Source: Siphonodentalium dalli
Lineage: Eukaryota; Mollusca; Scaphopoda; Gadilida; Siphonodentaliidae
Assembly: GCA_032622095.1 (NCBI GenBank)
Contig: CP136066.1
Coordinates: 91,161,319 to 91,225,318 of the forward strand
DNA: 64,000 bases
Reading direction: 5' to 3'
The translations under genes were made by a program, and so were the position numbers. Position 1 is the stretch's first letter. Every line of letters starts with the position of its first letter. Below the pieces are notes generated by a model. The model ran no database searches. It was not told where the DNA came from and worked only from the letters and a program-made list of their open reading frames with translations. Shown one piece after another: positions 1-64,000 of this stretch.

Positions 1-66
1 GGCAAAATATAATTTCATTTGGCAAATATTTTGGCAAGAGAAAATTTTGGTCCAGCGCCAACCCTG
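1..66. mobile_element. Right end of a TTTGGCAA-rich DNA element (CAGGGTT...GCGCTG type)
   Basis: The run of TTTGGCAAA motifs ending TCCAGCGCCAACCCTG matches the right ends at about 25490-25562 and 29527-29599. The rest of the element lies outside the window. Confidence 0.6.
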
Positions 67-388
67 ATAATGACCTGTGTAATTACCATCCACACAGGAC
101 TTTGGCAAGCTTATTGTGGTCAGTGCAAGCCATAAGGTCAGCTACTGGGAAGTGCAGCATTGAGTATCATGACTCTTGTATCGAGATACGTATCGTATCA
201 TGGTAAAACAGAATCATCCCATCCCCTAATTAAAGTGTAATGGCTAAAATAGTGGATTCATTGTCGTCATGGCTATTGAACGCGATAAATAATCAGTAAG
301 AGCTTCTTGCAGATTGCTCAATTTTTTTGGGTGAAAATCCCATGATAACATTGAAACCGCCAATCTTTTTAAAGTGATTGAGACTTAC

Positions 389-536
389 CATCTTGTGACA
401 TGCCTACATCCAGACATTTCTTGTATCGACATGCTTTACACAGATTACGTGTCATTGTGCTGATTTTGCAGTTATCATCTTTTGTACATACATATCTGCT
501 TTGCTGTCGCTCCTTAACCATTCTACGGAAAAATCC
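389..536 (-). CDS. 2DBD-NR: 2DBD-NR exon 4: second zinc finger of DBD2
   Basis: The acceptor TTTTCAG (AG at 538-537) opens in phase 0, so exon 3's CEGCK continues as GFFRRMVKER. The second finger has the canonical pattern: C, 5 residues (TKDDN), C, 9 residues, CxxC, then CRYKKC and the LDVGM motif that follows the DBD core. Residues 241-289 are encoded. A strong donor (G|gtaagt, gt at 388-387) ends the exon in phase 1 after SQD. The next exon (hinge or ligand-binding domain) lies outside the window. This is the most conserved and least ambiguous exon of the locus. Confidence 0.95.
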
Positions 537-775
537 CTGAAAATAATAATACAGGTAAATAATATATAGCAATGAGATAGTGAAACCAGAGGAAAATTAT
601 GTTTATCCATAATAAAAGGCCACTAGGCCACATGTCCCCCGAATAAGGTGGCTTCTCAACAGTACCAGTACCGGTCCCGGAAATGTCTGCACATGTACAA
701 TTTTCACGGCACCAGTACTGAGTGTTGAGTATTGACGGAACACGGTACTAGTCGGTACTGAAAAAGTAGAATCTA

Positions 776-953
776 CATGTAATGCCCTAAATAATCGACT
801 CCTTAACCAGTGGATTTATGGGTCATTTTTCAGGATTTAGTCGGAAATATGGCTTGTTGCCATTCATCGGAAAGCTCTCATTTCCGACTAAATCCTGAAA
901 AATTACCCATAATTCTGCTGTAGTTAAGGAGTTGATTATTTAGGGCATTACTG
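776..953. mobile_element. Palindromic TA-MITE copy 1
   Basis: It has inverted arms CATGTAATGCCC.../...GGGCATTACTG with flanking TA and the shared internal arm (GGATTTAGTCGGAAATATGG). It is a slightly deleted copy of the ~213-bp family, described fully at 38050-38262. Confidence 0.85.
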
Positions 954-1311
954 TATGTGTGTATAAGCGATGGATAACTTGATTCAGATTTTATTTACAG
1001 TGTTAACAAAACCAAAATTTAAACTGCTATTTGTTATTGCTAAATAAATTTTTCTTGTATGCTGACTATAGTCGCATAGCGGCAGACCTGAGTTGCAACT
1101 TGCCCTGACCAAAACGGAAGGCAATACGATCTATCAGTAGTAACAAAGAATAATTATTTCGTTGCGAAGTTGGATAATTTCAAATCACACACATCATCTG
1201 CATATATCATCAGGTGCCACAGTGGTCTCAACACAAAGTGATCAGTTAGCGACATTGTCACGCATATATGAAGTATGGGCACATACACATGATGTCACCT
1301 AAACATAAAGA

Positions 1312-1523
1312 CATTATGGGTAATTTATCAGGATTTAGTCGGAAATATGGCTTGTTGCCATTCTTCGGAAAGCTCTCACCTGATTTATGGCCCTTAGATA
1401 TGAGTTATGGTTCTCACTGAGAGTTTTCCGATGAATGGCAACAAGCCATATTTCCGACTAAATCCTGAAAAATTACCCATAATTCTGCTGTGGTTAAGGA
1501 GTCAATTATTTAGGGCATTACTT
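1312..1523. mobile_element. Palindromic TA-MITE copy 2 (left end eroded)
   Basis: Both arms are present, but the first ~50 bp of the left arm is missing and about 40 bp of unrelated sequence sits at the centre. The right end reads GGCATTACTT then TA. Confidence 0.8.
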
Positions 1524-2089
1524 TACTCAACAAATTTTTATACCCCAAGTCCATATATTTGTCTAATGGATGGACATCCGGTTAAGTAGAACCGATTCAG
1601 TTTACGCCATATAGTGTCACATGACATGCTTTTGACGATCATTTGATTGGCTAATTAACAGTGGCGCTGATACTCTCAGAAATCCCATGCAACATAATTC
1701 ACAGTGAGGTATTTAATTTATTGAACATGTGAAGATGCAAATTGTAATTCCATTATTTAATCGGAGTTTCTTGACCAACCAACTTCGCTGCATTTGTTCT
1801 TTAGTTTAGCATTATAAGGATTTGAGTTTTTCCGTTTGTCGTCCTCTTGCTTGGTTATCTGGTAAAAATTATTTTAAGGATTTATAAAATGACCACCAAT
1901 CACAAATATCTTCTGGTGATTTTTTAAGGTTTCACATGACTTTTGTGCTGAGCCTCAAATTTCTTCAATAAAATGGTTGATCAACGATTGTAAACTATTG
2001 CAAGTAATTATCGATCTCTACAAAATGTATAATTAACCCCAGGTATCAAGCGATTAGTCAATTTCTTAATTAAGAATTACAATAGAGTG
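1524..2089. other. Intron 3 interior, nothing recognised
   Basis: I see AT-rich single-copy-looking DNA without long reading frames, terminal repeats or tandem structure. The stretch 954-1311 is similar. Confidence 0.5.
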
Positions 2090-3002
2090 AAAGAGTTATA
2101 TCCCTGACTCGCACCTATTTGACCTGGTAACCCCCATTCAATGAAATCTGAATCCCAGTCACCCAAGGGCCCACCGTATTAAATATAATCTAAATAGACC
2201 TGATGGATCTTGTAAAGAAGACATATCAAGAATTACTATGGAGGGAAATAGTTATGTCCATGGCTCCGCCCATATTTGACCTGGTGAACCCATTTGAACA
2301 ATCTGAATCCCAATCACTCAAGGACCCTACATACCAAATAAAAGCTAAATAGGCCTGATGGTTCTTGAGAAGAAAGCGTTTTAAAAATTACTATGACGGA
2401 AAGAGTTATGTCACCGACTCTCACCCCCCCCACACCAGTGACCCCATTTGAACAATCTGAATCCCAGTCACCCAAGGACCCTACATACCAAATATAAGCT
2501 GATAATGCCCAATTGTTTTGAGAGGACGATGTATGGAAGAAAGAGCTATATCCCTGGCTCCTCCCCAATTTGACCTGGTGACCCCAATTAGAACAAATCT
2601 GAATCCCAGTCACCTAGGGAACATTCACACCATATAAGACCCCATTCGGTCAAATGGTTCTGGAGAAGAAATTTAACCCTTTGATGACGGCAGCTGCGCA
2701 AGTGCAGCATTTAAGATCCTGTGCGAGTGCATTCTCTAAAAAAAAGCAAGTTTCTGATAGGGAGCCTCGCATATATAAGAGAATGCACTGGCTTACAAGG
2801 TCAAGGTAAATATTGTTAGGCCAATGTGTTCTCTTATATATGTGAGGTTCCATATGGGAGACTTGCATATATAAGAGAATGCATTGGCACAGGGCTTTCA
2901 CAAAATTTCAGGAAGCTCCAGCCATGGAAGGGTTTAAAGATTTGTTTGGATGGACGATGGATGGCTCCACAGTAGACTTCGTCTCAGGTGAGCTAATAAA
3001 CA
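2090..3002 (+). mobile_element. Tandem-core pearl/HINE-like element with an inserted piggyBac-like MITE
   Basis: Four imperfect ~145-bp units repeat the theme GAGTTATGTCCCTGGCTC...CCAGTCACCCAAGGACC...TTCTTGAGAAGA. They are followed by a short GGACGATGGATGG microsatellite-like stretch and the end CGTCTCAGGTGAGCTAA. The same body and end occur at 59940-60335. Repeated core, GGAC-type microsatellite and short end hairpin recall bivalve pearl elements and Helitron-like HINEs; that family name is an inference. Confidence 0.6.
2677..2933. mobile_element. piggyBac-like MITE (TTAA-flanked) with TATATAAGAGAATGCA hairpins
   Basis: It is flanked by TTAA (2673-2676 and 2934-2937). Ends are CCCTTTGATGACGGCAGCT and AGCTCCAGCCATGGAAGGG. 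The interior has paired copies of CTCGCATATATAAGAGAATGCA in both orientations. Confidence 0.75.
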
Positions 3003-3212
3003 GATTCTATCTTCAATAATGTGCATATGCCATAGTTCCACACAAGCCTAATTATAGTGTGTCTGTCATTTGCAGAATGAGGTCTCCAGAGGGTGAATTT
3101 AGCGATGCTATCCCGCTTAGCAGGCTAGCATCACTAAATTCACTCTCTGGGAACCTCATTCTGCATGGCTTCATCTGCAATGGAGACATAGACTCAGATT
3201 GAAGTTCGAATG

Positions 3213-4008
3213 AAAGTGTCCATGATACTGTAGCTCAACTTTGCAAAGAAGTGAAATTTTTGTGATGAGCAATAAATGGAATGATGAATTGAATTTTGAA
3301 ATCCAAGATGGCAGCTGGCAGCCATGTTTTTTGCCGAATGACCCCAAAATGACTCGTTCCCATCTACATGTCAAGGCTATCATCCATAAAAAATTTCATA
3401 ATGATCCGACCAAAGGTACAACCTCTAGCCCATGCCAAAGGATTTAGTCATGCAAAGAGTAAAATCCAAGATGGCTGCTGGCGGCCATGTTTTATGGCCG
3501 AATGACCCCAAAATGACTCATTCCCATCTGCATGTCAATGTCAACAGCCATGACAAATTTCATAATGATCCGACCAAAGATACGACTCGTACTAGCCCAT
3601 GCCAAAGAATATTTAGTCATGCAAAGAGTAAAATCCAAGTTGGCTGCTGGCGGCCATGTTTTTTTGCCGAATGGCCCCAAAATGAGTCGTTCCCATCCAT
3701 GACAAATTTCATTATGATCCGACCAAAGGTACGACCTGTAGCCCATGCCAAAGAATTTAGTCATGCAAAGAGTAAAATCCAAGATGGCTGCTGGTGGCCA
3801 TGTTTTATAGCCGAATGACCCCAAAATGACTCGTTCTCATCTACATGTCAATGTCAAAAGCCATGAAAAATTTCATAATGATCCGACCAAAGGTACAACC
3901 TGTAGCCCATGCTAATGGAAGTTGTTGATGGATGTTTCCAAACACACACACATGCACACACGGATGACAGATACCAAGCTATAGTAATAGCTCAAAGTCG
4001 AGCTAAAA
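3213..4008 (+). mobile_element. Tandem-core element with 'AAGATGGCTGCTGG' units
   Basis: About four ~165-bp units contain ATCCAAGATGGCTGCTGGCGG, AATGACCCCAAAATGACTCG, and GATCCGACCAAAGGTACGACC. They end in an (AC)n/ACGG-type stretch and a terminal hairpin around TAGCTCAAAGTCGAGCTA. Related units recur at 10120-10660, 23840-24180 and 27150-27424. Reading frames here are by-products of the repeat. Confidence 0.65.
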
Positions 4009-4207
4009 ATGCTGAACATTGTGATTTACACCCATTGGGCACTTCGATTATGCAATGTGTCATCTGCCAATTTGGGGATAAAGAGAAACTACTAAAAAGA
4101 AATAGAATCTATTAGTCCGGGAGCTAATAGGGGTACCCTTGCACCCCCCCCTGGGACTTAACTTCACCCCACTCATTTTGTTCCTTATTATGTCCTTCAA
4201 CTTTTAA

Positions 4208-4489
4208 CCCTTTACCCAACAAACCGGCCAAAACCGGCCAAATAAGGCTTCAACAGCCTAAAATATCTTCGGTCTGTCTCAATAGAACCATACAAATATG
4301 GATATCACTGGAACCGGCTCCTTGACCACATTGTGATAGTTACAGCTATGCCCTGTGCCAATGCATTCTCTTATATATGCGAGTCGACCATAGGTCGCCT
4401 CGCATATATAAGAGAATGCATTGGCCTAATGGTCGACTCGCATATATAAGAGAATGCATTGGCACAGGGCCCTTCTGTTGGGTAAAGGG
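4208..4489. mobile_element. piggyBac-like MITE inside the foldback left arm
   Basis: TTAA flanks both sides (4204-4207, 4490-4493), with ends CCCTTTACCCAACA and TGTTGGGTAAAGGG. The other arm of the foldback (about 9127-9170) has the uninterrupted sequence CAACTTTTAAGCAATG, so the empty site with a single TTAA is directly visible. Confidence 0.92.
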
Positions 4490-5734
4490 TTAAGCAATGT
4501 TAACAAGAAAAAAAAGTGGCCGTGTAGACTCCAGACAAAATGGCGTCCATCATGGCCTCCGTTTTTCAGCCCAGACCCTAAGTCAGTTTATGCAAATTAT
4601 AGCGGGAAAATCTTGTAAAATGTATACAAATGTATATATTTTCGTGAAGCTGAGACATAATGACACATTTTGGAGCCAAAATTGAAACTCACCATCCAAG
4701 ATGGCCGCCCAAAATAGCCACCGGAAGTTGAAAATATAACATTTTTTCACAAATGTCTTCTAGATCAATTCATGCTGTTTGGAACTGGTTGAGTAATGCA
4801 ACTTTATTTTGTGTTTTGTATATTAACTGATCATTGGAGCAACGAAATATGCAATTATTGGGGTCCTAACCCCTTCCGATCCCTCAAAAATTCGATTTTA
4901 CAGAATGCGGTATAAAATTTCACAAAAAATCACAATTGGGATTCTAGTCATATTTCAACAAGAAATGAACATAACTTTGTAATGTAAGTGAGGCATATCA
5001 TTAACTATTAATATTCCAAATCACTGGAACCAAAATTCTTACTTTGGCTCAAAATGGCTGCCAATATGGCCGCCAAAATATGGAAAATAGTAAATATTAC
5101 ACCAGCGTGTCCTGCAATCGCTTACAAGTTGTGGTTGATGTATAAAATTGGCTATTCTGCATTCTATACATTGAATACTAACATGTCTGATGCACCATGG
5201 TTAATTGTTACTATTGTCACCCCTGACATCGTCAAAAATATTGGATTTTTCTCTCAAAAACTTTTCAGGTTTGGACCATTTTTTCAGGTAAAATATAACT
5301 ATCTTTGGATTGAAAGGTGTTTATTGTTTTGGTCTATTTTAAATGTATCACACTACAGTGTTTAGAGATTGAATTGCTCAAGATGGCTTCCAAAATGGCA
5401 ACCAAATTTGTAGAATGTTAATTTTTTACATATATCCCGAACATTCTCTGCATTATCCGAAAAGGTAGCATATTGCGACTCACTTGGTTATTATACATGT
5501 TATTTAATTAACTGACAACTACATGTTCTATTCTGGTTGTCTCAGTTCCTTTTGGAGCATGACAAATTCATTTTAAAGTATGCAATTTTGCTGAGAACCT
5601 CTTTTGTAATTTTGGCCACATTTATTGAAAGGAAATGGGCAGAACTTTGATACAGAACTGAGATGGATCATAATCTTTGGCTATTCTGGTCCATTATGAT
5701 AAAAAAAATGTCAACATGATACAGTGTGGATACC

Positions 5735-7445
5735 AACATCATAGCCAGGGAGTTACTCTATGATCATATGTGAGGTGAATAGGTATACAGGGAGTTATTG
5801 TATGTCATGACTGATGTGAGTAGGTATACAATGAGTGACTATATGGTTATTAGTGGGTTGTCCATGGTAAGATGCATCTATGTATACAGGGAGAGGTCAT
5901 GGTCAGGTGTGAGGTCAATCGGTATGCATGGAGTGACTCTATGGTGTATGATTGTGTATATTCAGTACGGGTGCAACCGGTGTACCTGTATGGTCATTGG
6001 TGTGGTGTATGGATATAGCTACATGGTCATCTATGTGTTGATTATGAATATATGGAGTGACTGTAAGGTCCTGGGAGGTATGTGCATGTGTTGTCTGTAT
6101 GATCATGGATGGGGTGTGTGGATAAATAGGGAGTGATTTTATGGTTACGGGTAATGTGTACAGGTATACATGGAATAACTGTACGGTCATGATTACATGG
6201 AATAACTGTACGGTCATGATTGAACATGAATACCTGGAGTAAGCTGGGTGGACATTATCGAGAGTGTCCGTGTGGTAATGGTGGGATGTATATTTATATA
6301 TCTCGTGGATGTATTATCATTTGTGGGTGTATAAGGCCTAGCTGTATTATCATGGATGGCGTGTATGATTATGCAGTGAATTGCTGAATTGTCATGTGTG
6401 AGGTGTATATGCAAGTATGGAGTGTTTGAGTGGCCGTGTGTTTTTTTTGTATATCTGGAAGGGCTGAATGGCCATTAGTGAGGTTTACATGTATACCTGG
6501 AGTAAATCTATAGTCTAGGGTGAGCTGCATATGTATATCGAGTGGTTATATGACTATGTGTGTCAAATAGGTATACAAGTAGTGACTGTATGGTTAATAG
6601 TGAGATGAGAACATGTAGAGATACAAGACAGTAGTGACTGTATGGTCACAAATGTAATGAACATCTATACAGGGGGTGACTAAATGGTCATGTGTCAGGC
6701 ATATGAGTATACCTGGTGCTCCTGTTTAGTGACTCGTGGCGGTATGGTCATGTGTAGGTTATACCAGTATAACACGTGTTGCTTTATTGTCATGGTCGAG
6801 GGATATGTGTATATAGCGAGTGGCTATATGGCCATGGATGAGGTGCACATGCATACATGGAGAGACTATAGTGACATGGATGGGGTGTATTAGTATATCT
6901 TGAGTGGCTATTCGGCTATGGTGTGACAAATAGGGATACAAGGAGTGATATGGCCAATGTTGAGGCGAATATGTATACAAGGATTGACCATGATCATGTA
7001 TGAATGTTTTGAATAGGTACACACGGGGTGACTATATGGCCATAGGTCAGATGAAGGAGTATACCAGGTGACATGTGTGAGGGTATGAGTATGAAGCGAG
7101 TGGCTATATGGCCATTGGTGAGGTGCATATGTATACCGGAATGACTTTATGGCCATTGTTGTGGTGTTGATGTAGATATTGATTGTCTATTTGACCATGC
7201 GTTTGAAGAATAGGTATACAGGGGGTGACCTTATGGCCAATGGTGAGATGAATGGGTATACAGGGAGTGACTATATGGTTATGTGTCATGTTTAGGAGTA
7301 TTAATACCCGGTGTGCCTGCATTGTGACGCATGGCTGTATGGTCATCCGTGGTCATGGATCAGGTGTACATGTATACAGCGGGTCACTATATTGTTATGT
7401 CTGTGGTGTTTATGTATATATGTAATGACTGTGTGCTAATGGGTG
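5735..7445 (+). repeat. 42-bp minisatellite, direct part of the foldback loop
   Basis: Imperfect ~42-bp units have the theme AGGTATACAGGGAGTGAC, TATGGTCATG, TGTGAGGTG. Because 42 is a multiple of three, the frames through it read as degenerate 14-residue repeats. These frames are repeat artefacts rather than genes. Confidence 0.85.
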
Positions 7446-7570
7446 GCTATCGCTATCCACGCTTAACACCCCCCCATCTACATAAACATCATCAAGATGG
7501 AGAACTCTCTGACATGACCTCTTTATTGATTAACATACCCTTGAGTTATTGTAGAAAGCGATAGCCACCC
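7441..7570. repeat. Central stem-loop of the foldback
   Basis: A perfect 14-bp stem, GGGTGGCTATCGCT (7441-7454) and its complement (7557-7570), marks the turn-over point between the direct and inverted minisatellite blocks. Confidence 0.8.
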
Positions 7571-7599
7571 AAGATACAACCCACCCATTACCACCAAGA

Positions 7600-7935
7600 T
7601 ATAACCCACCCATTACCCAAGTCACTCCATATGTACATAAACACCACACAAATGACAACATAGTAACCCACTTTATACACGTACACCTGATCATGCAGCC
7701 ATACTTGGTTATACCCATACATACCACAAATGACGATACAGCCACGAGTCACCATGCATGAACACCAGGTATACACCTACACCCGACACATGACAAAAAG
7801 TCACTATGTATACATATTCACTACATTCACGAGCATACAGTCACTCATTGTATACATATTCACCTCACCATGGACCATACAGCCGCTACATGTATACCTA
7901 TTCGCCATACACATGACCATAGAGTCAATCCAGGT
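7600..7935 (-). repeat. 42-bp minisatellite, inverted part of the foldback loop
   Basis: Units equal the reverse complement of the 5735-7445 block (CATGACCATACAG, TGTATACCTATTCACC). This block is about 0.33 kb against 1.7 kb on the other side, so copy number has diverged between the arms. Confidence 0.8.
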
Positions 7936-9605
7936 AAACATATTAATCTCAGTTCCGTCTCAAAGTTCTGCTCATTTCCTTTCAATAATATGGCCAGAAT
8001 CACAAAAGAGGTTCTCCGCAAAATTCCATACTGCAACTTTAAAATGAATTTGTCATGCCCCATACGGAACTGGAACAAATATAATAGAACGTATTTGTCA
8101 GTTAATTAACTAAAATAACCAAGTGAGTCACAATTTGCTATCTTTTTCGGATAACGCAGAGAATAATGTTCGGGATATGTTAACTTTTAACTTTTTACAA
8201 ATTTGGTTGCCATTTTGGAAGCCATCTTGAGCATTTCAGTCTTTAAACATCACAGTGTGACACACTTAAGATAGACCAAAACAATAAACACCTTTGATAC
8301 CAAAGATAGTTGCAGTTTACTTGAACAAATGGTCGAACCCTGAAAAGTGAATTTTTGACAATATTTTTGTCAAGTTTGTGAGAGAAAAATCCCATATTTC
8401 TGGTGATGTCAGTGGTGACAATAGTAAAAATGATCCATGGTGCATTAGACATGTTAGTATGCAATGTATAGAATACAGAATAGCCAATTGTATACATCAA
8501 CCACAACTTGTAAGCGATTGCAGGACACGCTGGTGTAATATTTACTATTTTCCATATTTTGGCGGCCATATTGGCAGCCATTTTGAGCCAAAGTAAGAAT
8601 TTTGGTCCCAGTGATTTGGAACATTAATAGTTAATGATATGCCTCACTTACATTACAAAGTTATGTTCATTTCTTGTTGAAATATGACTAGAATCCCAAT
8701 TGTGATTTTTTGTGAAATTTTATACCGCATTCTGTAAAATCGAATTTTTGAGGGATCGGAAGGGGTTAGGACCCCAATAATTGCATATTTCTTTGCTCCA
8801 ATGATCAGTTAATATACAAAACACAAAATAAAGTTGCATTACTCAACCAGTTCCAAACAGCATGAATTGATCTAGAAGATATTTGTGAAAAAATGTTATA
8901 TTTTCAACTTCCGGTGGCCATTTTGGCAGCCATCTTGGATGGTGAGTTTCAATTTTGGCTCAAAAATGTGTCATTATGTCTCAGCTTCACGAAAATAGAT
9001 ACATTTGTATACATTTTACAAGATTTTCCCGCTATAATTTGCATAAAACTGACTTAGGGTCTTGGCTGAAAAACGGCGGCCATGATGGACGCCATCTTGT
9101 CTGGAGTCTACACGGCCACTTTTTTTTCTTGTTAACATTGCTTAAAAGTTGAAGGACATAATAAGGAACAAAATGAGTGGGGTGAAGTTAAGTCCCAGGG
9201 GGGGTGCAAGGGTACCCCTATTGGCTCCCGGACTATAAGAGAATTCTTACAAGAATCGTCGATAAATATACAAAACAGCAATGTCTTACCGTAGGTACCT
9301 GATTAATATGATGTTAATGTTTCAGAATTATTACTGTGATGATAGTATCATGATACAACGCGGCTTTGAACGTTCCGCGAGGAGTATATAAGCTATTAGC
9401 TCCCGGACTATATGTGAAGAAATTTGATAATAAAGAAACTTTCGAGAGAACATGCGGCCTAAGCAGAGTGAGGTCCGCAGATGGTGAATTTAGTGATGCT
9501 AGCCCACTATGATGAATTAGTGACACTGTCCGTGTCACTAATTCACCATCTGGGAACCTCATTCTGCAAATGACAGACATACTAAACTCAGCCTATGGTT
9601 TCACA

Positions 9606-10119
9606 GGAGACTTCAACTCAGTTGACCGAATAAAGAGACTATCTTCAACACTGTGAATATGCTTTCAACAAACAATTGCACTTGGGAGCTAACTCTTTGT
9701 TATCAACAACAATAAACTATCAATGCATTTAACAACAAATGAATGGCAATGACATTGCATACAAAATTGAATTGAACTGCAATGTGATGAATAATCCAAC
9801 TGCATTGATTATTTGTGTCTCAATATAGACTAGCAGGGGTCAATATAAACAGTTGTCGACATAACTTGCCAAATGGATACATCACATAATTAACTTGATT
9901 ATTAGCACTGCCGTCCATTAGATATTAACTGTCCCTGTAACGATCTTGTTTGGATTTCTGAGACCTTAAAGATGCATTCAGGGTTCCAGACCTCCAGTTA
10001 CAACAACAACATAAACAAACTAATCACTTTCTGGTTTGCTCTGTTGAAAATGAGAGGTCACCACAAAGATCCATATGAAGTTTTGAAACGATCAGATGAG
10101 AGATGTGGCCTGTAAGGAT
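9606..10119. other. Intron 3 interior, nothing recognised
   Basis: AT-rich sequence without convincing coding or repeat structure, apart from a few CAATG-rich stretches near 9720-9790. Confidence 0.45.
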
Positions 10120-10660
10120 GTGCTAAAGGATTTAGTCATGCAAAGAGTAGAATCCAAGATGGCCAATTTTTTTCAACGAAATTAGGAAAAGTTTGATGGC
10201 TCCCATCTGGTATTTACATGGAAGATCCATATGAAGTTTGGTGATGATCGGATGAGGGGTCCGGTGTAGGGTGTGCCAAAGGATTTAATCATGCAAAGAT
10301 TAAAATCCAAGATGGCTGCCAGCTACCGTATTTTTCATCGAAAATCATTCAAATTTAAAAGCTCCCATCTGGAGGTGATCCTAAATATTCCTGTAAATTT
10401 TCAAAACAATTCTCCAATAAACGCGGGCTGCAGGGTGTGCTGGTGGATTAAAATTTGATATCCAAGATGGCTGCTGGCGACAATATTTTTTTTAACGAAA
10501 TTCCAGAAATAATTGATGGCTCTCATCTAGAGGTCATTCCAAAGATCCATATGAAGTTTGGTGATGATCAGATAAGAGATGTGACCTGTAGGGTGTGCTA
10601 AATGAAATTTTTGATGGACGCACACACGGCAAGACCAACTATAGGTTGTTAGGGGCTATA
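10120..10660 (+). mobile_element. Tandem-core 'AAGATGGCTGC' element, diverged subfamily
   Basis: Units contain GGATTTAGTCATGCAAAGAGT, ATCCAAGATGGCTGCC and CATATGAAGTTTGGTGATGATC at ~150-bp spacing, related to 3213-4008. The end carries GACGCACACACGGCAAGACC. Confidence 0.55.
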
Positions 10661-10802
10661 TGGTTTATGAGCTTTTCTTCGTCCATATTAATGGGCTTTC
10701 GAAAATTGCACCAACAAAAAAGGTTTAAGACCTAGTTTGAATATTTATATTAGCATACAAAATATACAACAAAAATACTTCTGTAAACTCTGTTATTAGT
10801 AA

Positions 10803-11076
10803 CTAGCTGAAACAGGCTCCCTTTGCGAGCCTTTATTCAGCGTCGGAGGGGCCTGCATTAGCAGCCTGTGGCCCCTGTGTGCGCTTCACACACATGACAG
10901 ACAGATACTATTCTTTTACATATAGAGCTAATATTTATTATGCTACTTCAATATATCCTCCAGGGTACAACGAGTCACCACACCAAATTTGGTTGAAATT
11001 GAACCAGCAGTTTGGGAGAAAAATTCAGACAGATGGACAGACAGATAGAAAGATCCTACTTTTATATATATATAGA
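10803..11076 (-). mobile_element. Nonautonomous Helitron B (274 bp)
   Basis: Read on the minus strand: the 5' end is TCTATATATATATAAAAG followed by CTGTCTG repeats. The 3' end is a hairpin (AGGCTCGCAAAGGGAGCCT), 7 nt later CTAG, then host T. The 5' TC, the 3' CTAG preceded by a hairpin, and insertion before T are Helitron hallmarks. Confidence 0.75.
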
Positions 11077-11594
11077 CTAGCCGATGAGCCCGACGTTGTC
11101 CGGGCTATTCAAAAACCAAATTTCAAGTCGATAGCTCCACCCGTTTCCTATATCTGGTCTGCGCATGCGCGAAGCTGGCGTCGCACGGGCTCGGCGACCC
11201 GATAAAATTCGTATCCGGGGCAAGACACATTCACATACCAAATTTCAAGTCGATAGCTCCACCCGTTGCCGAGATCTCGTCTGCGCATGCGCGAAGCTGG
11301 CGTCGCACGGGCTCGGCGACCCGATAAAATTCGCATCCGGGGCAAGATACATTCACATACCAAATATCAAGTCGATAGCTCCACCCGTTTCCGAGATCTC
11401 GTCTGCGCATGCGCGAAGCGGGCGCCGCACGGGCTCGCCAATACGACAACGTTCACCGCCTGGTCAAACTACACACACGTACCAAGTTTCGTCCCGATCG
11501 GTCGAGAATCGTAGATTTGTATAAATGACAGACAGACAGACAAACAAACAAACATACATACATACAGACAGAGGTCTTCAAAATATATATGAGA
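11077..11594 (-). mobile_element. Nonautonomous Helitron A (518 bp) with GC-rich tandem core
   Basis: Minus strand: host A, then 5' TCTCATATATATTTTG, CTGTCTG and TTTGTTTG repeats, a ~120-bp GC-rich core repeated three times (CGCATGCGCGAAGCTGGCG, CACGGGCTCGGCGACC), then hairpin GCCCGGACAACGTCGGGC and CTAG. Its CTAG directly abuts the 5' TC of Helitron B. The frames in this stretch come from the GC-rich repeat. Confidence 0.82.
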
Positions 11595-12242
11595 TTTGGT
11601 GTGTATATAGCTGTGTCATGTAACTCTTCAGTATTGGAGAAAAATAAAGATATATGAATAGGTATGCCCGGGTTAATGAGCTAAAAGGCCCACTTAATTT
11701 TCGAAACCCCAGATTACGTTATATAAATTATATACCATTTGAAAGAGGAAGCTCCAAAACATTGTATTATCAACTTTTCCGGTGTAATAAACTGAGGACA
11801 TGTTGTTTTTGTTTAGTTGCCAATGCGTTTTGTCATCTAGATTGCAGTAAAAAGCAGTATTATTTGCTATGCAGGGGGAATAACTCTATATATTAAAGAT
11901 AGAATTTTTTCCCTTCCATTGAAAAAGTTTGAATTCTGTTACATTCTGGGATCCAAAGGGGAGGAAGTCATTCTATGATTTCAGCAGTTTTCTATTTCTC
12001 TGTGGGCATCTTCTGAGACACAGATGTTTCAAATAGTGATGAATTATAGTATTTTAATCATATTTTATGGCAGAGATTGTTATTAAAACCGTATATCAAG
12101 TCACTATAAAAAAAATAATCAGCGACTCGAAATTTAAGTGGCCTTTAAACCCCTAAACAGGTTGTCCAGTATATGCAAGGACAATATGGAATAAGACTTG
12201 GTCCAACTATTCGTGGTTTTTAAAAAGTTGTGTTTAAATTAT
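11595..12242. other. Intron 3 interior, nothing recognised
   Basis: AT-rich, with no reading frame of coding character and no terminal repeats found. Confidence 0.45.
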
Positions 12243-12246
12243 TTAA

Positions 12247-12402
12247 CCCTTCAATGACTGGAGCTTCATGAAATGTTGCGAAAACCCTGTAAGTGCATTC
12301 TCTTATATATGCAAGACTCTCTATGTGAAACTCGCATATATAAGAGAATGCACTGGCACAGGATATTTAATGCTGCAACACGCAGCTCCTGTCATGAAAG
12401 GG
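12247..12402. mobile_element. piggyBac-like MITE
   Basis: TTAA on both sides (12243-12246, 12403-12406). Ends are CCCTTCAATGACTGGAGC and GCTCCTGTCATGAAAGGG. The centre has the TATATAAGAGAATGCACTGGCACAGG hairpin arm pair. Confidence 0.85.
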
Positions 12403-12920
12403 TTAAAGACCCATAACAACAGTTAATATTGCATTCGATACAAAGGCTTAAGGGCTTAAGCCCATAAACCCAAATAGCCTCATAACCATTTTATATATAC
12501 CAAAGTCCCAACCACATAAAGCCATTTGGTTGGCACAAGATGGACGCCAACCCATGGCAATAGCTCAAACTTGACTTTGTCAATTTGAGCTAATACACCG
12601 TGACAAGCTATTGTTATTCTAATAGATTGAGATTTCTCCAAGGATATTTAATGCTGCACCAGTGCAGCTCCTGTCATGAAAGGGTTAAAAGATGCGTAAC
12701 AACAGTTAATATGGCATTCGATACGAAGGCTTAAGCTCATGAACCCAAATAGCCCTTATACCATATTATACCAAAGTCCAAACCACATAAATCCATTTTG
12801 TTGGCGTGGCAAGACAGATGCCAACCAATGACAATAGCTCAAACTTGACTTTGTCAATTTGAGCTAATACTACCAATTGTTATTCTAATAGATTGAATTT
12901 CTCCAAGACCCTAAAGTTGA
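12360..12920. repeat. Tandem duplication of ~280 bp
   Basis: The segment starting GGATATTTAATGCTGCA (12360) and running through CAAACTTGACTTTGTCAATTTGAGC to TTTCTCCAAG is repeated from about 12641. The second copy carries only the right end of the piggyBac-like MITE, so duplication followed MITE insertion. Confidence 0.8.
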
Positions 12921-13898
12921 CTCAAGCTTCAAATGGAACCACGTTCTGCATTGGTCACATCCAATACTTTGATTCTCATGACAAGCTGGACATGACTTAT
13001 GACCGATACCACGTACTAGGATAACGTTTGGAAGACATGGTGATTAAAAGTGATTGACAGTTAAACAACTCAATGATGTGCGATTAACAAGGGGACGGTG
13101 TAAGCCTTAGTTTATAATCCCCTCCCGAACCATGACCTAGTATATGGCCACAAATCGGCTATAGACCGAGCCCAACCCCCCCTTTTTCCATAGGAAGGGG
13201 AACCACTGACACTGACAATTATCAGGTCGCAAGGAATCTTGCACTTGATGCCTGAATAAGATGTGATCAGTAGCACATGTTAGGAGACATAGATAAAAGT
13301 TCCCCAATGGTGAATATTGTGATGTACACCCATTGGGAACCTCGATTATGCAATGTATCGATTATGCAATTATGCAATGGCTACTTTTCAGTGACAAATA
13401 TCCAAATTTTCTCCTGCCAAATTGTGTGTTTTCCCCTGACAGAAACCCTAAATTAACATCTATAACAAATAAACCATTCCACCTTTATATTCCATTAATT
13501 TTAACTTGTGTTCATTTATGTTCATTGACTTGTGTTCATTTATGTTCATAGTTTAGTAGGAATAAGGAATCAGGAAAGAGTGATTTATTTTGCAATAATA
13601 CGGAACAGGTCCCAAATACATGTGAGTCTGTATAGCATGAACTCATAGTGATATTAACACCAGTCATTGCAGCCATAACATGCATTGAGGATAAACGCAA
13701 AAAATATCCTCAATATGGCGACAAGTCAAAGTAGAGTCAATGACAGTTTTGTTATCCCGCCTGTAGCCCCCAGCACAAATGCATAAATAACGACGCACAT
13801 GTTCACATTTTCCCACCAAAACAGATACACCCTGCAAAAAATCACTGTAAAGCAGCTGTCCTCACCATTAACTCAAGTATTGAGCGATCGCGACTTAT
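12921..13898. other. Intron 3 interior, mostly unrecognised
   Basis: It contains a fragment of the hAT-like family around 13297-13375 (CCCAATGGTGAATATTGTGATG...CCTCGATTATGCAATG). Otherwise I see no gene or element ends. Confidence 0.45.
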
Positions 13899-13932
13899 TC
13901 TCCGCACACACTCGACAAGGGATGTTGGCTAT
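13899..13932 (-). pseudogene. Truncated duplicate of 2DBD-NR exon 3, copy D
   Basis: The minus strand reads ATAGCCAACATCCCTTGTCG AGTGTGTG, the 5' half of exon 3 (I-A-N-I-P-C-R-V-C codons), then diverges. It carries the same CGA arginine codon as copy B and is followed by the same spacer type. Confidence 0.7.
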
Positions 13933-13987
13933 ATGCACCTCCCCAATCTATCCTCACCCAAAGATGATTAAAAATGAGAGCCACATG

Positions 13988-14200
13988 CAGTAATGCCCTA
14001 AATAATCGACTCCTTAACCACAGCAGAATTATGGGTAATTTTTCAGGATTTAGTCGGAAATATGGCTTGTTGCCATTCACCGGAAAGCTCTCAGTGAGAG
14101 CTTTCCGATGAATAGCAACAAGCCATATTTCCGAATAAATCCTGAAAAATTACACATAATTCTGCTGTGGTTAAGGAGTCGATTATTTAGGGCATTACTG
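13988..14200. mobile_element. Palindromic TA-MITE copy 3 (full length, 213 bp)
   Basis: CAGTAATGCCC...GGGCATTACTG with TA on the right and TG (one change from TA) on the left. It sits at the splice-donor position of pseudo-exon copy C. Confidence 0.92.
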
Positions 14201-14203
14201 TAC

Positions 14204-14276
14204 CTTACAACCTTCACATGTTAATGGTAGCCAGAAAGGGCGCTCCACACACTCATCATCAAAGGATTTTGGCTAC
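14204..14276 (-). pseudogene. Decayed duplicate of 2DBD-NR exon 3, copy C
   Basis: This matches exon 3 with small deletions and several stops (TGATGATGA where the first cysteine codons should be). The 3' end is well kept (ACATGTGAAGGTTGTAAG) and is followed by gta, after which the sequence becomes the TA-flanked palindromic MITE (13988-14200). Spacer-like CACAT resumes on the far side of the MITE. The MITE therefore inserted in the duplicated splice-donor sequence (gTAtgtg). Confidence 0.8.
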
Positions 14277-14320
14277 ACTGCATCCACACCCCAGATAGGG
14301 TTATAAATTATAGCATGTCC

Positions 14321-14341
14321 TTTACAACCTTCATGTGTGTA
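14321..14341 (-). pseudogene. Truncated duplicate of 2DBD-NR exon 3, copy E
   Basis: Only the last ~21 bp of the exon (T-H-E-G-C-K codons, with the same Cys-to-His change as copy A) and the shared spacer remain. The rest is replaced by a piggyBac-like MITE remnant starting with CTTTCATGATGGGAGC. Confidence 0.65.
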
Positions 14342-14432
14342 CTCTTTCATGATGGGAGCTGTGCTGGTGCAACATTAAAGATCCTACAGGTGCTATAGTG
14401 CATTCTCTTATATATGCGAGTCTCCCATAGGG
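14342..14432. mobile_element. piggyBac-like MITE remnant
   Basis: It begins CTTTCATGATGGGAGCTGTGC and contains CATTCTCTTATATATGCGAG; the right half is missing. It interrupts the exon-3 duplicate array. Confidence 0.65.
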
Positions 14433-14455
14433 TTATAATATATGAAAGCACGATT

Positions 14456-14530
14456 CTTACAACCTTCATAAGGCTCCAAATTGTAGCCAGACAAGGGAGC
14501 TCCACACACTCGACAAGGGATATTTGCTAC
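14456..14530 (-). pseudogene. Decayed duplicate of 2DBD-NR exon 3, copy B
   Basis: This is the copy with the fewest disabling changes: the frame runs through CRVCGAP-LSGY. Two deletions (1 nt and 5 nt) sum to a multiple of three, so the frame recovers at the E-G-C-K codons. One zinc-ligand cysteine codon falls in the deleted part. No GT follows the lysine codon (aagaatcg), so the ancestral donor is lost. It starts about 140 bp from copy A. Confidence 0.82.
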
Positions 14531-14595
14531 AACCCATCTCCACAATCTAACCCCCCCCCACCCACCTGGAGAGGGTTATAAATGAAAGCATGTAC

Positions 14596-14670
14596 TTTAC
14601 AACCTTCATGTGTTAAGGCTCCGAGCCAGATGATGACGCTCCACACACTCAACAAGGGATGTTGGCTACA
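14596..14670 (-). pseudogene. Decayed duplicate of 2DBD-NR exon 3, copy A
   Basis: Read on the minus strand this matches exon 3 from the IANIP codons to the final lysine codon. Differences break it: the arginine codon after the first cysteine is TGA, the TATCATTTT stretch of the Tyr-His-Phe codons is shortened, and the third zinc cysteine codon (TGT) reads CAT. A GT follows the lysine codon (gtacat), so a weak donor survives. It lies in the same orientation as the true exon. About 65 bp of related spacer (AGGGTTATAAATGAAAGCATG) separates neighbouring copies. Confidence 0.85.
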
Positions 14671-14708
14671 CCACATCTCCACAATCTATCCCCCAACCCC
14701 AAACAGAT

Positions 14709-15314
14709 TTAACGAGAGGCCGATCACGATCGGCAGATGTTTAACCCATACCTTGGCGATAGCGACTAGCCATAACTGATAATTTGTCAGATATTGATAT
14801 CATTATATTACATGAAACTATTGCAATAAAATCTTCATATTTTCAAAACAGGATATCACACCTAATTAATCGTATAAAACTAAAATAAATGAAAGTGTCA
14901 AATTTTTTTTATTATTTAATTTTTTTTTTATTGTTATTAAAGTTCAAACAAAATTTAATATTTGTATATGCTAAATTTAGCAAGGAGCTAAATCTAAAAA
15001 AAATTGATTTTTTTTTTCTTTTCCTTTTTCTCGAAAAAGGGTCATAACTCCTTTAAAATTAATCGGATCAAACCCATATTCGGACTCGATCTGTATTTTG
15101 GGCTGTGAAAAAATGTTTGAGTTATGGCAGAATGCGTGAATTCTAAGTCGAAAAAGGGCCATAACTCTGTAACAAAAACTCGGATCAAACCCAAATTCGA
15201 ACTCGATCTGTATTTTGGGCTGAGAAACCCATATACAATTTGGTTTCGATCGGATAGAAAATGTTTGAGTTATCGCATTACTCGTAAAGTGTCTACGGAC
15301 AGACAGACAGACGG

Positions 15315-15352
<38 letters not shown>

Positions 15353-15420
15353 GAACGACGAGTGGTCAATCCGGGCAACGACACTATGTTTACCATACTA
15401 TGGTATGGGTAAACATAAAA
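14709..15420 (+). mobile_element. ACAG-microsatellite element with terminal hairpin (short copy)
   Basis: Starts GAGAGGCCGATCACGATCGGC; body repeats CATAACTC...TCGGATCAAACCC...TGTATTTTGGGCTGAGAAA; then a (GACA)n microsatellite, CGACGAGTGGTCAATCCGG and the hairpin ATGTTTACCATAC/GTATGGGTAAACAT (15386-15416). Longer relatives are at 32344-33830 and 54313-55530. The hairpin end is 17 nt from the exon 3 donor. Confidence 0.75.
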
Positions 15421-15434
15421 ATGAAAACACATAC

Positions 15435-15547
15435 CTTACAACCTTCACATGTTAAGGCTCCAAAATGATAGCCAGACGAGGGTGCTCCACACACTCTACA
15501 AGGGATGTTGGCTATCCCAGCTTCCTTCATAGTCTTCTGACCTGAAC
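15435..15547 (-). CDS. 2DBD-NR: 2DBD-NR exon 3: inter-DBD linker and first zinc finger of DBD2
   Basis: The acceptor is TTACAG (AG at 15549-15548), phase 1. A second AG six bases further (15543-15542) keeps the frame and would remove two residues (Gly-Ser). The exon encodes residues 203-240: a short linker, then CRVC, 13 residues (GYHFGALT core) and CEGC, with lysine at the boundary. CEGCK followed by GFF in exon 4 is a canonical P-box. The donor is AAG|gtatgt (gt at 15434-15433), phase 0. Five decayed copies of this exon lie 0.8-1.6 kb downstream in intron 3. The terminal hairpin of an ACAG-type repeat ends 17 nt beyond the donor. Confidence 0.94.
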
Positions 15548-15836
15548 CTGTAATAATTAATATATGAATTATATAAGAATAAGTTTGCTCATATAAAAGC
15601 AATCATTCTGTAAAAATTGATTGAAGGGCATTGATTAGTTTAATTATGTCATATGACATCCAACCTATATGCCAATTTCCCACCAAATTATATGAAAGCA
15701 ATAAGCAGCATGAGTAGTGCAGAACCGATAAATGGAAATTGAACAAGAGCAAGCTCTCAATTTTGGGAGTGCGCAATACTAAATATTTGTATGGATAGAA
15801 TGTTTTTTTTATTTTCTGAGTATCCTTTCCCCTTAA

Positions 15837-16720
15837 CACGTTCACTGCCACTATGAGTTAACTCGTAGTAAATGGTTCCATGGGGACTGCTACTACGAGT
15901 TAACTCACAGTAATGCTCATACCACATAAATAATAACACAAACCGCAAGCAATGTTGGTATATGCGCCAATACATGCCCAACGATCCCATTGATCGATTT
16001 TATATGTATAATTACGATGGCTTGAGATACAACGATTCCCACAGCCCGAACAAGGGGTGGGGTCCAGTTAGAAATCTTGGTAGGATACTCCAATTCACCA
16101 GGACCTCTTCTGTACGTCCCTAAACCATGATATACATGTGCAACTAGACCATTCCCGGACACATTGTGCATATATAAAGGAATTATCGTGCTTTATACAA
16201 TTTTTGTCGATCAAATCCGGGTCAAATGAAAGATGAAACGTGTTATAAAGCTCCTACAAGATAACTCATAGTCGGCACCTGGGATGAAACTCACCAGTGG
16301 TCATCCCTGGTGCCAGCTACGAGTTATCTCGTAGGTAAATACATATTATGTTTTTTGACGTCTTATTCAACGTAGTCTGTACCAATTATCATATATAAAT
16401 TCATTTACCATGTCTTACATACGATATGCTTGTACATGTATAGCACTCTTCGTCATCTAAGACACTGACAACGTAATTGTATTTACCTACGAGATAACTC
16501 GTAGCTGGCACCAGGCATGAAACACTAATAAATTCCGTCCCAGTTGCCGACTACGAGTTATCTCGTAGTAGCCTTATAACATGTTTCAGCATCATATGAC
16601 CCGATATTGGTCGAACCTTTACTCATACATATGTAAAATATCATCTACTATCAGCAAAACATCAAATCCCATGTTGGCATACGGGATGGAATTACCCATT
16701 GGTTTTCAGCAGTAAACGTG
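15837..16720. mobile_element. TTAA-flanked element with six CTACGAGTTATCTCGTAG palindromes
   Basis: TTAA at 15833-15836 and 16721-16724; ends CACGTTCACTGCC and GCAGTAAACGTG. The 18-bp palindrome CTACGAGTTAWCTCGTAG or a close variant occurs near 15850, 15890, 16255, 16318, 16488 and 16550. The two middle copies lie in a larger inverted repeat (GGTGCCAGCTACGAG). The layout is piggyBac-like and noncoding. Confidence 0.75.
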
Positions 16721-16817
16721 TTAAACTGGACTATAAAAACACCGAAGCACAACCAAATCAGATGATCCATGCCCAAGTTACAAGCTGAAATGTTCATATA
16801 TGGATAACAGAACTTTA

Positions 16818-16925
16818 CAGTAAAGCCCTAAATAATTGACTCCTTAACCACAGCAGAATTATGGGTAATTTTTTCAGGATTTAGTCGGAAATATGGCTTG
16901 TTGCCATTCATCGGAAAGCTCTCAC
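16818..16925. mobile_element. Palindromic TA-MITE copy 4, left half only
   Basis: Starts at TA|CAGTAAAGCCC and stops at the palindrome centre (GGAAAGCTCTCA); the right arm is absent. Confidence 0.85.
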
Positions 16926-17185
16926 TGAGTTACAAGGTGATATGTTCCAAAGGACACAAATTTCCCAGTCAAATAAGGGCCATAACTCTGGTAAAATTAA
17001 TGGAAGAAACCCGTAGTATGTGGGTATCCTTTCCCCAACATCTGCTATCACAATTCCAAATGACAACAAAATACAATAATTAACACCCGAGTTACAAGGT
17101 GATATGTTCAGATAGACGGACGAGTATACGGAGCCCTCGGCTATATGACCCGTACCGCCTAAGGGCATAATAAGCCGATAATAGC
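16926..17185 (+). mobile_element. Short ACGG-type element end
   Basis: Has AAGGGCCATAACTCTGG, GAGTTACAAGGTGATATGTTC twice, GACGGACGAG and the hairpin-like end CCGTACCGCCTAAGGGCATAATAAG, as in the other pearl/HINE-like elements. Confidence 0.5.
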
Positions 17186-18649
17186 CTATTGGTTGACTGC
17201 AAGTCGGTGTTGAAAATCGTCTTCTGCGGATTGTTTTTAAAAAAATCAAGTCTAATTGCTATTAGAAATATGCTTGGTTTTATTGAATGTATTAGCTGCG
17301 GTACCCGGCATTGCTCAGGTGAAGAATGAGTAAATTATTAGTGCCACTCAAGTCATTTAAATTAATTATTAGCCACCTGAGGTAAATATCACTTATTACA
17401 TGACACTCTCCAGATAAAGTTACCTGTATATTTTAAGTTGATAATAAACACTCTTTATTGCAGCCCTCTTAATTCAGATTGTTTTGCTTCGGCAATCCGC
17501 TATGGCAATGGTATGCCGTGGCCCAGTTTGCTTCAGCAAATTGCTTCGGCAATATTGATTGCCGTAGCCAATTATGAAGGCTGTTATTGCTAATTATTAG
17601 TGCCTCTTTAAGTCATCTTTAGAAGGTCAACAGGTACCTATACCATGACAACTACCCGGAATTGAAAGTAAAATGCAATTATAGCCTTTAGCGTCGTAAT
17701 CAGCACTAAGAAATTTCGTTTTCGATGCATTCAATACCCTCTTGTGAAAGTTGAGATATATCTGGTCAGATGAGTGAACCCACCTTTATTTAAGGTAGTG
17801 ACGGTTGCAAAGCATATACCCAAAATGATCGAATGGCAACATTGCCCTGAACAATCAATTGTATTATGCCCTATATTAGACATTTCCTAGGCGCATGGTG
17901 CTGGTTATGTTCAAATGGTGCCACAGCTCTGAAACTTTACAGGTATGTTCCCCATGGACCACTGAGTATTTTAAGATCGGGATACTTTACCACACGATCA
18001 CTCCCTTGTAATGGTTGCTAGGCAACTACCCAGAATTGAAATAATAGCTATTACGGTCATAATTCAGCCCTAGGGAATGGTGTTTTTGATGCAGTCAATA
18101 CCATATTGTGAAATTTGGGATATATCAGACCGGAATTGAAAGTAAAATGCAATTACAGCTTTTGTAAACTTTCAGAGGTAAACTTCAATAACCCAATAGC
18201 AATAAGCATGCTTCAATTTCTACCTCAATTGGGAACTGATCCCTTGAACTATATATATACACCACACCCGCTAGATTATACTTCCGATGTGAGCGGGATG
18301 CATCTTTAGCACTATTAGCATGGTTCAACATCGTTCAATGTTTTCCAAATATGAGTATATACCATACAGTTAGTACAATCGACACTGAAATTATTGCTCA
18401 GTAATGCATGATTTGACACATGTTTGTAATGCGCATGCCCAAGACTAGATGGTCTTGTGACCATGCAGCCCCTTTCAACGGGCCTACTAGTAATCTGGAG
18501 TATTGTTGAAACATCATCAACATCATAATCCTCGTAGTCATCAACATCATCCTCATCGTTGCTGTCATCCCACTACCATCCTCATTATCATCACGGTTAT
18601 AAACAAGAGGTGTGCACTCGAGTGCTAGCATACCCCCACCGTGGCAAAT
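17186..18649. other. Intron 2... boundary region between elements, no exon seen
   Basis: This lies within intron 2. Two diverged copies of an ACTACCCRGAATTGAAA...GATGCATTCAATACC...GAGATATATC stretch occur near 17650-17790 and 18025-18150. A CATCAT-rich imperfect trinucleotide stretch lies at 18505-18600. A Helitron-like end (GCTGCGGTACCCGGCATTGC) at 17291 lacks a clean CTAG. Confidence 0.4.
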
Positions 18650-19212
18650 TCAACCCGCATTATCCGTAAAATCAACCAAAAAGATTTTTAACTTTAAAGA
18701 AAAATTCGGACTAATAATATCGATATGGTGTCACAAGAAGCTTGTACAGAAAAAATTATTCAAATCGGTTCAAATTTGTTAAAGTTATTAAGTCAGACAG
18801 AATTTTCTAAGTCAAAATAAGTCGAAAATGAGGTGTAATATTACGAAAAACAGTCTGAGCCAATCCCTAGCCGCATCATGTAGAGAGGCTATTTGGAGAA
18901 GCATGTATACCAAAAATTATTGAAATCGGTTCATATTTGTTAAAGCTATTAAGTCGGAAAGAATTTTCTAAGTTAAAATAAGTCGAAAAAGAGGCGTAAC
19001 TTGAAAATAAAAGTCGGACCGAACCGCAATTAGCATCATGCGGAGAGACCGTCCTAAGGAGATTGCATACAAAAAATTATTGAAATCGGTTCATAGTTGT
19101 TCGAGTTATGAGGTCGGACGGTCGGACGGACGGACGAACGGACGGAGAAAGTGTGACGGACAGACGCAGTCAATCCAGTATACCCCCCATTTTCTTCGAA
19201 AGTGGGGGTATA
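18650..19212 (+). mobile_element. ACGG-microsatellite element with CCCCC/GGGGG terminal hairpin
   Basis: Two core units (AAAAATTATTGAAATCGGTTCATA, TAAGTCGGAMAGAATTTTC), then (GGAC)n, GACGCAGTCAATCCAGTATA and the hairpin TACCCCCCATTTTC/GAAAGTGGGGGTA (19181-19210). The same structure is found at 21309-22189. The hairpin ends 15 nt from the exon 2 donor. Confidence 0.75.
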
Positions 19213-19226
19213 ATAATTATACACAC

Positions 19227-19368
19227 CTGGAGGGTACATTTTGAGTTGCATACATTTCTGATAACGACAGAACTGACACTGCACCCTGCTCTCCTTCGTT
19301 ATCATACATTTTTGATCCCTTAGACAAAGGAACTTCTTCTCCTGCTTTGATGCTCTCATGTAAAATTT
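19227..19368 (-). CDS. 2DBD-NR: 2DBD-NR exon 2: second zinc finger of DBD1
   Basis: The acceptor is a T-rich tract ending TTTTTCAG (AG at 19370-19369). The exon starts in phase 0 and encodes residues 156-202 plus one base. It begins KFYMRASK, where most receptors have GFFRR, then gives a second finger with correct spacing: C, 5 residues, C, 9 residues, CxxC, followed by the CRYQKC hallmark. It ends MYPP plus one base of glycine, then a gtgtgt donor (19226-19221), phase 1. It joins in frame to exon 1 upstream and exon 3 downstream. A repeat-element hairpin ends only about 15 nt into the intron beyond this donor. The atypical KFY motif with CEACK matches the divergent DBD1 of known 2DBD receptors. 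Confidence 0.93.
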
Positions 19369-19428
19369 CTGAAAAAGAATTGTAGAAAATAAACATTAAA
19401 GACGAGCACAAGCCTTGAATTAGTGAGT

Positions 19429-19760
19429 CTGACATCTGCAGAATTGGGTCCCCAGAGGAACGATATCCCGCCCAGTGTGTAACGTCACCAAATTCACCCT
19501 CTGCAGAACTCATTCTGCTTAGACCTCAACTGGTATGGAAGACCTACGATCAGATTGAAGTTCGCAGTTGAAGTTGATGCTGTTCACCCATTATTCACCT
19601 CGATTATCCATTTTATCTTCTGCAAATTAGGGAATGTAGAAACTGAACAGAAAGGAAAAAGTTACTAAAACAATGTTAATTGAGACTATAGATACTTCTC
19701 AGAATATGAGGCCTAAGCAGAATGACGTCCCCAGAATGGTTAATTTAGTGATGCTAGCCC
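19429..19760. mobile_element. hAT-like family fragments
   Basis: Two fragments carry CAGAATGAGGTCCCCAGA..GTGAATTTAGTGATGCTAGCCC type sequence (19429-19515, 19712-19760), plus the internal CAGATTGAAGTTC and CTCGATTATCCATTTTATCTTC seen at 30880-30970. Confidence 0.5.
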
Positions 19761-20300
19761 AGTGTGCATGGAAAGCAAATACACGTGGACTACCAGGCTA
19801 AATAAAGCACTGAAAAAAAGTCATCTCATGAATCTAGCTCAATCCTAGAACTACATGTAAGTGTCCTGTGCCGTATTTGGTAGATACCCTACGATAGACA
19901 AAATGTCACAACAGAGACATCATCACAGACTAAAACACTATATTTAGTAGTACATGTATGACATTGTACTCAAACGGAGATTTAAACCGTTTGCGTGAGA
20001 AATTGCGTAAGTCGTCAACTCTGAAATTTGATTTTAAATATTGGATGCATTAGGTGAAATAAATAATAATTCTGTGTACTCAGCACCTCCCTCATCACAC
20101 AAAGAGAGCCTCATAAAAAAACAATTTCTTTGCAAATTTATCAAAATTGTTTGTAAAGTTCAAAACTCAATCACCAATTTATCCTCAATTAGAAATTTAG
20201 ATATGTCATCAACATTAGAGTACCATTTTTTGTGTGAGTCAATGATATCAAAATACAGGTCAAGTTCGAATTTGAGTTTGATCCGATGATATTATAATAA
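19761..20300. other. Intron 1 interior, nothing recognised
   Basis: AT-rich, no element ends or coding character seen. Intron 1 runs 19369-25992. Confidence 0.4.
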
Positions 20301-20304
20301 TATG

Positions 20305-20515
20305 ATAGAAAGAGTGCGGCGCCCTCATTTGGGGATATAGAGAAACTAAACCAAACTAGCCGCATCATGTAGAGAGGGTATTGTGAGAAGCATGTATACC
20401 AAAAATTATTGAAATCGGTGGCAAGTCGATGCCGCTTTGTTAAAGAAATTTAAAAAAATGTTGAAATGTTCTAAGTCGAAAGGGTTAATAATTCCGTAAA
20501 CAAATAATTTTTGTT
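20305..20515. repeat. Duplicate of 21080-21470, lacking part of the hAT-like element
   Basis: GATAGAAAGAGTGCGGCGCCCT and the following ...TTTGGGGATATAGAGAAACTAAACC...AAATAATTTTT are shared with 21080-21470. This copy jumps directly from GGCGCCCTCA to TTTGGGG, skipping ~170 bp. Confidence 0.7.
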
Positions 20516-20741
20516 TGGGGGGAAAAATGTTCATACTTGATAAAGGCTACTAGATAGCCGAAAGCTCGTGTTTTTTAAAAACTCAAATGAGTCTTAAATG
20601 GTGTTACTTTATTTTATTCCCATTTATTATTGACACAGACTCATATGGCATATACTTCAATAATGTCTTAATTGATGATGTAATGGCTAAAATGCTTTGG
20701 ATGATAGATTGCCTGGAAAACAGTAGGAATATATTCCTTAA

Positions 20742-20920
20742 CCCTTTCAGTGCCAAGTATGATTTTTGTATCACCCCATATTTCCTTGATCATTTTTCAA
20801 ATTTATTGATTATAATAAGAGCTCTTTCCATCAATGTATCACATTAATATAATCAATAAATTTGAAAAATGAAAAATGAATTATGGGTTGATACAAAAAT
20901 CGGACTTGGCACTGAAAGGG
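20742..20920. mobile_element. piggyBac-like MITE with near-perfect hairpin arms (179 bp)
   Basis: TTAA at 20738-20741 and 20921-20924. Arms are CCCTTTCAGTGCCAAG and CTTGGCACTGAAAGGG, each followed by the GATTTTTGTATC motif. Confidence 0.88.
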
Positions 20921-21107
20921 TTAAAATTATCCACATATGCTGATATATGCAATACTTTCCAGAATTTTTGGGGGGAAAAAATTTAATAAAAAGGCCCCCC
21001 CCCCCCTTCCTTAAACCAATTTTCTGTATATACATGTACATGTACTCTAATTGCTGAGAACACAGGCGTTTATTTTTAATGGCCTGATAGAAAGAGTGCG
21101 GCGCCCT

Positions 21108-22389
21108 CAAGCCTAAGTTTAGTGTGCCTGTCATTTGTGAATGAGGTCCCAAAATTCACCCTCTTGGGACCTCATTCTGCATGGCCTCATCTGCCACATA
21201 TTCAGATTGAAGTTCCCAAATGGTGAATATTGTGATGTACACCCATTTGGAACCTCGATTATGCAATGTGTCGACTGCCAATTTGGGGATATAGAGAAAC
21301 TAAACCAAACTAGCCGCATCATGTAGAGAGGGTATTGTGAGAAGCATGTATACCAAAAATTATTGAAATCGGTGGCAAGTCGATGCCGCTTTGTTAAAGA
21401 AATTAAAAAAAATGTTGAAATGTTCTAAGTCGAAAGGGTTAATAATTCCGTAAACAAATAATTTTTCCTTCATCTATATACACGTTGCACATCTGCAATA
21501 GGTGGGTAACAATACTCTGAAGTTTCAAATATCTACGATCAAAACTGTAGGAGGAGTTGATTACACCATGAAGGTAGCCTCATACAGAAAAACAGAAAAT
21601 TATAAAAAAAATAATTCAAAGTCGAAAGGCCCATAACTTTAGGAAAAATCATTGGATCAAACTCAAATTCGAACTTGACCTGTATTTTGATATGAACGAC
21701 CCACAAAAAAAAACAGAATTTTCAATTAAACAATCCAAACTTGAGTTATCATCCGGAAACCAAAGAAAAAAACAAGTAAAATTGAATTTTCTAAGTCGAA
21801 AAGCCCATAACTCTGAGAAAAATCATCGGATCAAACTCAAATTCGAACTTGACCTGTATTTTGATATCATTGACTCACACAAAAAACGGTATTTGCAATT
21901 AAAGGATCCAAACTTGAGATATCATCCGGAAACCGAAAAAGTAAAAAAATTTCTAAGTAAAAAAATGAGGCGTAACTTAAAAAAAAAAAGTCGGACTGAA
22001 CCGCAATTAGCATCTTGTGGAGAGGCAGTCCTAAGGAGATTGCATACAAAAAATTTGTGAAATCGGTTCATAATTGTTCGAGTTATGAGGTCGGATGGAC
22101 GGACGGACGGCTCAACGGAGGGAAAAAGCGTGACGAACGGACGCAGTCAATCCAGTATACCCCCCATTTTCTTCGAAAGTGGGGGTATAAAAAGAAATAG
22201 AATCTATGTGAAGAAGTTTCTATAGAAATTTTATAATAAAGAACTTTCCAGAGAAGATGAGGCCTAAAGCAGAATGAGGTCCCCAGAGGGTGAATTTAGT
22301 GATGCTAGCCTGTTATGTGGGATAGCGTCATTAATTCACCCCCTGGGGACCTCATTCAGAAAATGACAGGAACTCTAAACTCAGGCTTG
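21108..22389. mobile_element. hAT-like element with exact 8-bp target duplication, carrying an ACGG-type element
   Basis: Ends CAAGCCTAAGTTTAG and AACTCAGGCTTG are flanked on both sides by GGCGCCCT (21100-21107, 22390-22397). Host-family sequence occupies 21108-21308 and 22190-22389; the middle is an inserted ACGG-type element. Confidence 0.88.
21309..22189 (+). mobile_element. ACGG-microsatellite element with CCCCC/GGGGG terminal hairpin
   Basis: Core units (CATAACTYT..GRAAAAATCATYGGATCAAACTCAAATTC, ATTATTGAAATCGGT), then (GGAC)n, CGCAGTCAATCCAGTATA, hairpin TACCCCCCATTTTC/GAAAGTGGGGGTA and AAAAAGAAATAG. Same subfamily as 18650-19212. Confidence 0.75.
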
Positions 22390-22507
22390 GGCGCCCTGAT
22401 GATTATGAGGATCGATGTTGTGTTGAAAGTTTTTTTTTTTTTTTAAATTGTAAAGGATAATTTATTCTGAAGTCTCTGAACTTTCTCTATTGATTCAGGG
22501 GGATTAA

Positions 22508-22775
22508 TCCTTTTATGATGGGAGCTGTGCTGCTGCAGCATCACAGATCCTGTGCCAGTGCATTCTCTTATATATGTCAGTCTCCCATAGCGAGCATCGC
22601 ATATATAAGAGGGCTGCACTGGCTTACAAGGTCAAGGTAAATAATGTTAGGCCAATGCATTCCCTTATATACATGTATGTGAGGCGACGTATGAGAGACT
22701 CGCATATATACTGGTAAGAGAATGCATTGGCACAGGGTTTTCGCAAAATTTCAGGAAGCTCCAGGCATAGAAGGG
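22508..22775. mobile_element. piggyBac-like MITE, decayed
   Basis: Begins after ATTAA with TCCTTTTATGATGGGAGCTG and ends AGCTCCAGGCATAGAAGGG. It contains both orientations of CATATATAAGAG and is closely related to 2677-2933. Confidence 0.7.
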
Positions 22776-23227
22776 TTTATAATAACCCTTACTTGACTGG
22801 AGCTACCTGAAATTTTGCTCTCGCAACCGTATGCACTCGCAATTTTAATTCACGGGTGCTAAAATTCGCACTCGTCCCTCTTCAAAATGTTCATGGTCAC
22901 AGTAATAGTTTGAACGTGTATTGACCACGACACACAATCCGTGTCCTGACCAAAATTGAACACACCTTGGAAATGATTGTAACAATCGGATTGTGCTCTA
23001 ATGGATGAAAATGTACAAATGTACATGGAATATAATATAAGTATTGGTACAAGTAGTACATGAAGACCAATCTACAAAATGCAAAATCAATGACTCGAAC
23101 AAAGAATAAACACACACAGCCAAGACTAATCGAAGGAGTCAGGAAGGCAATGGGATGTTCTTTGACATTTCACCAATGATATTGATAAGCAGAACACCTC
23201 GAGAAATCCTCTGCAAATTCAAACATA

Positions 23228-23440
23228 CAGTAATGCCCTAAATAATCGACTCCTTAACCACAGCAGAATTATGGGTAATTTATCAGGATTTAGTCGGAAA
23301 TATGGCTTGCTGTCATTCATCAGAAAGCTCTCGATGAGAGCTTTCCGATGAATAGCAACAAGCCATATTTCCAACTAAATTCTGAAAAATTTCCCATAAT
23401 TCTGCTGTGGTTAAAGGATCATATACTTCGGGCATTACTG
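23228..23440. mobile_element. Palindromic TA-MITE copy 5 (full length, 213 bp)
   Basis: TA|CAGTAATGCCC...GGGCATTACTG|TA with complete arms and a few substitutions. Confidence 0.92.
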
Positions 23441-23489
23441 TATGTAGGGTGATAACAGACTGAATGGTTTAATTCTCCATTAGTACCAA

Positions 23490-24375
23490 GGGGTGGAACA
23501 ATTTTTTTTCCGGGCACGTATGCCGAGGTGGGTGGTTGGTCGATGGGACCAATAAACAAAAATTTCTGCAACTCATATTTTTTTCCTGCAAGTCTTTTTG
23601 ACTTTTTTGCAATGAGTTTGGCTTAAAACACCTTAGAATAAGAGAAATAATGTAATTCTAATTGCTAAACTGACTGCAGGCAGTTATCGTGTTGTATTTT
23701 GTTGCAAATGGGTGTCAGTCCCAGCTGTCAGTCCAAGGTAAATTCAAACATAAATTTCGTAACGACAATTTTTTAAACAAATATATCTTATATATCTTAT
23801 ATTAAACCAAGCTAATCAAATATACACACCTGTAATAAAATACAAATTTCATGATGATCTGACCAAAGGTTCGACCTGTAGCCATGCCAAAGGATTTAGT
23901 CATGCAAAGAGTAAAATACAAGATGGCTGCTGGCGGCCATGTTTTATAGCCGAATGACCCCAAAATGACTCGTTCCCATCTAAATGTCAATATTAACATT
24001 CATGACAAATTACATGATGATCCGACCAAAGGTACGACCTGTAGCCCGTGCTAAAGGATTTAGTCATGCAAAGAGTAAAATCCAAGATGGCGGTTGGCAG
24101 CCATGTTTTTTTGCTGAATGACCCCAAAATGAGTCATTCCTATATACATGTCAATGTTAACATCCATGACAAATAGTATGCACAGAAATTCATATACAGC
24201 TGTTCATAGCGAATTCCCTCCGTAAATCTCTGTTTTAGTGTTTTGGGGTGTCCAAAAATGGTCGGAAAAAACTACCGAAAACAGACGCCGGGGTGGGTGG
24301 GTCCCAACAAGGGTCGGAAGGAAAAAATCGGAATGCGTGCCTGTAAAAAATTTCCGACCCCCCCCCCTATGTCCA
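23490..24375. mobile_element. G-run/C-run ended element with an inserted 'AAGATGG' unit element
   Basis: The left part (GGGTGGAACAATTTTTTTTCCGGGCACGTATGCC) and right part (GTGCCTGTAAAAAATTTCCGACCCCCCCCCC) are inverted relatives, matching 28978-29528. The middle (23840-24180) is two units of the CCAAGATGGC tandem-core family. Confidence 0.6.
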
Positions 24376-24485
24376 TACTTTTATAAGCTTTTAATGCTAC
24401 CGGTATTAGCATATCATGTGTCATATTTTTTTTCTAACTCTAATCAAATCCCTCATTCAGGGAGAGTACATGTACATGTATGTAC

Positions 24486-25562
24486 CCAGGGTTTCTGCTA
24501 GGGGTTTGGGAAATGGGACCACTATATTAACTGGGGGAAATATCAGTCCATGCATCCAACTGTGAATATCTCATATTAGCAAATCAAACTATAAATTGCC
24601 CAAATTCTGGAAGTCTATGGTAATTATAAATATGAGTAGATAAAGTCAACGAATATTTATTTACATTGTACCGGTATGTAGAAATTTTGCGATGAAAACA
24701 TCAATAATAAATCTGTGAATAAAAGTAGGTGTACTCAGAGTTTTTCATATCGAAACCAACAATGGCAAGGAAACTGTTAAATGTGCACTTTATTTCAAAA
24801 TTCTATGTCTGACTTCACTAAACACATGAACATTTTTTATACTGTGAAATATTCCTGATAAACATTCACTGACTAACATCTGTTCTACATAATCAGCTCA
24901 AATCGGAATAGGAACATAATTTGAAACAGAAAGCAACAAACAAACTTGCCCTGATATATGAAACAGGTTACATTCCATCTGCGTGAATTACAGTACAAAT
25001 ATGTGCAAATCTGGATTCTAACCAGTCGCTTTGAAAAGCCAATAATTCACATTTGGCAAAAAATATTTTCATTTGGCAAAAGTTTTGGCAAGTCGCTTTT
25101 TAATTTCTCAAGAAAGTTGAAAAATATTGGTCAATCATATTATATTAGTTGTGTTTTATAAGGTTTAGAAAAAGTCAACACCTCTATTAAGATACAGTTA
25201 ATCTCATAGCATTAGTACCGATGGTTGTTGGGATTACTAGTATTTAGTGTGGTGGTAGTGTTTATATAGCTAATCCTTCTGTGATGTGCCCTTCTGATGA
25301 AGGAACCCTTCTATCATTGTATTGTTCTTATACTTATATGATACACCACAATAGAGATGCGAGTATAATTAATTATTAACTAACTGATTTTCTATCAATA
25401 TCAAAAGTCGTTCAAACCACAAGTATCGTAACATAAGACCTAAGGTTACAGAAAATGATACTATCAGGGATAGCATTTGGCAAATGCTAAAATAATTTGG
25501 CAAAAAATATTTTCATTTGGCAAATTATTTGGCAAAAGTAAATTTTGGTCCAGCGCAGACCC
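24486..25562. mobile_element. TTTGGCAA-rich element, CAGGGTT...GCGCTG type
   Basis: Left CAGGGTTTCTGCT and right CAGCGCAGACCCTG ends, with clusters of ATTTGGCAAAA near 25050-25100 and 25485-25550. It is a relative of 28067-29599; no transposase frame and no clear target duplication. Confidence 0.5.
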
Positions 25563-25867
25563 TGTTCACAGATCTGAGGTCAATGACGCATTGACAATTT
25601 TCCCATGCATTGTCAAACTCAACTATTGTTGGAAAACTGAATACAGGCGATATATCCATAATTCATTTTTTTTTCTCATTGCAATATAGGAGACATCATT
25701 TTCAAGTTTTTATCAGTCAACGATATTCATGACAGATTATTCTTTCAAATCTTGTTGTATTTATAACTATTTCTAAATACTATGATTATCACAATTATTT
25801 ACTACACCAGGAATGGACACTTCTAGAGACATACATGTACATCCGTTAGGATATTCGTCAGCTTTTC

Positions 25868-25957
25868 AAAGAGACTGGATTCGAACCGGCCATCGCTGGA
25901 AAGCTTGTTAGCCTAAAGAACCATGCACCTTGCCAACTGAGGCACCAGGGCCTCAAC
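25868..25957 (-). ncRNA. tRNA-like sequence (probable tRNA pseudogene or SINE head)
   Basis: The minus strand has an A-box-like TGCCTCAGTTGGCAAGGTGC and, ~45 nt later, a B-box GGTTCGAATCC within GGCCGGTTCGAATCC. The T-arm is imperfect and no acceptor-stem pairing is found, so a functional tRNA is unlikely; a tRNA-derived SINE promoter head fits better. It lies 35 bp into intron 1. Confidence 0.5.
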
Positions 25958-25992
25958 TATGAAAATCGGGGAAGGAGAATTATTTTACTTAC

Positions 25993-26524
25993 TTTGCATG
26001 CTTCACAAACAAAAGCTCCGCAGTAAAAACCAGAAGCAATGTCCCCGCAAACTTGGCAAATTGTGTTCAGGTTATGTTTTTTTGCCTTCTTCGTGGGAGA
26101 ACAACTATTGTTCGTTGTAGAAGAAACATCATATCCAGATCCAGCAAATAAATCAGAATGCTCGTCATTGTAAGTCAAATCTGTAGGTTCAGTTTCCGAG
26201 AAATTAAACTTCACTTTCTCCTTATGATAGCCAAAGCTTGAATCCTTCTCAGCATAACGACACGATGATGAGTAATCCTTCTCCTCCTTGGGTATAAACA
26301 ATGGGTGATTTGACATACCACCGCCGAAGGACAATGCATCTTTCTGCCCCCTGTTAAATGGTCCTTGGCTGTCAATGTCACTAGACCACTGATAGCCATT
26401 TGATACCAAAGAACGTTTGCCGACACTCAAAGTCATACTGTTATTGTCAGGTGACATCCGCAAGGTATATGAAATATATCATATACATGTATGTCGGCAT
26501 GCATCAGTATCTGTATCGAGACAC
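25993..26524 (-). CDS. 2DBD-NR: 2DBD-NR exon 1: 5'UTR, N-terminal region and first zinc finger of DBD1
   Basis: A polypyrimidine tract plus CAG acceptor (AG at 26526-26525) opens the exon, so at least one further upstream exon is likely. An in-frame stop (26481-26479) precedes the chosen ATG at 26457, making the upstream part untranslated. Coding sequence runs 26457-25993, 155 codons. The first ~120 residues are polar, Ser/Gly/Asn-rich and without a recognised domain, as is usual for an A/B region. A basic stretch (SPTKKAKKH, about residues 121-129) could be a nuclear localisation signal. The first finger follows: CQVC, 13 residues, CEAC, then K155. The P-box CEACK is atypical for most receptors but typical of the first DBD of 2DBD receptors. 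The exon ends in AAA followed by a strong gtaagt donor (25992-25987), phase 0. Confidence 0.93.
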
Positions 26525-26560
26525 CTGAAAAAAAAAAATAAGTTCAGAACTTCAGAGATA

Positions 26561-27142
26561 CAGTAACGCCCTAAATAATCGACTCCTTAAAAAGAACGGG
26601 CGACGTTCATTGCAGAAATATTCATATTTGTTCAAATCGCCATCAACAGAAGGAATATTAAAATATACATGTATATAGATTTGTTCATAAGCCAAATATA
26701 ATCAGCGCGTAAATAGTATATTGTCGTCAAGACGTACGATGGTGTACGTAAACAAGAGCCTGCTCGTGTTACATAAGTTTTGCTTCTGTTTACATAACAC
26801 AGCGCAATTCTATTGGTTAATCACACACAAATGATATAAACGCTCTTTATTATTTCCATATCAGGAAACAGTAACAAATAACATTCTTTATGTTTACCAT
26901 ATCCAGATCTAAACAAAAGCCAGATTCTGTAATGTTTTTTGCTTTTGTTTACAAAACAAAGAAAAAACATTTGACAATAACATAATGCCATATTTCTGAT
27001 TGGTATAAGAACAAAGTCTGTCTATATTTACATGTAACTATTATTTCTGTTTATGGCAGTTTTTGATGGAGGTAAATATTTTACAGCATACCCACCTCCA
27101 ACGCCGCCCATATCTTTAACCACAGCAGAATTATGGGTAATT
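26561..27142. mobile_element. Palindromic TA-MITE copy 6, left part split by ~520 bp
   Basis: The left arm TA|CAGTAACGCCCTAAATAATCGACTCCTTAA (26561-~26590) is interrupted and resumes as AACCACAGCAGAATTATGGGTAATTTA (~27117-27142). The intervening DNA (~26591-27116) resembles 36640-36905 over its TGACAATAACAT...CTGTTTA.GGCAGTTTT...CATATCTTTAAC end. The right arm is absent. Confidence 0.65.
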
Positions 27143-27149
27143 TAATGAC

Positions 27150-27424
27150 AATCAAACAAACAGTACGGCCCATAGCCCGTGCTAATGGATTGCATTTTTG
27201 AAATCCAAAATGGTCGTTGGCGGCCATGTTTTTGGCCGAATGACCCCAAAATGACTCGTTCCCATCTACATGTCAATGTCAACAGCCACATGTGACAAAT
27301 TTCATAATTAGACGATGCTAATGGAAATTGTTGACAGACATCTCCACACATACATGCACACACGGACGACGGATACCAAGCCATGGCAATAGCTCAAACT
27401 TTACAAGTAAAGTTGAGCTAAAAA
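27150..27424 (+). mobile_element. Short 'AAGATGG'-family element with terminal hairpin
   Basis: Contains AATCCAAAATGGTCG, GACCCCAAAATGACTCG, (CACA)n, GACGACGGATACCAAGCC and the terminal hairpin AGCTCAAACTTTAC/GTAAAGTTGAGCT. Confidence 0.6.
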
Positions 27425-28066
27425 TGAACAGATGACAGAGAGGTAAAGACATTGAAGAGATGCAGTAATGCCCTAAGTAATCGACTCCTTAAACACAGCA
27501 GAATTATGGGTAACTTTTCAGGATTTAGGCTTCGGAAATATGGCTTGTTGCCATTCATCGTAAAGCTTTCCGATGAATGGCAACAAGCCATATTTCCGAC
27601 TAAATCCTGAAAAGTTACCCATAGTGATGAGCCGATTGCCAAATAGAGCCTTGCGCCGATTATTTGAGGTCACAATCGGCCGATTCAGGTGCCGATTCCG
27701 ATTATTGTAATAATTATACCAAAATATGTTATATACTACTTCGATTTGGAAGCAACAACATCAGTAATATACCAGTACCTTTGGGTAAGTATAAAGGTAG
27801 GTATGGGTGGATTGTGAACGAATTCCTGCGTCCTGACAACCAATACACATGTTATATTATGCTCAATTTATTATGCGAATTTGGCATTCGCCACAATGAC
27901 AAGCAACACTTGTTTACTGTCTACAGGTTATTTTTATGTCGGCTAAAAGATAAGAGGTCATTGAGGTCACTGGTTCATTTTACATAATTATTTCAATTCA
28001 TTCGATATATAATAACTGAAGCGTGGTGAATGCAGTCAACTGCATAATTATGTGTCAGATGACATG

Positions 28067-29599
28067 CAGGGTTCGCGCTGTCGGTAGCCAAATTAGCCAA
28101 TGGCCAATCTTTTTCGAAATTTGGCTAATAAAAATTTCATTTGGCTTAACTTTTGGCTAAACTTTTTTTTACCCCAAATGGAGACGGAAAGCATGAAGTT
28201 GGAAAGCTAACTAAAAAAACTCTGAATAGATATAATATTCAAGACGAAATTAGGCCACGAAAGTATTTCGTACCATGGAAATATCGCACTGTAACGGTGG
28301 CGTTGATTGAATTGTGATGGCTCTACAAAGGGAACATTACACATTGAAACTGCACATAATCAAACTTCACGAGACAGTAAAAGGTAAGCTCTAACATTTA
28401 ACCAGCCTAATCGTCAAAACGCTTAAGCTGTATACTGATTATGTATTTTTTTGTTGATTAGGCAGTCTGTAATCTTAATTTAGATAAATTACCTAAATGC
28501 TTTGTTCCTTACAGCAGTTCTTAACTCAATGGTTACGTAATGTGTCATTAACTGCGTCCCGTCTAATAACCTGGCTTCACACCATAAAAGGTTTGAATAC
28601 AATAGATATTCAACAGTTATCACCTTGATATAATAAGCAATAGTTAGCGATCGTCGTGGTGTCATCGACATAGAGTTATTACAATTGGTTTAGCGGATTT
28701 GTGTGATTATAATTATATCGAATTTTAGTTTCATGTTTGCGATAGCCGTATTCAATATTAATGTTTTATGAATTGATCTGCCTGTGTGATACCTATGTTC
28801 GTATAATATTGTTTTTAAAGTTGTTTTTGTGTTGTTTTAATTATGTTTTTATTCTGGTTTAAAACAAATATTTTAGTCATTAATTGTGAACCGCCCAGAA
28901 AATGAGGATCTATTTGCCAAAAAAAAAAAATAATTTGGCCAATAACTATTTGGCCAAAGTTTTTTTCATTTGGCTCAGGGGGGGGGGGTGGAACAAAAAA
29001 TTCCGGCACATATGCCGGGGTGGGTGGGTGGTCAAAGCCACCAACAAGCAATTTTTTCCGCAACTAAAAAAAAAAATTCCTGCTTGTTTTTTAGTGTTTT
29101 GGCAATGAGTTGGGCTTCAAAACCACTTTGAATGAGAGAAATAATGTAATTCAAACTGTAAACTGACTGCAGGCAGTTATTGTGTTGTATTTTGTTGCAA
29201 ATTTTGAAATCCAAGATGGCCGCTGGCAGCCATGTTTTTTTTGGCCGAATGACCTCAAAATGACTCATTCCTATTTACATGTCCATGATAACATCCAAGA
29301 TAAATAGTATGCACAGAAATTCATATACAGCTGTTTACAGTGAATTTCCCCCCGCAAATCTCTGTTTTAGTGTTAAAAGGGGGGGTGGGTGTCAAAAAAT
29401 GGTCGGAAAAAACTGCCGAAAACGGAAAAAAATTTGGCGGTGGGGGTGGGTGGGTACAAAAAATGATCGAAAGGGAAAAAATGCCATACGTGCCTGAAAT
29501 TATTTTCCGACCCCCCCCCCCCCCCCCCTGTTTGGCTAATAAAATTTTCATTTGGCTAAACTTTTGGCCACAAGATTTTTCAGTCCAGCGCAAACACTG
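28067..29599. mobile_element. Element nested in the hAT (CAGGGTTCGCGCTG ends)
   Basis: Ends CAGGGTTCGCGCTG and CAGCGCAAACACTG are inverted relatives. Subterminal ATTTGGCTAA motifs match the families at 1-66 and 25490-25562. Flanks ATGACATG and GTGACATT agree at 6 of 8 positions, suggestive of an aged 8-bp duplication. Confidence 0.65.
28978..29528. mobile_element. G11...C18 ended element, third nesting level
   Basis: Begins with an 11-G run then TGGAAC...TTCCGGCACATATGCC and ends GGCATAC-like...TTTTCCGA plus an 18-C run. It splits the TTTGGCTMA subterminal block of the surrounding element. A relative is at 23490-24375. Confidence 0.65.
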
Positions 29600-29890
29600 G
29601 TGACATTTACTTCCGGGGATTTATACCTGTATTAAGCAGGACCTGGATGTATATCATCAAATTTGTATGTTTACTGGTCATTTATTCAACAAAACATCGT
29701 TTATTGAAGAAAAATAAGCACCTGATTATTATTTAGACAATCGGAAATGCCGATGTTGAAACCCGAGTACCGATTGTCATCCGATGGGCCACAATCGGCC
29801 GATTCCGATTGTCGTTTCCGATCATCGGCTCATCACTAGTTACCCATAATTCTGCTGTGTTTAAGAAGTCGATTACTTAGGGCATTACTG

Positions 29891-30734
29891 TTATAGAATG
29901 CAGAAGTATTCATATTCAATGGTGGGAACTGTTCAGATAATACGATCAACAAACAACCCATGGTCATTTGTTGAACTTATTATCTAAACATTTCCGAAGA
30001 GAACAACTCGTCCATGAGTATTTAGTATAGAAAGGGTTCATTTAGTGTTAAAATGACTGAGATTCTGGAGTCTACCAGTCAAACCCCAAATGCCAAGTCA
30101 TAGTTGACTAGTCGGTACCTGCGGCCAAGAACTACCGGTATATACATGCAGCTACTAGTACACCCATATGCTTATTTCCCTCAACATAACAGGTATAAAA
30201 CAATTGTAGAGTATCAGCTTTTTTGCATGCTACTAAACCAGAAGTATTTAATCACGTGATTTTGATAAAGCAGGATTCTTCATCCACTCGTATTGATAAA
30301 AAAGTTGTGTTGAAACTGTGAGTCTCAGATGTCAATTTCGCCGTCATGAAACTTGGAACACCTGGTCACCCAGTTATCTCACGATTGGTACACGACTTTA
30401 TATATATGCCACATTTTGAACATACTGACTATATTGCATTGTCAACACTGTCATATCCGTGGCAAGTGTTTGATTGATGTGCCATGTACCTACATTATAG
30501 TCTTGTAAACTCTTATTGTGGGAAGTATATACAATGTTCCGAATAGTCAACAGCAAAATACATGTACAGAGTCGATAGTGGGGGCTATGCCCCGGCTATC
30601 GCCGTCCACATTAGATAGTCGACTAATCATTTCAACACTAGTTAATTCACAATTGTGGCTAGCAATTCTTTGTATAAAACCAACTAATTAGATTGGGTGT
30701 CGTCTAACAGAAGAATGCAAGAAAGTTACTGTCT
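29891..30734. other. Between elements, no gene seen
   Basis: Upstream of exon 1. It contains a stretch near 29935-30050 (GTTCAGATAATACGATCAACAAACAACC...TTTAGTATAGAAAGGGTT) related to 31855-31950, 37340-37570 and 48770-48960, probably another MITE family. Confidence 0.45.
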
Positions 30735-30742
30735 ATGATTGC

Positions 30743-31195
30743 CAAGCCTGATTATAGTGTGTCTGTCATTTGCATAATGAGGTCCCCAGAGGGTGAATTT
30801 AGTGATGCTATCCAGCACAGCGGGCTAGCTCCACCAAATTCACCCTTTGGGAACCTCATTCTGCTTAGGAATCAACTGCTACATGGGAGACCTAGGATCA
30901 TATTGAAGTTCACCAGTTGAAGTTGGTGATGTTAACCCATTAGTCACCTCGATTATGCATTTTATCTTCCGCGAATGAGGGGATATAGAAACTTCCCAGA
31001 AGGGGAAAAGTAACTAAAAACAATGTTAATTTGAGACTATAGATATCGGTACTTCCCAGAAGATGAGGCTTAAGCAGAATGAGGTTCCCAGAGGATGAAT
31101 TTGGTGATGCTAGCCCAGTGCGCGATTTAGCATCACTAAATTCATACTTTGTGGACCTCATGCTGCAAATGACAGACACACTAAATTCAGGCTTG
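30743..31195. mobile_element. hAT-like nonautonomous element, intact reference copy (453 bp)
   Basis: Ends CAAGCCTGATTATAGTG and CACTAAATTCAGGCTTG with exact 8-bp duplication ATGATTGC (30735-30742, 31196-31203). Each end holds a subterminal hairpin around GAGGTCCCCAGAGGGTGAATTT. No coding capacity. Confidence 0.9.
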
Positions 31196-31203
31196 ATGAT
31201 TGC

Positions 31204-31661
31204 AGGTGTTAATGAATGTCAGTAGAATCGATATACCTCAAAGGGATGTACTGTAACATTAGCGATACCCGGAAGAACCACCTGCAGCTAATTTACATAC
31301 ATTTACATAGTAATCGAAAGATACTGATTGCTGGTTATTCTTGGCCTAAAGAATTTTATGAATCTCATCCCATTGGAATAAGTAAAATTGGAGACAAAAT
31401 TTTCCAGGGTGGAAATGAGGAAATTGTTTTTCAAATAAGGACAGAGTCAAAGGTCAAAACAATACATGTATGCACAATATGTTAAATTAACCCTTTCTAT
31501 ACGGTACTAAATGGATTCTCCCATTCGGTTATAAATGTATACATTGGAATGTTCTATTGTTCATTTCTAGGGGTGTTCAGGAAAAATGAGCAACCGATAT
31601 TACAAAGAAAAGATAATACAAGTGCTGAAAGATGCATGTTCTTTGGTGGGAAATGTTGAGA
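31204..31661. other. Between elements, no gene seen
   Basis: An 89-codon open frame at 31216-31485 has no recognisable domain. A TTAACCCTTTCTATACGG motif at ~31488 is a lone piggyBac-like end. Confidence 0.4.
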
Positions 31662-31663
31662 TA

Positions 31664-31846
31664 CAGTAATGCCCTAAATAATTGACTCTTTAACCACAGC
31701 AGAATTATGGGTATTTTTTCAGGATTTAGTCGGAAATATGGCTTGTTCCGATGAATGGCAACAAGCCATATTTCCGACTAAATCCTGAAAAATTACCCAT
31801 AATTCTGCTGTGGTTAAGGAGTCAATTATTTAAAGGCATTATACTG
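31664..31846. mobile_element. Palindromic TA-MITE copy 8
   Basis: TA|CAGTAATGCCC...GGCATTATACTG|TA; the central ~25 bp of the palindrome is deleted. Confidence 0.9.
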
Positions 31847-32343
31847 TAATAAGTTCAACAAACGACCTGTTTGTTGAACATATAATCTCAACATTTCCTA
31901 AGGGAAATACTCATCAATGAGTATTTTAATAGTAAAGAAAGCCACAGATGAAATAGTTCAAACATTAACCATTGGTTTATAAATCTGTTTGTTAATTTAA
32001 TTTATCTTTTTAAAATTATTATGAAACATTATTAATTAGCTATAGGTTATCGCTGCAATAAGTGGAAAGCTGCCCGCATCATAAGTAAAATAGTCGGCCA
32101 ATACGTAGAAAGGCAGCCAATAAGTCAACGGTAACGTAAATAACGTCATACGTATTTAGCTCAATCGGCAAAGAATATTGGGTCGATGGAAGATAGATTA
32201 CAGTTGCTTTCGGATGAATTACAGTAGTCACTGATTATGGGAGTAAATATACGTGGATGAACTACATGTATCCATATCAATATCATTCCCAGTGGAAACA
32301 GACAGTACTGTGGAATCTCTGTAAGATCTTCACAAAGTTCACA

Positions 32344-33077
32344 AGAATAACGAGAGGCTGATCACGATCGGCAGATGTTAACCCATCCCTTGGTGATAGT
32401 AAATTACTATCATCGGAATCATAAATGAGAGTTTTGATGTTGAATTATAGAGTATACTGTTATGTACTGGTACAGGATATGTAATGCTGCACCACCACAG
32501 CCTTGGGTTAAATGTGAAAAGGTGACCTGGACATGGAATACTTGGGTTAAGAGAGTCCAATTTAAGTTTACAATGATAATGTATCAAATTCTACCAACAA
32601 CAGCCAACAACAATTATATAGCAGAGCTGTCAACAAATCACAGGGCATTGTTTATGTTGAAGGCTGGCATCTCTATTAAACCAATAACATTTATAATGAC
32701 CTCAGACCATCTGTAGAGTGATATACTAATGTTAATATCATGCGATGTGTATTGATGAAACTTTTTTAAAAATTAGATACCATAGCTTTCTTTATCAGCA
32801 TATTGGCATAAGAGACATCAGAAAATAATATAGCCTTATCAATAGCTAAGCAGTCCAAAGGCATGGGATGCAATTGGTGAATTGGGTTTAATGTCGCTCC
32901 AAACAAATTTACCAGCACATAACACAAGTTTTTGGACCGATTTAAACCAAATTTGGTGTGGTTACTCGGGTACCCTAGGCAGAGTTATAATGGTGTTAGT
33001 TTTTCAAATTTTGTTAACTTTAAAAAAATATATATATATTATTATTTAAAAACAAATATTTTATTATATTTTAGGTT

Positions 33078-33112
<35 letters not shown>

Positions 33113-33830
33113 TTTTTTAAGAGTGAATATTTTTTCGAAAAAGGCCCATAACTGTCATGTAATTACCTATACATCAACTGGAAACCCCACTAGATTCATA
33201 CCGTTTGAATCAAGGACCAATAACAATAATCATATCAACTAACACATGGAACGTTAGACCTGAATAGCAGACGCTCAGCCCTCCAAGGACCTCACGTGAC
33301 ACGTCCAAGACGAACACCGATTATCATACAATGAAGCACCACCTCCAAATATGGTTGTGGGACACTACCATAACAGAAGAACCAATCCTGAGGTGTATTA
33401 CCAAAGTACCTCATTTAATATGCACCCCAAATAGTATATGAGACACCACGATTCACTAACAAAGTATGCTTACTCAGTTCCATCTTGAGTGTCTATATCT
33501 ATAGAGCATCCCCTCTGACTATTCAGCGACATTATATACATTACATGTGTATTATCAGATTGATTCAACTCATATACCTATCTATGTGTTGCTTTACATA
33601 ACATAACTCAGTTAAAAATAGTCGGATCAAACCCATATCTGTCTTTTGTGCTGAGAAATCCATATACAAAATTGGGTTCCGATCAGATAGAAAATGTTTG
33701 AGTTATCTCACCATGCGTAAAGTGTCTACGGACAGACAGACGGATGGACAGACTAACGACGAGTGGTCAATCCGGACGACGGACGTTGACACTATGTTTA
33801 CCATACTATGGTATGGGTAAACATAAAAAT
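32344..33830 (+). mobile_element. ACAG-microsatellite element with terminal hairpin (long copy)
   Basis: Shares with 54313-55530 the start GAGAGGCYGATCACGATCGGC, GATGTTAACCCATCCCTTGG, the middle GGACCGATTTAA..CAAATTTGGTGTGG, and the end (GACA)n, CGACGAGTGGTCAATCCGG and hairpin ATGTTTACCATAC/GTATGGGTAAACAT. It includes a (TTTA)n stretch. Frames here are not conserved between copies. Confidence 0.75.
33076..33117. repeat. (TTTA)n microsatellite
   Basis: About ten uninterrupted TTTA units. Confidence 0.95.
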
Positions 33831-34548
33831 TGCTGGAATAATTGTTAATTTAATAAAGCACACAATGGTATATATATATATATATATGTTAATATATTCA
33901 TCCTGTGAAACAACGATTACCAATGTTGCTAATTAATAAAATACTTATTAATTGGTTGTTTCCACATTGACCGAGTTATGAGGCCTCGGTCTGTCATATT
34001 AGCCTTCGGCCTGCGGCATCAGGCCAATACGACAGACCTCGGCCTCAAAACTCGGCCAATATGAAAACAACCAATTAATAACATATATTATTATTACTGA
34101 CACAGCTAAATGAAAGGCATATTATCAAAACATCCTTAGAAATGAATAACATATTACAATGTATAATTTCTGAACTGATCAATGAATCTAAACCAATCCA
34201 GAATCAAGGGTTAACAGGTGACTGAGCAAAATAAAACGATTATAAATGTTACTTTCATATGATCAATTTGAGTATTGTGGTGCCAGCCAGGGGAGGAGCA
34301 ATTGTTCAATAATTTATTCATGCTGAACAATGAAGGCCTCGGCATTTATCATATGCCAAAGCATGCATAAGTCTTGTTGACAAAGGGTGGAATGAACCTT
34401 GTGTACCTATCCTATTGTCGGCCAAGTCCACCATGACTGACATACCCTAGTAACAGTTTATCTCCCCCCTTGGGTAATAATTGTTAGTACATTTTTGTGG
34501 TAACGAGTTTGCCTCCTGCAACATGATGGTATATTTCTGCTATGGTTT
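33831..34548. other. AT-rich region with an inverted repeat, no gene
   Basis: (TA)n at ~33868-33887. Inverted sequences TTATTAATTGGTTGTTT (33946) and AAACAACCAATTAATAA (34065) enclose a GAGGCCTCGGTCTGTCATATTGG-type palindrome. Confidence 0.55.
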
Positions 34549-34552
34549 TTTA

Positions 34553-34929
34553 ACCCTTTACCCAACAAAACGGCCAAAACCGGCCAAATAAAGCTTCAAC
34601 AGCCTAAAATATCTTCGGTCTGTCTCAATAACACCATACAAATATGGATATCATTGGAACCGGCTCCTTGACCACATTGTGATAGTTACAGTTATGCCCT
34701 GTGCCAATGCATTCTCTATGGTCGACTCGCATATATAAGAGAATGCATTGGCCTAAAAAAATATCTTTTTTTAACACTTTTACCATTTTTCTTACATTCT
34801 TTAACAATTTTATAATTTTTAATGTGTTAAGCCAATGCATTCTCTTATATATGCGAGGCGACCTATGGTCGACTCGCATATATAAGAGAATGCATTGGCA
34901 CAGGGCCGTTCTGTTTGTTTGGTAAAGGG
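34553..34929. mobile_element. piggyBac-like MITE, sister of 4208-4489
   Basis: TTAA at 34549-34552 and 34930-34933; ends CCCTTTACCCAACA and ..TTGGTAAAGGG. Contains CGGCCAAAACCGGCC and the TATATAAGAGAATGCATTGG hairpin pairs. Confidence 0.88.
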
Positions 34930-35039
34930 TTAATCGTCGACTGTGCACCCATAAATTTTTTACATGACATTGGGCACTGGCAGATTCAATATGTAGTAGA
35001 AGCCTTGCTTCCTTTAGTTTTTCAATGTTCATGGACATA

Positions 35040-35158
35040 GAGTAATGCTCGAAGTATACCAGTATGACCCTTTAACCACAGCAGAATTATGTGAAATTTT
35101 TCAGGATTTAGTCGGAAATATGGCTTGTTGCCATTCATTGGAAAGCTCTCACTGAGAG
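35040..35158. mobile_element. Palindromic TA-MITE copy 9, left half only
   Basis: A diverged left end followed by AACCACAGCAGAATTATG...GGAAAGCTCTCA; it stops at the centre. Confidence 0.75.
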
Positions 35159-35322
35159 TAGAACATAAATCGTACCAAGAAGGACAACTAACTATATCTT
35201 GTTACCAGCCGCAATCACGGCAAACTGCATTTAAACTATAGATTCAACCACGATCTTATTATCGAAATAAACCACTTTATTATGCCTTTATAGGCAAATA
35301 ATATATCCAATATTCAGTTTTA

Positions 35323-35575
35323 ACCCTTTGAGTGCCAGGTCCGATTTTTGTATCAACCCATATACCCTGTGCCAATGCATTCTCTTATATATGCGAGTCG
35401 ACCATAGGTCGCCTCACATATATAAGAGAATGCATTGGCCTAACAATTTTTCATCATTTGTTATTATTTTTTACAATTTTTTACAATTTTACGGTAATAA
35501 ATGTTTTTAAATCTAAAAAAAAAAAAATAATAAATAAATAAATTTTTTAGGGCCAATTTTACAGACCGTAAATTA
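35323..35575. mobile_element. piggyBac-like MITE, right end decayed
   Basis: TTAA at 35319-35322, then CCCTTTGAGTGCCAGGTCCG, the CATATATAAGAGAATGCATTGG hairpin, and GACCGTAAATTAGGG near the right end, as in 53315-53761. Confidence 0.7.
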
Positions 35576-35694
35576 GGGCCGATGAGATCGGCCCCTGGGT
35601 TAATCTGTATTATATTCACAAAATAACTATTCGAAGTCTTGAAACTGGGATGTATAAAAATGATGTTGTTGTAAAGAGACAGACCATCTTTTAA

Positions 35695-35853
35695 CCCGTT
35701 CATGACTGCAGCTTCCTGAAATTTTTCGAAAACCCTGTGCCAATGCATTCTCTTATATATATGAGGCACCCTATGGGAGATGCACATATATAAGAGAATG
35801 CACTGGCACAGGGTCTTTAAAGCTGCACCAGCACATCTCCCGTCATGAAAGGG
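35695..35853. mobile_element. piggyBac-like MITE
   Basis: TTAA at 35691-35694 and 35854-35857; ends CCCGTTCATGACTGCAGC and TCCCGTCATGAAAGGG. Confidence 0.85.
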
Positions 35854-36610
35854 TTAAACGCACACAGACATGGGAGAGAATTCTTTTGTTATTTTGTTTT
35901 GTGGACATATGTGACACTTCACAAGTAAGCCCTTTAGAAGGTCTATATAACATAATTAAGGGTTTGCGTCATTACATTATATAGATTCGCGCATTATACA
36001 TGTACGTCAGTTGTAAAACCCGTAATTTGGTGCGTCCACAACTTACAAGTATAAGCACATATATAAGAGAATGCACTGGCACTGGGTCTATAATGCTGCA
36101 CCAGCACATCTCCCGTCATGAAAGGGTTGAACGCACACAGTGATACATGGGAGAGAATTCTTTTGTTATTTTGTTTTATGGACATATGTGACACTTCACA
36201 AGTAAGCCCTTTAGAAGGTCTATATAACATAATTAAGGGTTTGCGTCATTACATTATATAGATTCGCGCATTATACATGTACGTCAGTTGTAAAACCCGT
36301 AATTTGGTGCGTCCACAACTTACAAGTATAAGCACATATATAAGAGAATGCACTGGCACTGGGTCTATAATGCTGCACCAGCACATCTCCCGTCATGAAA
36401 GGGTTGAACGCACACAGTGATACATGGGAGAGAATTCTTTTGTTATTTTGTTTTATGGACATACATGTATGTGACACTTCACAAGTAAGCCCTTTAGAAG
36501 GTCTATATAACATAATTAAGGGTATGCGTCATTACATTATATAGATTCGCGCATTATACATGTACGTCAGTTGTAAAACCCGTAATTTGGTGCATCCACA
36601 ACTTACAAGT
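35780..36610. repeat. Tandem triplication of ~280 bp
   Basis: The block CACATATATAAGAGAATGCACTGGCAC...ATTCGCGCATTATACATGTACG repeats with periods of 277 and 283 bp. The longer period is due to a CATACATG expansion. Near-identical reading frames in successive copies (36230-35994, 36513-36271) are by-products. Confidence 0.85.
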
Positions 36611-37916
36611 CACAATGCTACTGATAGTAAATTCCTTATTTGGTAATAATTAGGAGAAAATACTACAGCGCAACGGAACATTTCCATTGGACTATCCGGT
36701 AGTTCTGTAACATTTTTGATGTTTGTTTCCATAACAAAGCGTACAAATGTGACAATAACATGCAACGTACGCGATATTTATGAAAGATATAAGAACAAAA
36801 TATGTCTATTATATAATATTCTTTCTGTTTACAGCAGTTTTAGCGGATGTGACTATTTTAACAGCTATACCCACAATAAGGCTGCCTGTATCTTTAACAA
36901 CAAGAGAGGTGAAAGCTGCTTGCCAGTTACCTAAATAAAGAATACAATATACATATCTTACATTATAAGCCATTTATTTACACATATCTTCTACATTGGA
37001 TTATATCCCATAATTTCAACATATCAAGAGGTAAAAATGGCCCAAATGTGACTGAGATTCATATAAATTTGACATAGAGCCAGAGAACAATAAAATTTGA
37101 ATAATCAGGAGGCTATAAATCATATGCCATATGCCTCTTACAATAACCCGATTTATATTAAAAAAATGTGGGAGGGGTGATTTCATCTTAGCCTTCCAAA
37201 CTACATCCTACCCCTGCTCAATTTAACTAGCATGCATGACTATACCAATAGTTAAAAAATAAACTTTTAAAACTGCATAAAACGATAAATAAAGTCAATT
37301 ATTTCACATGTTCCACACAGTTAAGTTTAATATCCCTTTTAACCTTTTCTATAGTAAACATTGAGGTGTAGTTCCCTTAGGAAATGTTCAGATAATAAGT
37401 CTAACAAACGATCATATTTCTAAACATTTCCCACCAAAGAATATGAAACCTTCTGCATTTGTTTGTATGTCTGTTGTCTGCTTTTATTACCTGAACACCC
37501 CTCCAGATGAATAAAATAGACCATTTCAATGTATAATTTTATTACTGAAGGGAGAATCCATTTAGTATAGAAAGGTTTGTTCAGAGGCAATGTTTACCAA
37601 CCAAATGTGATTGTTATGTTTACTATATTAAGTACTATGTTAATTGAAATAGGAATATTGTGCAATGCAAGAGTAGGCAAATTGAATGAACCATTAGTGG
37701 AAATAGAAAAACTCAATTTCGCATTTACTAATTTAAGATGAATCCTACGGTATGTAACATTGGAATTTAGTATAAACAGGAAAGACTTGAGTAATGTTAG
37801 CCCTTCAAAAACTATATACTGCTTGAGTAGTTTATTTACTATATTCACATTCATTTTAACCCTTGCATCAATGAAAGGATTCTTCTGTTATGGTAGAAAT
37901 GTACATAATATCTAGT
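36611..37916. other. Between elements, no gene seen
   Basis: 36640-36905 resembles the insert at 26591-27116. 37340-37570 is a TTAACCTTTTCTATAG...TAGTATAGAAAGG element, probably piggyBac-like. No coding evidence. Confidence 0.45.
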
Positions 37917-38049
37917 CTTTAAGAAAGTTATAGATACAAAAGCTACAGAAAGATCCACAGTTCGAAGTAATTATATGACATATATATAGTTGCGAATTTA
38001 TCATGAAAATATTGTTTTTTTTGTTATTTCTTTTGTGATTTTCCTATTA

Positions 38050-38262
38050 CAGTAATGCCGTAAGTAATCGACTCCTTAACCAGAGCAGAATTATGGGTAA
38101 CTCTTCAGGATTTGGTCGGAAATATGGCTTGTTGCCATTCATCGGAAAGCTCTCACTGAGAGCGTTCCGATGAATGGCAACAAGCCATATTTCCAACTAA
38201 ATCCTGAAAAGTTACCCATAATTCTGCTCTGGTTAAGGAGTCGATTACTTAGGGCATTACTG
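38050..38262. mobile_element. Palindromic TA-MITE copy 10 (reference copy, proven TA duplication)
   Basis: 213 bp: CAGTAATGCCGTAAGTAATCG... to ...GGGCATTACTG, two ~105-bp arms with almost no spacer. It is flanked by TA (38048-38049, 38263-38264). The duplicate block at 41.7-42.0 kb reads CCTATTACATTATG with one TA and no MITE. TA duplication suggests Tc1/mariner-type mobilisation; no transposase is present. Confidence 0.96.
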
Positions 38263-38305
38263 TACATTATGTTCGGATATTTCATCTGAGAATTTCCCAC
38301 TACAG

Positions 38306-38444
38306 CAAGCCTGAGTTTAGTGTGCTTGTAATTTGTAGAATGAGGTCCCGAGAGGGTGAATTCAGTGAATTTATGTGGGATAGCATCACTTAATTCACCC
38401 TCTGGGAACCTCATTCTGTGACAGGCACACTAAACTCAGGCTTG
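38306..38444. mobile_element. hAT-like family, short derivative
   Basis: CAAGCCTGAGTTTAG...CTAAACTCAGGCTTG, 139 bp; flanks CACTACAG and CACTAAGT agree only partly. Confidence 0.7.
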
Positions 38445-38729
38445 CACTAAGTACATAGGGGTGTAACGATTATTTGATAATATTTAAGTCTTATTAGGCC
38501 ACTTGAATTTTAGAAAATAACATATTATATGAATTAGAGTGACAACGGTAAGTCTCATTTCAAGCAGGATATAAAGCATAATCCATTGAACCAAAAGATA
38601 TCTGACAATAACTTTTTAGCATTTCCAATCCCATACATATATACAAAATTCCAAAGTTATGCTTGAGAAACTTGATCAAGTTGACCTCTCAGTAAAATTC
38701 AAAATACTGACTCAGAGAGCCCTAGATTA

Positions 38730-38850
38730 CAGTAATGTCCTAAATAATCGACTCCTTAACCACAGCAGAATTGTGGATAATTTTTCAGGATTTAGTTGGA
38801 AATATGAATTAGAGCTGTGGTTAAGGAGTCGATTATTTAGGGCATTACTG
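38730..38850. mobile_element. Palindromic TA-MITE copy 11 (deleted centre, 121 bp)
   Basis: TA|CAGTAATGTCC...GGGCATTACTG|TA. Confidence 0.88.
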
Positions 38851-39890
38851 TAGCTCTCAAAGCAATGGATTTTCAAAAATTTTAAAGGGGGAGAACCACC
38901 AGACCCCCCCCCCACACCATCATCATGGGGACACCCCCTCCTGTATCTACCCCCACTCAGGCCTTCGGGATATGTCAAAATCATTGCTTGAAAACAGGTG
39001 TCCCCAAAAAGTCCCTGGATCCTCCACTGCATGTATTGGCCTTATCTTCATTTACATACATGTCTACATGTATATCCTATTAACAGATATGTAAATAACT
39101 ATAGATATAGCGCAGTGGACGGATGTGTATAAACTCAGAGATTTTCAATGAATTGGAGATCAACCATTACTCGTGTGACCACACATTGAAGTACAGCATA
39201 CCTTGTAATCAGATAAATGTGGTTTGGTTGACAACTCTGATATTCAGCTGCGATCAGGGGCCAAAACTATAAAACACCCGTCCTTGTAATTTACAAGAAG
39301 GAACAATGTATAATTTCAAGTACTATATTAAATTGAGAAAACTACATGTGGGATAGCATCACTAAAATCATCCTCTGGGGACCTCATTCTGCAAATGACA
39401 GGCACACTAAACTCAGGCTTGATTATATTCTACATCAGCTTTCAGTATTTGTGATTTTCATAAGTAAGTTTTTATTTATTTCAGATTTTTTTGGGGGTGA
39501 ACAAAATTGTCACATCAGCACCACCTTAACAATTTAGAGGCTGGAGGGGTATCTGTTGGGACAGGTGTCTAACTTAAAAGTCCTACTGCACCAGTCAACT
39601 GCACCCCTCCCCTTGAATTATCCCCAAATATCCAAGTTCTGGAAATCCATTTGCACCCCCCTGCCTCAGGTTGTACATTTTATTAGGTTCTCTCAAGCTG
39701 CAACTGAAATTTAAAACTTGACACCACTCCCCCCAACTGATGATCATTTCAGACCAAAACTTTGGTAGAGACCAGAAAAATAGTCAATTATTGGTCCAAA
39801 AGCAACAAATCTCATATCAAATACCGGTTAGAAAAAATATTTGCCACTATCCACCCCCAACCCAGTAGCCTCATTCCCGGGAATGAGTGG
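38851..39890. other. Between elements, no gene seen
   Basis: It contains a partial hAT-like right end at 39346-39421 (GATAGCATCACTAAAATC..CTAAACTCAGGCTTG) and C-rich stretches. No coding frame stands out. Confidence 0.45.
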
Positions 39891-39894
39891 CCCA

Positions 39895-40225
39895 AGTAGA
39901 TAAACTCCAGACATGCCACGACCTTGGAAATGACATTCCAGACATGCCATAACCTTTTTTTGGAAATGACATTCCTTACATACAGTAATGCCCTAAAAAA
40001 TCAATTCCTTAACCACAGCAAGGAGTCAATTATTAGGGCATAACTGTACTCGACCCTGTGGCAATAACATTCCTGAATTTCCAGACATACTATGACCCTG
40101 GGAATAACATTCCGATCATACTACCACCCTGGCAATGACATTCCAGACATACTGCCTCCCTGCTGAGAATGACATTCCAGACATACTGCCTCCCTGCTGA
40201 GGATGACATTCCGTTCATACTATTA
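39895..40225. repeat. 31-bp minisatellite, degenerate left block
   Basis: Variant units of AATGACATTCCAGACATAC with CCTGGCAA or CCTGCTGAG spacers. It is interrupted by a 64-bp TA-MITE (39983-40046). Confidence 0.8.
39983..40046. mobile_element. Palindromic TA-MITE copy 12 (64-bp remnant)
   Basis: TA|CAGTAATGCCCTAAAAAATC...GGGCATAACTG|TA; only the two termini remain. Confidence 0.82.
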
Positions 40226-40236
40226 CTGTGAATGGC

Positions 40237-40712
40237 TTTAAATTTGTTGGTATAAATTTTCGTGGTTCAGCCATTTATTACTTATTGGTGGGTTCGTAAA
40301 TTTGTGGGTCCGCCCGTACTAACTGTCACCTCCAAACCCCCAATAATAACAATCAAGTCAAACTAATAGAAGTGCAGACAACTCGGCGATCCGTCGGAAA
40401 TTGCACATCCGCACTGTAGGCATATAATTAATTAGCATGTCGAGTGTCCAAGCTTTTGTTAACTATTGAGATGTCAACAACGGGATTGTATTACATTAAC
40501 CTACATAACCTAGGTGAAAGTCACTCTCGTCTCATAACAAAACTACCTCGGCTTTTAATGTACATCGGGTCAATAGAGTTACTAGTACATGTATCTCCCG
40601 CATGACATTCTCAAAATGGTGACCGCGATAGTTTTGAAAATAAACAAATTCGTGGGGTTTTTTAATTTTGTGGTTATCAACAACCATGAAAACCACGAAA
40701 ATTGGACCACCC
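40237..40712. mobile_element. Insertion with ATTTTCGTGGTT inverted ends inside the minisatellite
   Basis: ATTTTCGTGGTTCAGCC near 40255 and AACCACGAAAATTGGACCA near 40691 are inverted partners. The interior is unique and has no coding frame. Confidence 0.5.
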
Positions 40713-41691
40713 TTGGAATGACATTCCAGACATACTACAACCCTGGGAATGTCATTCTGGATATACCATGACTCTGGCAATGACATTACAGACATACTAT
40801 GACTCTGGCCATGACATTCCAGACATACTATGACTCTGGCCATGACATTCCAGACATACCATGATTCTGGCCATGACATTCCAGACATACTATGACTCTG
40901 GCAATGACATTCCAAACATAACATGACTCTTGAAATGACATTCCAGTCATATAACCACCCAGGCAATGACATTCCAGACATACCATGACTCTTGCAATGA
41001 CATTCCAGTCATACAACCACCCAGGCAATGACATTCCAGACATACTGTGACTCTGGCAATGACATTCCAGACATACTATGACTCTGGCAATGACATTCCA
41101 GACATACTATGACTCTTGCAATGACATTCCAGACATACTATGACTCTTGCAATGACATTCCAGACATACTGTGACTCTGGCAATGACATTCCAAACATGC
41201 TATGACTCTGGCAATGACATTCCAAACATGCTATGAATCTGGCAATGACATTCCAGTTATACTATGACTCTGGCAATGACATTCCAAACATTTATGCATA
41301 CTACCACACTGGAATGACATTCCAGACATACTATGACTCTGGCAATGGCATTCCATGACATTTTGCATACTATGAATCTGGCAATGACATTTATGCATAC
41401 TACCAGACTGGATTGTCATTCCAGACATAATATGACTCTGACAATGGCAATGACATTCCAAGACTCTTGCAATGACATTCCAGTCATACAACCACCCAGG
41501 CAATGACATTCCAGACATACTGTTATCTCTGGCAACGACATTCCAAACATGCTATGACTCTGGCAATGACATTCCAGACATACTATGACTCTGGCAATGA
41601 CATTCCAGACATACTATGACTCTGACAATGACATTCCAAACATACGATGACTCTGGCAATGACATTACAAACATGCTATGAACAGTTTGGC
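40713..41691. repeat. 31-bp minisatellite, main block
   Basis: About thirty units of CATACTATGACTCTGGCAAT GACATTCCAGA with CCACCCAGG and other variants. Frames through it are open because the unit has few stops. Confidence 0.95.
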
Positions 41692-42020
41692 ACTGAAAGG
41701 GTTAAGAAAGTTATAGATATAAAAGATACAAAAAGATGCACAGTTCGAAGTAATTATATAGCATATATATAGTGGCAAATTTATCATGAAAATATTGGTT
41801 TTTTGGTTATTTATTTTGGTGATTTTCCTATTACATTATGTTTGGTTATTTCTTCGGAGAATTTCCCACTACAGCAAGTCTGAGTTTAGTGTGCTTGTCA
41901 TTTGCAGAATGAGGTCCCCAGAGGGTGAATTCAGTGAATGTATGCGGGATAGCATCACTAAATTCACCCTCTGGGGACCTCATTCTGTGACAGGCACACT
42001 AAACTCAGACTTGCAATCGT
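41692..42020. mobile_element. Composite insertion in the minisatellite
   Basis: Begins with the right end of a piggyBac-like MITE (TTGGCACTGAAAGGG-TTAA), then the duplicate block also seen at 37918, ending with a short hAT-like element (41875-42013). Confidence 0.8.
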
Positions 42021-42652
42021 AATGCTATGACTCTGGCAATGACATTCCAGTCATACAACCACCCAGGCAATGATATTCCAGACATACTGTGAATCTGGCA
42101 ATGACATTTATGCATACTACCACACTGGAATGACATTCCAAACATACTATGACTCTGGCAATGGCATTCCATGACTCTTGCAATGACATTCCAGTCATAC
42201 AATCACACAGGCAATGACATTCCAGTCATACAACCACCCAGGCAATGACATTCCAGTCATATAACCACCCAGGCATTGACATTCCAGCCATACTATGACT
42301 CTGGCAATGACATTCCAAACATGGTATGACTCTGGCAATGACATTCCAGACATACTGTGAATCTGGCAATGACATTTATGCATACTACCACACTGGAATG
42401 ACATTCCAAACATACTATGACTCTGGCAATGGCATTCCATGACTCTTGCAATGACATTCCAGTCATACAATCACCCAGGCAATGACATTCCAGTCATACA
42501 ATCACCCAGGCAATGACATTCCAGTCATACAACCACCCAGGCAATGACATTCCAGTCATACAACCACCCAGGCATTGACATTCCAGACATACTACGACTC
42601 TGGCAATGACATTCCAAACATGGTATGACTCTGGCAATGACATTCCAAACAT
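42021..42652. repeat. 31-bp minisatellite, third block
   Basis: Same unit as 40713-41691. A higher-order segment (42025-42190) recurs at 42290-42470 with the same variant order. Confidence 0.92.
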
Positions 42653-42901
42653 TTTTTTTTTTTCATTTTTTTTTATTCAGATCATTTTTTAAATTTCATC
42701 ATGTGACATTAGTCTTATTCAGTATTGTATAACATTTTCAAATATTTTTAGGTATATATGAACATACATGTATATATGATTAAATGTAATTTGTAGATAT
42801 AAAGTAACAAAATATAAAACACGTAATTTTTTTGTTGTTGTGGATAATCAGTGAATTTGTGAAACGTGGATACCTATGATCACTTATTTCTGAACTGTCC
42901 T

Positions 42902-42942
<41 letters not shown>
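42902..42942. repeat. 41-bp uninterrupted G homopolymer
   Basis: Read directly: 41 consecutive G on the plus strand, in the LINE 3' untranslated region. The exact length may be a sequencing estimate. Confidence 0.9.
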
Positions 42943-42943
<1 letters not shown>

Positions 42944-43054
42944 AGTTATTAAATCCATATTATGAGCATGTTAGAGTAATAGCTTCACTGAGAAGTAGAT
43001 ATTGCCTTGTTTTCAATTGCTAAGAATTGCTTCCAGAGCTTCCCATCTTTCCCC

Positions 43055-45600
43055 TTATTTTTTACTTCTATCATTCAAGGAATATGTGTTTAGAGTTTCA
43101 ATTCTTTTATAATATTTAAAAAATTCAAGAAGTCCATTTATAGTTGGGTTGGTAGCCCTCATCTTACATGAGTATATAAATTTTCTATACAGCATTGTAC
43201 AGATATCAAGGGTATCATTGGGATGTATATCTCCATGCATACCTAGGACAGTATACTCTGGTTTTAATTCGAATGTAATATCACACTTTTCTTTTAACTT
43301 ATGTTGGAGTTGAAGTAGAACTGATTTTGAAATGGGGCAATCCCAAAAGAGATGTATAATTGTTTCTTTCGTGTTCCCACAAAAAGAGCATAATTCTGTT
43401 TCTGACAGTTTACACTTGAATAATTTTGAATTTGTATAAAGTATGTCTTGATTAATTTTGTATTGAAAACTTATCAGGCCAGTATCATCTGTGATATGAT
43501 ATGGGTTCCTATATATTTGTTTCCAATCCAAATCACATAAAGCTATTCCAAGTCTATTAGACCATTTTTTTTGTATGTGGGAAGGTATTTCAGCATATTG
43601 TCTAAGAATAATTGGGTAAAAAATCTTACATGGTGTTAAGGCATTCCCGAGAATTTCTATTTTTTCTTTTTTAATTGATTCAAGTTTCTCACTATTTCTC
43701 AAACATGCTCTCCATTGGGATGGTATCGCATTCAACAGTCCTTGATAGTGTGTGAAAGGAATTTGTAAATTATAAGTGCTACAGAATGATGGATAGTCTA
43801 AGAGTCCACCATCATCAAGTCATTTATAAAAAATACACCCTGCTTTATCCATTTAGTGTTTAAGAGCATATGATTGTCTATTTTTATATATTTATTCCAA
43901 TAAATGGATTGGGATTGGATGTCTTGTGGGGCTGTGCTGATATCTTGATCTACCAAACTCCAAGCCTGTATAACGCTTTTCCAAAATGGATTAACTTTAT
44001 TTGCCATAATAGTCAGTGCTTCATTTTGAAAGAACGAAAACTTTTGGACCACCAAAGGGCTCCAAGTCATCTAAGATTATATTTTTCCAGCTGGCATTAT
44101 TGGAAGTGTCTAGCAATTTTTGTATCCAGGTCATTTTTAATGCATTTGCAAACGAGTCAATATGTGGAAACTTCAAGCCTCCGTTTTCAATTTCATTTAT
44201 TATAACATTACGTTTAATTTTATCTTTTTTTCCAGACCATAAAAAGCGATAAAAGATTTGTTGGATTTTTAGAGATGTGTCTTTTGAAGGGGGAGGTAGT
44301 ACTGATAGACAGTGAATTAACATTGGAAGTGCAATAGTCTTTATTACTGTTGTTTTTCCAGTAAGACTTAGTTGTCTGAAGGACCAGTCATTCAGTAGAT
44401 TTTCTAGCTTTTTTATTTTTGTCTTGTAATTATTTTCAATGTAGTCGTCATTGAAGAGGTTGAATTCAATACCAAGTATAGTGACCGAATTTGAGTGATT
44501 CCATAGGATATTTTCTTCTGTTGGAATTTCTTCACCACAGCCCCGTTTCGATCCAATCCATAAGACTTGAGGTTTTTGGAAGTTTGCTTTTAGTCCTGTT
44601 ATCTTTGCGAAATTTCGGACTGTATTAAGGGCTTCGTTTAATGAGTGTGAGTCATTCCTGAGGAAGAGGTTCATGTCATCTGCATATTGTGAGACCATGT
44701 ATTCAGTTTTGTTAATTTTTATCCCGTTTATATCTAAATTATTTTTTAAAGATGCGAGTTTCTACCGCTAAAATAAACAGGTAAGGAGAAAGTGGGTCAC
44801 CTTGTCTTACCCCTCTATGTATATCTATCTTGTTAGATAGGTTTCCGTTATTGACAATATAACTGAAAATATCTGTATAAAAGGTTTTTACCCAACCGAT
44901 GATATCTGGTCCAAATTTGTAAAATTTTAAACAATTTTCTAAATAACTCCATTTTAAGGAGTCAAAAGCTTTTTCAAAATCAAGTAGTACTAGTAATCCA
45001 GGTATATCTCTTTGCTCGCATTTTTCTAATAAATCAAATGTAAGCCTTGTTGATTCCCCAATGTAACGCCCTGCTAGAAATCCAAGTTGTGAATCTGCAA
45101 TAAGTTTTGGGAGGACTTTCTTTACCCGATTAGCAATATTAACTGTTGATCCAATTTTAACATCAACATTGAGAAGCGAAATAGGCCCTCCAATTTTTAA
45201 TGTATTCTTTAGGTTTATTGGGTTTTGGCAGACATGTTATAATTCCACATCTTTGCGTGACTGATAATTTTTGTGTACGAAAACCATAGTTCAATGAGTT
45301 AACAACAAATTGCCCCAGATCTTTCCAGAAAAATTTGTAGAATTCTGCTGTATATCCATCTGATCCTAGGGATTTTTCATTTTTTATCTTTTTTAATGAT
45401 GCTGTGCATTGTATTCAGTTAGTTGTCCCTCCAAGGATTCAGTTTCTTGCGTATCCAAGAAATTCAGAAAAGGGTTTTCAACATCAAGAAAATTATTTTC
45501 TTCATCTCCAGCTGTTGGTTCAATCTTTGATTCATATAGATTTTTGTAAAAATTGTGTTGTTCTTCAATTATGTCAGAAAGTTCGGTTATTTCAGATCCA
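43055..45600 (-). pseudogene. LINE reverse transcriptase remnant (ORF2)
   Basis: Conserved pieces in order on the minus strand: IIEEQHNFYKNLYES (before the RT core), the ALKKIKNEKSLGSDG region, the catalytic motif QYADDMNLFLR near 44690, GLKANFQKPQVLWIG, SVTILGIEFNLF, NGGLKFPHIDSFANALKMTW, and a C-terminal CSFCGNTKETIIHLFWDC cysteine-histidine motif (~43390). These fit LINEs of the L1/Tx1 group. Frames change near 44030 and 43810, and stops interrupt 44700-45390, so it is inactive. The endonuclease domain is lost by 5' truncation. Confidence 0.92.
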
Positions 45601-45610
45601 TCACTTTTAA

Positions 45611-46492
45611 GACATTCCAAACATGCTATGACTCTGGCAATGACATTCCAAACATACTATGACTCTGGCAATGACATTCCAGACATACTATAACTCTGGC
45701 AATGACATTCCATGACTCTGGCAATGACATTCCAGTCATACAACCACCCAGGCAATGACATTACCGACATACCATGACTCTGGCAATGACATTCCAGACA
45801 TACAACCACCCAGGCAATGACATTCCAGTCATACAACCACCCAGGCATTGACATTCCAGACATACTATGACTCTGGCAATGACATTCCAAACATGCTATG
45901 ACTCTGGCAATGACATTCCAAACATACTATGACTTTGGCAATGACATTCCAGACATACTACAACTCTGGCAATGACATTCCATGACTCTGGCAATGACAT
46001 TCCAGTCATACAACCACCCAGGCAATGACATTACCGACATACTGTGACTCTGGCAATGACATTCCAGACATACTATGACTCTGGCAATGACATTCCAGAC
46101 ATACTATGACTCTTGCAATGACATTCCAGTCATACAACCACCCAGGCAATGACATTCCAAACATACTGTGACTCTGGCAATGACATTCCAGACATATTAT
46201 GACTCTGGCCATGTCATTCCAGACATACTATGACTCTGGCAATGACATTCCAGACATACTATAACTCTGACAATGACAGTCCACGACTCTGGCAATGACA
46301 TTCCAGACATACTGTGACTCTGGTAATGACATTCCAGTCTTTCCAGACATACTATGACTCTGGAAATAACATTCCAGTTATTCTATGAATCTGGCAATGA
46401 CATTCCAGACATACTATGAATCTGGCAATGACATTTATGCATACAACCACACTGGAATGACATTCCAGACATGCCACAACCCTGGGATTGAA
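45611..46492. repeat. 31-bp minisatellite, block right of the LINE
   Basis: Continues the same unit after the LINE; about 28 units, including a repeated higher-order segment (45660-45760 resembles 45930-46030). It ends near GACATGCCACAACCCTGG. Confidence 0.95.
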
Positions 46493-46873
46493 CTAAGAAG
46501 TTGTACCTGTACTTGTACTTGTGTGCACCCAAGTTACAGAGGGGAGGTAAATGATTTACATATCCTGATAACAGAGTCAGTATCAATTTTCAGCTTGTTT
46601 TCTAAAAGCACCAACAGAGCCACTTTATTTGCTGCACCAATAATCAATGTAGATATCAAAGGAACAATGGACATGCAATTTATAAGAATACTATAGTGCA
46701 TACAAATCTAGCATACAGCAGTTTGCTATAATATATCAAGCTTGATGGCTCAACAGTGAATTGCTTCTTGATGATGAATGGCCACAAGAACACAGAAGGG
46801 TAGGATTTTCATAACTTTTCTCAATAGTAAGCTGTCAAACTGTACGCCATTAAGAGAAAATGTGCTGATAGCT
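46493..46873. other. Between elements, no gene seen
   Basis: Unrecognised AT-rich sequence. Confidence 0.4.
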
Positions 46874-46874
46874 A

Positions 46875-47078
46875 CAGTAATGCCCTAAATAATCGACTCC
46901 TTAACTACAGTAGAATAATGGGTAACTTTTCAGGATTTAGTCGGAAATATGGCTTGTTGCCATTCATCGGAAAGCTCTCATTCCAATGAATGGCAACAAG
47001 CCATTTTTCCGACTAAATTTTGCAAAGTTACCCATAATTCTGCTGTGGTTAAGGAGTCGATTATTTAGGGCATTACTG
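46875..47078. mobile_element. Palindromic TA-MITE copy 13
   Basis: TA|CAGTAATGCCC...GGGCATTACTG|TA, 204 bp, both arms nearly complete. Confidence 0.92.
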
Positions 47079-47457
47079 TACCACAATGTGATTCAGGAAT
47101 ACCATTTCCGATGGTGGTATGAATCTGGTTATTAAACAGCGGGTATGATTCCCGAATTTGCCACTTGAAAAGTGAAAATGACCCTAATCCTGCGTACCAA
47201 AGGAGTGAGGGGGATACCCTTTAACACAATACTTAAACATGAATGTATTCCAATATAATTGCATTCGCCTGAAGTACATTTTTTAGTCTATGTAATAGTA
47301 TGTATACAGGGTTCCCACATTCAGGGACAAACCTGCAGGGCCACTTGGCAGACACTTGAGACATCTTCTCCCTAAAATGTGCCACTTCTCTCTATTTTTG
47401 TCCCAGGGACTGGCAGGGAGTAGTGAATTCTCTCTCATATACCAGTACATGTATATA

Positions 47458-47630
47458 CAGTAATGCCCTAAGTAATCGACTCTTTAACCACAGCAGAATT
47501 ATGGGTAACTTTTCAGGATTTCCCCGAGAGCTTTCCGATGAATGGCAACAAGCCATACTTCCGACTAAATCCTGAAAAGTTACCCATAATTCTGCTGTGG
47601 TTAAGGAGTCGATTATTTAGGGCATTACTG
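47458..47630. mobile_element. Palindromic TA-MITE copy 14 (left arm shortened)
   Basis: TA|CAGTAATGCCC...GGGCATTACTG|TA, 173 bp. Confidence 0.9.
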
Positions 47631-47725
47631 TACTATTGTTGTTTCTCGCAACTGCCATGCATCTGTAGACTGCACAAATATCATCAAAGGACACTGTAAT
47701 AATCCAGACAGCAACTTATTCTTAA

Positions 47726-47987
47726 CCCTTTCATGATGGGGCCTGCACTGGTGCAGCATTAAAGATCCTGTGCCAGTGCATTATCTTATATATGCAAGTC
47801 TCCCATAGGGCCGGAGCCTCGCATATATAAGAGAATGCACTGACTTACAAGGTCAAGATAAATATTGTAAGGCCAATGTATTCTCTTAAATATGCGAGGC
47901 TCCCTATGATGGGAGACTCGCATATATAAGAGAATGTATTGGCACAGGGTTTTCACAAAATTTCAGGAAGCTCCAGTCACGAAAGGT
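47726..47987. mobile_element. piggyBac-like MITE
   Basis: TTAA at 47722-47725 and 47988-47991; ends CCCTTTCATGATGGGGCC and GCTCCAGTCACGAAAGG; CATATATAAGAGAATGCACTG hairpin pairs. Confidence 0.85.
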
Positions 47988-47991
47988 TTAA

Positions 47992-49179
47992 TCAATCTTG
48001 TCTCTCCAGTCTCCGGTTGATTATCATAAAACAATAAATCAATCACTTATAATTATAGAAAGCCAAGATTACATGTACATATGGGCACCTGTAACTTCAG
48101 AGAAGGTATTTGTTGTGTAAACAATTAAACATCACCAACAGGCGTATAAATGTCCCTATACATGTACCGTATGCATGAACCTCCATAGTAGCTGTCTCAT
48201 ATGCATTCAGATTAAACTACATATTGATAAGTGTACATGTATAACTTAACCTGTATCAACTGCTACTATGAAATTGGTATGCAGCTTTTTTCTACTTTCT
48301 AGTGGAATTGAGAACTCACTTCAGCTCACTTGCCCATTTTTTTAACAGATAAAAAACATTTTTTACAAAAGTTAATCATTTTTGCTTTTTGACGAATTTT
48401 GGCACATTGGCAGGGCGAACCCTGCCAATGTGGCAATTTAAGCCTTCCATGAGCCTCGCATATATGAGAAAATATATTGGCCTAACAATATTTACATTGA
48501 CCTTGTAAGCCAGTGCATTCTCTTATATGGGAGACTCGCATATATAAGAGAAGGCACTGGCACATGGTCTTTGATGCTGCACCAATGCAGCTCCCATCAT
48601 GAAAGAGTTAAGCAAACATTGAATGGTGATTTGTTCAAGTATAATTTGAATTTATTGCACAATCAAGTGCAAAATTAAGAAAGAATTCAAACTAGAAAAC
48701 AAACTATTACCATTTCTTTACAAAATTCTCATTCATAAGTACATGCAGAGTTAGTTAATCCCTATGAAAATGTTCAGACCACAGGCCGTTTGTTGAACTT
48801 ATTAATGTACACCTGAACATTTCCCACTAACGAATAAAATTATTCTGCTCACTCGTACTTTCTGTTTGTCAGCTTGTCATCTGCTTATTTTTCCTGAACA
48901 TTCCTCCAGATGAATAATTGATGTATACTTTTATGGGAGAATCCATTTAGTAAATAAAATACCAAAGCAGTATAAATCCTGAAAATAAATCTTGGCGGAA
49001 AACGGTTTCTGAACACATCTGTGAATAAAAATCACAAGCGAAATTTGGTCAGAATCAGATCATGTTTCTTTGCTATCGTGACATGGATGGACTGAGCAAT
49101 ATTATCCTTTTTCCTATTCGATCATCCTAATAGAGTCTTCCATATCACTTTTAAAACATATTGTTCCAGGAAATAAATA
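47992..49179. other. Between elements; partial piggyBac-like MITE at 48442-48607
   Basis: 48442-48607 carries the TATATAAGAGAAGGCACTGGCAC hairpin and ends CATGAAAGAGTTAA. 48770-48960 belongs to the GTTCAGA..ACAAACGACC family. 48975-49080 is a decayed copy of 49165-49270. Confidence 0.5.
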
Positions 49180-49404
49180 TCAGCGATAAAGATTTCCGAA
49201 CACATCCAAGTCATCTGTGATTAAATATAACAAGCGAAATTCGGTCAGAAATTGATCACGTTTCTTCGCTGTCATTTCACTGAGAGCTTGGCAAGTGCCC
49301 CCTGACACAATCAAGCCAAATGCTGAGTTGTCACCAATAAAAGCATGGTGATGTTCATAAATTTCTTGTTGGGTCATCTCCAGTGCATCAAAAGTGGGTT
49401 GAAA
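49180..49404 (-). CDS. Unrecognised open frame of 74 codons (possible exon or gene fragment)
   Basis: From the codon after an in-frame stop (49407-49405) to TGA at 49182-49180. The protein has balanced composition (EIYEHHHAFIGDNSAFG, KKRDQFLTEFRLLYLITDDL) unlike the low-complexity frames around it. Its 3' third has a degenerate tandem copy with shifts at 48975-49080. I do not recognise the family. No clear splice acceptor precedes the ATG at 49377. It could be a last exon of a minus-strand gene, a processed fragment, or chance. Confidence 0.3.
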   Translation of the reverse strand, partial: FQPTFDALEMTQQEIYEHHHAFIGDNSAFGLIVSGGTCQALSEMTAKKRDQFLTEFRLLYLITDDLDVFGNLYR

Positions 49405-49535
49405 TTATTGATTTACGAGCAGTCGACAACACAACATACGCTGCTGGTGATATATAAAGATTCCCCAGGTCATTAATGTAGGGCACAATTATGGAAAGTA
49501 GGGTAATTGTCATACCAGTGCACAAATGTAAGGTA

Positions 49536-49596
49536 CAGTATTGGCCTAAATAATCGACTTCTTAAACACAGGAGTCAATTATTTAGGGCATTACTG
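49536..49596. mobile_element. Palindromic TA-MITE copy 15 (61-bp remnant)
   Basis: TA|CAGTATTGGCC...GGGCATTACTG|TA. Confidence 0.85.
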
Positions 49597-49737
49597 TAAT
49601 TGTCATGCTCATTCACAATCAATCTGTCCACTGTTCTCCATGGATAACATTTATATCTCTGTCAATGCACTCAATTCTTTTCTCTTAACCTTTCTATACT
49701 AAATGCATTCTCCTATGGGAGGCCGTTTTCACATTTA

Positions 49738-49907
49738 TTCCTTATTTGCGCTTAAGCATAAATATTTGCGCTTAAGCGTAAATCATTTACACTTAAACTT
49801 AAACATTTGCGCTTAAGTGCATATAACCTCTGTCATTTGTGCTTTAACTGCTTTTAGAAGCGCAAATCATTTATGGTTAAGCACAAATGATTTGCTTAAG
49901 CGCAAAT
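49738..49907. repeat. Cluster of GCGCTTAAGC palindromes in an inverted repeat
   Basis: At least seven ATTTGCGCTTAAGC-like motifs, in both orientations, within ~170 bp; the outer pair TTATTTGCGCTTAAGC and GCTTAAGCGCAAATAA form the ends. Confidence 0.8.
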
Positions 49908-50342
49908 AAAAATTCATATGCATTGAGTCATTAACGTAAATGGAGGGGGCGACTAACAGTCCTCCCTGTTCATAGTGAGTGGTAACAATTCTATGATGAC
50001 ACCATCCATAGTTTGAGTGGCTGGGATGGCTATAGCCAAAAGGTGGGTTCAGTAAATAACATTTAAGAAGAAATATATTTCTCCCAAAATATTTGCTGCC
50101 TGGTTTTGTTGCAGCTGGATGGACGTTTGTTGCCATATATTAACCATTCCATGACAGGAGCTTCCTGAAATATTGCGAAAACCCTGTGCGTCCAGGTTAT
50201 ATATTAACCAGAATTACAGACCGAATTGAAAGCTTTCAATCAATTCTCTAAAACACAAGAATCTGATAATGGTCTATTGAGAGATATAACAAAAGTTTCT
50301 GGTATTGATCTATTTAACAGGTTGAACTCCAAATGTTTGTTA

Positions 50343-51344
50343 TCTTCTAATATATATTTTGGGACTTCTGTTTGTTTGTTTGTTTGTCTGTTAGCTATGG
50401 CCGGGAAAACTGCCAGACGGATTTTGACAAAATTTGATACCTAGGGTTACTTTTGGCCAGGGAGTGTTTTGGACGGGTCAAATCGTGACTACGACCTGAC
50501 CTTGACCTTCAAAAAGGTCAATTCAAGGTCAAATCGGGTAAAACGTGGGACGGATTTCGACGAAATTTGATACCTACAGATACTTTTATTCGGGGAGTCT
50601 TTTGGATGGGTCAAATCGTTACCCTGACCTGACCTTGACCTTCAAAAAAGTCAATTCAAGGTCAAATCGGGTAAAACGGATGGATTTCAACGAAGGGTAC
50701 TTTTGTCCGGGGAGTGTTTTGGACGGGCCAAATCATGACCCAGACCTGACCTCCCTTACATTTTCGCAGTGTACTTAACAAGCTTCTCGAGCAGTAGAAA
50801 CGGATGAGCAACGTGACCGTCGACTCGAGTCTAATACAGTTCAAACACAAGCTTCTCGAGCGGTAGAAACGGATGAGCAACGCGACCGTCGACTCAAGTC
50901 TAATAGAGTCCAAACACAAGCTTCTCGAGCGGTAGAAACAGACGAACAATGCGAACGTCGAATAGAAACAGAGACAAATAGGTCTTTTAATGATCGACGA
51001 CGTCGAATAGAAACAGAGAGAAATAGGTGTTATAATGATCGACGTCATCAGCGTGATGGTGACCAATGGATGGAGGCCGCCTTTGCCTACTTACCTCATA
51101 TAGATTACCAGTTATCCCCTGCCGTGCAGATTGGCGCCATGGCAGTCATCTGTCCTCGGTGTGAGACACTCAAATGGCCGGGGGAATCGCCTGGTATCTG
51201 TTGTGTAAGTGGCAAAATTGTACTCGAGAATTTCGAAGACCCGCTGGGCCGATTTCCACCATTTTTGGGGTGTTGGTGAGTTAAAACATAACTATAAAAA
51301 AAACAACACAACGACTCTCCCCGTCAGGACGGGTACCCAGCTAG
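50343..51344 (+). mobile_element. Nonautonomous Helitron (about 1.0 kb) with own-gene fragment
   Basis: The 5' end is TCTTCTAATATATATTTTGG after host A; the 3' end is hairpin CCCGTCAGGACGGG, TACCCAG, CTAG (51341-51344), then host T. The body holds GGTCAAATCGGGTAAAACG units and a Helitron protein fragment. It shares its 5' terminus with 58835 and 59237, and a diverged one with 11594. Confidence 0.85.
50779..51279 (+). pseudogene. Helitron Rep-helicase N-terminal fragment
   Basis: An open frame follows a stop at 50776-50778. It contains ~23-residue Arg/Glu/Gln-rich repeats (AVETDEQRDRRL theme, three copies), then AAFAYLPHIDYQLSPAVQIG, GAMAVICPRCETLKW and GESPGICCVSGKI, ending at TGA 51277-51279. 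The CxxC...GExxGxCCxxGK arrangement after Arg-rich repeats is typical of the region before the Rep domain in animal Helitron proteins. The Rep and helicase domains are deleted; the frame runs almost straight into the 3' hairpin end. Confidence 0.78.
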
Positions 51345-51543
51345 TTAACCCTAAGTTAGTACTATTGACCCAAATTTTTTCTCAATGTGTCAGAGAGACA
51401 GTATTGTCATTTTAATAAATGCGAACTATTACAACGGCGGCCAAATATGTTATGTGTAATCCCATTGCAAACTCCAATCTGGCTATGAGGCAGCCGCAGA
51501 GTAATCGAGAATACGGTCACCATTTGTAAGATGTTCGCAATTA

Positions 51544-51650
51544 CAGTAATGCCCTAAATAATCGACTCCTTAACCACAGTAGAATTATGGGTAATTTTTC
51601 AGGATTAAGTCGGAAATATGGCTTGTTGCCATTCATCGGAAAGCTCTCAT
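51544..51650. mobile_element. Palindromic TA-MITE copy 16, left half only
   Basis: TA|CAGTAATGCCC...GGAAAGCTCTCA; stops at the palindrome centre. Confidence 0.88.
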
Positions 51651-52499
51651 TTTAAAACCATTTTAGTGTTGCAGTCTGTTAACCAACGGTAGACTATATG
51701 TTTCTGCTTTCACAAATGTTTGAAATTAAATTAAATCACTTGGAAATTTTCAAACTACAACAGATGCTTCATTTTAAATTTTGAACAGTGTCTCCAACAT
51801 ATTTGGGAAATTCAAACCCAAGGGGCGCAAATTACAGTGGGTTCAATCAAGATTTCTAAGTCATAATTCCGAAGTTAGACACCCAAACGGCGACCGTCTA
51901 GCCATGCCACTATTCAACAAATTTTCATGCGCATTCCAGTTTGTATTTTAAACATTAAGACAAGCTGCGTCATTCATCTTGTGCTTTCGCAATCAAATTA
52001 TGATAAATGTGTTGAAGACAGTCGGTTTCTCTTAATTTTTGAAAATATGTACACTTGTCAGTACAGGTGTGTTTAAGAGGATTATGTTGAAGCAACACGA
52101 AGAATAGGTAAGACTATTGAGAACATGATAACTTTGTTAAATATAAACGATTACTACTGGGCCAGATTCAACTCTATAGAGAAGGTAACTGAACATAAAG
52201 AGTTGAATATTTAACAAGTCAGACAGTAATCATCGGCTGAGTGTTATACAGTAATGTTCAGTCCTTTTTTTTTTTTTTGTGGGAAATTGAGGAAATTTTC
52301 ATATTGCTCTTTTCATATATGAGCACAACAATGACACTCGTTTCCTTGCTTATGCGGTTTCTGGTGTTAAAAAAGACGAGTTTTGTGATATTTTTTGCCA
52401 ATAGATTGAACAAATGTTACAATATCAATGAAAATGCAATTGGAGATAGACTATTTTGATCACAAAAGTACCAGTATTTTGAGAATTACTGACTCGTCA
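51651..52499. other. Between elements, no gene seen
   Basis: The second half (from ~52280) shares CTCTTTTCATATTTCCGCACAACAATG-type sequence with 52560-52720, so it is probably the degenerate upstream part of the LINE that follows. Confidence 0.4.
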
Positions 52500-53820
52500 A
52501 ATAGAACACCAATATCGGCATCTCAAGAAGAGAAAGACCTCGGGTGTTGTTCTTAGATAACCAAATTTTCGTATTGCTCTTTTCATATTTCCGCACAACA
52601 ATGGCACTCCTTGCCTGCTTATGCGGTTACTTGTGTGTTAAAAAAGACAAGTTCAATATTGACGAAAATGCACTTGGAGATATAATATTTTGATCACAAA
52701 AGTACCCAAATTTTGAGAATTACTGACTCGTCACAAAGAACACCAATATCGGCATCTCAAGAAGAGAAACACCTCAGGTGTTGTTCATAGATAACCAACT
52801 GAATTTAAACAAACAAATCAACGAAATGGTGATGAAAGCAAACAAAATAATATAGGTCATCAAACAAACTTTTGAATACAAGGAGAAAGATATTATATCT
52901 ATGCTAATACAGACATTGATCCGACCGTTTATAGAATATGGGAACAGCGTGAGTACTTACTAAAACACTCAATCTTGAGCTATAGTATAGAGTCAGTCCA
53001 GAGGAGGGCTACAAAGATTATTTCAAAATATTGGACATTACCTTATAGGGAAAGACTCTGCAAATCCTGTTTTATAATGTCACTCAAATATCACCGTAAA
53101 AGGGGAGATCTCATAGGTGTTTAAACTGATGCACAAATACTTAATATCGACAATAGAATTCTTTTCAAAAAAGAGTCATACCAAAGTACAAGAGGACACA
53201 AACTGAAGATACAGAAAGAAAAAAAACAAATAAAGGTGACCGTAAGTTCTTCTTTGCACAAAGGATTAATCTACCAGATCATATTGTTGAAGCAAACACA
53301 TTAGATGAGATTAACCCTTTCAGTGCCAAGTCCGATTTTTGTATCAACCCATATACCCTGTGCCAATGCATTCTCTTATATATGCGAGTCGACCATAGGT
53401 CGCCTCGCATATATAAGAGAATGCATTGGCCTAACAATTTTTCATCATTTATTATTATTATTTACAATTTTTTACAATTTTAATAATTTTTTTCTTATAT
53501 TCTTTAACAGACTTATTTTGTAGATTTAGTGCCAGGGAATCTTACGTTTTTCATGGGCATCAAAATTATTACTATGAATACTTGGTGATAGTTTTGAGTT
53601 ATAACATGCCCCTAAGGTTTTATCCAGTTTGTTTTTAAATTCGCTATAGCATGCTTAAGCATACCCAAACAAAATTCAACCAAAAATAAAAACAAAAACA
53701 ATTTATATTTTTTTTTTTAATTTTTTTTATGACCCATATTACCGACCGTAAATTGAAAGGGTTAAGGATCAAATCGATGCTGTTTTCAGTTGCGAACGAT
53801 ACCATTTGACTAACTGCAGA
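52500..53820 (+). pseudogene. CR1-like LINE reverse transcriptase C-terminal remnant
   Basis: Plus-strand pieces: NQLNLNKQINEMVMKANKI, LIQTLIRPFIEYGNSV, SVQRRATKIISKYWTLPYRERL, LKYHRKRGDLIGV, STRGHKLKIQ, KFFFAQRINLPDHIVEANTLDEI. This order is typical of the region after the RT core in CR1-type LINEs. Stops and shifts are present. A piggyBac-like MITE (53315-53761) interrupts the last part. The region encoding ISASQEEKDLG is present twice (~52515, ~52755), an internal duplication. Confidence 0.82.
53315..53761. mobile_element. piggyBac-like MITE inside the CR1-like LINE
   Basis: TTAA at 53311-53314 and 53762-53765; ends CCCTTTCAGTGCCAAGTCCG and ACCGTAAATTGAAAGGG. Taking out the MITE with one TTAA restores the LINE frame (…DEIKDQIDAVF). 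Confidence 0.92.
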
Positions 53821-53834
53821 AATAATATATCCAG

Positions 53835-53988
53835 TACTCTCAGGTGCCTAATAATACTAGGAGAAAATTCCCAACATTCACTATTATTTACACATACAGT
53901 GAAATGGCCTTCACTATTATTAATTTCAGCCTATATCCCCACCCATCACTATTATTAGGCCATCACGATTATTAGGCACCTGAGAGTA
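53835..53988. mobile_element. MITE with TACTCTCAGGTGCCTAATAAT ends, copy 1
   Basis: TACTCTCAGGTGCCTAATAA...TTATTAGGCACCTGAGAGTA, with CACTATTATT motifs repeated internally in both orientations. Confidence 0.88.
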
Positions 53989-54042
53989 CACTCTTATAAT
54001 TAATGTGTAGAAACGATTACACATCAAATGTGTAAACCCGGT

Positions 54043-54223
54043 TACTCTCAGGTGCCTAATAATAGTGTCAGCACGATTATTAATTTTTGAGAATATTTCC
54101 AAATGATCACTATTATTTGGCATTGAGACATGAGTGAAATTGCCATCACTATTATTATTTTCAGCATAAATCACCATCCATCACTATTATTAGGCCATCA
54201 CGATTATTAGGCACCTGAGAGTA
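54043..54223. mobile_element. MITE with TACTCTCAGGTGCCTAATAAT ends, copy 2
   Basis: Same ends and interior as 53835-53988, 55 bp away, same orientation; TA borders. It splits a TGTGTAGAAACG/ACACAT-rich repeat. Confidence 0.88.
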
Positions 54224-54312
54224 ATACACATAGCAATGTCTATTTTTGCATACAAATACATGGACCAAGGGCCGTTCTACACATAATGTGAATATTTTGT
54301 TACACACAATTG

Positions 54313-55530
54313 TGTAACGAGAGGCCGATCACGATCGGCAGATGTTAACCCATCCCTTGGCGATAAAAATTTAATATGATCGGATAAATGAGAGTTTTGG
54401 TGTTCAATTATAGAGTATACTGTTATGTACTATTATAGACAAATGTACATAACACAAATTATTGGAATTTATGGGTCACTGGCATTTATATAAGAGAATG
54501 CACTGGTACAGAATATGTAATGCTAAACCGCCACAGCCAGCAAGCCCATGGGTTAAATGTGTAGGTGTGACCTGGACATGGAATCCTTGGGTTAAGAGAG
54601 TCCAATTTAAGTTTACAATAATAATGTGTCCTAGTATACAGATAAGCAACCTCACCACTGACCCATTAATATCAATTATATAGCAGCACAGATGTCCATG
54701 TCTACTGTTAATAGCATGTGATGTTTATTGTTGAATCTTTATTTTAAATTAGATGCCATAGCCTTATGTATCAGATTATTTGCACATTGGCATAAGTCCA
54801 AAGGCAATTGGTGAATTGGATTTAATGTTGCTCCAAACAGATTTACCAGTACATAACACAAGATTTTGGACCGATTTAATCAAATTTGGTGTGGTGATTC
54901 GGGGTACCCTTGGCAGAGTTATAATGGTGTTAGTTTTTCAATTTTTTTTAACTTATTTAAAAAAATTAAAGGGACACATTGGAAATCTTTTTATCATAAT
55001 CATCAATATCTAAATGAAAACAAATGACAATGTCAATGACATTTTTTTTATTATTATTATAAAAGTTAAAAATAATTTTTTTTAAAAATCGATTCAATTT
55101 TTCAATTTTTTTTCGAAAAAGGGTCATAACTCCTTTAAAATTAATCGGATCAAACCCATATTCGAAATCGATCTGTATTTTGGGCCGAGAAACTCACATA
55201 CCAAATTTGGTTCCGATCAGATAAAAAATGTTTGAGTTATGGCAGAATGCGTGAATTCTAAGTCGAAAAAGGGCCATAACTCTGTACAAAAAAGTTGGAT
55301 CAAACCCATATTCGAACTCGATCTGTATTTTGGGCTGAAAACCCCATACACAAAATTTGGTTTTGATCAGGTAAAAAATGTTTGAGTTATCGCATTACAC
55401 GTAAAGTGTCTACGGACGGACAGACGGACGGACAGACGGACGGACAGACGGACGGACGAACGACGAGTGGTCAATCCGGACAACGACACTATGTTTACCA
55501 TACATGGTATGGGTAAACATAAAAACGTAG
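54313..55530 (+). mobile_element. ACGG-microsatellite element with terminal hairpin (long copy 2)
   Basis: Start GAGAGGCCGATCACGATCGGC; middle GATTTAATCAAATTTGGTGTGG; two CATAACTC..GGATCAAACCCATATTCG units; (GGAC)n; CGACGAGTGGTCAATCCGG; hairpin ATGTTTACCAT/ATGGTATGGGTAAACAT. Homologous to 32344-33830 and 14709-15420. Confidence 0.75.
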
Positions 55531-55614
55531 AGCATGCGCATTGCGGTGCCTTCAGTTTCATAGTCTGCTACATGATGGCCATATTGTTTGAGTATATTTT
55601 TTGGAATACAATCT

Positions 55615-55890
55615 ACAGCGATCGTAGACAAGGAAGGTAAGTTCAGAATTCCGACTTGTGGGTATAGTATCAATGATATATGAGGATTTATTTGTTAAAA
55701 CTTTCATGGCGAATACTGCCCTTAGACTCGTTTATATGATTGTTGTAATACGGTAATACTAATATTATGCAACCGCGCCACGCCGTGAAAGTTTTAACAT
55801 ATAAATCTCCATATGTCATCAATGTTGATACTATATACCCACAATTCGCAATACTGAACTTACATTGTTGTCTACGATCTGTATGTGTAA
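55615..55890. repeat. Inverted repeat of ~100 bp arms
   Basis: GATCGTAGACAAGGAAGGTAAGTTCAG...GTTAAAACTTTCATGGCG is mirrored by CGCCGTGAAAGTTTTAAC...CTGAACTTACATTGTTGTCTACGATC. Confidence 0.8.
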
Positions 55891-55920
55891 GAATCTACAC
55901 AAAATGTATAAGGGATATAT

Positions 55921-57163
55921 TAGGGACCGACGAAGCTTCGAGATTCAATTCGATTTCGAATCTTACATTCCGATTCGATTCGAAAGCGGTCGTGTGATTC
56001 GGGATATTTCGAATCGTTGTATACAAGTCCTTTATCGCCGGGAATAGACTGCATTATATATACAAAACATTAATTATATCCCCAATACTTAAATTGAGGC
56101 TCCTTCCGCGACCAACTGGGAACTTCGTGGTCCAATGTGTACAGGGTAAGTTGTCCAATAGCCCACTGCTCATATATATATTGGCCTCCCAGTCCCAGAG
56201 AGGGTTACTCGTGGCAGGTCGGTGGGTTACTCGTGCGACCTGCAGGTATGTCTGTGGTGGTTCGCGTGTTCATCACAGTTGTACCATAATCGCAGCGCAC
56301 ACGGGTTTCCTCCACCACATAAAACCAGCAATGTGGCGATTTTGCCCGGCCACAGCTGCAGAAGCGAGTGAATTTCTTGTGAGACATATTTGTATATCGG
56401 TATTTGATATTCTTATACCAGAAAAACCTATATTGTGTTACTCAGCTCAATCAAATAATATATATTATTTTTTTTATTTTAAAATTTAACACGATATAAA
56501 TATATTAAATAAACATTCTGGGCTCCAACATGTAGTGTCTAAATTCGATCAACATCTTTATACAGAATATGTTATCCGGGAAATGGAATATGGATGACCA
56601 TTTAGCTTTCATGACAACTCAATTGATCTGATGGACAGGCCCAAGTTGGGATACTATACATTACATAGTTCCTGTAATCCCGTTTGCCAAGTCACGATGC
56701 GCAATTTTGATATCGCGCGTGCCTGCTGTGCGCGACAGGGTGAAGCGTACATGCGCAGAAGAGTTTCCGTTTGCAATGACTCGAATCAGACTCCATTGAC
56801 TCCAAAGTTCCAAACTGTTTACTTTCACGAACTTCACGCATAGTGGCAGTGTCAAAAATATGAAATGATGGTGTGCCATTCTCATATATTAAACTGTGTA
56901 AACCCTGATTAAACATGGTTCATATCATGTCATAGAAATTAAGTTTAATGAACCTCCTTTGTAATCTGAATTATCTCACTGACGTTATAAAATCATTGGA
57001 CAATTGCCCCCATTTTTGCTCGTATCCCCCACTGATCGGTACCGCCAATCTACTAAAGTGTTTGAAAAAGATTCGATTCGAGATTCGATTCGATTTCGAA
57101 TCATTATCGTGATTCGATTCGAGATTCGATTCGATGTTGAAATTGCCGATTCGTCGGTCCCTA
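55921..57163. mobile_element. Nonautonomous hAT element with 8-bp target duplication
   Basis: Ends TAGGGACCGACGAA and TTCGTCGGTCCCTA, flanked by GGATATAT on both sides (55913-55920, 57164-57171). Subterminal GATTCGATTCGAAATCG-like palindromes at both ends. The interior (~56090-56900) is more CpG-rich than the surroundings and is not obviously repeated here. No transposase frame. Confidence 0.93.
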
Positions 57164-57171
57164 GGATATAT

Positions 57172-58834
57172 GTTGATTTTATGCACACCGGTGTGTATAA
57201 ATGTGTAGAAATTGACCCATTTATTGTGTAAAAAATGTTACACAATTTGTGTATGTACATAAAACTACACATATACTATACAAATATGTTTAAGATAAAA
57301 AATTAATAATGATTGTGTAACAGGGCTACACATTGTGTGTAGAAATCCTACACATTAGTCATAAGAGTGTACGGACAAATGCATACAATATTAACTTTTC
57401 ACAGTCGTTCCATCTAAATACTTTATGTTAATTTATTTTTTCAAGGGTTAAAAGTCATTGCGACTAAGGTTGCCATTAGTATTAGTTCTCAGAATCGACT
57501 AATCAACCGTTAAAGTTGATGGCTAGTTGATTAGTCGTTCATATATGCGCCCTAAATTACATCCAGGTAAACAAGTGATAAATGTGCAATTATGATGACC
57601 ACTTTATATCCACTCTGTCAGTGTTCAGTGTTTTAAGGGGAATACTCATGCTCTCATTTATCCCGATGTAGTTATACACATGCCCTTACTATTAAATACT
57701 ACCCAGAATTACCAATGAGCCCGATGTGTCTGCAAACTGCACACACGCCGTGACAGTAAAATTGCATCTATTAAAGCAAATCTCGGTGTGACATCAAACG
57801 CAAAGGAAGCCGCACCAGAAGTGGAGAGTCTGATAAGAGGCTGTCGGGTGGCAAGCCTTGATTTAACTGGATTCGCATCTCAATTTGCGATGCAATTTCC
57901 TATTTCTGCTAACCAATTTACAATGAAAAAACATGTACAAGTATTGGTAGGGAATGCTATAAATAATCTACCCAGTACAGCAAAATTCTATCCAAATTAA
58001 ACAAGACAGTCAATGACTGTGGGGTCGCTCACCAGACTATAAAGACTGAGAAGACTGGCACTATGAAGACTACAAAAGTCAGTACTTGTCAAATTTACTT
58101 CAAATAAGTAGTTAGAACTATACACTCAGCTTAGAAATTAAAGTGTTCACAGTGACATACATACACATTCTTAATTCAGTTAATTTGAAGGCAGAGTATG
58201 AAATCTGCAAGGACTGCTCCTTCATGAATAACCAACTCAATTTGAGCAAACCTGATATGAGATACAGATGTTGACATTTTAATATGTGCACCATATGTGT
58301 ACATGTGTTGGAAGACAAAAAATTGTATTACACTAACATTCATCAGAAGATTTATTTAAATCTGAAAAGTGAATGTTATCAGGAACTAAATTCTACATGT
58401 AGTTCATACTCAAATTTAAATGTTAAAATAGTAGGCTAAAACATACAAATGGTAAGAAAGATGTTAGATAACCATACCAGTCAGGTAAGCTTAATAAAAC
58501 TGTTAAATATTGTCCTCATCTGAAGCTGAACCCACCCCATGATATCGTGTTATAAAATAATAAATATTGGGTAAAATATTACAACTGGGGGCCCCTTCTC
58601 TTTATTTATATGGGTCTATAATTTTATATTCATTTTCGTATTTATAATTGGTTTTGGGAAAAAAAATTAAATCTCATTGAAAAAATATTCAACCAACTTG
58701 CCATCCCTGCGAGAATAGGACATGTGGGATGATTTATTTGGATGCCTGACTGCTAACTCAGACAGGCAATTCAACACCCACCCCCATGTTCTGTTTGAGT
58801 AAATACATGTGTGCCCCACTATTATGAGTACACA
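57172..58834. other. Between elements, no gene seen
   Basis: 57180-57370 is rich in TGTGTAGAAAT/ACACAT and ends CATAAGAGTGTA, inverse of TACACTCTTATAATTAATGTGTAG at 53987. A 70-codon frame at 57788-58000 has no recognisable domain. Confidence 0.4.
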
Positions 58835-59448
58835 TCTAATATATATTTTGGGACTTCTGTTTGTCTGTTAGCTATGGCCGGGAAAACTGCCGGACGGATT
58901 GATCCCAAACTTCCTATCTAAGGGTAAAATCCCAGATGGAGTGTCATCGCACCACTTCTGAGAACGTTGGAGCACTCATTCTCCAATCCCCCGTCACCGC
59001 AATGGGAATTCATGGGTTAATCGCGTGATAGTTAAAGAGCGTTCGTATCCGCAGTGTCGTTGATAAAGAGAGTGTATGTGTCCAGACATGAGCGTGTTGT
59101 GTCTGTGTACAGACATGAGCGTGTTGTGTGATGTCTGTGTTCGTACTTAGGGGTTCCTGGGAATGGGGGAGATTTTCATCGGGTCAGTTTTTCCACCCGA
59201 GGTGACCTTCACCTTGAAACGGGTACCCACACATGATCTAATATATATTTTGGGACTTCTGTCTGTTTGTTTGTCTGTTAGCTATGGCCGGGAAAACTGC
59301 TAGACGGATTTCGATGAAATTTGATACCTACAGGTAATTTTGTCCGGGGAGTGTTTTGGACGGGTCAATTAGTGACTCTGACCTGACCTTGACCTTCAAA
59401 ATTGTCAATTCAAGGTCAAAGCCCGGACGAAGTCGGGTCACCTGCTAG
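58835..59448 (+). mobile_element. Two Helitron 5' ends in tandem, one 3' end
   Basis: TCTAATATATATTTTGGGAC after host A begins at 58835 and again at 59237. The second unit ends with hairpin GCCCGGACGAAGTCGGGT and CTAG (59445-59448). The first unit lacks its own CTAG, though ACGGGTACCCAC precedes the second start. Confidence 0.72.
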
Positions 59449-59939
59449 AGTGCTAGTAGACATATAAATCAAGACTTTGAAAATAAAACAAATATACTAG
59501 TATGCAGGTTAATACTACGCATGTAACCTCCATCAATCAAGTATTTCATATAGCAGTAAACAGTGGATTAAACTTTATTCATGCTAAAAGTAGACCAGGC
59601 ATTATTTCTGCTAGATCTGCCAGATCAATTGTCAACATTGTTATCACTGTTAATTAATTTATAACTACAAGACAGCTGTGCTACCACTTTGTTGTTGTAC
59701 TATTGACATGTGGGCATGTCAAATATAATTTAGTGATCATGAGCTGTACATATTCAAAAGGCATTTAATGATACAATGATTGTACAGTGTGAGGTGGGGT
59801 TCATGGGAGGGGCAGGGGGTGTTTGTGTGCAGGGACGATGGGGGAGGGGGGTAGTGGTGTGTAAAATGAAAAATATATGTATTTTCATTTTTTTTTTCAT
59901 TTAGAATTTTTTTTTTAATTGAGCAAAGATTTCAATCTA
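59449..59939. other. Between elements, no gene seen
   Basis: G-rich stretch at 59795-59855 and T-runs at 59885-59950; no coding frame. Confidence 0.4.
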
Positions 59940-60335
59940 TTTTTTTTTTAGAGTTATGTCCCTGGCTCCACCCATATCTGACCCAGTGACCCTATTTGAA
60001 CAAATCTGAACCCCAGTCACCCAAGGAACCTCCATACCAAATATAAACTAAATAGACCAGATGGTTCTTGAGAAGAAATCGTTTTAAGAATTACTAAGGA
60101 GGGAAAGAGTTATGGCCCTGACTTCGCAGCTATTTGATCCAGTGACCTCATTTGAACAAATCTTAATGTGAATCATCAAGGGAACATCAACACCAAATAT
60201 GAACCCATTCAGTCTTATGGATCTGAAGAAGATGTTGAAAGAATTGTTGACGGATGGACGGACGGATGACAGACGAGGAGTGATGACTGATGACTATAGC
60301 TCCACCGGAGACGTCGTCTCAGGTGAGCTAAAAAT
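59940..60335 (+). mobile_element. Pearl/HINE-like element, relative of 2090-3002
   Basis: Two to three units of GAGTTATGTCCCTGGCTCCACCC, then (GGAC)n, GATGACTATAGCTCCACCGGAGACG and GTCTCAGGTGAGCTAA. Confidence 0.65.
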
Positions 60336-60639
60336 TAAGTCGACCCCTGGGTGATAAATTGCACTGCATACATGAACAGTGTTAACTAGCTGTTACTTAC
60401 AGGCATGGCATCGGTGCATAGTCCTGCCTCAAACACAACAATACCTGCATGGCCGTATGGGCGATTCATCCACGAAAGTAAACAAGAGGTACGCTGTAGC
60501 GTGGCATTTGCCCCTGACCATAGCAATTCGGATTAAGCATGGACGAAACTGCGGATATCCGGGAAGGTCTGTATGACCATTCCAAAAGAAGTTTGTACGA
60601 GAAATTCCGGAAACCCAAAAACAAGTGATCCGGAAACCC

Positions 60640-61640
60640 AAAAACAAGCGAAAATTCAAATTTTCTAAGTTGAAAAAAGGGCCATAACTCGGGCAAAAAT
60701 CATCAGATCATACCCAAATTCGCACTTGATATGTATTTTCATATAACTGATCCACAAAAATACGGGATTTACAATCGTACCACCAAAGCTCACGCTATCA
60801 TCTGGAAACCCAAAAAACAAGAGAAAAATTGAATTTTCTAAGTCAAAAAAGGGCCATAACTCTGGTGAAAATGGGTGGACGAAACCCGCGCTATGCATGT
60901 AGCTGTTCCCCCATGCTGCTCTATCAACATACCAAATATCAGCTTAATCTACCCAGCGGTTGCTGAACAATAATGCAAAATGTTTGTACGGACGGACAAA
61001 ATTGAATTTTCTAAGTAAAAAAAGGGCCATAACTCTTGATGAAAATGGGTGGACGAAACCCGCGCTATGCATGTAGCTGTTCCCCCATGCTGCTCTATCA
61101 CCATACCAAATAACAGCTAAATCTGCCAAGCGGTTGCTGAACAATAATGCAAAATGTTTGTACGGACGTACGGACGGCTCGACGTACTGGCCAGAGTATA
61201 CCCATGAATACTTGTGGGGTGCGATCTTTTGTTTGAGTAACTTGTGGGGTGCAACCCACAACTGACGATTTTTTAAAGAGCGGCCCCAAACTCCCCCAAG
61301 CCCACCCACCCTAGTGTAGAATTTGACTTATACAGGACGAAATTGATCATTTGTGGTGTTATAAACTGTTTCTAAGCAATCTCCGTTATTTCGTTAATAT
61401 ATCCGCTTTTTAAATATCTTTTTTTTCTAAATATTTATTTCAGATATATTACATATTCTGAGAAATATTATATTAATGAAATAACGGAGATGGTTTGTAA
61501 ATAAAACAATTAGAAGAAAAGCATGTTAAATTCATGTTAAGTTCATCGCACCCCACAAGTACTCTCTGGTTAGTGCGGACGGACGTACGGAGACGTCGAC
61601 TATATACCCGCCGACTTCAAGTCGGGGCATAATAACCATT
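60640..61640 (+). mobile_element. ACGG-type element with inserted short element
   Basis: Units of AAGGGCCATAACTC...GAAACCCAAAAAACAAG and GTGGACGAAACCCGCGC (twice), then ACGGACGTACGG, hairpin CCGACTTC/AAGTCGG and GGGCATAATAA. Within it, 61192-61580 has inverted ends TACTTGTGGGGTGCGAT and ATCGCACCCCACAAGTA and an inner palindrome ATCTCCGTTATTTC/GAAATAACGGAGAT. Confidence 0.65.
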
Positions 61641-62929
61641 GACTACCACACCTGTCGAAGGTTGGTCGATTAATCGAATAATCGTGGCAAGCCTAATCGG
61701 GACTTACCAGAAGTCACCTAAATTTATGTTGACAATGATGAAGGTTCCTTGTTTAATTGAATTGAGCTTTCCGAGATGAATCCAATGATACCAATATCTC
61801 ATTTCCCCGCCAAAATGGACATAGAACAATATATCATTCAGCCGACGAGTTGTCAGATCTCAAATACCAAAAAATTTAGATGTAACGGACATAACAGGAG
61901 AATCACCCCAATGGATGTTGATTTTGTATGGATACAAGTTGATCTGACATTGTTAAGTGTTTTCGCGTTCCACACAAAATGTCAGACAACTTGCATCCAT
62001 AATCTATGGAACCCAAGCAAATCAACATCCATTTCTTAAGTACATGTAGATCAGTGACAAATTAATAGAAAACAGGCGCCCTTTACCCTGTTGTTTGTGT
62101 TGAGTCAGTGTATTTGAGACATGTTTACGTCTAGGTGTTGTGGAAATACGTTAATTACTTGCACTTTGCTCTTGTTGGCAATTTGATTGAAACCTTAATA
62201 TATGTACAGTGACTGTGTTTACATAGAGATATAGATAATAGTTGTTATAGTTAACTGTTCTGAGTACGGTAGCGTACTAGTAAGGTTTTTCTCGTCGAGT
62301 GAGATGTGGTGGATTCTTTTCACAAGTTGTTGGGCGAAAACCCATTATGAATGTCCTCATAGTAGGGAACATCCATGGATACCAAATTTCATTGAGATCC
62401 AGGCACTACAGTTCAAATTATGACCTGAACAGACATCGGACGGATGAACATAAGGACGCACGCCCACTCCGACACACAGACGGACAGATGCAAAGGAGGA
62501 TAGGTGCCCTCCCCCTCTTTTTTTAGTAAAAACTACCAACCATAATAATCTGTAATAAGGTATACTGCGGTGTGATATTAGAATTACCGTACTCAGTCAC
62601 AAGGGCGCGATTTAAGCGGTATCGCATCGCTATTTGCGATACAATATACACGGTTTGACGATGCACTATCAGCCTGCTTCTCGCGAATTGCGATACATGA
62701 TGTACTCCTTTCATGAACGCATGAATTGCTAAAATTCCTCAGCTCACTTTCCATGCATTTAATGTCATTATCAGTTTTGTAAATAAGCCATGGAAAGACT
62801 TTCTGCCATGCTTAAACACTTTTTATTTTTACAACAGAAATGTTTGTATTGTAAACAGAATACCACATGGTCCCATCAACCACATTTGTTAACAAGAGCT
62901 ACGCTGGTCGGCAGGAACTGGTAAAAAAG
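61641..62929. other. Between elements, no gene seen
   Basis: 61900-62040 is an inverted repeat (GGATGTTGATTT/AAATCAACATCC). 62290-62525 is a short element ending in GACGGACAGATG. 62600-62700 is rich in TATCGCA/TTGCGATA palindromic motifs. No coding evidence. Confidence 0.45.
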
Positions 62930-63747
62930 GGGCATAACTCTGGTAAAAATTGGCGGACGGGACTCAAATTTGAACTTGACCTGTGTTTTGGTGGGAGAAA
63001 GTAATATACCAAATTATCATTGAATCCGATAAGCTCTAGTAAAGTTATCATTCGGACAACAAATTTCAGGGATTTTCTAAGTCAAATTACGTCAAATAAG
63101 GGGCATAACTCTGGTGAAAATTGGCGGACGGAACCCAAATTCGAACTTGAGCTGTCTTTTCTCCTGTCTTTTCTCCAAATTTGATTGAAATCGGTTCACT
63201 CTAACTAAAGTTATCATCCGGACAACAAATTTCAGGGATTTTCTAAGTCAAATTACGTCAAAAAAGGGGCCATAACTCTCGCAAAAATTATCGGATTAAA
63301 ACGAAATTCGGACTTGAGCTGTATTTTGATATATGTAATCCACAAAAAACGGGTTTTGCGTATAAACATTCCAAAATCGAGTTATCATCCGGAAACCAAA
63401 AAACATAAGAAAAACTGAATTTTCTGAGTCGAAAAAGGGGCATAACTCTGCCAAAAATGGTCGGACAGAACCCAAGTTCGAACTTGACCTGTATTTTGGT
63501 GGGAGAAAGTAATATACCAAATTTGGATTCATTCCGATAAACTATACTAAAGTTATCATCCGAACAACAAATTTCAAGGATTTTCTAAGTCAAAAAACGT
63601 TAAATAAGGGGCATAACTCCGGTGAAAATTGGCGGGCGGAACCCAAAAGTTATCATCCGGACAACAGGTTAACGGACGGACGGACGGACGCCCGGACGGA
63701 CAGACCAATACTATAATACGGCCTTTTTTTCAAAAGGGCGTATAAAA
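62930..63747 (+). mobile_element. ACGG-type element with terminal hairpin
   Basis: Five units of GGGGCATAACTCTGG..AAAATTGGCGGACGGAACCCAAATTCG...AGTTATCATCCGGACAAC, then (GGAC)n and hairpin-like ACGGCCTTTTTTT/AAAAGGGCGT. Confidence 0.7.
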
Positions 63748-64000
63748 ATGCTTTCATTGGCTGTCAAGAAATGACCAACCAATCAGAATCAATTTAATAT
63801 GGATCCGGGCCCACTCGCCCCAGGCAGTTTTTGAGGCGAGCTGGCCCAGCTTTGAGGGGCGAGTTGGCCCGGGTATTACATTTGTATTAAAGTTGTAAAT
63901 AAGTTAATAAATATCAATATATTAATTTCTTAAGTTCAGATTATGATATATTTCAGAGTTATGTCCATCAATTTTGACATTTAGATGATATTCAACAACA
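63748..64000. other. Right edge, nothing recognised
   Basis: A short GC-rich direct repeat (GGGCGAGTTGGCCCGGG and variants) at 63795-63875, then AT-rich sequence. Confidence 0.4.

Follow-up and report, generated by a model that had tools for sequence, protein, structure and literature searches.

What are the exon-like sequences that lie behind exon 3 of a nuclear receptor gene in this window (the window being the whole 64-kb stretch of DNA analysed), were they ever exons, and what has become of them? A sequence-only reading had seen in them "repeated attempts at exon duplication", in a receptor which itself arose by duplication of its DBD.

The host receptor gene and the copies of exon 3

With splice sites assigned by eye, exons of the host gene have been placed on the reverse strand of the window as listed in Table 1. 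From their order, strand and phase, both C4 zinc-finger DBDs would lie on one transcript; on the predicted exon joins, the Pfam family zf-C4 (PF00105) is matched by DBD1 with an E value of 3.2e-21 and by DBD2 (exons 3 and 4) with one of 6.5e-28. Exon 3, which encodes 38 residues and fits exon 2 in phase, is preceded by ...TTATTACAG and followed by GTATGT. The P-P module EACKK-EGCKG marks the 2DBD-NRA group (PMC10497141, PMC1810520), and the host gene carries both P-boxes, with CEACK/K in the first DBD and CEGCK/G in the second (slashes here and below mark splice junctions or their equivalents); judged by these motifs, it is a nuclear receptor of the 2DBD-NRA type. The accessible portions of those two papers, however, mention no exon array, the words "intron" and "exon" being absent from PMC10497141 and occurring once each in PMC1810520. 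The receptor gene continues past the window start beyond exon 4. Further copies of the exon 1 tail, of exon 2 and of exon 4 were also sought in the 64-kb window, with self-matches only at E 0.1. The intron just upstream of exon 3 contains an imperfect inverted repeat of about 400 bp (16207-16614, 74%) with TACGAGATAACTCGTA-like motifs, and a short inverted repeat at 15850-15911 resembles it.

Table 1. Exons of the receptor gene, copies of exon 3 and inserted elements in the order in which they are met along the gene; limits of the copies are approximate.
Feature	Position	Strand	Remarks
Exon 1 (at least open frame)	25993..26478	(-)	Finger 1 of first DBD; ends CEACK
Exon 2	19227..19368	(-)	Finger 2 of first DBD; phase-1 end, as exon 3 requires
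Exon 3	15435..15547	(-)	Finger 1 of second DBD; P-box CEGCK/G; unit 0 of the array from nt ~31 onward
Helentron-like non-autonomous element (HINE), 711 bp, between exon 3 and copy A	14711..15421	(-)	Both ends recur elsewhere
Copy A with preceding spacer	14572..14710	(-)	Arg codon replaced by an in-frame stop (TGA); 7-nt deletion; donor place AAA/GTACAT
Copy B with preceding spacer	14429..14571	(-)	24-codon open frame; third zinc-binding Cys gone; donor GT gone (AAG/AATCGT)
Dispersed repeat, ~100 bp, between B and E	14341..14440 (limits approximate)	(-)	Relatives at 12321, 22590, 35768, 47810 and 48526
Copy E	14290..14338	(-)	3' fragment: P-box end, donor region, intron start; nearest to A
Copy C, exon-like part to AAG/GTA, with spacer	14201..14298	(-)	In-frame stops; donor split by MITE, intron start resuming at 13987
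Palindromic MITE, 213 nt, in the donor of C	13988..14200	(-)	Arms of 106 nt, 96% complementary
End of the intron part of C, spacer, copy D	13905..13987	(-)	D a 5' fragment, truncated after GTGTGTG
Exon 4	389..536	(-)	Finger 2 of second DBD; putative donor

Downstream of exon 3, and sharing its strand, are five partial copies, which follow one another as A, B, E, C and D. Their local alignment scores against the 113-nt exon are 105 for A, 112 for B, 87 for C and 52 for D, each of which was reached by none of 1000 dinucleotide shuffles. Copy E scores just 26, equalled by 6 of 1000 such shuffles, and it is counted as a member of the array because of its match to copy A (score 75, with 0 of 2000 shuffles as good). 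Over unit and spacer together, identity to exon 3 is 80% for A, 79% for B, 80% for C, 74% for D and 70% for E. When the window outside 13850-15600 was compared as 3542 stretches of 141 nt (both strands, 35-nt steps, the DBD1 exon included), the best score was 30. An nhmmer profile made from exon 3 and copies A, B and C, which recovers those four by construction, found D at 3.5e-8 and E at 0.0088, followed by the DBD1 exon at 1.4 and a stretch at 41927 at E 8; thus neither alignment nor nhmmer gave any other clear match to the exon 3 copies within the 64-kb window. The earlier claim of five exon-derived copies downstream of the exon, sharing one orientation and a spacer, is borne out by these alignments, which lie far above chance. 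A match between the second half of exon 3 and 55581-55481 was considered and dropped, since under stricter scoring it starts at 55525, which is the end of a HINE. Scans of viral_contigs gave 0 matches to the motif of the copies and 0 to the 3' end of the HINE.

The copies are variously broken. Read in the phase of exon 2, copies A and C contain stops (the first in A being the TGA at the Arg codon) and D breaks off and then meets a stop. Copy B, described earlier as nearly in frame, is indeed open in that phase over 24 residues, but has lost the third of the zinc-binding Cys residues as well as its donor GT. Where at least three copies could be compared (64 columns), all copies differ from the exon in two columns, both synonymous in the exon. 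In one, the Arg codon is AGA in the exon, CGA in B and D, and TGA in A and C; in the other, the Ala codon is GCA in the exon, GCG in A, C and D, and GCT in B. The most likely reading of these codons is that CGA is ancestral, that the exon moved to AGA by a synonymous change and that in A and C the CpG decayed, leaving TGA. The CGA common to B and D, which had been correctly noted, would then be a retained old state and so uninformative on the common descent of these two copies, and its use as a mark of that descent is reversed.

Six columns hold changes found in no copies but A and E (B is blank in three of these columns), among them the Cys-to-His replacement, TGT to CAT, that had already been noticed in this pair. 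Two further columns unite A, B and E, and one A, B, E and C. Conflicting shared changes are found in four columns for A and C, two for B and C, and two for B and D; the branching order of the copies is therefore not clean.

Mobile insertions and the spacing of the copies

The element that separates exon 3 from copy A has two ends which are found again, in unchanged order, at 55525..54316 and 33829..32349. Its parts include a subTIR GTTTACCCATACC, an inner IR GGTAAAC, a microsatellite of GTCT or GTCC (GTCY), central repeats which are 86% alike, a 3' subTIR GGTATGGGTTAAAC and a 3' palindrome GCCGATCGTGATCGGC; the latter forms a 6-bp stem, yet a fold equally good or better is given by 28 of 200 shuffled versions of the 65-nt end. 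All three HINE copies start with TTTTTATG and sit in a T-rich target, with no shared flank repeat visible by eye. To judge from the available part of its description, Cg_HINE of the Pacific oyster (PMC7492417) likewise has subTIRs, an inner IR, a GTCY microsatellite, inner repeats, a 3' palindrome and a T-rich insertion site, a likeness of structural parts. Going by these repeats, the host animal would be a mollusc, probably a bivalve. The two HINE copies outside the array, also on the reverse strand, have the same orientation, and their inner right halves are alike to each other and missing from the HINE in the array.

The palindromic MITE in the donor of copy C is flanked by a TA target-site duplication, of which the right side now reads CA. 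It has many matches in the window; TA stands beside at least one end at 8 of the 10 other places listed, and clearly beside both at 5 of the 10. Three 277-bp tandem copies (96% matches) at 35782-36610 also contain relatives of the repeat that separates B from E. The insertions would be later than the duplications, to judge by their place inside the units; no clock enters into this ordering.

Elsewhere in the window, broken reverse-transcriptase frames at 43055-45236 (-), with Pfam matches to zf-RVT and RVT_1 (two matches to the latter, one of them below cut-off), belong to a decayed retroelement flanked on each side by 31-bp minisatellites. A 31-bp unit, GACATTCCAGACATACTATGACTCTGGCAAT, makes up three large arrays at 40717-41681, 42025-42647 and 45611-46472, in which higher-order periods are seen, among them 62, 93 and about 270 bp. 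A frame at 50779-51279 (+) contains 23-residue repeats, QASRAVETDEQRDRRLESNTVQT, with a weak Pfam STPRs match below cut-off.

The copies had been placed directly downstream of the exon. They are downstream and on the same strand, but copy A is 846 bp from the equivalent point of exon 3, with the HINE in between. When HINE and MITE are taken out, the steps are 135 bp from exon 3 to A, 139 bp from A to B and 129 bp from C to D, while the step from B to C, containing copy E and the dispersed repeat, is 254 bp; the irregular spacing of the copies is thus due to the later insertions. About 115 bp of the array has probably been lost at the dispersed repeat between B and E.

Joining the two flanks of the HINE (15 nt of intron start and 36 nt before A) gives a sequence that scores 43 against the A-B spacer and 42 against the C-D spacer, where the joins at the other two HINEs score 12-18. 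Against a recut C-D spacer the score is 46, and neither 43 nor 46 is reached when the join is shuffled as a whole (0 of 2000). When the left flank alone is shuffled, 256 of 2000 (A-B) and 33 of 2000 (C-D) do equally well, so that the right flank gives most of the joined score; the homology of the left flank is clearer in the alignment of the copies than in this test. Against the E-C spacer the joined flanks score just 21, and the other HINE joins 17 and 10.

Limits of the repeated unit and competing explanations

Similarity to exon 3 starts at about nt 31 (..TAGCCAACATCCC) and crosses the donor into the intron (..TTTCATTT). The copies accordingly cover at most nt ~31-113 of the exon plus intron, with D and E being fragments, and the earlier picture of copies of the entire exon has to be given up. 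Past the donor, the exon continues as GTATGTGTTTTCATT, A as GTACATGCTTTCATT and C, with the MITE removed, as GTATGTGGCTCTCATT; the donor of C is then restored to AAG/GTATGTG, its seven intron bases identical to those of the living exon. This homology into the intron means that DNA was copied, not spliced RNA. Together with the derived changes that copies have in common and the confinement of the array to one place in the window, it upholds the proposed origin by tandem duplication. GT is present at the donor place in two of the four copies that reach it (A and C, as had been reported, and not B or E).

More turns on the other end of the unit, where a G-rich spacer lies upstream of the exon-like start in each of A, B, C and D. 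If the exon had been duplicated whole, the copies would once have had acceptor, exon and donor, and perhaps served as alternative P-box exons, and the spacer would be a decayed acceptor and exon 5' end. Some observations do lean that way. Against the exon 5' end, scores of 18, 5, 19 and 8 are obtained for the spacers preceding A, B, D and C, and these scores are equalled by 322, 2698, 378 and 6170 of 17728 window stretches; in a separate test, 45, 149, 20 and 1374 of 2002 window stretches equal the exon 3 5' end in its fit to the same four spacers, so that those of A and D fit it better than about 98-99% of window stretches. Besides its open frame in the phase of exon 2, copy B has CCCTCTCCAG/G, which resembles an acceptor and stands 36 nt ahead of the TAGC, near the 33 nt found in exon 3. 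The fit of the spacers is, however, little above what composition gives: 81, 688, 167 and 880 of 2000 shuffles score as well (again A, B, D and C), as do 32, 210, 43 and 182 of 460 composition-matched stretches. An exon 5' end copy diverged by 20% would be expected to score 32-67 (95% of 500 simulations), where the spacers score 5-19. A profile of the four spacers recovers the spacers themselves, but up to E 1000 it has no match at 15562-15515, where the exon 5' end lies. None of the four copies with a 5' side (all but E) is preceded by the opening ~30 nt of the exon, and an acceptor-like CAG occurs in B alone, the spacers before A, C and D showing by eye no CAG with a pyrimidine tract at the acceptor place.

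From the low scores and the lack of a profile match, the spacer is most likely old intron sequence from behind exon 3, and the unit would run from about nt 31 of the exon to about 50 nt into the intron. The acceptor, most likely, was duplicated in no copy, though the resemblance of the A and D spacers and the CAG of B leave some room for a decayed one. Whole-exon duplication is accordingly judged unlikely. With a unit that most likely starts inside the exon, the copies would never have been usable or complete exons, and the "repeated attempts at exon duplication" find no support in spacers that score so low against the exon 5' end and its acceptor. That the copies are the dying remains of once-working alternative P-box exons in a 2DBD receptor seems very improbable; were it so, a single receptor could have exchanged the helix with which its second DBD recognizes DNA, and relatives may still do so.

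Two further explanations bring in the mobile elements or the splicing of the receptor. A mobile element or satellite might have captured a piece of the exon, the array being part of that element: three mobile elements are interleaved with the array, and the Pacific oyster HINEs contain tandem repeats, according to the portion of PMC7492417 at hand. The HINE here, however, stops before copy A starts; the relatives of HINE, MITE and ~100-bp repeat in the window have no adjoining exon-like match; and the real exon stands in register with the array. Transposon capture, which the sequence-only reading had named as the finding that would count against it, was not encountered within the 64 kb, and we consider such an origin very improbable. 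It is no more credible that the copies function now, as spare donors or as poison exons tuning the splicing of the receptor. The GT at the donor place of A and C and the open phase and acceptor-like CAG of B would suit such a role; against it stand the stops in A and C, the loss of donor and zinc ligand from B, the fragmentary state of D and E, and the breaking up of the array by mobile elements.

The array has very probably arisen by intragenic tandem duplication across the donor site, followed by decay and insertions, with copies that were never complete exons. A segment of about 135 bp, reaching from within exon 3 across the 5' splice site, would have been tandemly duplicated several times within intron 3, and with a first breakpoint presumably inside the exon, no copy would have received a 3' splice site. 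The copies would then have drifted as intron sequence, presumably neutrally, to a distance of 20-30% from the exon, acquiring stops and frameshifts and losing donors. Differences at codon positions 1, 2 and 3 number 11 of 92, 8 of 90 and 16 of 88 (third against first and second together, Fisher p 0.08), and this lean toward third positions is a weak hint against pure neutrality. At a later time the HINE would have come to lie between exon 3 and A, the dispersed repeat between B and E, and the palindromic MITE in the donor of C.

Relation to known duplications and meaning of the array

The process as such is ordinary and known; what is found here is an old and decayed record of it, well kept. 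Tandem exon duplications have been described, unannotated ones within introns among them (Ivanov and Pervouchine, PMC9013439). As far as the available part of that paper goes, its cases are like the present one in having exon-like tandem copies beside the parent, on the same strand and in the same gene, which are found by exon similarity; here, in contrast, the copies are decayed, lack the first ~30 nt and most likely the acceptor, and are known from sequence alone. Because a whole exon with its splice sites is lacking, we call the array a decayed intragenic tandem duplication across the donor and not an exon duplication. Tandem genomic duplication across an exon-intron boundary is also a model of intron gain, with the potato RdRp gene as a case (PMC4974935, in the part available). 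There too the duplicated stretch spans an exon-intron boundary of a coding gene, but the boundary is that of intron 1 and exon 2 and a new intron resulted, whereas in the present gene it is the donor end of exon 3 that was repeated, within intron 3, and there is no sign of a new intron. The 10-kb intragenic duplication described from the dmrt1 gene of a fish (PMC7605655, likewise seen in part) was considered as a parallel and is not close. Among the literature matches listed, the titles and opening lines of abstracts report no such array in a 2DBD receptor.

The array has no bearing on the origin of the two DBDs. Wu et al. ascribe the extra DBD to a likely recombination event in an ancestral 2DBD gene (PMC1810520, available portion); the proposed tie between the exon copies and the DBD duplication of the receptor comes down to a shared place, with nothing found that joins the two events. 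Exon-like matches of this kind in introns can mislead exon predictors. The copies also preserve codon states which the living exon has lost, namely CGA and probably GCG, and the living exon beside the array serves as an outgroup to them. The locus can thus be read as a history, in which a duplication across a splice donor was followed by decay and by break-up through three different mobile elements.
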